38,833 bases of DNA from a virus, in the IMG/VR virus record IMGVR_UViG_3300003892_000011, positions 1-38,833 of that record, one strand, 5' to 3'. This document shows, piece after piece, positions 1 through 38,833 of this stretch. Under the pieces are notes generated by a model, which did no database searches, was not told the origin of the DNA, and saw nothing but the letters and a program-made list of their open reading frames with translations. A program made the position numbers and the translations under genes. The first letter of the stretch is position 1. The number at the start of each line of letters is the position of its first letter.

Positions 1-949
1 CCAAACAACCTATCTTGCATTGGTTTCAGCCCTTAATACGGCAATGGGGGCAATGAGTCAAGGAGTCTCAAACATTGACCCAACACAATATAAAAAGACC
101 GCTACCGAGATTAGGACTTCTGTGAGGCAACAGACTGCAGTTGACCAGAAGAACCTTACCGACTTAGGAGAGTTTTTAAGAGATGTTATTTCAATGTGGA
201 TTGCCAATAACCAGCAATTCCTCTTTTCCGATGAAAGCAAACACTACTTAATTGTCAAAGTCATAGGCAAGGATAATTGGGAATTCTTCAAGAAGGCGGG
301 GTTTGCAGATACCGATGTTCCCGTTGAGGCACAGCAAACCATTGCCGACATTCTTATGCAAAACCCCGACACATCAGAAGCTCAATTACAAGAAATGCTG
401 GAAGCCGCCAAATTGCCAAAGAATGCCGTTGTTCTCAATCCCCGTGAGAAAAACCCGCTTAAATATGAGTTTGCTCCCAAGCTTTCCTTAAAAGAAATAG
501 GAGACGAAGGAGACCTTTATATAACTAAAGAAGATATACAAGGGCAATATGACTTTATCCCTGATATTAGGCTTATGACTATTTCCGAAGGCGAAGAAAG
601 ACAAGCAGGAAGGCAAGCCGCTCTTCAGACTTTGACAACTAATCAATTAGTGCTACAATTATTGCAAGATGAGGGTTATAAACCAAAGGTTAAAGAACTT
701 CTGGAGGCAACTCTTGAGGATACGGGGCTTAAAGACCCTGAAAGGTTTTTTGAAAAAATAGATGAAAATATCCAAACGCAAGGAAATGCTGCAGGAACGC
801 CTGAAGTTTTGGGAGGCACTATCCCGAATATCCAAAATGGAGGAGTGGCAACTCCACTTGAAGCCATACCTCCTAACCAAAACCAACAACCAATGGCTTC
901 AGCCGGACAAATTCAACAACCTCAAGGAGTTCCACAAGGCATACGTTGA
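1..949 (+). CDS. Portal protein, C-terminal part (continues from 37755)
   Basis: The frame is open from base 2 with no start codon. If the window ends are joined, the last two bases of the window plus base 1 form a Phe codon and the portal frame from 37755 continues unbroken, giving a protein of about 675 residues, a normal size for a podovirus portal. This part holds an alpha-helical stretch and a Pro/Gln/Asn-rich C-terminal tail. The portal is the dodecameric ring through which DNA enters and leaves the head. An internal TTG at 20 is unlikely to be a real start, because the frame is open upstream. A small ORF overlaps its 3' end in another frame. Confidence 0.85.
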   Translation, partial: QTTYLALVSALNTAMGAMSQGVSNIDPTQYKKTATEIRTSVRQQTAVDQKNLTDLGEFLRDVISMWIANNQQFLFSDESKHYLIVKVIGKDNWEFFKKAGFADTDVPVEAQQTIADILMQNPDTSEAQLQEMLEAAKLPKNAVVLNPREKNPLKYEFAPKLSLKEIGDEGDLYITKEDIQGQYDFIPDIRLMTISEGEERQAGRQAALQTLTTNQLVLQLLQDEGYKPKVKELLEATLEDTGLKDPERFFEKIDENIQTQGNAAGTPEVLGGTIPNIQNGGVATPLEAIPPNQNQQPMASAGQIQQPQGVPQGIR

Positions 950-1067
950 GGAATACGCTAAAGCTCTTGCTTCAAAGACTCTCGTAGATGAAATAGACAA
1001 CGCCGACGAGATGATTATTGAGATTAAAAAGCAGTTAGAATTACCTGATAAATCCTATGGTATCTGA
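837..1067 (+). CDS. Small helical protein overlapping the portal 3' end
   Basis: I do not recognise the family. The frame overlaps the portal C-terminus by about 110 bases and then continues alone for 118 bases with a charged, helical sequence (segments AYVEEYAKAL and IIEIKKQLEL). Its stop overlaps the start of the next gene at 1057, a typical translational coupling, and this is the main reason to accept it. The start is uncertain: ATG at 837 or TTG at 858, the latter with GGAGG some 14 bases upstream. The part shared with the portal may be non-coding in this frame. Confidence 0.5.
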   Translation: MEEWQLHLKPYLLTKTNNQWLQPDKFNNLKEFHKAYVEEYAKALASKTLVDEIDNADEMIIEIKKQLELPDKSYGI

Positions 1068-1296
1068 TGAACCAATTAAAGGCGAAGATAAATTTATCTT
1101 TCACCACCACAAAGACAAATTAGAAGAAGATGTTGAAAAATTTGAGGCAAAATCCTTTAAGACTAATGTTAATTTCAAAAAGTGTGACCATTCCCAAGCC
1201 AAGTTTATAAATGGCGAGATAAGATGTGTCTGTGGTGCGGCGTGGAGAGGATCAAATTTGGCTGTCTTATTTGACAATTTGACAAAGAAAAAATGA
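1057..1296 (+). CDS. Small Cys/His protein between portal and scaffold
   Basis: A 79-residue protein whose start overlaps the previous stop by 11 bases. It is strongly charged, with a FHHHKDK stretch and a C-terminal half containing CDHSQ and CVCGAAW, which could bind one zinc ion through three Cys and a His. Its place between portal and scaffold suggests a role in head morphogenesis, but no family is recognised. The scaffold promoter starts inside its 3' end. Confidence 0.65.
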   Translation: MVSDEPIKGEDKFIFHHHKDKLEEDVEKFEAKSFKTNVNFKKCDHSQAKFINGEIRCVCGAAWRGSNLAVLFDNLTKKK

Positions 1297-1307
1297 AGTG
1301 TTATATT
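1279..1307 (+). promoter_or_regulatory. Sigma70-type promoter for the scaffold gene
   Basis: TTGACA at 1279-1284, a 17-nt spacer, then TATATT at 1302-1307 with an extended -10 TG at 1299-1300. A second TTGACA sits 8 nt upstream at 1271. The scaffold ATG at 1319 lies 11 nt after the -10, so the transcript would have almost no leader, and no ribosome binding site is present. Confidence 0.6.
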
Positions 1308-1318
1308 TTTAACTAGCT

Positions 1319-2254
1319 ATGCCCAATTTGAAGGATAGAATTAAACAAGTTCCTCCATTTGACCCCCAAGAGGAAACACCCGAAGTTCCCGAAGAAAAAC
1401 AAGTTGAAGAACCAGTAGAACAACCCCAGCCAATTATAGAGCCGCAGGAGGATGTCGAACAATCTAATGAAACAAAAGAACCAGAAGAAGCAAAAGAACC
1501 AGAAGAATTGGAAAAATTAGAAGAGCCTAAATTACCTGATGATGTTAAAGAGAGAACCAAACAAGAATTTGAAAAGTTAAAGCAAAGCAATCAACAGTTG
1601 AAAGAAACAGTAAAGAAATATACTGATGTTTTATCCTCTCTTCAACCGCAAGAGGTGGCACCGCCCAACCAATTTACTCCCGCTTTTGAGCCGATTTTGA
1701 CTAATCAACCACCCGCTACTTATCCGGGACTTACTCACCAGCAAATCAAAGATACTTTTGAGAACTTGGTTGACTCCGAAGGTTATGTAGATGTTAGTCT
1801 CTTAAAAGAAGAGCTTGAAAAGCAAAGGCGAAGGGCTGAAATTGCAGAACAAAAAGCCAGAGAAGCCGAAGAAGCCGCTAAAAAAGCTGTCAAAACTGTA
1901 GATGACTTTCAAAGAACGCAGAAGATGAGAGAAATTCACGCTAAATATCCGCAACTTGACCCAGAGTCTCCTCAATTTGATGAAAGAATGTGGGAAGCAG
2001 TTAGGAATGAAATTGTGGGACAATGGGTTACAACAGGAACTGAAGATGTAGATGCAGCAGCCAAGAAATGGTATGATATACTCTATCCAATGGCAAAAGA
2101 CAAAGAAGCTAATAAAAAAGCTCAAATCAACGCAATTCCTACTCAACCAGTGTCAACCTCTTCTACTTTTGAAGATCAACAAGCCCTTGTAGAGGCTACC
2201 AGAAAAGGCAAGAAAGGTGCCTTAGCTGAAAGACTTAAAAGAGCTGGATACTGA
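1319..2254 (+). CDS. Capsid scaffolding protein (probable)
   Basis: A 311-residue protein directly upstream of the major capsid gene, the usual place for a scaffold. The first ~80 residues are extremely rich in Glu, Pro and Gln. Residues ~80-105 and ~160-200 are predicted coiled coil (KQRRRAEIAEQKAREAEEAA). The C-terminus is short and basic (TRKGKKGALAERLKRAGY), matching the basic helix-turn-helix end by which known scaffolds bind coat protein. Sequence identity to named scaffolds cannot be judged here; the call rests on composition and position. It has its own promoter and an ATG without a ribosome binding site. Confidence 0.7.
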   Translation: MPNLKDRIKQVPPFDPQEETPEVPEEKQVEEPVEQPQPIIEPQEDVEQSNETKEPEEAKEPEELEKLEEPKLPDDVKERTKQEFEKLKQSNQQLKETVKKYTDVLSSLQPQEVAPPNQFTPAFEPILTNQPPATYPGLTHQQIKDTFENLVDSEGYVDVSLLKEELEKQRRRAEIAEQKAREAEEAAKKAVKTVDDFQRTQKMREIHAKYPQLDPESPQFDERMWEAVRNEIVGQWVTTGTEDVDAAAKKWYDILYPMAKDKEANKKAQINAIPTQPVSTSSTFEDQQALVEATRKGKKGALAERLKRAGY

Positions 2255-2258
2255 CCCC

Positions 2259-2289
2259 TTGAAAACCTCTTATAACTTCTAGATAAAAT
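2259..2289 (+). promoter_or_regulatory. Late-type promoter 1 (major capsid)
   Basis: TTGAAAACC at 2259-2267 and TAAAAT at 2284-2289 with exactly 19 nt between the hexamers, the same geometry as six other sites in the structural region. It overlaps the end of the scaffold region. Predicted transcription start is about 2296, giving a leader of roughly 78 nt before the capsid gene. Confidence 0.75.
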
Positions 2290-2299
2290 CAAGCCAAAG

Positions 2300-2370
2300 G
2301 TAGTCTGATGCTCCGACTATAAACCGAGCACGCTTTCTAAATCCTTGATTGGGTTTAGAAAGGAGGTGAT
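2300..2370 (+). promoter_or_regulatory. Structured leader of the capsid mRNA with perfect ribosome binding site
   Basis: Two hairpins are visible. The first pairs 2300-2305 with 2315-2320 (6 bp, one G-U). The second pairs 2334-2344 with 2351-2361 (11 bp, one G-U, 6-nt loop). The second ends at the start of AGGAGGTGAT (2361-2370), which with the preceding AGAA matches the 3' end of bacterial 16S rRNA almost without a break. The strong site decides the capsid start at 2375. The hairpin may protect the mRNA or present the binding site. Confidence 0.65.
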
Positions 2371-2374
2371 TAAG

Positions 2375-3304
2375 ATGGCTTGGGGAAAAACAACTTATCA
2401 GGCAACAAACGAGATAAGAGAGTCCCTTTTAGATATTATCAGGGACATATCTCCTAATGAGGACAATTATTTTGTCTCAAACCTTGATAAGGGAGCTCCT
2501 GCTCTTCAAACCTATCACGAATGGAATATCTTCCACGAGGATAGGGTGACTTCTGTTACAGCAAATACTGAAGGTGCGGATACATCATATCCAGACCTTC
2601 AGGCTGAAAGCCGAGCTGGCAACTACACAGTTATTGTGGATGCTCCAGTCAGACTTTCGAGAACTAAAGCATCTATTGCGATGGTCACAAAGCAAGATGC
2701 TTTGGCTGTAGAGAAGGAAAGAGCCTTGAGGAGACTCAAGAACAAAATGGAGTTTCTCCTTATCAATGGCTCATTAGCAGCTGGTGCAACAGACACCGCT
2801 CGTGGTATGGCGGGAATAGATAAGTTCATCACTTCAAACGTAACCGCCTATGCCTCTGGTCAATCATTCACAGAAGCAATCTTGAATGATATGGCTAAGA
2901 CAAGCTGGGATGCAGTTGGTTCAAGCTATGTGGCTTCCACATTGGTTGCTCCTGCTGTTATCAAGCAAAGAGTGGCAACCTTTGGAACTAACCTTACCCG
3001 CAATGTTAGAGCCGAAGACAAGAGGCTCGTCAACGAGGTCAGGGTGTTTGACACCGACTTGGGTGTAACGGTTAAAATCCTCGCCCATAAAGACGTCAGA
3101 AAAGCTGCAGGAACAGTTACAGCATTGCTTGTTAACGAAGACCTGCACGAAATGTCTTTCTTGGTCAATACTGGTGAACCTCACTGGGAAGACCGAGCAA
3201 AGGCTGGCGACTATGTGGCGGGTGTGTATATTACCGAGTTCACTCATGTTGCGTATAACGAAAAGGCTGATGTTAAGAGAACGGGCTTTAGTGCTTCGCT
3301 CTGA
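2375..3304 (+). CDS. Major capsid protein, SU10/DUF5309-like
   Basis: A 309-residue HK97-fold-type capsid subunit. The N-terminal region contains a VDAPVRLSRTKASI segment and a following helix EKERALRRLKNKMEFLLING, then an AAGATDTARGMAGIDKFI loop, the order seen in SU10-type coat proteins (DUF5309). Size and position after the scaffold also fit. ATG at 2375 is chosen over the in-frame TTG at 2345 because of the near-perfect ribosome binding site just before it. It is driven by late-type promoter 1 and followed by a strong terminator, so it can be expressed as a single-gene transcript. Confidence 0.88.
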   Translation: MAWGKTTYQATNEIRESLLDIIRDISPNEDNYFVSNLDKGAPALQTYHEWNIFHEDRVTSVTANTEGADTSYPDLQAESRAGNYTVIVDAPVRLSRTKASIAMVTKQDALAVEKERALRRLKNKMEFLLINGSLAAGATDTARGMAGIDKFITSNVTAYASGQSFTEAILNDMAKTSWDAVGSSYVASTLVAPAVIKQRVATFGTNLTRNVRAEDKRLVNEVRVFDTDLGVTVKILAHKDVRKAAGTVTALLVNEDLHEMSFLVNTGEPHWEDRAKAGDYVAGVYITEFTHVAYNEKADVKRTGFSASL

Positions 3305-3321
3305 GGTTAGCCTAAGTAGTT

Positions 3322-3368
3322 AGAAGAAGGCTGGCGAAAGGTTTATCCGAGTAGCCAGTTTTCTTTTT
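3322..3368 (+). terminator. Intrinsic terminator after the capsid gene
   Basis: A 14-bp stem pairs 3322-3335 with 3354-3367 around an 18-nt loop. The core is CTGGC/GCCAG and the lower part pairs an A/G-rich arm with TTTTCTTTTT, so the U-rich tract follows directly. It lies 18 bases after the capsid stop. Confidence 0.75.
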
Positions 3369-3380
3369 GGTCTAATAAAA

Positions 3381-3424
3381 AGATAGGTAAAAACATAGGT
3401 TACCTATCTATCCCCTATGTTTTT
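3381..3424 (+). promoter_or_regulatory. Two mutually exclusive perfect hairpins
   Basis: Hairpin A pairs AGATAGGTAA (3381-3390) with TTACCTATCT (3400-3409), 10 bp without mismatch. Hairpin B pairs AAAAACATAGG (3389-3399) with CCTATGTTTTT (3414-3424), 11 bp without mismatch. The 5' arm of B contains the whole loop of A, so only one can form at a time. B has A5/T5 flanks and could terminate in both directions. The layout resembles an attenuator or a second, bidirectional terminator. Confidence 0.6.
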
Positions 3425-3484
3425 CTCGGAAATACACCAATTGCTTTTTTAGAATAAAATTGAGGCTAAAACAGAAACAAATTA

Positions 3485-3523
3485 TCTACACGGAGTGTAG
3501 AAATGGTATAGATGTGTTATAAT
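3485..3523 (+). promoter_or_regulatory. Extended -10 promoter with operator-like palindrome
   Basis: TGTTATAAT at 3515-3523 is an extended -10 element. No -35 hexamer is present. At that place sits a perfect palindrome, TCTACAC-GGA-GTGTAGA (3485-3501). A dimeric activator or repressor bound there would control the cargo island. ATG at 3531 is 7 nt after the -10, so the transcript would be leaderless. Confidence 0.6.
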
Positions 3524-3530
3524 ACCCTTG

Positions 3531-3926
3531 ATGGGAAAAATAAATCTTCAAGATTATGAAGTAATACCTCCGCATCTATCTACTCTTACCTCCTACATTA
3601 CTAATCTTTGGGAAGGGCTTGGTAAGCCAACAGACCCCTTGTCTCCTCAAGGACAAAAACTAGTCAATTTTATTTTTGACGCTTACGAAGAGCTTTACCC
3701 CGAAGAATACAAGGCTTGGCGGGAAGTCATTAAAGAATACCAATCAGCCGAGATGAGTATCCACGAACAAATTAAGTACCATACAGGCAGAAGTCTTATC
3801 TCATATCCCACTTGGGTTTATCATATCCTGCGAAAAGTCTTTCCGACCTTTAACTTTCACAAAAGAGAAAATGCGATGAAAATGGCAAAAACCTTTAGAC
3901 AGTTTCAGGTAGCAAATAAAGTATAG
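3531..3926 (+). CDS. Unknown protein, first gene of the cargo island
   Basis: A 131-residue soluble, helical protein with many aromatic residues and no recognised domain. ATG at 3531 is preferred over TTG at 3528 because it sits 7 nt after the -10, like the other leaderless starts here. It is the first gene behind the operator-like promoter and is followed after 12 bases by a membrane mini-ORF. A regulatory or accessory role for the glycosyltransferases would be a guess. Confidence 0.7.
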   Translation: MGKINLQDYEVIPPHLSTLTSYITNLWEGLGKPTDPLSPQGQKLVNFIFDAYEELYPEEYKAWREVIKEYQSAEMSIHEQIKYHTGRSLISYPTWVYHILRKVFPTFNFHKRENAMKMAKTFRQFQVANKV

Positions 3927-3938
3927 GGGGTGTTTAAT

Positions 3939-4070
3939 ATGTCCAAAATTTTAATTGTTTTAAATATCACACTTTTAATAATCGCATCTTTATTGTTTGT
4001 TGAGGCTGAATGTCTAGAGAAAGAAGTAAAATCGGCCCAATGTATTCCCTGTCATATATGGTCAAGATAG
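3939..4070 (+). CDS. 43-residue membrane mini-protein with CxxCH
   Basis: ATG at 3939 follows a GGGGGTG ribosome binding site by 8 bases. Residues ~3-21 form a hydrophobic signal or anchor segment, followed by a short Cys-containing tail with CIPCHIW, which has the CxxCH form of a c-type haem or thiol site; a single short motif proves neither. The stop overlaps the likely start of the glycosyltransferase at 4058 by 13 bases. It is one of three mini-ORFs placed with overlapping starts and stops around large genes. Confidence 0.5.
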   Translation: MSKILIVLNITLLIIASLLFVEAECLEKEVKSAQCIPCHIWSR

Positions 4071-5821
4071 CCCTGTCTATCATCACTAAAGGCGATGAGG
4101 AGTTAGACAATCTCAAAAAGTGTGTTGCCTCATTTCTACCTGCGGTAGATGGGGTATTTATCACCGCCAACGGCAAGAAGATAAAAGAAACCGAGAAGTG
4201 GTGTAAAGAAAATGGTTTTAATTACTCTTATCTTGCTTGGTGTGATGATTTTTCAGCCCAAAGAAATTTTAATTTCTCGCAGATAAAGGGATATTCATAT
4301 ATTCTCTGGTGCGATGGAGACGATATTCTAGTTGGTGCAGACAAATTAAGAGATGTTGCCGAAATCTCTTACAAGAACGGCTTTGATTGTGTCTTCTTTA
4401 CTTATTACTACGGTTGTCTTTTTGACGGCGAACCCACTTTTGAGAATATAAAACAAATTGATTTAATTCAAAAGCGGGAAAGACTTTTGAAGCCAGGTGT
4501 TTTTGTTTGGAAAGGAAGACTACACGAGACGCCGGTTCCCGTTGATAATTATCAGCCAAAATACACTTATGTCCCTTATTCTGAAGAATTCCCCATTGTT
4601 TGGGTTCATACCGAAGCTGACAGAAATCCCAATGCACCAAAAAATATTGAACGAATGGAGAGAAACAAAAGGATTTTGGAATTACAGTTAAAAGAGGAGC
4701 GGGAAAAAGGAACAGCAGACCCGCGAACCTTACTTTATCTGATGAAAATCTATGTAGAGCTTCCCGAACAGGAATTGTGGCAAAAATGCATTGAGATGGG
4801 TTATGAGTATTTATCCAAATCGGGTTGGGACGAAGAGCGAGCCGTTGCTTATCAGTTAATAAGCAAGTGTTATAGCCAGTTGGGAGACAATAGAAAAGCC
4901 GAAGAGGCAATCAGAAACGCTATTAAAGAATATCCCTACGAACCCCTACTTTATCTTTACCTAGCAAAATATCTTTTCAATCAAGAAAAATACAACGAGA
5001 TGGAACACTGGCTCAAACTGGCGGTTTCAATGGAAGAGAAAGATACAACCCAAATGAATAATGAGATGGAGAAAAAAATCCTAGCAGCAGAACTCACTTT
5101 TAAGTTAGAATTTTATGTTAAGCGAGACGTTCGGAAAGCCTATCGGGCAATAAAATACCTTTACGATATAGCCCAAACCGAAGAAGCATTAGGACTCTTA
5201 AAAGAGGTTGAAAGACTAAAGGAATTAGACGAAGCTTGTGAAGACGCACATAAGTTAATCAAATACTTTGAAAAAAAGGATAAAGAAGAAAGGATTATCC
5301 CCCTAATTCAATCTCTGCCTCTTGAAATCTCAAACCTTGAGTTTGCTTATCATTACTTTAACAAATATAAAAAACCGCGAGTTTGGAAGGAAAACGAGAT
5401 TTGTTACTACGCTTATCTTGGTCCGCACTTCGAGAAGTGGTCTCCTCTGTCGCTTAAAACTGGTATCGGTGGCTCTGAAACTGCAGTTATCAGACTTTCT
5501 CAAGAATGGGCAAAGAAAGGTTATATAGTAGTCGTCTATGCTGATGTTCTAAAAGAGGGCATTTATGACAATGTTATCTGGCTTCCTGCTTACAAGTTTA
5601 ACCCCCGTGATAGATTTAATGTCTTTATACAATGGCGTTCATCCTCTTTAGCGGGAAAAATCAAAGCCAAGAAGTTTCTGGTTGACTTGCACGACTTATA
5701 TTCACCACAGGCTATTGACTGGAATAAAATAGACCTTGCTATGGTTAAAAGTAAGTATCAAAGAAGTTTGGCAAAAGATGTCCCCGATAGTAAATTCAAG
5801 ATTATAAGTAATGGTATATGA
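4058..5821 (+). CDS. GT2-TPR-GT4(N-half) glycosyltransferase, 5' part of a split gene
   Basis: A 587-residue protein from ATG 4058; the in-frame ATG at 4010 would overlap the preceding mini-ORF further, and GT2 proteins usually begin near KIALSIITKGDEE. Residues 1-200 are a family-2 glycosyltransferase with a DGDD metal site at 86-89. Residues ~215-330 are TPR-like helices. Residues ~465-587 are the first Rossmann domain of a GT4-type enzyme, with GIGGSETAVIRL and ending KIISNGI. The reading frame stops there, exactly where a GT4 enzyme passes into its second domain. That second domain opens the protein at 5960. The stop TGA overlaps the ATG of a mini-ORF. The two products may assemble into one enzyme. 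Confidence 0.8.
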   Translation: MVKIALSIITKGDEELDNLKKCVASFLPAVDGVFITANGKKIKETEKWCKENGFNYSYLAWCDDFSAQRNFNFSQIKGYSYILWCDGDDILVGADKLRDVAEISYKNGFDCVFFTYYYGCLFDGEPTFENIKQIDLIQKRERLLKPGVFVWKGRLHETPVPVDNYQPKYTYVPYSEEFPIVWVHTEADRNPNAPKNIERMERNKRILELQLKEEREKGTADPRTLLYLMKIYVELPEQELWQKCIEMGYEYLSKSGWDEERAVAYQLISKCYSQLGDNRKAEEAIRNAIKEYPYEPLLYLYLAKYLFNQEKYNEMEHWLKLAVSMEEKDTTQMNNEMEKKILAAELTFKLEFYVKRDVRKAYRAIKYLYDIAQTEEALGLLKEVERLKELDEACEDAHKLIKYFEKKDKEERIIPLIQSLPLEISNLEFAYHYFNKYKKPRVWKENEICYYAYLGPHFEKWSPLSLKTGIGGSETAVIRLSQEWAKKGYIVVVYADVLKEGIYDNVIWLPAYKFNPRDRFNVFIQWRSSSLAGKIKAKKFLVDLHDLYSPQAIDWNKIDLAMVKSKYQRSLAKDVPDSKFKIISNGI

Positions 5822-5971
5822 AAAAGATAAAATATCGCAAATGTAAAATTTGCAGGAAGAAAGTGAATAAAGATGAAAATTTGCATATGGTGTTGAGGTT
5901 CGATGGGAAAAAAGAAAAGGTAGAATTTTATCATTATTCCTGTTGGATAAAGATGAAGTATGAGAAGGCAT
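5819..5971 (+). CDS. 50-residue zinc-finger-like mini-protein inside the split glycosyltransferase
   Basis: ATG at 5819 overlaps the upstream stop (ATGA). The last 12 bases overlap the start of the next gene in another frame. The protein is very basic and has CKIC near residue 9 and HYSCW near residue 40, a plausible Cys3-His zinc site of the kind written as KCKIC...FYHYSCW. It is a complete, coherent ORF with no frame relation to either glycosyltransferase half, so the split is not a sequencing frameshift. Function unknown; nucleic-acid or protein binding is possible. Confidence 0.6.
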
Positions 5972-7504
5972 AAACTATTTTGGGGTTCAAGTTATGATAG
6001 AGGTTTGCAATACCTCCTCTATATGTGGCCTGATATTAGAAAGACATATCCCGATGCAGAGCTTCATATCTGCTATGGTTGGCAGACTTTTGACAAGGTT
6101 GCGGCAGGTAATCCAGAGCGTCAGGAGTGGAAACGAGGAATAGAACTTTTAATACAACAAGATGGCATTTATCATCACGGAAGGGTGGGTAAGGAAGAAT
6201 TAAAAAAAATTAGACAATCTTGTGGAATATGGGCTTATACTAGTGACTTTCTTGAAATAAACTGCATTACTGCCCTTGATTGCCAGAGAGATGGTTGTGT
6301 CCCCGTTACAATGTCTCTTGCCGCCTTAAAAGAAACTGTTGGGGCGGGAATTCTGGTTGAGGGAGATATTAGAGACAAAAAGGTCCAGGAAAAATACCTC
6401 AAAGAGCTTCTCTCCTTAATGGGGGACGAGAAAAGATGGAAGGAATTATCCGAGAAAGGCAAGAAGTTTGCAAACAAGTTTTATTGGAACAAAATTGCCG
6501 ATAAATGGATAGATGTCTTCAATGAGCCGATAGAAGACATAAAAGTTTCAATAATTACCCCGACAATAAGAGAAGGTTTTTGGGATAATATGGCTAAAAA
6601 CATTGCTTCGCAGACTTATAAAAACCTTGAGTGGATAATCGTTGACGACTATAAGGAGAACCGAGAAAAAATAGCCGAGAAATATGCCAAAAGGTATGGC
6701 CTTGATATTAAATATATCTGGGGAGACAAAGCCAAAGGGATTTACAAGAGAAGATTGGGGCTTGTGAGGGCTAACAACCTTGCTTGGAAAGCCGCAACTG
6801 GTGAACTTTTAGTTTGGCTTCAGGACTTTGTTTATATGGACGAAGACGCCATTGAAGCGTTAGTTGATTTATATCGCCACAATAAAGATGCTTTAATTGC
6901 TCCTGTTGATATTTACTACGAAGCCATAAATGTTGATAAAAAAAATAAGGAAGACTGGTTTAATGAACAAGAATTTATTGGCAAAAAGGTTTGGAAGAAT
7001 GTCAGGGTGCAATATCACGGTATCAGAGAAAGCACAAACCCCTATGATTTTGAGTTAAATTTTGGAGCAATTCCCAAACATATTCTAGATAAACTCAACG
7101 GATTTTGGGAGTTTTTTGATGATGGGCTGGGTTGGGATAACACCGAAATTTGTCTAAGAGCAATGAAACTTGGTTATAGGCTTTTAATAGATGATAGTAT
7201 CATTGCCAGATGTCTCAATCTTTGGCCGATAATAGGCGGTGAGGCTCAAAATGTCAGTGGCAGAGAAAGGATATTAAATACCCCTCGTTGGCAGTGGTTT
7301 ATCAAACATATTCAAAATCCTATTAGAGATGAGAAGTTGGACGAAAGCATAAATCTTTACTTTGAAGTGCCAAAGGAAATAAAAAATGAAGACTGTGCTA
7401 AATGGATTGATAACCACTCACAAGAGATAGTAAAATCTTGGGAGGAGGTGAGAGAATATGGCAAAAATGAAACCAAAAGGCAAAAGAGGCAGAGCAATGG
7501 TTAG
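5960..7504 (+). CDS. GT4(C-half)-GT2 glycosyltransferase, 3' part of a split gene
   Basis: A 514-residue protein. Residues ~4-180 are the donor-binding Rossmann half of a GT4 enzyme (KLFWGSSYDRGLQYLL, then DAELHICYGW and a FLEINCITALDCQRDG region), which lacks its own acceptor half. Residues ~185-420 are a family-2 glycosyltransferase (VSIITPTIREGF, WIIVDDY, WLQDFVYMDEDAIEAL). The acceptor half ends the protein encoded at 4058-5821. The frame is closed by TGA at 5954, so it cannot simply extend upstream. No ribosome binding site precedes ATG 5960, and translation probably re-initiates at the mini-ORF stop 9 bases downstream. Confidence 0.8.
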   Translation: MRRHKLFWGSSYDRGLQYLLYMWPDIRKTYPDAELHICYGWQTFDKVAAGNPERQEWKRGIELLIQQDGIYHHGRVGKEELKKIRQSCGIWAYTSDFLEINCITALDCQRDGCVPVTMSLAALKETVGAGILVEGDIRDKKVQEKYLKELLSLMGDEKRWKELSEKGKKFANKFYWNKIADKWIDVFNEPIEDIKVSIITPTIREGFWDNMAKNIASQTYKNLEWIIVDDYKENREKIAEKYAKRYGLDIKYIWGDKAKGIYKRRLGLVRANNLAWKAATGELLVWLQDFVYMDEDAIEALVDLYRHNKDALIAPVDIYYEAINVDKKNKEDWFNEQEFIGKKVWKNVRVQYHGIRESTNPYDFELNFGAIPKHILDKLNGFWEFFDDGLGWDNTEICLRAMKLGYRLLIDDSIIARCLNLWPIIGGEAQNVSGRERILNTPRWQWFIKHIQNPIRDEKLDESINLYFEVPKEIKNEDCAKWIDNHSQEIVKSWEEVREYGKNETKRQKRQSNG

Positions 7505-7640
7505 GAAATTGGGCAGAACTTATAAGACAGGCGGTTTTGCCAAAATAGCCAGAAAAGCAGCAAGAAAATATGGTTCTGCTGCCGCTGGTCGTCGTGTAGC
7601 TGGAAAAATTTTTTGGAAAATGGCAAAAAAGAGGGGGTGA
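7458..7640 (+). CDS. Highly basic 60-residue protein
   Basis: ATG 7458 lies inside the end of the previous gene, after a GGGAGGAGGTG ribosome binding site. About a third of the residues are Lys or Arg, with an Ala/Gly-rich centre (GSAAAGRRVAGKIFW). The composition suggests binding to nucleic acid or acidic polymer. No family is recognised. The overlap of 47 bases and the strong ribosome site support expression. Confidence 0.65.
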   Translation: MAKMKPKGKRGRAMVRKLGRTYKTGGFAKIARKAARKYGSAAAGRRVAGKIFWKMAKKRG

Positions 7641-7644
7641 GACT

Positions 7645-8250
7645 ATGCCGTTTCACAGTGTAAAAAGGCGTAATAAACAAGTTAAGATAAAAAAAGAGGA
7701 CATTGAAAATAGACAACCTAATGGGCATATTGAAAGGATTGTTCCCGGTATTTCTCCTCAAAATTATGTTGATGAACATATTGAGCGATATAAGTATGCT
7801 CAAAAATATGTTTATGGCAAGGTTCTTGACGCCGCTTGCGGAGTGGGATATGGTTCAAAGATTTTAGCGAAAAGCCCATTTGTTAAAAGAGTTTTAGGGG
7901 TTGATTATTCTTCTGTGGCGATTAGTTATGCAACAGATAACTACTCTGATGACAAGATTGTTTATAAGGTTATAAATTTAGATAGATGGAAACTTCCCAG
8001 TTTTGATTGTGTGGTTTCTTTTGAGACGATAGAACATTTAAGATATCCCAAAAGGTTTATTAATCAGGTTTTTAATAAAGCACAAGTTTTCATTTTTTCA
8101 ATACCTCTTTTTCACCCCAAAAATGAATTTCATCTTCACGCCTTTAATACTATAGAAGAAGCCAAAAGTCTAATTAACGAAAAATATCGGAATAATTGTG
8201 AATTTTGGGTGCAAAATGGTTATTATCTTGTGGGCTTATGGAAAAGATAA
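7645..8250 (+). CDS. SAM-dependent methyltransferase, class I
   Basis: A 201-residue protein with motif I VLDAACGVGYG (60-70), the acidic end of strand 2 at VLGVDYS (Asp87) and a CVVSFETIEHL motif, all typical of small-molecule or glycan class I methyltransferases. It is only 4 bases after the preceding gene, with GGGGGTGAGAC as ribosome site, and its end overlaps the next glycosyltransferase. Methylation of a sugar built by the neighbouring enzymes is the natural inference; the substrate cannot be read from the sequence. Confidence 0.8.
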   Translation: MPFHSVKRRNKQVKIKKEDIENRQPNGHIERIVPGISPQNYVDEHIERYKYAQKYVYGKVLDAACGVGYGSKILAKSPFVKRVLGVDYSSVAISYATDNYSDDKIVYKVINLDRWKLPSFDCVVSFETIEHLRYPKRFINQVFNKAQVFIFSIPLFHPKNEFHLHAFNTIEEAKSLINEKYRNNCEFWVQNGYYLVGLWKR

Positions 8251-8921
8251 CCTATTCCATCATTTGCCCGATTTATAATCATAAACAAGAAGGTCTAAAA
8301 GTAACAAGTGTGTGTCTAGATAGTGTTGTTAAATATTCGAAAGATTATGAATTAATTGTTGTAGACGATGCTTCGCCCATTCCTGTTGCTGATAGACGGG
8401 CTGATGTTTTTATTGGGCATAAAAAAAACAAAGGTCTTTCTCCGAGCTGGAATGACGGAATAAAGATAGCAAGGGGCGATTATCTTGTCTTAGTTAACAG
8501 TGATATAGAAGTGTGCGAAAACTGGCTCAAAAAGATGAAGGACGCCTTTACTGACGATGTGGGGGTGGTAGCTCCTGCCGTTGAACATTTACCCAATAAT
8601 CCACAACAGCCCCCCCATCAATGGTTTCCTGGAAGCTGTTTTATGCTGAAAAGAGAAACAATTGAAAAAGTTGGCTTGTTTGACGAGAGATTTATTCCTT
8701 TTTATTTTGAAGATACTGATTTTTGGGTCAGAATTTTGAAAGCTAAATTGAAAATGGTAAGAGTTTTTGATGTGTTTATTAAACATAAGGAATCATTTAC
8801 TATAAAAGACCTGTCAAGCAACGAACAATACCAGAAGAACTATAGAAAGTTTTTAGAAAAATGGGGATTTGATCCCATTCCAATATTTTGCGGAGGGGCG
8901 CCCTATGATAACTTTATATAG
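8238..8921 (+). CDS. Family-2 glycosyltransferase
   Basis: A 227-residue GT-A fold enzyme from ATG 8238. The upstream in-frame GTG/ATG candidates are rejected because the GT2 core begins at EKITYSIICPIYN. It shows ELIVVDDASP, GLSPSWNDGIKIARGDYLVLVNSDIEV with the NSD metal site, and a FEDTDFWVRI motif in the catalytic half. It overlaps the methyltransferase by 13 bases and the next gene by 17, so the island is one translationally coupled operon. Confidence 0.85.
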   Translation: MEKITYSIICPIYNHKQEGLKVTSVCLDSVVKYSKDYELIVVDDASPIPVADRRADVFIGHKKNKGLSPSWNDGIKIARGDYLVLVNSDIEVCENWLKKMKDAFTDDVGVVAPAVEHLPNNPQQPPHQWFPGSCFMLKRETIEKVGLFDERFIPFYFEDTDFWVRILKAKLKMVRVFDVFIKHKESFTIKDLSSNEQYQKNYRKFLEKWGFDPIPIFCGGAPYDNFI

Positions 8922-9531
8922 GGTTTGTCCATTTGAGTCTCCTAATATACTAGCCAGATTTAGAGGAAGGAAGGAAGAAATGATTGATTTGTGTCTCAAT
9001 TCTTTCTTGAAAGCGGGGGCGGAGAAAATAATCTTTTTGGTTGATAGTATGTCTCTTGAGAAATTCAAAAAATATGGTGAAGTAATAGATTGCACGGGAT
9101 TAGGTAATGTCGGAACATTTCATAAACAAATTGAAATAGGGAAAAGGCTAGATAAAGTCTTTTTGTGCGAAGATGATTATTTATGGCGTCCTAATACTTT
9201 TCCTCTCCTTAAAAGAGCAGTTGAAGAATTTGATTTTGTTTCACCATATGATCATCCATCTCATTATTTGGAAGATAGATTTGATAAACATTACGAGATG
9301 AAGATGATAGATAATATTGTTTATAGAGAAGCTCCATCAAACACCCTAACTTTTGCAACCAAAAAATTGCCAGAGGTGTGGGTAAAAATGGTTTCTTTTG
9401 GCATTGCTGACCATCCGATGTTTCAATCTTTGCGAGAGGATGGATATAGAATATGGAATCCTACCTACAGTTTCGCCACCCATTTAGCTGAAGGGCTGCT
9501 TGCTCCTAATGTAGAATGGGTCTTTGATTGA
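8905..9531 (+). CDS. Glycosyltransferase-like protein
   Basis: A 208-residue protein from ATG 8905, 8 bases after GGAGG. It starts ITLYRVCPFESPN and carries GLGNVGTFHKQIEIG followed by KVFLCEDDYLWRP, an acidic DD cluster in the position of a GT-A metal site. I recall similar small putative glycosyltransferases next to GT2 genes in other phages, but the family assignment is by pattern only. It closes the cargo island, and the next late-type promoter begins in its stop codon region. Confidence 0.6.
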   Translation: MITLYRVCPFESPNILARFRGRKEEMIDLCLNSFLKAGAEKIIFLVDSMSLEKFKKYGEVIDCTGLGNVGTFHKQIEIGKRLDKVFLCEDDYLWRPNTFPLLKRAVEEFDFVSPYDHPSHYLEDRFDKHYEMKMIDNIVYREAPSNTLTFATKKLPEVWVKMVSFGIADHPMFQSLREDGYRIWNPTYSFATHLAEGLLAPNVEWVFD

Positions 9532-9558
9532 AAACCCCTTTAACTTCTAAATTATAAT
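9528..9558 (+). promoter_or_regulatory. Late-type promoter 2 (adaptor)
   Basis: TTGAAAACCCC from 9528 and TATAAT at 9553-9558, 19 nt between hexamers. The adaptor ATG at 9567 is 8 nt after the -10 (CTTCCTAT then ATG), so the start of transcription and of translation should coincide. Confidence 0.75.
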
Positions 9559-9566
9559 CTTCCTAT

Positions 9567-10190
9567 ATGGACACTCTCGAGGAAATACTAAAATCGGCGT
9601 CTTCTATTCTTGACTTATCTTATTCGTTGCCAACTGGCGATGAGTTGACGACAAGAATAAACTTTGCCAATCAAGCAATCAAGGACGCCTGTGATTTTGG
9701 CAAGCTTCCCGATTTTAAGAAAGAATATGTTATTTATGCAACAGGTGCTACAATCTCGCTCCCTGCCGATTTTAGGGAATTACACGAAAACCCTAGAGTT
9801 TGGGACACAGCTTGGATAGAATACCCCGAGATTGAAGCTGAAGAAAAATATGAACAGGACTCGGCAGATAAATACTCTTATGTGCTAGGAAACCCACAAG
9901 GCGGCAAATATCTTTATCTTAATAACTTTGGTGGTGGTACTGTTTCAATCATCTATCAGAAATACCCCGACGGTTTTGCTACCCTTACTGATAAATGCGA
10001 ATTATCCTCTTCTTCTTATGTGGTCCAAAGAATTGTTTATTATGTTCTTTACTCAAGGGGTGATGATAAATTTCCGTTTGCCAAAGCCGAAAGCGAGAAA
10101 ATTCTTGCCAATATGATGAGCAGAAAAAATCTGACGGCGGGGGGACAGGGAAAAGTGGCGGGTGTTAAGTTTAATAATCCTTTAACCTAA
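9567..10190 (+). CDS. Head-tail adaptor (probable)
   Basis: A 207-residue protein. The N-terminal helical part (LDTRINFANQAIKDACDF-like region around residues 25-45) is followed by a beta-rich section and a C-terminal helix with RKNLTAGGQG. Size and position, directly before the tail-hub protein in a short-tailed phage, fit the adaptor that docks on the portal. The family is inferred rather than recognised by motif. It is expressed from a leaderless late-type promoter and is followed after 6 bases by the next gene. Confidence 0.6.
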   Translation: MDTLEEILKSASSILDLSYSLPTGDELTTRINFANQAIKDACDFGKLPDFKKEYVIYATGATISLPADFRELHENPRVWDTAWIEYPEIEAEEKYEQDSADKYSYVLGNPQGGKYLYLNNFGGGTVSIIYQKYPDGFATLTDKCELSSSSYVVQRIVYYVLYSRGDDKFPFAKAESEKILANMMSRKNLTAGGQGKVAGVKFNNPLT

Positions 10191-10196
10191 AATGCT

Positions 10197-12137
10197 ATGC
10201 CTAGTTTTGACACACGAGTTCCAACTTTCAGAAGAACAGGAGAAGTTTCTGTAGAGTGGAAAACCTTTAGAAAAGGTCTAAATCTTCTTTTGCGTCCAAC
10301 CGAAATAGGCTTTGATGAGATGGCGGAAAGCGTCAATCTTATTCTTACGGGTTCAGGTGTGCCAACAGGAAGGTGGGGAACGGAGCTTTACTTTGATACT
10401 TTAGCTGGCAAAGATGTGGGGGGGCTTGGTAGCTATGTCTCCAAAGACGAAAGCCAAAGAGATTTACTCGCATTAACTTATGATGGCAAAATTGTCAAAA
10501 AAAGCGGGCAATCTTATTCCCTAATCACTGGTCAATCTTACCCAACGGGTTCAATAGCCAGATTTGAGCAGTTAGGTGGCAAAACTTATATTGTTAGTGA
10601 AGATGTGCCTTTTGTAGAATATGACGGCACTAATTTATCGGTTTATGCGACCATCTCTCCCCCCACAGGACTTTCAGCCACCAATTATTCTGGTGCGACT
10701 GGTTCAAACAGAGTTTCCTATAAGGTGGTTTTGGTTTCAGCTAATGGCGGACAAACAACGCCATCAACCAATTATGTTTTAGATAATTTACCCACCGATT
10801 TAAGTAAAACCGAAGTGAGGCTTTTCTGGACAGCCCCCTCCTGTGCTACTTATTCGGGTTTTGAGATTTATAGAGGAAAAGAAGGAGACGAAACATTTTT
10901 AGCTTCAACCGATGCTGGGGTAACCTATTTTGTAGATACTGGCGCTCCCGCTTCTGAGACAATCCTTCCTCCAGTTACCAACACAACAGGTGGAGTGAAA
11001 TCAAAAATCATTGCCAAATATAAGGACAGACTTTTAGTTGTTCCCGCCGATAATCCCAATATGCTTATGATTTCCGGTAGATATCCCAATCATTATAAGT
11101 TTAGTTGGTATGATGGCGGCGGATATATTTATATTGATCCGGATAGCGGTGATTCAATCATAGGTATAGCCGTTCAACCTATTGCGGATAGAATTGTTGT
11201 TTATAAAAATCACTCATCATATCTAGTCAATCTAGATATAATTCAAATAGGGAACTATTATGTCCTTGACCCCCAATACTTGCCGATTTCAACCTCAATC
11301 GGGGCTTCCAACCCCGATACGCTGGCTACAGTTGAAAATGATACCTTCTATTTCGGCACAGAAGGTCTTTATGTAACGGGTTACGAGCCAAACTTCTTAA
11401 ACATCATTAGAACCAACGAAATATCAGCTCGCATTAGGCCTTATCTTGATTTGCTTTCAAAAGAAGACTACCAAACCGCTTGTGCGATGTATGTTAATAA
11501 AAAATATCTTCTCTCATTCCCATTAAGGAAAGAAATCGTGGTTTATGATAGAGAGCGCGGTTGTTTTGCCTCAATCTGGAAACTACCTTTTGGAGTAGTT
11601 AAGATGACTAAATTTTATGAGGATAACGGAGACGAAAAATGGGTTTTGGGATTAGACGATGGGCGGGTAGTTGTTTTTAACAGATATCTTAATAATGATT
11701 TGGGTTCAACGGTTGAAAAGAAATTAAGGACAAACAAGACCGATTTTGGGGACTGGACGACCTTGCAAACTATAGAATACTTTTACTTCCTATTTAGAAA
11801 CATCATTGGTTCAACCGACGTCACAATTCTGCTTGAGGATAGAAGCGGTGAGACTTCGGGGGTTAAGACATTTACTATTTCAGGTGCCCAAACTGCAGGT
11901 TATACGGGGTATGGAACCGATAAATATGGAACTGCTAAATACGGACTTTCTAAGTCGACAACTGTTAATATAACCTCTGATGAAATACCGAGATGGGGGA
12001 CGCTCTTTAAGGTTGGAAAACTGCTTCAGATGGAGGTTGCCTCAACCGCCGCAAATAGCAACTTTGAACTTTTAAAGATTAAGGTTACAGGTAAAAAGCA
12101 TCAGAGGGGTAGTTTGAGTAGCGAGAGTAGAGTTTGA
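10197..12137 (+). CDS. Tail-hub 'stabilization' beta-propeller protein with FN3 insert
   Basis: A 646-residue protein. The start (WKTFRKGLNLLLRPTEIGFDEMAESVNLIL) is the signature of podovirus stabilization/nozzle proteins of the P22 gp10-like type, which form a ring below the adaptor. A fibronectin type III-like domain lies around residues 155-230 (PPTGLSATN... FEIYRGKEGD). The rest is beta-propeller-like (RIVVYKNHSSYLVN, VENDTFYFGTEGLY, KEIVVYDRERGCFASIW). No tape measure or tube gene occurs in the window, which agrees with a short tail. Confidence 0.75.
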   Translation: MPSFDTRVPTFRRTGEVSVEWKTFRKGLNLLLRPTEIGFDEMAESVNLILTGSGVPTGRWGTELYFDTLAGKDVGGLGSYVSKDESQRDLLALTYDGKIVKKSGQSYSLITGQSYPTGSIARFEQLGGKTYIVSEDVPFVEYDGTNLSVYATISPPTGLSATNYSGATGSNRVSYKVVLVSANGGQTTPSTNYVLDNLPTDLSKTEVRLFWTAPSCATYSGFEIYRGKEGDETFLASTDAGVTYFVDTGAPASETILPPVTNTTGGVKSKIIAKYKDRLLVVPADNPNMLMISGRYPNHYKFSWYDGGGYIYIDPDSGDSIIGIAVQPIADRIVVYKNHSSYLVNLDIIQIGNYYVLDPQYLPISTSIGASNPDTLATVENDTFYFGTEGLYVTGYEPNFLNIIRTNEISARIRPYLDLLSKEDYQTACAMYVNKKYLLSFPLRKEIVVYDRERGCFASIWKLPFGVVKMTKFYEDNGDEKWVLGLDDGRVVVFNRYLNNDLGSTVEKKLRTNKTDFGDWTTLQTIEYFYFLFRNIIGSTDVTILLEDRSGETSGVKTFTISGAQTAGYTGYGTDKYGTAKYGLSKSTTVNITSDEIPRWGTLFKVGKLLQMEVASTAANSNFELLKIKVTGKKHQRGSLSSESRV

Positions 12138-12143
12138 AAATAC

Positions 12144-12174
12144 TTGCAAACCTCTGATGGATATTTTTTATAAT
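12144..12174 (+). promoter_or_regulatory. Late-type promoter 3
   Basis: TTGCAAACCTC from 12144 and TATAAT at 12169-12174, 19 nt apart. ATG 12185 follows the -10 by 10 nt, so the leader is absent or a few nucleotides. Confidence 0.7.
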
Positions 12175-12184
12175 TCAGTTAACT

Positions 12185-13279
12185 ATGGCACTAATATATG
12201 GTTCATCTCTGACAGATCCAAACTATGCCAATTATGGGGGCTCATACTTGGCTCCGATGTCTAGTCAAACTAATCCTTATGCTGCAAATTATCAAGGGAG
12301 GATGACTCTTCCATCAGCCCTGCGACCAAATGTTCAGGTAGCCACTGGTTCGGTTTTGGACACCTCAACAAGTAATGGTGGGACGAGCGGTGGTTCGCAA
12401 CCAGTTCAACAGGAGCAACCACAAGAAGACCCACAGGAAAGAATAAGGCGTGAGGTTGAAGCAATCTATTCTCCTTTAATGAATTATCTTAATCAAGCAG
12501 AAAGTGCGGTAACCAGCGAATATCAACGCTATGTTCCCGAACTTGAACAGCAATATGCGACCTCTTTGTCAAATATTGAAAATCAAAAAACACAAGGTGA
12601 AAGAGAATTGGCCGCTCAAGAACAAGCGGCGGGAACTAGAAAAGAAGATGCTCTTACTGCCGCAAGGAGACTTTATGACGAATTAAGGCGTGGTGGTCTT
12701 CAGAGATTTGGCGGTGCTTCTTCGGCGGGACAGGCATTTACTGAACTAACCGCCCAAGAACAGCAAAGACAATCAGGTAATATCTGGCAAGCTTTTCAGC
12801 AAACACTTGATAATCTTAATAAATACAAAGCTAATCTTTTAGATAATTTTGCTCAAGCCCAAAAAGAGTTGGAACTAGCAAAAACTTCAGCCCTAAATCA
12901 GGCATATGGTGACTACCAAAACAGACTCCAAGAAATCAGAGCCAAGAAAGGAGAAACAGAAAGTGCTAAAGCACAAACAGCGCTAGAGGCTTTAAACAAT
13001 CTTAGAAACCAAATTTATCAAATCAATCTCCAGTCTCTTAATCTTGCTCAACAGTTAGCTTATAATAAACAAATGGCATTAAGCACGGTTGACCAGTACT
13101 CCCAAAGAGTGGCACAAAGCATACTTGGCGGCTCAACCTCTTATCAGAACTTGGTCAACGCCACTACAACCAATCCTACAAGCAATATGTCTATCGGAGG
13201 AAGACAAGTATCGACAGTTGCACCTCAAACAGGAGTTATTACTTACAAGAAACCAGAAGATTACCTACTAGGCCTTTAA
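12185..13279 (+). CDS. Gln/Ala-rich helical internal virion protein (probable)
   Basis: A 364-residue protein. The first ~85 residues are disordered and rich in Tyr, Ser, Gln and Pro. Residues ~90-310 are long helices rich in Gln, Ala and Glu, and the tail is again disordered. It precedes the very large ejection-type protein, and the pair resembles the internal core proteins of short-tailed phages. No conserved motif is recognised, so the call rests on composition and order. Confidence 0.55.
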   Translation: MALIYGSSLTDPNYANYGGSYLAPMSSQTNPYAANYQGRMTLPSALRPNVQVATGSVLDTSTSNGGTSGGSQPVQQEQPQEDPQERIRREVEAIYSPLMNYLNQAESAVTSEYQRYVPELEQQYATSLSNIENQKTQGERELAAQEQAAGTRKEDALTAARRLYDELRRGGLQRFGGASSAGQAFTELTAQEQQRQSGNIWQAFQQTLDNLNKYKANLLDNFAQAQKELELAKTSALNQAYGDYQNRLQEIRAKKGETESAKAQTALEALNNLRNQIYQINLQSLNLAQQLAYNKQMALSTVDQYSQRVAQSILGGSTSYQNLVNATTTNPTSNMSIGGRQVSTVAPQTGVITYKKPEDYLLGL

Positions 13280-13310
13280 TTGAAAACCCCGCTTAATTTT
13301 AGTCTATAAT
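13280..13310 (+). promoter_or_regulatory. Late-type promoter 4
   Basis: TTGAAAACCCC from 13280, overlapping the previous stop codon, and TATAAT at 13305-13310, 19 nt apart. ATG 13319 is 8 nt after the -10 (CTTTTTAT then ATGGAC), almost the same arrangement as at 9567. Confidence 0.75.
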
Positions 13311-13318
13311 CTTTTTAT

Positions 13319-16300
13319 ATGGACTTAATATCTTCTGTTATTAACAAAGTCAAAGAGGTTGCAAGAAATATGGGTAAAAAGGTTAGCGACGATGAAGGAT
13401 TTATTCGTCAGGGGCAATTTACTCCCGTTCAGGCAGTAAGAGATTATTTTAATCCTACTTTTAATCAGGGACAAAATTTCTGGAGTACACCAGTAGCACA
13501 AAGGTTGGCAAATCTTCAACTAAACACCCAGCCAATGGTTCAGCCCATCTTAAATACTCTTCGTGAGGGTGGAGAGGCTTTTGCTAGGGCGGGTGTATAT
13601 ACAAATCCATTAAACCCTATTTTCAACAGAAAAGAGTGGGAAAAAACCGCACCCCAAAAGGGAGATATTGGTAAGATGACAAGGGGGCTTTTAACCGCTT
13701 ATGGTTTAACCCAACCCACAACTGTTTTGGGGGGAGGACTGTTTTCTGCTGGCTTCAATACTCTTGCTAATCTAATAACTAAAAAACCAATCACTCAAAA
13801 TCTACCCGAAAGCATTGGCGAGGGAGCACAATTTGGAGCTTTAATTTCGCCATTGGGTGAGGCTGCCGCTTTATTACCAGTAAGGGGACTTGCTAATTTA
13901 ACTTCAAAACCAGTTCTTCAAAGAATTTTGCCTGGAGTGGCTAAAGAATTTGCTACGGGGGTTGGGTATGGGGCGGCGACAGAACAAAATCCCATTAAAA
14001 CTGGGTTAGAATTTGCCCCTTTTGGCTTTACGGGAGCAACGGCTGGGAAAACTGGAGTTAAAGCTATGGCGGATTTTAAAAACCCCGTCCACCCAGAAGA
14101 TAAGGAAGAGATTTTAAAGGCCGTCGATATTCTTACAAGCAAAGATCCGAAAGTATTTATTGAGAAGGCTGCGGAAGCAGAAAAAACATTAAGGTTGCTT
14201 GCTAGCCACTATATCGATGCAAAGTTTGGTAAAAAAGCTCCTATTAGAGACGTAATGGAAGAATTGTTAAATAGGCTAAATTATGATTATGGTTATGATT
14301 TTACATTGGGGTTTGTAGAAAAAACAGCTCCTCGTGTTGGTAAAACTCTAACCGCCAAAATCCTTTCTACTGGAGAAGAATTAACGGGAGAAGTAAAAAA
14401 GATAGCCAGAATGCCAAGTGGAGCGGTAATGGCACAACTTGAGACCGCAGAAGGGAAAACAAGATGGATACCAGTTTCAAAATATGCGGAATGGTATAAA
14501 CCAGTAGAAAAAGCGGTGGAACAAGTAGCAGAGAAAGTTAAACCAGTAATCCCTAAAGAACTTGAGCCATTAGCAGAAGAGGCAAGGAAGTATCGGAGCG
14601 CAGAAGAGTTTATACAAAAAATAAATGAGGGCAGTCGAGGTTATATCGGATATAAAGGAGAAAATCCAACTTCAAAAGTTTATCACTCTATTAAAAATAG
14701 ACCAATTACTCTGGATGCTCTTATCGACTTCTACAACCAAGCCACTAAAGGAATAAAAGAAGTTAAGCCAGAAACAGCCAAAATCAAGATTAAAGGGGCA
14801 GAACCTATGGCAGAGGGTAGTCAAACAGGCGGGGGTGCCTTGTCCAAAATCGGGGAAAACATAAGTCAGTTTACAGAAACAGTTAAAACTTCTCCAAAAA
14901 CACCCCCAAAGATTAGAGAAGTAGTTGAAAACGCTTATTACAGGCCAACAACCAATGTTCAGGATATAGCAAATGCCCAAAATACCCTAAATGTTTTTGG
15001 TTGGGACAAAGCAAAAGAAAAGCTGTTAAAAGAACCATTAACTTCTGAAAATTCAATGTTAGGACAGATTATGGCATCAAGGGCTTTTAAAGAGGGAAAG
15101 TTTGACGAAGGAAACGAGATTATCAAAAACTTGTCTCTTAAAGCAACAAAAAGCGGACAATCAATTCAGGCTTTATCGGTGTGGTCTAAATTCACACCAG
15201 AAGGAATGGTAAAGTTTGCTCAAAAAGAAATAGAAAATGCCAATAACTCAATGCCTTTATTAAATAAGATTTTAGGGAAAAAAGGAGAATGGACGACAGA
15301 AGACTCAAAGTTTATCACCGAGCAAATGAAGAAAATAAACACCTTAACCGATGAGGCACAAAAAGCAGAAGCAACAAGAGGAGTATTTGATTATATTAGT
15401 AAAAAGTTGCCTTGGGGAGCTTCCGATTTAATAGATGAGTTTAGATATAACAATATGCTTTCCAACCCCCTAACCCATTTAAGAAATGCTATTAACAATT
15501 TACAACAAGCGTTTTTTGTGAAACCAGCTACAATTGCGGCCGAAGGAAAACCAATAGAGGCGGTTAAATATGAAATAGGAGCGTTAAAATTATTACCTGA
15601 TGCTTTTGATGCTTTTAAACAGGCATTTAAAGGAAAACAAACTTTTGGGAAAATGGATATTAGTGAAGTTGGAAAACAACTCCAAAAACCCAAAAGACTA
15701 GGAGTATATAATCTTCCCTCAAATGCAATGGAGGCGGCAGATAAATTCTTTTCTACTTTAATAATAGGGGGGGAGAAAGCAAGAGGAAAAGGAGCGGAAG
15801 AAGCAACAAAGACTGCAGAATATTCCTTATTTAGGCAGGATTTGAAGCCAGAACAACAAGGGGTTTTGCTTAATAAGATAGACGATATTACCCGAGCAGT
15901 TTATCAGTTAAGAAAAGTAGGTTTAGGTTGGTTTATTCCATTTATCAGAACCCCGATGAATGTGGCTAAACAATGGATTGAATATTCTCCTGCTGGTTTT
16001 GCTACAACGATTGGGGCGGCAAACAAAAGAGAACAAGTAGCAAAGGCACTCCTTGGAACACTAGCTACAGCAATAGGAGCCGATTTGGCATTACAAGATA
16101 GGGTTACTTGGGCAGCACCAACCGATCCATTGCAGAAAAAATTGTTCTATGATAGTGGAAGAAAACCCTACTCAATCAAGATTGGTGATAAATGGATACC
16201 AATGCAAACTGCAGGTGTTTTTGCTTGGGCTTTAGGAATTCCTGCGGCCGTTAAATATTACGCTCAAGAGTCGAGGGAGGCTTTATCAGATGACCAGATT

Positions 16301-17377
16301 ACAAAACTTGCAAAAATAATGACTTCAATTGCAGGCTTTTGGTCTAATCAAACTTTTGTGTCGGGTTTGGCGAGTTTTGTCAAAATGGCAGAAGGAGATA
16401 TCGACTACAATCTTCCAAGAAATATCGGTTATTCATTAGGGCAACTAAAACCAATGGAGGGGTTAATGAGATATGTTGCAACGGTGATTGACCCAGTCTT
16501 TAGAAAACCAAGAACAATAGGAGAGCAGTTAATATCAGATATTCCGTTTTTGACAAAGCAATTGCCAGCTTATGAGACAACTTTGGGAGAACCGTCCAGA
16601 AGAAATATAACAAATTATATAATGCCTTATGCTTGGGGGTTTGAAAACAAACAATTTGAAGAGCCCTACAAATTAAGAACAAAACAACTACAAGAAAACG
16701 CTTTAATTAACAAAATAAAAAGCGAGATGGAGGGGGGTTCAAAGCAGGTTGGGGACAAACTTTTAATTACTAGTCAAGACGGAAATGTTAAGATTCTTGA
16801 TTTATCCAAAATCACACCTTCCGACACCGACACCAACTACGAAAAAGCCCTAAAACAGAAAAAAGCCTTTTCTTACGTAGATGAGATTTTAGACAGCGAA
16901 ATGTCGGTTGACGAAAAAGGGCAAGCACTAGCCAGACTTGGAATAGACCCCGAAGACGCCGCTTATTACAATGTCGCAAGACAAGACAACAATATTAAAG
17001 ATATTTATGTCAGAGACGAAATAGCTAAATATGGCGATAACAGGCAGGAGATGCTTTTGGGACTTATCAAACTAAGAAGAGAAGTAAATGGAAAGATGAT
17101 TTTGCCTGATAAGGTAATAACCTCTCTATATGATGACGGTATTATCAGTTACGACGAGGCAAAATGGCTTAGAAACGCTAAATATACAAAAGAGGGACAA
17201 GTTAAGGTAAAATTATCAGGCAGGGGAAAATCGGCAAAGCTCAAATCTATTACTTATAGAGCCCAAAAGTTGTCTTACAAAGTCCCGAAGTTAAAGGCTA
17301 TTAAAGTTGGTGGAGTTAGAAAAGGAATACCCGGAAGAGGTAGAATATTCAAAACAAGAAAAGTAACTTTTAAGTAA
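13319..17377 (+). CDS. Large internal virion / ejection protein
   Basis: A 1352-residue protein, the largest in the window. Residues ~110-240 hold several Gly/Ala-rich hydrophobic segments (TTVLGGGLFSAGFNTLANL, FGALISPLGEAAALLP) that could enter a membrane. The segment WFIPFIRTPMNVAKQWIEYSP near residues 875-895 resembles the core of the large polyvalent protein-associated domain LPD38. The C-terminus is strongly basic (Lys/Arg every few residues). Such proteins are injected with phage DNA and help it cross the envelope. No lysozyme or protease motif is evident. It has a leaderless late-type promoter. Confidence 0.65.
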   Translation: MDLISSVINKVKEVARNMGKKVSDDEGFIRQGQFTPVQAVRDYFNPTFNQGQNFWSTPVAQRLANLQLNTQPMVQPILNTLREGGEAFARAGVYTNPLNPIFNRKEWEKTAPQKGDIGKMTRGLLTAYGLTQPTTVLGGGLFSAGFNTLANLITKKPITQNLPESIGEGAQFGALISPLGEAAALLPVRGLANLTSKPVLQRILPGVAKEFATGVGYGAATEQNPIKTGLEFAPFGFTGATAGKTGVKAMADFKNPVHPEDKEEILKAVDILTSKDPKVFIEKAAEAEKTLRLLASHYIDAKFGKKAPIRDVMEELLNRLNYDYGYDFTLGFVEKTAPRVGKTLTAKILSTGEELTGEVKKIARMPSGAVMAQLETAEGKTRWIPVSKYAEWYKPVEKAVEQVAEKVKPVIPKELEPLAEEARKYRSAEEFIQKINEGSRGYIGYKGENPTSKVYHSIKNRPITLDALIDFYNQATKGIKEVKPETAKIKIKGAEPMAEGSQTGGGALSKIGENISQFTETVKTSPKTPPKIREVVENAYYRPTTNVQDIANAQNTLNVFGWDKAKEKLLKEPLTSENSMLGQIMASRAFKEGKFDEGNEIIKNLSLKATKSGQSIQALSVWSKFTPEGMVKFAQKEIENANNSMPLLNKILGKKGEWTTEDSKFITEQMKKINTLTDEAQKAEATRGVFDYISKKLPWGASDLIDEFRYNNMLSNPLTHLRNAINNLQQAFFVKPATIAAEGKPIEAVKYEIGALKLLPDAFDAFKQAFKGKQTFGKMDISEVGKQLQKPKRLGVYNLPSNAMEAADKFFSTLIIGGEKARGKGAEEATKTAEYSLFRQDLKPEQQGVLLNKIDDITRAVYQLRKVGLGWFIPFIRTPMNVAKQWIEYSPAGFATTIGAANKREQVAKALLGTLATAIGADLALQDRVTWAAPTDPLQKKLFYDSGRKPYSIKIGDKWIPMQTAGVFAWALGIPAAVKYYAQESREALSDDQITKLAKIMTSIAGFWSNQTFVSGLASFVKMAEGDIDYNLPRNIGYSLGQLKPMEGLMRYVATVIDPVFRKPRTIGEQLISDIPFLTKQLPAYETTLGEPSRRNITNYIMPYAWGFENKQFEEPYKLRTKQLQENALINKIKSEMEGGSKQVGDKLLITSQDGNVKILDLSKITPSDTDTNYEKALKQKKAFSYVDEILDSEMSVDEKGQALARLGIDPEDAAYYNVARQDNNIKDIYVRDEIAKYGDNRQEMLLGLIKLRREVNGKMILPDKVITSLYDDGIISYDEAKWLRNAKYTKEGQVKVKLSGRGKSAKLKSITYRAQKLSYKVPKLKAIKVGGVRKGIPGRGRIFKTRKVTFK

Positions 17378-17386
17378 TTAAGTAAT

Positions 17387-17752
17387 ATGGACATAAAGGT
17401 AGTTAACCAACAAGGAGAAGAGATTAGACAGGAATATAAGGAAGCCAAAGAGCCTGAAACTATTGCTGTTAAACTCGATGAGTATATGCTTCCCTCAATT
17501 GCTTCAATTTTTGACCTGAAGCCAAACGAGATTGACCAATATAAGGAAGAACTTAAAACCTTATATGAGTATGCCAAAACCCAAACCGAACTAAGAACAC
17601 CCGAAGCTCTTAAATGGGTTATTCGTTCACTACAGGGGCAAATAGGTTCGCCGCCTTTTGGGGAGAGATGGATAACCTACCTTAACAGGTATGTTAAGCT
17701 TAGAATGGAGAAAAATAAAATAGAGGAAGAAATTAAAAGTTTTGAAAAATGA
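17387..17752 (+). CDS. Small helical structural-region protein
   Basis: A 121-residue acidic protein with a C-terminal coiled coil (LRMEKNKIEEEIKSFEK). The ATG at 17387 has no ribosome binding site. It lies 9 bases after the ejection protein and overlaps the next gene by ATGA. No family is recognised; a small virion protein is likely from its place. Confidence 0.65.
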   Translation: MDIKVVNQQGEEIRQEYKEAKEPETIAVKLDEYMLPSIASIFDLKPNEIDQYKEELKTLYEYAKTQTELRTPEALKWVIRSLQGQIGSPPFGERWITYLNRYVKLRMEKNKIEEEIKSFEK

Positions 17753-18090
17753 GTAATATCATTACAGACCTATATCAACAATTATTCGGAAGAAAAGGTA
17801 TCGCCGACGGCAGTGTCATCGATATGGCTGAACACGGAAGGGCGGGTGGTGTTTCAACAGGACAGCCTTTCAAATTTACACGAAAGGTGGATGAGAAGGT
17901 TTTAATAGATGAGGTTGACAGTGCCACTATATATATAGGTAAGGCAAAAATGGGGGCTTCTACTTCTGACTCCGTTTGGCAAATCCAAAAGATTGTTACA
18001 ACAGGAACAGTAACAGAAATTTTGTACGCTGATGGGGACGATAGCTATAATAAAAAATGGGATGATCGCACTCTTTATTCATACAGTTGA
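17749..18090 (+). CDS. Small beta-rich structural-region protein
   Basis: A 113-residue protein starting in an ATGA overlap with the gene before. It has a Gly-rich N-terminus and a predicted beta-rich C-terminal half (ATIYIGKAKMG, SVWQIQKIVTTGTVTEILYADGD). It may be a small tail or fibre-docking protein, since the fibre block begins after it, but no family is recognised. The next late-type promoter starts 5 bases after its stop. Confidence 0.65.
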   Translation: MSNIITDLYQQLFGRKGIADGSVIDMAEHGRAGGVSTGQPFKFTRKVDEKVLIDEVDSATIYIGKAKMGASTSDSVWQIQKIVTTGTVTEILYADGDDSYNKKWDDRTLYSYS

Positions 18091-18094
18091 AATC

Positions 18095-18125
18095 TTGCAA
18101 ACCCCCTTGGGAGCAATAATATAAT
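18095..18125 (+). promoter_or_regulatory. Late-type promoter 5 (fibre block)
   Basis: TTGCAAACCCC from 18095 and TATAAT at 18120-18125, 19 nt apart. This copy does not give a leaderless start: the first ATG, at 18148, is 22 nt downstream behind AGAGGG, and a mini-ORF comes before the first full-size gene. Confidence 0.7.
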
Positions 18126-18147
18126 CCTGTTAAGAGGGTAAATTAAA

Positions 18148-18246
18148 ATGGCAACTTTTAAAGAAATAAAATTAATTCAAGGCAAAACGAGAAAACTTTT
18201 TGGTGAATTTGCGGTGTTAAATCGGGTAGAAAGGAGAGTACTATAA
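18148..18246 (+). CDS. 32-residue mini-ORF, possible leader peptide
   Basis: ATG 18148 is preceded by AGAGGG at a suitable distance and begins MAT, like the following gene. The sequence is basic (LIQGKTRKLFGEF... VERRVL). Its last codons contain the AGAAAGGAGAG ribosome binding site of the gene at 18248, so its translation would pass through that site and end 1 base before the next ATG. It may serve as a coupling or leader peptide; a stable product is uncertain. Confidence 0.45.
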   Translation: MATFKEIKLIQGKTRKLFGEFAVLNRVERRVL

Positions 18247-18247
18247 A

Positions 18248-18805
18248 ATGGCAACTTGGACTTGGACAGCACAACTAACCACAGGAACACTAACCATCGG
18301 TTCAACCGACAAGGTTGGTTTTTATGGCACAAACTTTGGTGATGCTATTACTGTTAACTCCTATCAGGACTCAACTCATATTGAAAATTCCTCTGGAACA
18401 CACCAATGCACCACCAACCACGTTAATAACACCAAATATCTAACTTCCACAACCGTTTCTATTAACGGGGGTGGCTCTCAAACTCTTGGTGCATCAGTCC
18501 CAACAACCGCACAATGTCCGCTTAAGATTAACTTTTCTCATACTTCGGCAGTTGCTACCTCAAATGGCAAATTCTGGGCTGATAACGGAAGCGATGTGAA
18601 TACCGCACCAACTGAAGTAGACTTCAAAGCGGGTGAACAGTCAAACACAAGCTGGACATCGGCTGGAGGGAAAACAAATGCCGTTGCTCTTGCTAACCAA
18701 TCATCGGCAACCTCACACGACTTTTACATCTTTTGCTCGGCATCACCAACCGCAGTTGGAGACAAGACAGCGTTTAGGCTTGGAATTGAACTGACCTACC
18801 AGTAA
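18248..18805 (+). CDS. Ser/Thr-rich beta structural protein, probably tail or head decoration
   Basis: A 185-residue protein rich in Thr, Ser, Asn and Gly, with alternating beta-strand patterns throughout (TWTAQLTTGTLTIGSTDKVGFYG, DKTAFRLGIELTYQ). This composition is usual for phage decoration proteins and fibre domains. The start follows a strong AGAAAGGAGAG site inside the preceding mini-ORF. No family is recognised. Confidence 0.65.
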   Translation: MATWTWTAQLTTGTLTIGSTDKVGFYGTNFGDAITVNSYQDSTHIENSSGTHQCTTNHVNNTKYLTSTTVSINGGGSQTLGASVPTTAQCPLKINFSHTSAVATSNGKFWADNGSDVNTAPTEVDFKAGEQSNTSWTSAGGKTNAVALANQSSATSHDFYIFCSASPTAVGDKTAFRLGIELTYQ

Positions 18806-18806
18806 T

Positions 18807-19010
18807 ATGGAAAAAGAAAAAGTTTATACAATCAAAGAAATCCTAGATTTAGTGGGTGCAGATAAAAAGTATTACAAAATGGCCGGCAAGGGATTGGTTG
18901 TCGGAGGAATAAATGTTGCCGACCTTGAACAAACTATTAGAATTCCCGAAAGTGCCGACAAGTTAGTTATCTTTGCACCTGAACTAGAACCCATCGAAAT
19001 AGAGCTTTAG
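18807..19010 (+). CDS. Small 67-residue fibre-block protein
   Basis: ATG 18807 is one base after the previous stop. The protein has a Lys/Glu-rich helix (YTIKEILDLVGADKKYYKMAG) and a beta-like C-terminal half ending in ELEPIEIEL. There is no separate ribosome site, so it is probably translated by coupling. No function is recognised. Confidence 0.6.
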   Translation: MEKEKVYTIKEILDLVGADKKYYKMAGKGLVVGGINVADLEQTIRIPESADKLVIFAPELEPIEIEL

Positions 19011-19026
19011 TCTTGGTGAGAAACCA

Positions 19027-19473
19027 ATGAAAAAAGTCATAAGCCGATGGCTCGCTTCGTTAAGCGATGGAAGCGTTGCTATCGAAGGAAAACCACCATA
19101 TGAAGAAACCCCCGATGAGCCTTCGCCTTGGCAGAGGCTTCTACTTCATTTAGCCAAAAACAAACTTGAGATTACAGGACTTCGCATTCAGATTGAAAAA
19201 GAGGGAGAGCCAGTTAGGACTTTTAATCTTCCTTCAAAATCCCCTAAACAGAAATGGGCGGATTTGAAACCCATAATCCCCATTGGATACAACTATTTTA
19301 GGCGTGTCCAGAGAACATTAGAGCCGATAGATGGAGATTTTGGAAACTTGGGGCTTGGAAACGAGTATCACTTTATTGAAATCCACGCAATATATAAAGA
19401 TTTTACTCTCGTCTTAATAGTTGATGAAGATACGGGGAATGAAAGTTGGAGTTTAATTTTGGAAAGGGGGTGA
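19027..19473 (+). CDS. Unknown fibre-block protein, 148 residues
   Basis: ATG 19027 follows GGTGAG by 7 bases. The protein is soluble and mixed alpha/beta, with a basic start, a Pro-rich stretch (GKPPYEETPDEPSPW) and beta-like segments (FTLVLIVDEDTGNESWSLIL). It lies between two beta-rich fibre genes. No family is recognised. Confidence 0.6.
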   Translation: MKKVISRWLASLSDGSVAIEGKPPYEETPDEPSPWQRLLLHLAKNKLEITGLRIQIEKEGEPVRTFNLPSKSPKQKWADLKPIIPIGYNYFRRVQRTLEPIDGDFGNLGLGNEYHFIEIHAIYKDFTLVLIVDEDTGNESWSLILERG

Positions 19474-19477
19474 TAGT

Positions 19478-19903
19478 ATGGCAACAACAACAAATAGATA
19501 TTTATGTTATCCAGCCGCAGCATCAGGAGTTAGTCGTTCCTCATCTGGTTCAGCTTGGACAGACAGTGCTTGGACTGAAGTTGTGCCTGCAAACACAATT
19601 ACTAGCACATTTTATATTGCTGGTGTTACTTGGATGTGGTGGACGCCTTTGGCAGCAGCCGATACCACTTACGAGATAGAGCTAGTTTTGGGAATAGGGA
19701 GTGCTGGTTCTGAAACCGAAATTATTGTTATTCCAGCAAGTGTGAGGGCTGATACTTTGGCGGGACATTTGCCAACCAATGTGGTGATATTGCCAGAGCC
19801 AAAAGAGGTAGCAGCCAATACAAGAGTAGCCGTAAAACTCCGCTATGGAGTAGCAGCTTCGGTAACTGTTACTGGCATCAAAATTCTTTATCAAATAGCT
19901 TAA
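19478..19903 (+). CDS. Stand-alone paralogue of the long fibre's N-terminal domain
   Basis: A 141-residue protein after a GGGGGTG ribosome site. It aligns along its whole length with residues 1-136 of the next gene: both have PAAASGVS/PAAAAGVS, an AW..SWT segment, EI-rich strands, a near-identical IPASVRADT/IPSSVRADT motif, LPEP and ANTRVAVKL/ANTRIAVRV, then GIKILY/GIKLIY. A tandem duplication is the simplest origin. The domain probably docks fibres on the virion or forms a trimeric beta unit. Confidence 0.75.
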   Translation: MATTTNRYLCYPAAASGVSRSSSGSAWTDSAWTEVVPANTITSTFYIAGVTWMWWTPLAAADTTYEIELVLGIGSAGSETEIIVIPASVRADTLAGHLPTNVVILPEPKEVAANTRVAVKLRYGVAASVTVTGIKILYQIA

Positions 19904-19907
19904 ATAT

Positions 19908-22652
19908 ATGGCAAATATTAAAAGCGTACCAGCTGCAGCGGCGGGAGTTAGTGCTTCATCAACCACAACAGCGTGGACTTTTGGGTCGTGGACCCAAATT
20001 ACTTCAGGATTTCCAGTTGCAATAAGAGTGATAGGTATTCAGTTTCAGGAAAGTCAAAACGCTCCTGGTGTTGATGTTACCAGAGAGAGGCTTTTTGAAA
20101 TAGGAATTGGTGCTTCTGGTTCAGAGGTTACTAAACTCCAGATACCTAGTTCGGTAAGGGCAGATACTATTACCTATGGACACTACTTGCCTCCAGTCAA
20201 CAGAGTTTGGCTTCCCGAACCATATATTATTCCAGCCAATACTAGAATAGCAGTAAGGGTAACAGACAGCACTACAACGGCAGTTACCTATAACGGGATT
20301 AAATTGATTTATGAAGAAAATTCACCACCCAGTGTTACTCTTGATTCTCCAGCTAATGGTGAAACCCTAACTGACACTACCCCCAGCCTTAGCTTTACGG
20401 GAACAGACCCAGAAACAGACGAAGTGGAATATGAGATACAAATAGATACAAGCCCAAATTTTAATAGTCAAGGAAGCACCCCTCTTCTTGATGTTCTATC
20501 ATCTGATGAAATTACAGATTTTACTACAAGTGTTTCATTTGGGAGAGGTATAGTGCAAAACACAAATTATGTATTTGCATCATCGGCTACTAACCCAGTA
20601 GTAGTATATCGTCTTAATAAATCCGATTGGACTACATATTCTGTTTTTACTTTTCCGTCGGGCTTTGATTCATCATATGGGGGTATTGCTATTGATAATA
20701 CTTATGTTTATGTGGCATCGCAAAATTTTCCATGTAAGATTGGAAGAATACAAATTGCAGATTGGGCGACAAATGATGTTGTTACTTTATCAGCAGGTTA
20801 TGGTCCTTCTTATGCATTAGAGCAAGACGCAGATTATGTTTATGTCTTGACAACAAATTCTCCAGCAAGCATTGCCCGCATTCATAAGTCTGATTTCTCA
20901 ACAATAGATTACATCGACCTTCCTAGTGGTGCGGGTGAAGGACGGTCAATGACATCTGATAATAATTATCTTTATTGTGCAACAACAAACAACCCCACAA
21001 GAGTTTATAGAGTTAATAAATCGAGCTTTTCTGTAATTGATTATGTTGCTCTTCCTTCTGGTTCTACAACACCCAATGCTATAGCCCAAGACACCAATTA
21101 TGTTTATGTTGTTTCTAGTGTTTCGGGTGGTAAGGTTGCTCGTATTCATAAATCTGATTGGACAACTGTAGATAGTATCAATCTCGGCGGTTCATATTCA
21201 GAAATGTGGGGGCTCGAAGTTGACTCTAACTATGTATATGCTACAGATTATGACCCTGGTGGTTCGGCTTCTTATCTTTATCGTATCAATGTTTCTGATT
21301 TTACATTGAAGGATAAACAACTTCTTAATCCTGTAATTCGTAATTTGACAATTGATAATGGACATATATATTGGACTCAAGACACCTCTCCATTTAAAAT
21401 TTGCAGATATAAATTAAGTTGGGATTTTTCTGGCACAAGCGACCCTCATCCCTGGACATCAGGAAATCAAGTAACATATACAGTGCCATCGGGCTCGGAA
21501 CTTTCATCAGGAACTTATTATTGGAGGGTTAGAGCCAAAGACCCATCTGGAACTAACACTTGGGGGGGGTGGAGCAGTGTAAGAAGTTTTACAATACAAG
21601 CAGGGACAACAACTTCAGATAACCGTTCTGCTAGAACCAAAGGAATAGCAACCTCTTCAGATACAAGAAGTGCTAGAACTAAGGGTAGCCTTACAACTTC
21701 CGATAACAGAAACGCAAGAACTAAGGGAGTAGCTACAATTTCGGATACAAGGAATGCAAGAACTAAAGGAGTTGCGACAACATCGGACAACCGTTCCGCT
21801 AGAACTAAAGGAGTATTTATAACTTCGGACACAAGGGGAGCAAGAACCAAAGGACAGGAAACCTTAACAGACAATCGTTCTGCAAGGACTAAGGGGTATT
21901 CAACAGCAACAGATAATCGTTCAGCAAGAACCAAAGGTGGGACAGTAGCAACGGATAATCGTTCTGCGAGAACGAGGGGTGTAGCGACTACTTCCGATAC
22001 AAGGAGCGCTAGAACAAAAGGGCTTCTTACTACTTCGGATACTAGAAGTGCAAGGACGAAAGGTGTTGCCACCACCTCAGATACAAGGAGTGCAAGGATT
22101 AAGGGTTATCTTACCGCATCAGATAATAGGAACGCCCGCACAAGGGGAGTGGCTACTATCTCCGACACTCGTGGAGCGAGAACGAAGGGGGTTGCGACAA
22201 CCTCTGATACGAGGAATGCCAGAACAAAAGGGGTGGCCACCGCTTCAGATTTTAGGAGTGCTAAAACAAGCGGGTTTTTAGCTCTAACGACATCTGACAC
22301 CAGAAATGCGAGAATTAAAGGACTGGATATTTCTTCAGATACAAGAGGGGCGAGAATTAAAGGATTTGATATTGTCGAAGAAACCAGAAACGCAAGAACT
22401 AAAGGTTATCTTACAATTTCAGACACTAGAGACGCTAGGACAAAAGGTGAATTAACCGCATCAGATTTTAGAGACGCACACATTAAGGGAAGTGTGACAA
22501 CTTCAGATACAAGAGGGGCAAGATTAGTTGGAGCAATTGCCAGTTATCGAAATGCGAAAGTAAAGGGGCCAGAACCCAACTATCCTAAATTCATTTTTGT
22601 AGATGGAGAGTTGGCAATCCATCTTTTTGGTAAGTTTTATATGAAAGTTTGA
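19908..22652 (+). CDS. Long tail fibre with nested beta-propeller and SDxRxARTKG repeats
   Basis: A 914-residue protein. Residues 1-136 duplicate the previous gene. Residues ~140-200 and ~504-565 are the two halves of one FN3/Ig-like domain (YEIQIDTSPNF ... TYYWRVRAKDPSG). Between them, residues ~200-503 carry seven ~45-residue units of the form DNTYVYVAS...RIxKSDW, a beta-propeller inserted in the Ig loop. Residues ~567-890 are 23 copies of a 14-residue repeat with core SDTRSARTKG. The last 24 residues are hydrophobic and aromatic. The order suggests docking domain, receptor-binding propeller, then a long shaft or adhesive region. The receptor cannot be told from sequence. Confidence 0.75.
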   Translation: MANIKSVPAAAAGVSASSTTTAWTFGSWTQITSGFPVAIRVIGIQFQESQNAPGVDVTRERLFEIGIGASGSEVTKLQIPSSVRADTITYGHYLPPVNRVWLPEPYIIPANTRIAVRVTDSTTTAVTYNGIKLIYEENSPPSVTLDSPANGETLTDTTPSLSFTGTDPETDEVEYEIQIDTSPNFNSQGSTPLLDVLSSDEITDFTTSVSFGRGIVQNTNYVFASSATNPVVVYRLNKSDWTTYSVFTFPSGFDSSYGGIAIDNTYVYVASQNFPCKIGRIQIADWATNDVVTLSAGYGPSYALEQDADYVYVLTTNSPASIARIHKSDFSTIDYIDLPSGAGEGRSMTSDNNYLYCATTNNPTRVYRVNKSSFSVIDYVALPSGSTTPNAIAQDTNYVYVVSSVSGGKVARIHKSDWTTVDSINLGGSYSEMWGLEVDSNYVYATDYDPGGSASYLYRINVSDFTLKDKQLLNPVIRNLTIDNGHIYWTQDTSPFKICRYKLSWDFSGTSDPHPWTSGNQVTYTVPSGSELSSGTYYWRVRAKDPSGTNTWGGWSSVRSFTIQAGTTTSDNRSARTKGIATSSDTRSARTKGSLTTSDNRNARTKGVATISDTRNARTKGVATTSDNRSARTKGVFITSDTRGARTKGQETLTDNRSARTKGYSTATDNRSARTKGGTVATDNRSARTRGVATTSDTRSARTKGLLTTSDTRSARTKGVATTSDTRSARIKGYLTASDNRNARTRGVATISDTRGARTKGVATTSDTRNARTKGVATASDFRSAKTSGFLALTTSDTRNARIKGLDISSDTRGARIKGFDIVEETRNARTKGYLTISDTRDARTKGELTASDFRDAHIKGSVTTSDTRGARLVGAIASYRNAKVKGPEPNYPKFIFVDGELAIHLFGKFYMKV
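21606..22577 (+). repeat. 23 tandem 42-bp units encoding a 14-residue repeat
   Basis: The units encode variants of TTSDTRSARTKGVA. Asp, Arg, Ala and Lys-Gly are nearly fixed, while the two residues after Gly vary most. Codons for the fixed residues differ freely from copy to copy (AGA, AGG, CGT; AAA, AAG), so the repeat is old and kept at protein level, not a fresh DNA expansion. The last copies are the most degenerate. Confidence 0.9.
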
Positions 22653-22656
22653 ATTC

Positions 22657-22687
22657 TTGAAAACCTGCCTACTTACTCTTCTATAAT
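22657..22687 (+). promoter_or_regulatory. Late-type promoter 6
   Basis: TTGAAAACC from 22657 and TATAAT at 22682-22687, 19 nt apart. ATG 22696 is 8 nt after the -10 (TGGGCTAT then ATGGCA), so a leaderless mRNA is expected. It would drive the second fibre block and lysis genes. Confidence 0.75.
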
Positions 22688-22695
22688 TGGGCTAT

Positions 22696-23640
22696 ATGGC
22701 AGAACTAAAATTTCCACCTACTCAAAACGGGCTTCAAAAGAATTTGGATGCACAGTTAAATGTTGGGGTTACTTCACAGATGACCTTGAACAACACCACT
22801 GGCATTCAGAATAAGCCCGGCGTTGTAGTTATAGATAGAATTGATACTTCAGGAGCGGAAAAAAGCTCGGCTGTTAGGGAGTATATCTCTTATACGGGCG
22901 TATCAGGCAATAACCTTACAGGGCTTACAAGAGGATTGGGCGGCTCGACAGACCAAGACCACGCTGTCGGTGCGATTGTAGAGTTTATACCCGATGTAAC
23001 AGTTTTTCAGGCGATTAACGATGTCATAACTACAGAACACGGAACGGATGGAACCCACGACGCAACTAAAGTGGCAATGCTGGCGGGAACTCAAACCTTT
23101 ACAGGAGCAAAAACCTTTGGTTCGGGACTTCTTAAGGCAACTAGACCACGGATTACAACCTCAATAGATGATGCTAATGGTAACGAGGTAATAGAGACAC
23201 CAGCCACCGCCTCAGCTGTAAATCAGGTTAAAATCACAAATGCGGCAACAGGTAATGCACCAACAGTTGAGGCTTCGGGAGATGATACCTATATTCCACT
23301 TCTCTTAAAAGGTAAATCAGCTTCTCCACGAGTGGGTGGGGTGTATGACAACGGCAATCTTACTGGAGCAGTTACAATTGATATGAAGAAAGGAACAAGA
23401 CAAAAAGGGACCTTGACAGGAAATGTTACTATTACAATCTCAAATCCTAGTGAGGGCGAGGTTTTGGAGCTATTTTTATTGCAAGACGCAACTGGTGGAA
23501 GAACAATATCTTTTAGCACAACCATTATTTGGCAAGATGATACTACTCCAACTTGGACAACGACAGCCTCAAAAATGAACTCAATTGTATTGAGATATGT
23601 CGGTTCTACTTGGTATGGTGTAGGAGCAAAGTTTGCATAA
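22696..23640 (+). CDS. Tail fibre or baseplate-type protein
   Basis: A 314-residue protein. ATG 22696 is chosen over the in-frame TTG at 22687, which lies in the -10 element. The N-terminal part (VREYISYTGVSGNNLTGLTRGLGGSTDQDHAVGAIVEF) is the pattern often seen in virion docking domains of fibres. Then comes an ALAGTQTFTGAKTF-like segment that often precedes beta-helical shafts, and a C-terminal beta domain with KGTRQKGTLTGNVTITISNP. It is followed directly by the next gene. Confidence 0.65.
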   Translation: MAELKFPPTQNGLQKNLDAQLNVGVTSQMTLNNTTGIQNKPGVVVIDRIDTSGAEKSSAVREYISYTGVSGNNLTGLTRGLGGSTDQDHAVGAIVEFIPDVTVFQAINDVITTEHGTDGTHDATKVAMLAGTQTFTGAKTFGSGLLKATRPRITTSIDDANGNEVIETPATASAVNQVKITNAATGNAPTVEASGDDTYIPLLLKGKSASPRVGGVYDNGNLTGAVTIDMKKGTRQKGTLTGNVTITISNPSEGEVLELFLLQDATGGRTISFSTTIIWQDDTTPTWTTTASKMNSIVLRYVGSTWYGVGAKFA

Positions 23641-24585
23641 ATGAATGACTATTTCGAACAAAATAAAAAATTGATACTTCAACTTGCCAATACAGAAGCA
23701 GGGAGATTTTTGCTTGGATTAAAAGACAAAGATAGAATTATTAAAATATCTCCCAATTCAGTTCACCAGTTAAAAGACTTTCAAAACGGAAAATCAATTA
23801 TTCAGGCTAAATTTTGGGCTTGCGATAATGTTGCTCAAATTTTTCTCCCCACCTTAGCCAAAGTAGAGATTGCACAGGATTACCAACCAATAAAAGATAA
23901 ATATGAAGCCTTTTTGCACTTTTCGGGATTAGAGAAAAGATTGGAATATCCGCAAATATATCTAGAGACCGCTAATTTTTATTCAACTTCTGAGGATGGA
24001 AAAACCAGACATTCAACAATATCAGGAGATTGGGAAACTTGGGACGATGCTCGTGGAGTGCAAGGAGATGAAGGTGTGGATAAAACCACAGGAGATGATG
24101 GAATGGAGGCGCATTTTGAGTATATAGCAGGAAGTGGATATGGGCTGGTTAGGGGCTGGGCGAGATTCAATTATACCAGCTTACCTCAAAGCGCCGTTAT
24201 AAACTCGGCTACCTATAAATTTTATGGAAGGGCTTACGGGACAACTGCCGATCAGGGGATTGTGATCGCTCAAGGAAATCAAGGTCCTACTCTTGAAGCT
24301 TCCGACCACGCCTCCTATGGAGCGGAGTGGGGCAGATTTACAACTCCAGCAGGAAGTGATCAATGGAACAGTGCATCGCTAAACTCCACTGGGAAATCTG
24401 CAATTAACAAAGGCGGGTATACCGAGTATGCTTATCTAAACGCTCGTGATTTTGATAATCAACCTGTTTCATCTAACGGACATTGGGGGATGCTGTGGGA
24501 TGCTTCAGAAGTCGGCTCTACCCAACATTATATGGAGATTACCTATACCCTAGCAGGAGGAATTTTCTTGCACAACTACCTATGA
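23641..24585 (+). CDS. Fibre-associated beta-sandwich protein
   Basis: A 314-residue protein beginning at the base after the previous stop. The first ~110 residues are helical. The remaining ~200 are beta-rich and resemble a carbohydrate-binding or DNRLRE-like sandwich (SAVINSATYKFYGRAYG ... HWGMLWDASEVGSTQHYMEITYTL). The place after two fibres suggests a tip or receptor-binding component. The family call is tentative. The end overlaps the next gene by ATGA. Confidence 0.6.
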   Translation: MNDYFEQNKKLILQLANTEAGRFLLGLKDKDRIIKISPNSVHQLKDFQNGKSIIQAKFWACDNVAQIFLPTLAKVEIAQDYQPIKDKYEAFLHFSGLEKRLEYPQIYLETANFYSTSEDGKTRHSTISGDWETWDDARGVQGDEGVDKTTGDDGMEAHFEYIAGSGYGLVRGWARFNYTSLPQSAVINSATYKFYGRAYGTTADQGIVIAQGNQGPTLEASDHASYGAEWGRFTTPAGSDQWNSASLNSTGKSAINKGGYTEYAYLNARDFDNQPVSSNGHWGMLWDASEVGSTQHYMEITYTLAGGIFLHNYL

Positions 24586-24803
24586 CCAAACCATCTAATT
24601 ACGATATATTACTAGAAGTTCAAAAATCCTTAAATAGGATTGAGGATAAACTTGATGAGAAAATCTCAAGAGTAGATGAAAGGGTGGATAATATTGATTC
24701 CCGTTTATCAAACCTTGAAGGAAAAGCGAGTGTTTTAGGAGCAATAACAGGTGCTATTACGGGTGCTATATCAGGGTTTTTAGGTGGTATACTTAATAAG
24801 TAG
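24582..24803 (+). CDS. Holin-like coiled-coil/membrane protein
   Basis: A 73-residue protein from ATG 24582, which overlaps the upstream stop; a longer in-frame start at 24483 lies wholly in the previous gene and is rejected. Residues ~8-48 form a coiled coil (IEDKLDEKISRVDERVDNIDSR) and residues ~50-72 a Gly-rich membrane segment with GAITGAISGFLGG. This layout matches haemolysin XhlA-type lysis proteins. The endolysin follows after 3 bases. Confidence 0.65.
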   Translation: MTKPSNYDILLEVQKSLNRIEDKLDEKISRVDERVDNIDSRLSNLEGKASVLGAITGAITGAISGFLGGILNK

Positions 24804-24806
24804 AAT

Positions 24807-25667
24807 ATGACGCTTGACGATTTTGTTAAGAAATACGACGGTAAGGGGATTGATTTTGACAACAAGTTCTCAACCCAATGTGTCGATCTATATCGCCAAT
24901 ATGTCAAAGAAGTCTTGGGGTTTCCTCAAAGTCCGTCGGTTGAGGGAGCTAAAGACATTTGGGATACATATTTACCCGAGTATTATAAAAGGATTGAAAA
25001 TACGCCATACGGAGTTCCAGAAAAAGGAGACATTGTAATTTGGGGAACAAAGATTGGTAAATATGGACACGTTGCTATTTTCTTGGAAGGAGACGCAAAG
25101 AAGTTTAAGAGTTTTGACCAGAATTATCCAACGGGAACGTTGTGTCATATACAAGAGCATACTTATACAGGAGTTTTGGGCTGGCTTAGGCCAATAACTA
25201 AATCTATGGAACTACCAGACTGGTTTAAAACGTTATTACAAGAGAGAGGCTTATCCCTTGACAGGGAGGGAGAATTCCGTGCATTTTTTGAGAAAGCTGT
25301 AAAATACGACAATGACATTCAAACACTTACTGGTCAAGTTACATCTTTATCGGCTTCACTTTCAGACAGGGCTGGGGAGGTTAGTTTACTTTCTGAACAA
25401 AACGAGAGGCTTCGAAACGAAAGAGACGCGGCAATTGAAAATTTTAATCAAGAAAGAGACAAATTTAATCAGGCGGATTGGGAAGCAAAGAAACTCGAAG
25501 TCAAGGTTAAATCTCTTGAGGAAGAAATTGAAAAACTTAATTCAGAGCTTTCTAAAGCCAATAAAACAATAGAAGAATTAAAAGCTAGTCAATATAGTAA
25601 GATTGACGAGATATCCCCTCTAAAATTGATTATACGAGGTTTGGTGCGTATTTTTTCAAGGAGGTGA
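24807..25667 (+). CDS. CHAP-domain endolysin with coiled-coil tail
   Basis: A 286-residue protein. Residues ~15-130 form a CHAP-type cysteine amidase/peptidase, with Cys25 in STQCVDLYRQY and His88 in KYGHVAIF as the likely catalytic pair. Residues ~165-265 are a long coiled coil, and the last residues form a basic amphipathic helix (LIIRGLVRIFSRR). There is no signal peptide, so release would need a holin. It lies between two holin candidates. The long coiled coil is unusual for an endolysin and may mediate oligomerisation or membrane contact. Confidence 0.8.
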   Translation: MTLDDFVKKYDGKGIDFDNKFSTQCVDLYRQYVKEVLGFPQSPSVEGAKDIWDTYLPEYYKRIENTPYGVPEKGDIVIWGTKIGKYGHVAIFLEGDAKKFKSFDQNYPTGTLCHIQEHTYTGVLGWLRPITKSMELPDWFKTLLQERGLSLDREGEFRAFFEKAVKYDNDIQTLTGQVTSLSASLSDRAGEVSLLSEQNERLRNERDAAIENFNQERDKFNQADWEAKKLEVKVKSLEEEIEKLNSELSKANKTIEELKASQYSKIDEISPLKLIIRGLVRIFSRR

Positions 25668-25672
25668 TGAAA

Positions 25673-25855
25673 ATGAAAAAATTGTGGGAGTGGCTTGATG
25701 GCAAGAAGACTTTTTTTGCGTCAACCCTAATTTTCTGCGCTGGGGGAGCGAAGGCATTGGGCTGGATTGATGAAGGAACTTTTCAGACAATTATAACAAT
25801 AGCGGGAGCAATCGCGGTTTACGGGCTTAGAGACGCAATTCGAAAACTAGAATAA
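25673..25855 (+). CDS. Small holin-like membrane protein
   Basis: A 60-residue protein. GTG 25664, ATG 25667 and ATG 25673 are in frame; 25673 is chosen because AAGGAGGTGATG stands at the right distance. It has a short charged start, hydrophobic segments at ~13-30 and ~38-52, and a charged C-terminus. Size, topology and place after the endolysin fit a class II holin. The other candidate at 24582 could be the main one. Confidence 0.65.
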   Translation: MKKLWEWLDGKKTFFASTLIFCAGGAKALGWIDEGTFQTIITIAGAIAVYGLRDAIRKLE

Positions 25856-25896
25856 GTCTAGTTTGTCAGCCTTGAGGATTGTCTTGAAATACTTAA

Positions 25897-26850
25897 ATGA
25901 CTAAAGAATTGGGGCTTTACTATCCAGATGGAACTTTTAGGTCAAGAGATGAAATCATTAAGAACTCGTCTCAAAAACCTCAAGTGATCAAGCCCCAATC
26001 CGAAGGGGAAATAAGCTTTGATGGAGAATTGAATAGAATTAAAGAACTCCGAAAGCAAAGAGAAGCTTTAAATATCTGGAAAGAAGAAGCGACTATTCAA
26101 GTGGATACTGGAGATTTGCCTTACTTTTTTGTAATGCCTCTAAGCGATATTCACATAGGGTCTGAATTTGTTGATTATGATGAGCTTGATAGACATCTAG
26201 CGGCATTGAGGGACTATCCTATCTATACAATCTTAGTTGGGGATTTGGGAGATTTTTTTAATCCCCAAAAATATCCGAGGGGGATGATGGAAGATGTTGT
26301 TACTCCAGACACGCAACTTTTGGTTTTAAGGAAATTCTTTGAGGAGTATAAAGACAAAATCCTTTGCGGTGTAACAGGAAATCATGACGACTGGCTTCAT
26401 CATGTGGCAGGGATTGAGCCTTTTAGGTGGATTTCACAGGATTTGAACATCCCCTTACTTTATTCAGGTGGCAGACTAAACTTACAGGTTAACGGCATAG
26501 ACTATAGGTTTCTCCTCTATCACGGAATTTCAAACTTTAATTCTTCTTTCAATCCGACACACGCTGGCAAGAGAATGCTTGAATTGCATCACGATGCGGA
26601 CGTTGTTATTAGTGGAGATAAACATAGGTTTGGAATGGAGAAACTAACCCATAGGGATAAAAAGCCTTACATTATTCAACTTGGAACTTTTAAGACCAAA
26701 GACCCGTTTGGAAAAAGGGGTTATGGGAGGGTGCCAGACCCGAAGGTTGGCTATCCTGTTCTTTTCTTGTCAGCTGGAGAAAAGAATGTTGAGGCGATAG
26801 AGGATTTGGATACCGCTCAATACTTTATTGATTTGGTTCTAGGAAAATGA
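25897..26850 (+). CDS. Calcineurin-like metallophosphoesterase
   Basis: A 317-residue protein with all metal-binding blocks: SDIHIG (Asp84, His86), GDLGDF (~115-120), GNHDDW (161-166), YHG (His209) and GDKH (240-243). Residues 1-75 are a charged N-terminal extension. Phage members of this family act on nucleic acid ends or small phosphoesters, but the substrate cannot be told. It stands between lysis and replication genes, with an ATGA overlap to the next gene. I see no clear promoter in the 41 bases before it. Confidence 0.85.
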   Translation: MTKELGLYYPDGTFRSRDEIIKNSSQKPQVIKPQSEGEISFDGELNRIKELRKQREALNIWKEEATIQVDTGDLPYFFVMPLSDIHIGSEFVDYDELDRHLAALRDYPIYTILVGDLGDFFNPQKYPRGMMEDVVTPDTQLLVLRKFFEEYKDKILCGVTGNHDDWLHHVAGIEPFRWISQDLNIPLLYSGGRLNLQVNGIDYRFLLYHGISNFNSSFNPTHAGKRMLELHHDADVVISGDKHRFGMEKLTHRDKKPYIIQLGTFKTKDPFGKRGYGRVPDPKVGYPVLFLSAGEKNVEAIEDLDTAQYFIDLVLGK

Positions 26851-27260
26851 GAAAAGAAATCTTACAAGGAATAGCTATTTTGGGGGTGGTTTCTGGGGTT
26901 GTGGTGGCAGAAGAAACCTATCGAAACACCTTTCGGAGACCCTTTCCCGACGAAGTTAAAATAGGGGAAATTGAGACTGAAGGATGTAAAGCGGATATTT
27001 ATAGATCTGAAAGGGTTGAGAAAAAGGGCTGGGCGGCGATAACTTATCCCGCTGAAATTTCGGGTAAAAGTTCGATTGTTTATATTGCCCCAAATTATGA
27101 AAACAATCAGTGGGTTAGAGCTCACGAGACGGGACATGTCCAGCAGTTTTGCGAAAAGGGAGTAATTGTTTTTAGTTTTGAATATCTCCTTGATAAGAAT
27201 AAATTAGAAAGAGACGCTGACAAAAGAGCGGAAATGATTTTAAATGGAGAGGGTAAATGA
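26847..27260 (+). CDS. Membrane-anchored HEXXH mini-metalloprotease
   Basis: A 137-residue protein. Residues ~5-22 are a signal anchor. HETGH at 93-97 is a zincin motif, and ERDAD at 121-125 can give the third ligand, as in DUF4157-type and related zinc peptidases. The whole catalytic unit is only ~65 residues, very short. If exported, it would act on the outer face of the cell membrane, perhaps on host envelope proteins, lysis or superinfection. Both ends overlap neighbours (ATGA at the start, 17 bases at the end). Confidence 0.65.
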   Translation: MRKEILQGIAILGVVSGVVVAEETYRNTFRRPFPDEVKIGEIETEGCKADIYRSERVEKKGWAAITYPAEISGKSSIVYIAPNYENNQWVRAHETGHVQQFCEKGVIVFSFEYLLDKNKLERDADKRAEMILNGEGK

Positions 27261-27537
27261 TATTATTGAAAATTATGTGTTTAGACAGACCGCAGACGCA
27301 GTTTCGAGGGTGGAAAAAATCCGAAGGGGCGGGGGTTGTGGATGTCGAAATTGCGTTTTAAGCGCTGTCAGAGAGGCTAATTCTTGGATTGATTTTTTGG
27401 CGAATGATGAGGATTTAGCGGATGGTTATCATTATTATATTTATGAGCAAAATGGAATTTTGAGGATTGGTTCAAATTACGAAGACTTAAAAAAGGTGGG
27501 GATCGAAATAAAACAATTAAATGAAAGAGAGAGATGA
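27244..27537 (+). CDS. Small Cys-containing protein
   Basis: A 97-residue protein whose start overlaps the protease gene. It has a GGGCGCRNC cluster near residues 29-35, possibly a metal site, and an acidic C-terminal half. No family is recognised. The overlaps on both sides suggest translational coupling. Confidence 0.6.
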   Translation: MERVNDIIENYVFRQTADAVSRVEKIRRGGGCGCRNCVLSAVREANSWIDFLANDEDLADGYHYYIYEQNGILRIGSNYEDLKKVGIEIKQLNERER

Positions 27538-27844
27538 AAACGCCTATTGCTATCGAGTTGAAGAAAGAACTGTCATACCAGGCGTAATGATCCCGACTGG
27601 AGTAATGATTCAGGGACAGCCAGAAGAAAGAGAGAAGACTGATTTATATGTGATTGTTGAGACAACAACCGAAAGACTTATCGATTCGAAGGGATATTAT
27701 TATAATCAGACTTGGAAAATTCCAAAAGAGAACTTTTTTGTTTTTGAGGAGAAGGCAAGAGCAGAAGCTGTTAAACTTCACAAAGAAAAGGGTTGTAAAT
27801 CGCCTAGATGTAGATGGACACAACTCGAAAAAACCTGGAAGTAA
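27521..27844 (+). CDS. Small unknown protein, 107 residues
   Basis: The start overlaps the preceding gene by 17 bases. The middle is beta-rich (DLYVIVETTTERLIDSKGYYYNQTWKI segment) and the end is basic with CKSPRCRW. No known domain is seen. It is the last gene before a 58-base gap with a possible weak promoter. Confidence 0.6.
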   Translation: MKERDENAYCYRVEERTVIPGVMIPTGVMIQGQPEEREKTDLYVIVETTTERLIDSKGYYYNQTWKIPKENFFVFEEKARAEAVKLHKEKGCKSPRCRWTQLEKTWK

Positions 27845-27869
27845 TTGAGGTTGATATATTAAGATATAG

Positions 27870-27898
27870 TTGACAAATAAAAGGAAAGGGGTTAGAGT
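27870..27898 (+). promoter_or_regulatory. Possible weak promoter
   Basis: TTGACA at 27870-27875, a 17-nt spacer and a poor -10 TAGAGT at 27893-27898. ATG 27906 would lie 7 nt after the -10, the same geometry as stronger promoters here. The weak -10 keeps this uncertain. Confidence 0.3.
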
Positions 27899-27902
27899 GG
27901 AT

Positions 27903-28148
27903 ATGATGAGAGAAGATGAGAAAGTAGACATAGAACTTCTTTATAGGCTTCGAAGTCAATATAAACGTCTTGACCAGATTACTTGGACAATTCGTGATGC
28001 TCAAGAAAGATTTCCTGTAGGAACAGACGAGAACGAAATGAGATTGTTAAAGGTCTATCTGGCTTTGTTGAGTGAAGTAGAAGATATTCTCCGTGAGCTT
28101 AAAGAACTAAAAAGAGAATATGAACGAAACCCTGAAATTGTTAAGTGA
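27903..28148 (+). CDS. Small helical protein before the replication ATPase
   Basis: An 81-residue all-helical, charged protein (EDEKVDIELLYRLRSQYKRLDQ; LLSEVEDILRELKELKREYER). Start candidates are TTG 27870 inside the possible promoter, and ATG 27903 or 27906; the ATGs are preferred, with AGGAAAGGGG upstream. It overlaps the next gene by 29 bases. No family is recognised; a replication accessory role is possible. Confidence 0.55.
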   Translation: MMREDEKVDIELLYRLRSQYKRLDQITWTIRDAQERFPVGTDENEMRLLKVYLALLSEVEDILRELKELKREYERNPEIVK

Positions 28149-28317
28149 TATTAGTAAAGTAATAGAGGCTATCAATGAAGAAGTGGATAGTTATATCGGG
28201 ACATTTACTGCTAATAACAAGATTAAGCGAGAATTTATGAGAAAAATCCATTTAAACAAAAAAAAGAGATTAGCTAAACTCGCAAAACAGATTTCTCTAA
28301 AATGGAAAAGCCGATAA
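28120..28317 (+). CDS. Small basic helical protein
   Basis: A 65-residue protein with an acidic N-terminal helix and a strongly basic second half (IKREFMRKIHLNKKKRLAKL), which suggests nucleic-acid contact. It overlaps both neighbours, the last 16 bases lying inside the replication ATPase start. No family is recognised. Confidence 0.55.
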   Translation: MNETLKLLSDISKVIEAINEEVDSYIGTFTANNKIKREFMRKIHLNKKKRLAKLAKQISLKWKSR

Positions 28318-29726
28318 AATCACCAGAGGAGTTTATTGCTGAAGAACTGGGAATACCAGTCTCTGAAATGGGCGTTGATGAAATTAAAAAGAGGAAAGAG
28401 AAAAAAGATAATGTGGTTGAGACTTCATTTTTGGAGACCGAAGATTATATCCTAGAGCAAATCGATAAACGGACACATCGGACACATTGGACACATTCGC
28501 AAGAAGGAATTTGTTTTCTAAAATATAAAAAACAGGCACAAACCGAAAGTATAGAGGAAGTTAAGGAATTTACTTATAAAGATAAGTTGTATAAACCTAT
28601 AGTTAATAAGATAACAGAAAACAACGCGGTTTTGTTGCCAAGCGGAGTAGAAGAATACGGAACTACTGAAAAACTTATAACAGAGATATCAGATTTTATG
28701 TTTAATTATTTTGACCCGCCCAAGTATTATGACAAAATACTTCCTAATCTATTATTGTTTTATTATTTATCAGACAAGTTTCCTTTCGTGCCTTATCTGC
28801 ATTTTGTGGGATTGACGGGAACAGGCAAGACCACCGCATTAGAAGTATTTGGTTCAATATCTTATAAGGCAATAGATGCGGCTGGAGCTATTACTCCAGC
28901 TTCACTTTTCAGGCTTGCCCACGATTGGCGGGGAACTTTGTTATTAGATGAATTTGAAATTGGCGGTAAAAATGGAGAAGCCTATACTTTAATGGTTCAA
29001 ATCCTCAAAAGTGGAGTTTCAGATAAACCAATATTTAGGGTAGAAGGAGAAAAAAAGAGAGAAGTTGAAATTTATGTTATGAAGTCTCCAAGAGTTTTTA
29101 CTTCTCAAAATCCTATAATGGATGCGGCACTTCAATCTCGAACTATTCTTGTTAGAATGAACAAGACAACCAAAAAACTTCCTCTTTATCGGCTTCAATC
29201 GTTTTTTGAAAAAGCCCAAGAGTTAAGAAATAAATTGCTTTTATGGAGATTAAGAAATTTAAATTCCGTTAAGCTAGAAGATATAGAATATGGCGTGGAA
29301 AAACTTTCGGTTTTTGATAGAAGGATACAACAAGTTTTAACCCCCATTTATTATTTGTCAGATAAAAACACCAAAAAAGAAATAGTCAAGTTCGCCAAGG
29401 AAAAGCAGGAAGACGATTTTATAGAGAAGCGAGAAGAGCTGGACGGAAGAGTGTTTACGCTGATTTACGAGGATTACAAGGACGGGGTGCAGACAACCCT
29501 TTCGTCGTTATCAGAACGATTGGGCGGAAAAAATCCAGTCTCCGAAAGGAAACTTTCAAACATTGTAAGAAAAATATTAAAGTTTTCCGTCGAAAGAATA
29601 ACCTCTGGAGGAGAGAAACAATCATTGGTTAAAATTAAAAAGGAAGTTTTTGACGACTTGTGTACCTTTTATGGCTATCCTCTTTTAGAAGGAAATCCGA
29701 TTGAAAGTGTTTTTGGAACTCGATGA
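28302..29726 (+). CDS. Replicative AAA+/SF3-like ATPase (helicase)
   Basis: A 474-residue protein. Walker A is GLTGTGKTT (170-178), Walker B is TLLLDE (212-217), and a SPRVFTSQN...DAALQSRTILVRM stretch (~262-286) gives sensor and arginine-finger positions. This is the pattern of phage and plasmid replication ATPases. There is no primase or polymerase domain: the first ~100 residues are low in conserved features and contain the peptide RTHRTHWTH (57-65), written by an iteron array. The C-terminal ~100 residues look like a winged-helix DNA-binding region. It probably opens or unwinds the origin beside it, with host polymerase doing synthesis. Confidence 0.75.
   Translation: MEKPIKSPEEFIAEELGIPVSEMGVDEIKKRKEKKDNVVETSFLETEDYILEQIDKRTHRTHWTHSQEGICFLKYKKQAQTESIEEVKEFTYKDKLYKPIVNKITENNAVLLPSGVEEYGTTEKLITEISDFMFNYFDPPKYYDKILPNLLLFYYLSDKFPFVPYLHFVGLTGTGKTTALEVFGSISYKAIDAAGAITPASLFRLAHDWRGTLLLDEFEIGGKNGEAYTLMVQILKSGVSDKPIFRVEGEKKREVEIYVMKSPRVFTSQNPIMDAALQSRTILVRMNKTTKKLPLYRLQSFFEKAQELRNKLLLWRLRNLNSVKLEDIEYGVEKLSVFDRRIQQVLTPIYYLSDKNTKKEIVKFAKEKQEDDFIEKREELDGRVFTLIYEDYKDGVQTTLSSLSERLGGKNPVSERKLSNIVRKILKFSVERITSGGEKQSLVKIKKEVFDDLCTFYGYPLLEGNPIESVFGTR
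28470..28496 (-). repeat. Intragenic iteron array (three 9-bp units)
   Basis: Three tandem units YGGACACAT at 28470, 28479 and 28488. The reverse complement of 28471-28496 is identical over 26 bases to 29820-29845 beyond the gene's end. The units lie in frame and give the repeated peptide RTH-RTH-WTH. This is the usual look of replication iterons placed in a rep gene. Confidence 0.8.
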
Positions 29727-29867
29727 TTATAGGATAAAGCCCGTGAAAAACTACTTTTCTTTTAAGTGAAAAAATTGAATTTATTTTTTAAATAAATTAA
29801 ATAATTAGGAATTCCGCTTATGTGTCCAATGTGTCCGATGTGTCCTGACTAAAATTATTATAGGATT
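29727..29867. other. Probable replication origin: all-AT palindrome plus iterons
   Basis: The 141-base intergenic region holds a 21-base palindrome made only of A and T (arms 29778-29786 and 29790-29798), inside a longer AT-rich tract, a likely unwinding site. Twenty bases further on stand three 9-bp iterons ATGTGTCCN at 29820, 29829 and 29838. The same array occurs inverted within the ATPase gene about 1.35 kb upstream. No ORF of note lies in the gap. Confidence 0.6.
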
Positions 29868-30140
29868 ATGGATAAAATTGTAGAAGAACTCAACCAGATC
29901 TTAACAGAATATAGTTTTGCAATGAGGTGGGACGAGATAGTAATGTGGCACAAAGTAGGTGAGATTTTAATCCAGACAGATATAAAACCATCCCAACTTG
30001 GGGAGCTTGCCGACATTTTAGAAATAGACGAGGGGGATTTGTGGGACGCAATCCTGTTTTACAAGAAATTCCCCGACTTAAATTTGCTCCCAGAAGGCAA
30101 AGATGTTTCTTGGAGTAAAATAAAAGAGAGATACTTATGA
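29868..30140 (+). CDS. Small helical protein after the origin
   Basis: A 90-residue protein rich in Trp, Asp and Ile (MRWDEIVMWHKVGEILI; GDLWDAILFYKKFPDLN), possibly a small HTH-like helical domain. ATG 29868 stands 6 nt after TATTAT at 29856-29861, but no -35 is visible. It overlaps the HNH gene by ATGA. The family is not recognised. Confidence 0.6.
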   Translation: MDKIVEELNQILTEYSFAMRWDEIVMWHKVGEILIQTDIKPSQLGELADILEIDEGDLWDAILFYKKFPDLNLLPEGKDVSWSKIKERYL

Positions 30141-30640
30141 GACTTAAAAAGTGCGTTAACTGTCTCCAAAAAAAGAAATGTCCCTATAAAAAGGGTAAAA
30201 AACACTTTTGCTCAAAAGAATGTAAAATAAACTATTATGAAAACGATGTATCCATCCTCTTAAAAGAAATCCAAAAAGAATTTAATAAGATGATAACTGA
30301 AAACCAAGTCTGTGCGGTTTGCGGTAAGCGGTTTGAAAAAATGCAATGTTCCCATATCTGGAGCATAGGTTCCGCCCAGTCAATAAGATTTGATATCTTA
30401 AATGTTTTGCCGATGTGCGGTCATTGTCATAACTTCTGGTGGCACTTAGAGCCGATGCAATCCCACGATTGGTTTGTTGCAAGATACCCCGAAAGGGCAA
30501 CCTATCTTGAATTCGCAAGACACCAAAACAAGGCTTGGACGGCGGAGGAGCTTCACGCAATCAGGCGAGCCATTCGGGAAAAAGATTTTCAATCTCTTAT
30601 TAGGTTCAAAAAAGAATGGTTAGATTACAAAGAATCTTAA
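30137..30640 (+). CDS. HNH-type zinc endonuclease, NinG-like
   Basis: A 167-residue protein. The first 35 residues hold CVNC and CSKEC, a first zinc site. The core has CAVCG (59-63), SHIWS (His73), the DILN stretch (86-89) and CGHC (94-97), which fits an HNH/NinG-type fold with one structural zinc. In lambdoid phages NinG acts on recombination intermediates. The place near the origin suits recombination or genome processing. A lone homing endonuclease is the alternative. Confidence 0.7.
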   Translation: MRLKKCVNCLQKKKCPYKKGKKHFCSKECKINYYENDVSILLKEIQKEFNKMITENQVCAVCGKRFEKMQCSHIWSIGSAQSIRFDILNVLPMCGHCHNFWWHLEPMQSHDWFVARYPERATYLEFARHQNKAWTAEELHAIRRAIREKDFQSLIRFKKEWLDYKES

Positions 30641-30780
30641 ATAGATTACAAAAACCCTGCAAACTTTGCGGGGAGTATTTTTTTTACGGAAATCCTAAAA
30701 GACTTTATTGTTCTAATTGCGACTCAAAAAAATTTAAATATCAAAAGAGAAAGTTGACAAAATTAGATAAAGGTGTATAA
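30616..30780 (+). CDS. 54-residue zinc-ribbon mini-protein
   Basis: ATG 30616 lies inside the end of the HNH gene. The protein is basic, with CKLC and CSNC spaced as in a zinc ribbon, and ends LDKGV. Its coding sequence includes a GC hairpin followed by eight T, and its last codons form part of the promoter of the next gene. The two Cys pairs make chance unlikely. Confidence 0.6.
   Translation: MVRLQRILNRLQKPCKLCGEYFFYGNPKRLYCSNCDSKKFKYQKRKLTKLDKGV
30655..30685 (+). terminator. Possible intrinsic terminator inside a zinc-ribbon gene
   Basis: CCCTGC (30655-30660) pairs with GCGGGG (30668-30673), 6 bp with one G-U, 7-nt loop, followed by AGTATTTTTTTT. It meets the form of a terminator, but it lies within the 30616-30780 ORF, where the same bases encode CKLCGEYFF. 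It may end the replication transcript, which restarts at the promoter 70 bases on. Confidence 0.45.
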
Positions 30781-30781
30781 T
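30754..30781 (+). promoter_or_regulatory. Sigma70 promoter for the HTH gene
   Basis: TTGACA at 30754-30759, a 16-nt spacer and TATAAT at 30776-30781, a full consensus match in both boxes. It overlaps the 3' end of the zinc-ribbon ORF. ATG 30790 is 8 nt after the -10, so the mRNA would be leaderless. Confidence 0.75.
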
Positions 30782-30789
30782 TAAATAAA

Positions 30790-30975
30790 ATGAAACTACT
30801 TACCCCAGCCGAAGTTGCGAAAATCTGCAAGGTTAGCAGAATGACTGTATATCGATGGATAAAAGTGGGGAAACTCCCCCATCAAACTCTTGGACGCCAC
30901 TACCCCAAGCTGATTTACGAAAAAGACATCCCCACTTTTTTGAGGCTAAAATTGCCTCTTGACAAAGGTGTATAA
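30790..30975 (+). CDS. Excisionase/MerR-type HTH protein
   Basis: A 61-residue protein made of one winged-helix DNA-binding unit: LLTPAEVAKICKVSRMTVYRWIKVGKLPHQTLG, the form of HTH_17/excisionase-family domains. No integrase is seen, so it is more likely a regulator than an excisionase. It has its own strong promoter. Its gene ends LDKGV and stop in the same bases as the gene before it, and these bases provide the -35 of the next promoter. It is a candidate for binding one of the palindromes described here. Confidence 0.8.
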   Translation: MKLLTPAEVAKICKVSRMTVYRWIKVGKLPHQTLGRHYPKLIYEKDIPTFLRLKLPLDKGV

Positions 30976-30986
30976 ATGTGTTAAAT
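30959..30986 (+). promoter_or_regulatory. Sigma70-like promoter for the early small-gene operon
   Basis: TTGACA at 30959-30964, a 16-nt spacer and TTAAAT at 30981-30986. The -35 lies in the last codons of the HTH gene. ATG 30995 follows the -10 by 8 nt, again leaderless. The -10 is weaker than at 30776. Confidence 0.55.
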
Positions 30987-30994
30987 TATTGATA

Positions 30995-31186
30995 ATGGAT
31001 TTAGAAGAAATAGCTAAAAAATTTCTAATAGTGGGTAGGATTAGCGGTTTGACTTTTCTTATCAGAAAAGATATAGAACTAGCCTTAAGCAATCTTGAAT
31101 TCGATAAACTAGAAGAAGTCACCGAAGTTCTGAAAGGGGCTCTACAAAGAATTAAAAAAATTGAAAAATTAACCAAACAATTATGA
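30995..31186 (+). CDS. Small helical protein, 63 residues
   Basis: ATG 30995 is chosen over TTG 30959, which is part of the -35 box. The protein is helical and charged (DLEEIAKKFLIVGRISG; EEVTEVLKGALQRIKKIEKL). It overlaps the next ORF by ATGA. No family is recognised. Confidence 0.6.
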   Translation: MDLEEIAKKFLIVGRISGLTFLIRKDIELALSNLEFDKLEEVTEVLKGALQRIKKIEKLTKQL

Positions 31187-31338
31187 ATGAAGAATATAAC
31201 GATTTTAACCAATTTGAGGAAAAAGAAAAATGCTCTGAATGTGGGAGTGAAAAGATACAAAAGCAGCTAGAAAAACGAGACGGGGGTTATTTTGAAATCA
31301 TAATTTATTGCCAGAATTGCGGAGAAACCCAAAGCTAA
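31183..31338 (+). CDS. 51-residue zinc-ribbon mini-protein
   Basis: ATG 31183 overlaps the upstream stop. The protein has CSEC and CQNC separated by about 25 residues, a zinc-ribbon pattern, with an acidic start. The next gene begins 1 base after its stop. Both junctions support it as a real gene despite its length. Confidence 0.6.
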   Translation: MNEEYNDFNQFEEKEKCSECGSEKIQKQLEKRDGGYFEIIIYCQNCGETQS

Positions 31339-31339
31339 A

Positions 31340-31540
31340 ATGCAAACCAAAACCCAAAATTTAATTCAAGTAAAACAAACTAAAAGTTTAAGAATGTATT
31401 ACGACTTAGAAAACAAAGAGCTTTTATTTGAGAAAGATGGGGTTTTCTTTACGCTCAAGAAGAATGAAATATTCCCAGCCTTAAGAGGAATTATATCAAC
31501 CGTCCAAAGATTTTATCGAAAGAAGGAGGTGCAAAAATAA
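31340..31540 (+). CDS. Small beta protein before the SSB-like gene
   Basis: A 66-residue protein with beta-like strands (MYYDLENKELLFEKDGVFFTL), a short hydrophobic helix and a basic end. The last codons include the ribosome binding site of the next gene. No family is recognised; the layout suggests a transcriptional or SSB-linked accessory protein, which is a guess. Confidence 0.6.
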   Translation: MQTKTQNLIQVKQTKSLRMYYDLENKELLFEKDGVFFTLKKNEIFPALRGIISTVQRFYRKKEVQK

Positions 31541-31890
31541 TGGCTTTCAAGAAATTTCAAGGGGGCAGAAACGAAACCCACAATTGGGAGAAAGAAAAAA
31601 TTCTTGAAGGAATTTATCTTTCTAAGAGAAATGTTTTAACTATGAATGGTGAATCTTGGCTTTATACTGTGGAAAAAGCGGGGGGTAAAAAAGTAGATGT
31701 CTGGGGTAAGAAAATGCTTAATAGTTTTTTCCAGAATATTCCTATTGGATCAATGATAAAAATAACTTATAAAGGCAAAATGAAGTCAGCCAAAGGCGGA
31801 AGGACCTATTACGCTTTCGAGCTTGAATACGATGATTCAATGGTTGAAAAAGAAGATATTACACCCGAACAGGTAGAGGGGGGTGAATAA
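31540..31890 (+). CDS. OB-fold protein, probable single-strand DNA-binding protein
   Basis: A 116-residue protein after a strong AAGGAGGTG site. The pattern ILEGIYLSKR..., a central GKKVDVWGKKML and then IPIGSMIKITYKGKMKSAKGGRTYYAFELEY is typical of an OB fold of the SSB type, with an acidic C-terminus (VEGGE) as in SSB proteins that recruit partners. It lies in the replication region of a phage without its own polymerase. No decisive family motif, so moderate confidence. Confidence 0.55.
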   Translation: MAFKKFQGGRNETHNWEKEKILEGIYLSKRNVLTMNGESWLYTVEKAGGKKVDVWGKKMLNSFFQNIPIGSMIKITYKGKMKSAKGGRTYYAFELEYDDSMVEKEDITPEQVEGGE

Positions 31891-31891
31891 A

Positions 31892-32071
31892 ATGAAAAGA
31901 TATCTTTGTTATATAAAATCTCATTGTGAAGCCCCAGATTTTGAGGTGGAAGTTGAAGCTCAAAATAAAACTGAGGCGGTTAATAAAATTCTTCAACAAT
32001 GTTTGGGTTTGGAATTTGACGAGGTTGAAAAAAATACTATAAATATTGAAGAAATATTCAATGAAAATTAA
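31892..32071 (+). CDS. Small unknown protein, 59 residues
   Basis: ATG 31892 follows GGGGGGTG, which decides it over the earlier in-frame ATG at 31883. The beta-alpha pattern (RYLCYIKSH; FEVEVEAQNKTEAVNKIL) could be a small ferredoxin-like unit. It overlaps the next gene by 11 bases. The function is unknown. Confidence 0.6.
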   Translation: MKRYLCYIKSHCEAPDFEVEVEAQNKTEAVNKILQQCLGLEFDEVEKNTINIEEIFNEN

Positions 32072-32519
32072 AGAGTTTACATTATCAAAAAAATTCAAAA
32101 GAGGTTTACCAAACTACTCATCTATAGATGTAGGGATGAGTATGACTATAGAAGTTCCCGAAGGAGAAGTTCCTAACTTTGGAGAGGTGTGGGACACAAT
32201 CAATCGTGAATTAACTATTCAGTCAGATAGCCTCGACCCGACTTGGATTACAAGTGGTGAGACAAAAGATGCTTACAAATTTACAATCAAGATGCCAAAA
32301 CTTCCTACCTCCAAGAGGCAGGGTGGAGGAGAGGGTAATCCAATCCCCGACCCTGACCTACAAAGCACCGCTGAGAGCCAAGTCTCCGCTGGGGCGGGTC
32401 AGTATCTTGGCTTAGGCGGTGTTTCTGAGGGGGGCGGGGTTTCCTCATCCCCTTTGGGCAGACATTCATCCCCGCCCCAACCTCTTGGGGGCAGGAAAGT
32501 AAAATCAACAATACTATGA
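32061..32519 (+). CDS. Phage protein with G+C-rich low-complexity tail
   Basis: A 152-residue protein from ATG 32061. Residues 1-85 look like a compact alpha/beta domain (VGMSMTIEVPEGEVPNFGEV) of a kind I associate with small phage replication-region proteins. Residues ~88-145 are Gly/Ser/Pro-rich, and the DNA there (about 32318-32500) is far richer in G+C than anything around it. A late insertion or a distinct repeat-derived tail is possible. It ends in an ATGA overlap with the next gene. Confidence 0.6.
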   Translation: MKIKEFTLSKKFKRGLPNYSSIDVGMSMTIEVPEGEVPNFGEVWDTINRELTIQSDSLDPTWITSGETKDAYKFTIKMPKLPTSKRQGGGEGNPIPDPDLQSTAESQVSAGAGQYLGLGGVSEGGGVSSSPLGRHSSPPQPLGGRKVKSTIL

Positions 32520-32818
32520 GTAAAAAGAAGCAAAGAACAGCCCATTGGGAGGTTTGCGAAGCTCCCATTTGCCAAGATGAGCGGGGATACTATGACCCAG
32601 ACTGGAAAAAGAATGTAATTTGGTATCCGGGCGAACCAGTTTGCCAGAAGACACCGCTTACACTATGGCAAAAAAGACAAAAATTAACCAATCGCTGGTT
32701 AGCAAATGGAGAATTTAAATACAAAGATGAATATTACTTTACCGTAGAGATGTTAATGAGAGGAAAGCATCTTAAAAAGGGAAGGAGAGGAGGGAATCCA
32801 AACCTTCCCCTAAAATGA
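32516..32818 (+). CDS. Unknown basic protein, 100 residues
   Basis: The start overlaps the previous stop (ATGA). The protein has EVCEAPICQDERGYYDP and EPVCQKTP, so three Cys, and a basic C-terminus (RGKHLKKGRRGGNP). It may bind zinc or nucleic acid. No family is recognised. The 48 bases after it hold no supported gene. Confidence 0.6.
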   Translation: MSKKKQRTAHWEVCEAPICQDERGYYDPDWKKNVIWYPGEPVCQKTPLTLWQKRQKLTNRWLANGEFKYKDEYYFTVEMLMRGKHLKKGRRGGNPNLPLK

Positions 32819-32866
32819 ATTCTGGCGCATCGGGTGGGCAGTAGAGCCCTTAAGAGAGAGGTATAT

Positions 32867-33445
32867 ATGAAAAAAGCATACATTATATTAAGCAGAAAAA
32901 CAAAATTAATGATAATATTTATTTTATCATCTTTGTCCCTTTTTCTGGGCTTCGAAGCTAGTAAAAGAATTGTAGCTTGGTTTGATACACACACAATTCA
33001 ATTTAATCAAATTGTTTCCATCACGATTAAGCCTCCTTTTGAGATCAAGAGACGGGAAGTCCCCGCTGAAAGAGTAATAGAGGTTGTGGAGAAGATACCA
33101 GAGCCCCAAGACCTGAAAACTGATATAGAAAAATACATATTTGAGAGGTGGGGAATTGAAAATTATAAGTTAGCCATATCAATTTTTACAGCGGAAAGTG
33201 GGCTACAGGAGGATGCTTGGCATATAAACAGCAATGGCACAATTGATTATGGAGTAGCTCAAATCAATTCTGTGAACTGGAAGTTAGAAGGATGCTCACT
33301 TAAGGAGATAGTTTACGCAAGGGGCAACCTAGATTGTGCCTATAAACTTTGGGATAGAGCCAATGGTATTGAAGGAGACGGGATAGGAAGTTTTAAGGCT
33401 TGGAGTGTAGCCAGAAACGGAAGGTTTTTGGATTTTCTAAAATGA
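32867..33445 (+). CDS. Membrane-anchored lytic transglycosylase
   Basis: A 192-residue protein from ATG 32867, behind AGAGAGAGG; the in-frame ATG at 32834 would add 11 residues without a ribosome site. Residues ~13-30 are a signal anchor. The catalytic domain begins near 95: ISIFTAESGL with Glu110, DYGVAQINSVNW (127-138) and GSFKAWSVARNG (~174-185), the Glu/GxxQ/N pattern of SLT-type transglycosylases. It is far from the CHAP endolysin, so it may act at entry, egress or on the host envelope. It ends in an ATGA overlap with the cassette array. Confidence 0.75.
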   Translation: MKKAYIILSRKTKLMIIFILSSLSLFLGFEASKRIVAWFDTHTIQFNQIVSITIKPPFEIKRREVPAERVIEVVEKIPEPQDLKTDIEKYIFERWGIENYKLAISIFTAESGLQEDAWHINSNGTIDYGVAQINSVNWKLEGCSLKEIVYARGNLDCAYKLWDRANGIEGDGIGSFKAWSVARNGRFLDFLK

Positions 33446-33630
33446 CAAAACAAAATAAAGAGAGAATAAAATGTGGTAAGTGCAGTGCCGTTTTTGGTGA
33501 AGATGTAGGTGTATTTTATAGAACGGCAACAACTGTGATTTGTGGTGTTTGTAGAATGAAAGAAAACAACCCAACTTTTCGAGCATTTGCTGAAAATTGC
33601 AAACAACTAAAAAATGAAAAAACAAAGTAG
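33442..33630 (+). CDS. Cassette gene 1: zinc-ribbon protein
   Basis: A 62-residue protein whose ATG overlaps the transglycosylase stop and starts MTKQNK. CGKC and CGVC form a zinc-ribbon pattern. It ends KNEKTK and stop, bases that also contain the start MKKQ of the next gene in another frame. This is the first of the genes joined by the repeated junction. Confidence 0.6.
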   Translation: MTKQNKERIKCGKCSAVFGEDVGVFYRTATTVICGVCRMKENNPTFRAFAENCKQLKNEKTK

Positions 33631-34000
33631 AATAATAAAATTTAGATTTTGGGATGAGGGTTCAAAAACTTTTATAAAAGAACAAGATGCCCCTAATGGC
33701 GTGAACTACTTTTTTTCAACTGCCGAAAGTTATGGAATAATTCCGTTGCAATACACTGGTTTTAAAGATAAAAATGGAAAAGAAATATATGAAGGGGATA
33801 TAGTTTCGGTTTGCGGAAACGAAGAAGGGGATGCAGATACAATGATTGTGTCTTGGGACGACGAGACGCTTACTTATGAATTACTTAATCATAAAGGAAC
33901 AAAACAGAATTTGTATTTGTATGAAGTTTTGGATGATGAGGACGACAAAACGATAGTTATTGGCAATATTTTTGAAAATCCTGAACTATTGAAAGGCTGA
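33614..34000 (+). CDS. Cassette gene 2: YopX family protein
   Basis: A 128-residue protein with the YopX pattern: IKFRFWDEGSK at the start, LQYTGFKDKNGKEIYEGDIV in the middle and VIGNIFENPELL at the end. YopX proteins are common in phages of Gram-positive and other bacteria; their function is not established. The start lies in a junction repeat that also ends the previous gene. It stops 2 bases before the next ATG. Confidence 0.85.
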   Translation: MKKQSRIIKFRFWDEGSKTFIKEQDAPNGVNYFFSTAESYGIIPLQYTGFKDKNGKEIYEGDIVSVCGNEEGDADTMIVSWDDETLTYELLNHKGTKQNLYLYEVLDDEDDKTIVIGNIFENPELLKG

Positions 34001-34002
34001 AA

Positions 34003-34284
34003 ATGAAAAAACAAAACAGGATAGATTTTGATATAACAAGCCCTCTTCAAACCTACGCCTATGAGTGGCTAAAAAGTCGGGGCTTGTTTGACGAAGATGC
34101 CGATTATGGCGGGATGTTGGGTGAAGCGGTTTTGGAATTAATTAAAGTGTTCTCAAGGCAAGGGCATTCTGGGTTTTCGGCTGGGTTAACGAAAGAAATG
34201 TTTTATCGCTTATTGGCTGATTTTGAGAGCGGGCAAGACCCAGATTATGGAAAGTCAAAACCAAAAAATGAAAAAACAAAATAA
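34003..34284 (+). CDS. Cassette gene 3: small acidic helical protein
   Basis: A 93-residue protein starting MKKQNR in a junction repeat and ending KNEKTK and stop in the next. The centre is helical with aromatic residues (YAYEWLKSRGLFDEDADYGGML; GLTKEMFYRLLADFESG). No family is recognised. Confidence 0.65.
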   Translation: MKKQNRIDFDITSPLQTYAYEWLKSRGLFDEDADYGGMLGEAVLELIKVFSRQGHSGFSAGLTKEMFYRLLADFESGQDPDYGKSKPKNEKTK

Positions 34285-34570
34285 ACAAAATAAAACAAAA
34301 ATAATAATATGTGATTGTTGGTATTGTAGGTGTGTGCGCTTTCCGTTTTATTTGCCATTTCTTAGAAAACCATATTATTATTCGCCTATCGAGAGAAGAA
34401 AGAAGATTAGAGAAGAGATGAAAAAAATTAAAAATCATCCAGTTTTTAAACCAGAGGGCAGGCTGTTTGATTTTAGTGGGATTCAATTTGCGCTGGTGGA
34501 ACATATACATAATAAATATCAGGCAAGAATTTATAAACAAAATAAGATTAGAAGACATGGATATTTATGA
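34268..34570 (+). CDS. Cassette gene 4: Cys-rich basic protein
   Basis: A 100-residue protein starting MKKQNK in an exact junction repeat. CDCWYCRC near residues 15-22 is a tight Cys cluster, followed by an aromatic, basic segment (FPFYLPFLRKPYYYSP). It ends in RRHGYL, the first copy of a 38-bp repeat whose second copy ends cassette gene 6. No family is recognised. Confidence 0.55.
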   Translation: MKKQNKQNKTKIIICDCWYCRCVRFPFYLPFLRKPYYYSPIERRKKIREEMKKIKNHPVFKPEGRLFDFSGIQFALVEHIHNKYQARIYKQNKIRRHGYL

Positions 34571-34581
34571 AGTAAATCAAA

Positions 34582-34815
34582 ATGAAAAAACAAAATAAAA
34601 AACCACTGTCATCGTATTGTGTGAATATTTACAAGGGTAAATATCGTGTTAAAATAGAAGATGCTTATATAGAGTATGGCAACGGCGAGGAATACACAGT
34701 TGAAAGGTTGGCACATTTTCTAGAACCCGAAGAAATTAAATCCCAAAAATGGCTTAAAAAATGGGCAGAGGATTTTCTGAATGAGTATGTTAAGACATAT
34801 GAAACAACAAAATAA
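34582..34815 (+). CDS. Cassette gene 5: small protein of 77 residues
   Basis: It starts MKKQNK in an exact junction repeat and ends YETTK and stop in a diverged copy. A beta-like N-terminal half (YCVNIYKGKYRVKIEDAYIEY) is followed by a helix (WLKKWAEDFLNEYVKTY). No family is recognised. Confidence 0.6.
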   Translation: MKKQNKKPLSSYCVNIYKGKYRVKIEDAYIEYGNGEEYTVERLAHFLEPEEIKSQKWLKKWAEDFLNEYVKTYETTK

Positions 34816-34827
34816 GGAGGAATAAAA

Positions 34828-35055
34828 ATGAGAACTCGCTGTGCAAACTGCGGAATGATTTACGATATACCCGTGAGTGATATGGATATAAGAACTCCAA
34901 TTGAAGTATCTCAATCGGGTGTTTGTCCAAGATGTGGAAGCAATGCCCATAATCCAATATCTGTTACAACTTCAAGCACCGTTACATTCAATGACCAAAA
35001 TGAAAAACAAAATAAGATTAGAAGACATAGATATTTACGAAGGAAAGAAAAATGA
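34828..35055 (+). CDS. Cassette gene 6: zinc-ribbon protein with a junction-derived tail
   Basis: A 75-residue protein behind AAGGAGGAATAAAA. CANC and CPRC give a zinc-ribbon pattern. From residue ~56 on, the sequence (NEKQNKIRRHRYL) runs through a junction repeat that has lost one A, so this frame is not stopped and takes up the start codons of what would have been the next gene. It then overlaps the following gene by ATGA. Confidence 0.6.
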   Translation: MRTRCANCGMIYDIPVSDMDIRTPIEVSQSGVCPRCGSNAHNPISVTTSSTVTFNDQNEKQNKIRRHRYLRRKEK

Positions 35056-35294
35056 TAATAAAATGTCCAAATTGTAAAAAAGAACATATTTTACCTATAA
35101 GTCGTAGTATTAGAGCCATAGAATTTACTTGTGATTGTTTATTGGCACACTTTAATAGTGAGTTTGGTGGTTGGGTAAAGTTAGATACAAGCTATCTTAG
35201 TATTTACCGTCCAAATAGTCAAGTTGATTCCAAAACGAAAACTTGGACAAATTTTTCATATAAAAAAATTCCCCGTTGTAAGAACGGGGCGTGA
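35052..35294 (+). CDS. Cassette gene 7: zinc-binding small protein
   Basis: An 80-residue protein starting in an ATGA overlap. It has CPNC near the start and CDC at ~28-30, then a single Cys near the end, a partial zinc-ribbon pattern. Its last codons form a GC hairpin. No family is recognised. Confidence 0.55.
   Translation: MIIKCPNCKKEHILPISRSIRAIEFTCDCLLAHFNSEFGGWVKLDTSYLSIYRPNSQVDSKTKTWTNFSYKKIPRCKNGA
35271..35289 (-). terminator. Minus-strand intrinsic terminator
   Basis: CCCCGTT (35271-35277) pairs perfectly with AACGGGG (35283-35289) around a 5-nt loop. Read on the minus strand, it is followed by AATTTTTTT. On the plus strand no U tract follows. It would stop antisense transcripts coming from the packaging side. 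It lies in the coding end of cassette gene 7, so chance is possible. Confidence 0.45.
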
Positions 35295-35313
35295 TTAGAA
35301 GTATTATATCAAA

Positions 35314-35352
35314 ATGAAAAAACAAAATAAAGAAACACATTGGATCCTTTAG
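35314..35352 (+). other. 12-codon remnant behind the last junction repeat
   Basis: An exact junction repeat opens a frame of 12 codons (MKKQNKETHWIL) and stops. It looks like the start of a cassette whose body has been lost or replaced by the small-terminase upstream region. A functional peptide is doubtful. Confidence 0.4.
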
Positions 35353-35379
35353 TTCTACTGATACCCTTCAGAGGCGGGG

Positions 35380-35430
35380 TAATTTGCGTTAATTCTGCGG
35401 TAATTCTTCTAAACCCCTATCGTTTAGAAG
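35380..35430 (+). promoter_or_regulatory. Helically phased TAATT repeats and a palindrome before TerS
   Basis: TAATT occurs at 35380, 35390 and 35401, spaced 10 and 11 bases, one helical turn each. Directly after, CTTCTAAA (35406-35413) and TTTAGAAG (35423-35430) form a perfect 8-bp inverted repeat. They lie upstream of an extended -10 promoter that lacks a -35 box, where an activator would bind. Confidence 0.5.
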
Positions 35431-35459
35431 CTACAATAGGGAAGGGAGGTGGACTCATC

Positions 35460-35468
35460 TGCTATAAT
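35460..35468 (+). promoter_or_regulatory. Extended -10 promoter of the packaging operon
   Basis: TGCTATAAT at 35460-35468, with no -35 match at 16-19 nt. ATG 35478 is 9 nt after the -10, so a leaderless transcript is expected. It is the same class as the cargo promoter at 3515-3523. Confidence 0.6.
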
Positions 35469-35477
35469 AGGGCTAAT

Positions 35478-35831
35478 ATGCCAGCACCCCTCGACACTTT
35501 AGACAAGAAAAAAAGATTTATTGAGTTTTACTCTCGCCCAGAGGTTCAAGGAAACATCTCAATGACTTGCGATGCGGTAGGAATTAACCGCCAGACTTAC
35601 TACAACTGGTTGGAAAAAGATGAAAAGTTTAGACAAGAAATGTATGAGGCAAAGATGAAGATGTGCGATGAGATGGAGCAGATACTTATCAGCAGGGCGG
35701 TTGAGAAAAGTGATACAGCTTTAATCTTTTGGCTGAAATATAACCACCCTCAATATAAAGAAAATCCTCAAGTCCAAATCAACCAGCAATTTATCTTTAA
35801 CAAACTAAAAGAGAAATATGGCGAACTTTAG
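35478..35831 (+). CDS. terS: Small terminase subunit
   Basis: A 117-residue protein from ATG 35478; an earlier in-frame start at 35340 would read through the promoter and is rejected. Residues ~24-47 are a helix-turn-helix (VQGNISMTCDAVGINRQTYYNWLEKD) of the kind that binds the packaging site, and the remainder is helical, for ring assembly. It overlaps the large subunit gene by 14 bases. Confidence 0.8.
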   Translation: MPAPLDTLDKKKRFIEFYSRPEVQGNISMTCDAVGINRQTYYNWLEKDEKFRQEMYEAKMKMCDEMEQILISRAVEKSDTALIFWLKYNHPQYKENPQVQINQQFIFNKLKEKYGEL

Positions 35832-36651
35832 AGATAAAGCTCAAATCTATGTAAATTTTATCAAAGATAATTTTGCTGTTGTTGCCAAAGACGGGCAAAT
35901 CAAGAAATTTTATGAGGACACAAATCACTGGAGGATACAGGAGGACTTTGTCTTAAATAAGGCAACAGGACGGGATGCGATATTGAAATCAAGACAATTG
36001 GGTTTTTCATCTATTATTCTTGCCATCTTCACAACAGATTTTCTTCTAAAAGACAATTCCTATTCAATGGTAGTGGCAGATAAATCAGACAACGCAGAAG
36101 ATTTGTTAGCTAGAGTGAAGTTTTATATAAAATCTTTTGAAGAGATAAACCAAGTAAAATTAGACTTAAAATACAATTCTAAATACGAGCTCTATAATGA
36201 AGAATTGAACTCCACTTATAAAATTGGCACGGCAGAGAATAAGGAGGTGGGGCGAAGCAAAACCATATCGGGATTGCATTTATCTGAATTTGCTTTTTAT
36301 TCAGACCAGGAAGCAATCTTAAGCTCTGCTTTACAGGCGGTTGTGCCAGATGGAAAAATTTTCATCGAGACAACAGCTAACGGATTTAATTTTTTTAAGA
36401 CTTTTTGGGACGAGTGCAAGAATGGCGAAAGACCTTTTAATCCTTTGTTTTATGGTGCAAGTCAATTTTATTCGAGAGAGTTTTTGGAGAATAAAAAGAA
36501 GGAGTTAAAAAATTATTATCCACAGGAATACCCAGAAACGGACGTTGAAGCCTTTTTGGCAAGTGGAGAATTGTATTTTGATAAGGAAGCATTAAGGTTT
36601 TATTTAGATAATGTTAGAGAGCCAATTAAAAATGATTTGATATATTTATAA
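35818..36651 (+). CDS. terL: Large terminase, ATPase half (split gene)
   Basis: A 277-residue protein. The variant Walker A is KSRQLGFSS (57-65), Walker B with the catalytic Glu is LHLSEF (153-158), and the coupling motif is ETTANG (184-189). The order matches the packaging ATPase domain of tailed phages. The frame ends shortly after YFDKEALRFYLDNVREPI, the linker that normally leads to the nuclease domain, which is encoded from 36756. An ATG follows the TAA at once. Together the two parts are 491 residues, the size of an ordinary TerL. Confidence 0.85.
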   Translation: MANFRDKAQIYVNFIKDNFAVVAKDGQIKKFYEDTNHWRIQEDFVLNKATGRDAILKSRQLGFSSIILAIFTTDFLLKDNSYSMVVADKSDNAEDLLARVKFYIKSFEEINQVKLDLKYNSKYELYNEELNSTYKIGTAENKEVGRSKTISGLHLSEFAFYSDQEAILSSALQAVVPDGKIFIETTANGFNFFKTFWDECKNGERPFNPLFYGASQFYSREFLENKKKELKNYYPQEYPETDVEAFLASGELYFDKEALRFYLDNVREPIKNDLIYL

Positions 36652-36780
36652 ATGATAGAAGAAATTATAGTTGGAATAATTTTTACATTTATTCTTGGGG
36701 TTTATAGTGGGGAAATGGGAATAAGACTTGGAATTTTATTAACTTTTATCTTAATATGTTTAGGCAATTTCGTCAAATAG
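36652..36780 (+). CDS. 42-residue double-membrane-segment mini-ORF inside terL
   Basis: ATG 36652 directly follows the TAA of the ATPase half. The protein is almost wholly hydrophobic, with segments ~4-20 and ~24-40 separated by GEMGIR, a helical hairpin. Its last 25 bases overlap the start of the nuclease half in another frame. It is unrelated to TerL. The match with the mini-ORF arrangement at 5819-5971 is striking. No ribosome site other than coupling is visible. Confidence 0.55.
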   Translation: MIEEIIVGIIFTFILGVYSGEMGIRLGILLTFILICLGNFVK

Positions 36781-37400
36781 AGCGTGGAGAATTTATTGTT
36801 GTTGGTGTTGATACAGCATCTGGCGGTGGTGATTATACCGCTGCCCAATTTCTTTCAAAAACAAAAGTAGATGTTCCGTTAGTTTATCACTCACCGATTA
36901 CGACGACGGAATTTACCAATCTTTTAGTGCCTACACTAGAAAGGATTTTCGATATAACAGGAATTAAACCAGTTGTTGCATACGAGAGAAACAACGGGGG
37001 AGCGTTTGAGATGGATAGATTGGCGGCAATGAATAGGCTTAATAAGTATGATTTATTCAAGATGCCCACCTTTGGTAGGGAAAATCCGCCCGAAGCCGTT
37101 CAATACGGCTGGACAACTTCTACGGCAACACGCCCTAAAATGCTTCAAGACCTGAAACAGGCGATAGACAATAAAATTCTCATTCTATACGACGGTGTAA
37201 CCATAGACGAGATGTATTCCTTTGTGGTCGTGCAAACCTCATCAAGCTGGAAAGCACAAGCTAATAAAGGAGCAAAAGACGATTTGGTGATGGCGCTGGC
37301 GATTGCTTGGCAGTTAAATAATAATCTTGAAGAAAGAAGTTTGTCTCAATCTTACTATCCTCGTTATGCGGGAGAAAAGAAAAACTGGAGTTTAGTATGA
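36756..37400 (+). CDS. terL: Large terminase, nuclease half (split gene)
   Basis: A 214-residue protein with an RNase H-like nuclease: VGVDTASGGGDYTA (Asp19), VAYERNNGG (Glu77) and KDDLVMALAIAW (Asp175/176), the three acidic sites of the headful nuclease. It lacks any ATPase part. In-frame it is open upstream only to 36708 (TAG at 36705), so it cannot be joined to the first half by a simple frameshift. ATG 36756 has no ribosome site and probably relies on re-initiation at the mini-ORF stop 22 bases downstream. It overlaps the next gene by ATGA. Confidence 0.85.
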   Translation: MFRQFRQIERGEFIVVGVDTASGGGDYTAAQFLSKTKVDVPLVYHSPITTTEFTNLLVPTLERIFDITGIKPVVAYERNNGGAFEMDRLAAMNRLNKYDLFKMPTFGRENPPEAVQYGWTTSTATRPKMLQDLKQAIDNKILILYDGVTIDEMYSFVVVQTSSSWKAQANKGAKDDLVMALAIAWQLNNNLEERSLSQSYYPRYAGEKKNWSLV

Positions 37401-37747
37401 GAAATTCTTATGTTACACCCTCGATAACTAAAATGCTTTATGGTTGGACCAAGTGGGGACGGGGCAATTTCGGTATTTTCAGAGAAATAACCGAAGAGTG
37501 GAACTGTCAGCTTTGCGGAGAAAGGCAAATAATCGGACTTCCTAGATATTTCTTCCCTCTAGATGACTTTAGACGGGATTTTTTAGTAGTTTGTTCGTCT
37601 TGCTGGCACGATTTACTTGAGGCGGGTGTTCACACTTATGAGGAATTGGATAAAAGAATAGGAATAGAGAAATTTAAGGAGCAAATCAGATTAAAAACTA
37701 TACAAATTGAGTTAAAATTGAAAACCTCTTTAGACGATGGCTTATAA
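37397..37747 (+). CDS. Zinc-ribbon protein between terminase and portal
   Basis: A 116-residue protein starting in an ATGA overlap with terL. CQLCGE and CSSCW are separated by about 30 residues, forming a zinc-binding unit, and the C-terminus is helical and basic. It may help DNA packaging or head processing because of its place, but no named family is recognised. The portal promoter lies within its 3' end. Confidence 0.65.
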   Translation: MRNSYVTPSITKMLYGWTKWGRGNFGIFREITEEWNCQLCGERQIIGLPRYFFPLDDFRRDFLVVCSSCWHDLLEAGVHTYEELDKRIGIEKFKEQIRLKTIQIELKLKTSLDDGL

Positions 37748-37748
37748 T
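37718..37748 (+). promoter_or_regulatory. Late-type promoter 7 (portal)
   Basis: TTGAAAACC from 37718 and TATAAT at 37743-37748, 19 nt apart. ATG 37755 is 6 nt after the -10. The promoter overlaps the last codons of the preceding gene. Confidence 0.75.
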
Positions 37749-37754
37749 CAGGCT

Positions 37755-38833
37755 ATGAGCGATTTAATCGAAGAGCTAAATTCCCATTATCAAGACTGGA
37801 GTGAAGATATAACCCAGAGAATAAACCGCAAACTTGGTTGGAAAGATGTTACCGATACTTATTATGGCGTTCTCCCTGATGATTGGCCATATGAGAGTCG
37901 GGTGGTTGACCCCAGAGTTAGAACAATTTTAATCGAAAAGAATTCAAGACTTACAGGAGAAAGAATAAGCGGTAGGGTTGTTCCAGTTGAAAATGCCGAT
38001 GTTGTCAAGGCTCGTATTCAACAAGCTTTACTTGAGTACCAATGGAGAATGGCGGATGAGGGAGGTTCAATGCAAACCAAACTTTCAATCTGTGATATGG
38101 ACGCCAGACTTTATGGCTCAAAGTTTGCTTTAATTGAATGGAGAGTAATGAAAGACAAAGACGGTAAAGTTGTTTACGAGGGCAATGAATTTAAACCCTT
38201 AGACATCAGAGACTGCGGGATTGACCCCACAGCTTCACATATTAGAGACGCTAAATGGTTTCAGCACAGGCAATGGGTTTATCTCGAAGACCTGAAAAAA
38301 GCAGTTGATGCCAAAGGTAAACCTCTTTTTAAGAATTTGGGCGAGATTGAAAAAAGACTTAAAGACAAAATCTCTGATACAAGAATTGAATACAACCCCA
38401 GAATACTTCAGATACAAGGGCGAGAGGACAGGATGGGTAAGGATATTGCCTTCCCGATGATTAAAATTGTCACCGAGTACAGAAAAGATAGATGGGTTAC
38501 CTTTTCCCCGACTTATAAAGTAACCTTACGAGATATCGAAAACCCTTACGATCACGGCAAAATTCCAATTGCACAACTTCGCTATCACGCTCTACAAGAC
38601 GACCCATTAGGAGAAAGCGAGGTAGAACCAGTAATTATGCTTTGGCGAGCACTTCAAGCTGTTTTATGCGGTTATATGGACGAAGTAGTCTTGAAGATGA
38701 ATTCACCCATAATTGCCCTCTCAAACGCTTACCGCCCTGAAACTATTAATTTTGCACCTCGTGCCATATGGGAAGTGGATAGGCCAGATGCTATTACTCC
38801 TTATCGTTCAGAAGCAAATTCGATTCAGTATTT
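37755..38833 (+). CDS. Portal protein, N-terminal part (continues at base 1)
   Basis: The frame runs from ATG 37755 to the window end without a stop (359 codons plus two bases). It contains a conserved-looking RVRTILIEKNSRLTGE region, ARLYGSKFALIEW and HGKIPIAQLRYHALQDDPLGESEVEPV, a pattern typical of portal clip and wing regions before the long stem helix. It continues in frame at base 1. The gene sits after TerL, as in most tailed phages. It has a late-type promoter and a leaderless ATG. Confidence 0.85.
   Translation, partial: MSDLIEELNSHYQDWSEDITQRINRKLGWKDVTDTYYGVLPDDWPYESRVVDPRVRTILIEKNSRLTGERISGRVVPVENADVVKARIQQALLEYQWRMADEGGSMQTKLSICDMDARLYGSKFALIEWRVMKDKDGKVVYEGNEFKPLDIRDCGIDPTASHIRDAKWFQHRQWVYLEDLKKAVDAKGKPLFKNLGEIEKRLKDKISDTRIEYNPRILQIQGREDRMGKDIAFPMIKIVTEYRKDRWVTFSPTYKVTLRDIENPYDHGKIPIAQLRYHALQDDPLGESEVEPVIMLWRALQAVLCGYMDEVVLKMNSPIIALSNAYRPETINFAPRAIWEVDRPDAITPYRSEANSIQY

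Follow-up and report, generated by a model that had tools for sequence, protein, structure and literature searches.

A viral lineage with its large terminase encoded as separate ATPase and nuclease chains

Described terminases and the layout of the locus

The large terminase subunit (TerL) is usually one protein, and in models of the T4 gp17 motor the ATPase pulls the nuclease/translocation domain via a covalent hinge. Cutting T4 gp17 at the linker abolishes translocation (PMC3012670; PMC9958956). TerLs in two genes have already been annotated in Arthrobacter cluster AY phages, according to PMC11920828, which cites Gavin et al. 2024. The isolates with such genes are viable phages: Arthrobacter cluster AY BillyTP (PP978841), Auxilium, Faja and Seahorse, and the Gordonia phage Meyran. 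In the BillyTP record the ATPase occupies 600-1679 and the nuclease 1663-2259, and Meyran is similar. The report by Gavin and co-workers is said to be a Cluster AY annotation report. Neither the phrase 'split terminase' nor a paper analysing a two-gene TerL was found in the open-licence literature; the two-gene TerL is known by annotation and little described. What is new here is that the split is universal in an old lineage, that other genes lie at the junction, and the hypothesis of a trans helix.

The window, which is the whole stretch of DNA analysed, comes to 38,833 bases and is a virus record of IMG/VR. The features that concern us are as follows.

35478-35831, plus strand: terminase small subunit, 117 aa, from ATG 35478 (PHROG small-subunit families, best phrog_4044, E 9.6e-14)
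35818-36651, plus strand: TerL ATPase chain, 277 aa (phrog_2, terminase large subunit, E 1.4e-14)
36568-36648, plus strand: residues 251-277 of the ATPase chain, its C-terminal tail, which corresponds to helix 1 of the nuclease fold and is proposed to dock in trans
36646-36757, plus strand: 112-nt insertion, its ends placed to within a few bases (delimited against the ten relatives at 82-86%)
36652-36780, plus strand: hydrophobic mini-ORF, 42 aa, in the ATPase frame directly 3' of the TAA; no homolog found
36756-37400, plus strand: TerL nuclease chain, 214 aa, RNase H/RuvC-like (phrog_24361, terminase, E 1.6e-11)
37397-37747, plus strand: small protein between nuclease chain and portal (ORF; no significant family match)
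37737-38833, plus strand: portal/head-tail adaptor, running off the contig (phrog_332, E 1.2e-6; phrog_1216, portal, E 8.4e-6)

The TerL halves are placed between the small terminase and portal genes, as in tailed-phage TerL. The small terminase gene overlaps the ATPase start by 14 nt, and the same 117-aa gene is found at the equivalent place in two relatives (L003 and L016). No tRNA is present in the window. A 25-nt sequence around ATGAAAAAACAAAATAA is repeated at successive gene boundaries between 33437 and 35334 (at about 33442, 33614, 34003, 34268, 34582 and 35313, with a variant at 34799), and as a result several neighbouring ORFs end in NEKTK or begin with MKKQN.

The identity of both halves is supported by profiles and by structure. 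Against solved structures, the only terminase matched by the ATPase profile is the T4 gp17 N-terminal domain (E 2.7e-8), and the nuclease profile matches the RB49 and T4 gp17 nuclease domains (E 2.5e-7 and 3.7e-5). The AF2 model of the window ATPase chain (pLDDT 89) matches the T4 gp17 ATPase domain with E 6.2e-12. Neither half matched a TerL family of Pfam at E 1, whereas PHROGs and PDB profiles did match. Both domains of a TerL are thus present, in two closed ORFs instead of a single polypeptide.

The initial annotation had described an ATPase ORF ending at a TAA, a 42-codon ORF beginning on the next base and an overlap of its end with the nuclease ATG. All of this is borne out: the TAA is at 36649-36651, the ORF runs from 36652 to 36780 and the overlap with the ATG at 36756 is 25 nt. 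The TerL motifs, which it had listed as complete, were located as a Walker A-like KSRQLGFSS, the Walker B LHLSE and the coupling motif ETTANG in the ATPase chain and as the acids of VGVDTASGGGD, AYERNNGG and DD in the nuclease chain. Its placing of the parts in different frames is right for the nuclease half but not for the mini-ORF, which shares the ATPase frame with the TAA alone between them. The usual TerL length that it gave the two halves together is an overestimate, as they sum to 491 aa compared with about 530-550 aa in the fused relatives inspected (531 aa in the nearest, L046); the halves are shorter because the variable linker is missing.

Extent of the split and the proposed two-chain TerL

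Loci were collected by searches of viral and genome contigs and classified with profiles of each half. The split lineage comprises at least 58 distinct loci, the window included, with ATPase chains about 48-86% identical. Among the matches listed, the split is at the same place in 58 of 58 loci and none is fused; from about 48% ATPase identity upward every match is split, and nearly all at 37% or less are fused, with TerLs of about 500-600 aa. A fused relative in the interval of 37-48% may exist beyond the matches listed. The catalytic motifs of both halves are retained in nearly all of the 58 listed loci. For the ten close relatives dN/dS is about 0.05 (median omega 0.052 for the ATPase and 0.053 for the nuclease); both halves are under strong purifying selection. 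In an ATPase tree of 100 sequences, a single branch (SH-aLRT 99) separates the 55 split ones from the rest, so that split and fused states require one change, and the nearest neighbour of the split clade is the fused L046. The split TerL is real and is the normal state of the lineage, not an error. Sequence and comparison show an ancestral break with both genes kept in all sampled descendants.

The fused relatives (L046; L169 and L170, from Bacillaceae contigs; L186 and L221, from Paenibacillus) are homologous to the split lineage along both domains. They differ in that one chain of about 530-590 aa holds both domains and that the variable linker is longer, and their ATPase identity is 37% at most. 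Another of the nearest fused relatives, on a Collierbacteria contig (L168, 1424-3818), has a TerL of 798 aa, long enough to hold an intein. Four TerLs in the fused part of the tree (L048, L071, L175 and L227) are broken at other positions, where they carry additional segments, a frameshift or a stop in frame; these breaks are unrelated to the conserved split. The phage collection contains no close named relative of the split-TerL lineage.

The AY-type phages and Meyran resemble the lineage in having ATPase and nuclease in two consecutive genes (overlap 14-32 nt in the genes inspected) and in a break that shortly precedes the first strand of the nuclease. Their nuclease chains begin 13-22 residues before the first catalytic Asp, and that of the window begins 18 residues before it. 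They differ in that no gene lies between the halves in the three inspected. The window ATPase has no sequence similarity to that of BillyTP (BLASTP E 0.12), and the BillyTP halves gave no useful match to PDB sequences. AY type and window lineage each have their own fused relatives; in Persistence, a phage related to the AY type (40%), TerL is still fused. The AY-type origin therefore looks independent, and TerL was most likely split on two or more occasions, each time at this position in the structure.

Our proposal is that an ancestor of the lineage broke TerL at one surface loop into an ATPase chain and a nuclease chain, and that all sampled descendants have since kept both genes. In most members a separate ATG, which overlaps the 3' end of the ATPase gene and frequently follows a Shine-Dalgarno sequence embedded in the ATPase C-terminus, would start the second chain. 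The junction now takes in other genes, as any gene boundary does, and here it has acquired a 112-bp piece with a 42-aa hydrophobic ORF. The ATPase chain would carry the hinge and the first nuclease helix, and structure prediction suggests that this helix could dock in trans into the nuclease chain and so replace the covalent link needed for DNA translocation. Two chains, portal and small terminase would then make up an otherwise ordinary packaging motor. As a whole we give this reading a probability of about 0.8. The initial annotation had offered a working two-chain terminase as one of its two explanations, and this one is well supported by the fixation of the split in a clade of at least 58 loci, by whole genes between the halves in several of them and by the plaque-forming Arthrobacter and Gordonia phages that share the architecture. 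A large natural lineage and an independent actinophage one with two chains would provide a natural experiment on the role of the link. Two-chain TerLs would also allow separate expression, labelling and control of stoichiometry of motor parts. For annotation, two-chain terminases are easily miscalled as pseudogenes or errors.

The junction between the halves

The 112-nt insertion (about 36646-36757) is seen only in this contig when compared with the ten relatives at 82-86%, which are split without it. The initial annotation had the mini-ORF splitting TerL and possibly coupling its halves, and had looked to an intact terL lacking this segment as the contrary observation; relatives lacking the segment do occur, yet they are still split. 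Since the mini-ORF lies inside an insertion private to the contig and the relatives are split without it, it is not the cause of the split, nor is coupling through it supported as a general rule. Judged by the relatives, the insertion appears both private and late.

It is improbable, but the least improbable of the alternatives, that the 42-aa ORF is a functional third part, anchoring one half at the membrane or tuning translation of the nuclease chain. The ORF begins on the base after the ATPase stop. It is somewhat longer and clearly more hydrophobic than shuffled sequence predicts (P 0.035 for being open over 42 codons and P 0.007 for this hydrophobicity given an open frame, which is weak statistical support), and for these reasons it may be a real gene for a small membrane protein; T-rich DNA, however, codes for hydrophobic residues regardless. 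No homolog was found by tblastn in the fetched loci, by a DNA pattern scan of viral contigs or in phage records. The relatives manage without the mini-ORF, and other members carry unrelated inserts at the same place. No Shine-Dalgarno sequence precedes the nuclease ATG in the window and its closest relatives, and the nuclease start there must therefore depend on coupling; in the window, ribosomes leaving the mini-ORF could feed it. Local re-initiation via the mini-ORF, or a membrane role, may occur in this phage.

For the lineage at large the two-chain reading is supported by a junction that appears, from its sequence, to behave as an ordinary gene boundary. In 45 of the 58 loci among the matches listed there is no insert and the genes are consecutive, overlapping or adjacent. 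In most of the ten relatives at 82-86% the halves overlap by 8 or 17 nt, for example TATGTTTAA, and in junctions such as ATATATGTTTAGAC the ATPase stop is built from F-R or F-K codons of the nuclease chain. In the other 13 of the 58 listed loci, 45 nt to 1.3 kb lie between the halves; the window is one of these, its two TerL genes being set apart by the 112-nt insertion. Among the inserts are an N6/N4 DNA methylase (L003/L016 and L154), an HNH_3 endonuclease (L023/L024) and, with a score short of the Pfam cut-off, a Methyltransf_24 protein (L153); the inserts of L025, L044, L128, L144, L165 and L167 are small or unknown ORFs. With whole genes between the halves, a joined chain is hard to imagine in such genomes.

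The nuclease ORF starts with ATG, GTG or TTG at the expected place in 56 of the 58 loci among the matches listed. Mean anti-Shine-Dalgarno pairing is -4.9 kcal/mol at nuclease starts and -2.0 kcal/mol at internal ATGs, with values at or below -4 at 49% and 19%, respectively (Mann-Whitney p 9e-5, not corrected for kinship). The Shine-Dalgarno sequence is often written within codons of the ATPase C-terminus (e.g. L032, L133 and L140). The two loci with no canonical start codon, L034 and L148, have ATC instead of ATG. A G-to-C change relative to the usual TATGTTTAG turns GTT TAG into CTT TAG A (L034, 1264-1300; L148, 2069-2100); the resulting UAU CUU UAG A, behind a strong GGGAGGG, is very like the prfB +1 frameshift site, and two contigs from different samples agree on the variant. 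These two loci would use either AUC initiation or +1 frameshifting.

The second explanation in the initial annotation, that RNA or protein is joined, is not supported. Joining of the halves into one TerL by +1 frameshift, ribosomal bypass, stop readthrough, RNA intron or split intein is very unlikely. The nuclease frame is mostly +1, as such joining might suggest (40 of the 45 insert-less loci among the matches listed), and the prfB-like site of L034 and L148 lies exactly where the ATG is lost. The frame is 0 in two and -1 in three of these 45 loci, however, and all three relations occur in loci with inserts; stop position also varies, and the ATPase stop is TAG in 28, TAA in 24 and TGA in 6 of the 58 listed loci. 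With no one frame relation or stop codon shared by the whole clade, most members must have the halves as separate chains. The start codon retained at the head of nearly every nuclease chain and the genes of up to about 1.3 kb between halves in some members also stand against a joined product.

The individual mechanisms fare no better. A T4 gene 60-type bypass with cognate landing is excluded, because in the window the sole matching landing codon, TTA 36702, leads into a stop when read in the nuclease frame. Programmed +1 frameshifting has no fixed frame relation or slippery stop site, with L034 and L148 as a possible exception. At the gathering threshold there is no Rfam match in the whole window, neither a group I/II intron nor another RNA element. 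A recoded stop at the junction was considered and rejected. A split intein was rejected also, as the chains end in NDLIYL and start with MFRQF with no extra sequence and nothing intein-like lies at the junction, though true inteins are found elsewhere in the clade.

The TerL of cyanophage Mic1 carries two inteins (PMC7156551). It is like the present lineage in that TerL is a target of mobile elements, and intein-like insertions occur in L027 and L148 too; it differs in that inteins rejoin the chain, whereas the junction here holds ordinary genes and no intein. In L148 (2091-3557) the insertion is in the nuclease chain after HDDL (CFVAGTKVL...VHN/C) and is missing from the otherwise nearly identical L034. 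In L027 (2283-4364) it interrupts the ATPase chain (ESCVSGDTLV...SHN/T); a separate, overlapping ORF encodes the nuclease chain.

Decay of terL or a sequencing or assembly error, which a single metagenomic contig with an insertion found in no other might invite, is barely credible and for the split itself already refuted, given the same split in 57 other loci among the matches listed, purifying selection on both halves and relatives split without the insertion.

Position of the cut in the fold

In L026 the halves are in one frame with a TAA between them, and the read-through can therefore be folded as one chain. It was folded by AF2 with an alignment of halves and fused relatives as input. The model (pLDDT 90.9, pTM 0.78) matches full-length T4 gp17 with a Foldseek E of 1.5e-23 and a VIA Z of 24.6 over 425 residues; the rmsd of 15.8 means that the domains match and their relative orientation differs. 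Solved ATPase domains (P74-26 and T4) align to residues 3-247 of the model. Nuclease structures (RB49, G20c, P74-26, SPP1, Sf6, P22, HSV UL15 and HCMV UL89) align from residue 241-246 or thereabouts. The stop corresponds to residue 270, downstream of the start of the nuclease alignment, so that both the hinge and the nuclease domain's first helix (249-257) are part of the ATPase chain. The model suggests that about 27 C-terminal residues of the window ATPase chain structurally belong to the nuclease domain, and that the cut would fall not at the hinge but past the first helix of the nuclease domain, some 25 residues into that fold.

Conservation points the same way: the ATPase tail keeps its conservation through the helix (as far as about residue 269 in the window) and becomes ragged beyond it, and in the nuclease chain conserved sequence starts at residue 2. 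When the window ATPase is folded alone, its body is confident and the blocks 251-260, 261-270 and 271-277 have pLDDT values of 62, 66 and 45; the equivalent tail blocks in the L026 read-through model have 94 and 82. As the tail is low alone and high together with the nuclease, it probably needs the nuclease chain as a partner. The contact in trans is deduced here from aligned ranges and from the pLDDT of a covalent read-through model. A cut after the first helix means that the ATPase chain probably clips onto the nuclease through it. That the two domains are non-covalently clipped subunits joined by a helix donated by the ATPase is a tentative part of the proposal, to which we give somewhat less than even odds. 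If true, the nuclease ring could exchange or have its own stoichiometry, and the covalent hinge of T4 would not be required for viral DNA translocation.

T4 gp17 (3CPE) shares both folds, ATPase followed by RNase H-like nuclease; no PDB entry matches the ATPase half or the read-through model better, and for the nuclease half it is among the best. It differs in being one polypeptide, and the natural splits are about 25 residues past the T4 linker cut. With the natural cut about 25 residues past it, the hinge stays on a piece of the nuclease fold that is able to dock. Docking in trans could explain why natural splits persist, whereas a cut at the gp17 hinge costs translocation.

The Walker A of the window (35985-36011) and of all relatives is KxRQxGFS, with the lysine at the start of the motif and Phe replacing the usual GK lysine. 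The Walker A lysine of lambda gpA is likewise at the motif start. The variant is shared by the fused L046, L169/L170 and L186/L221, and therefore predates the split.
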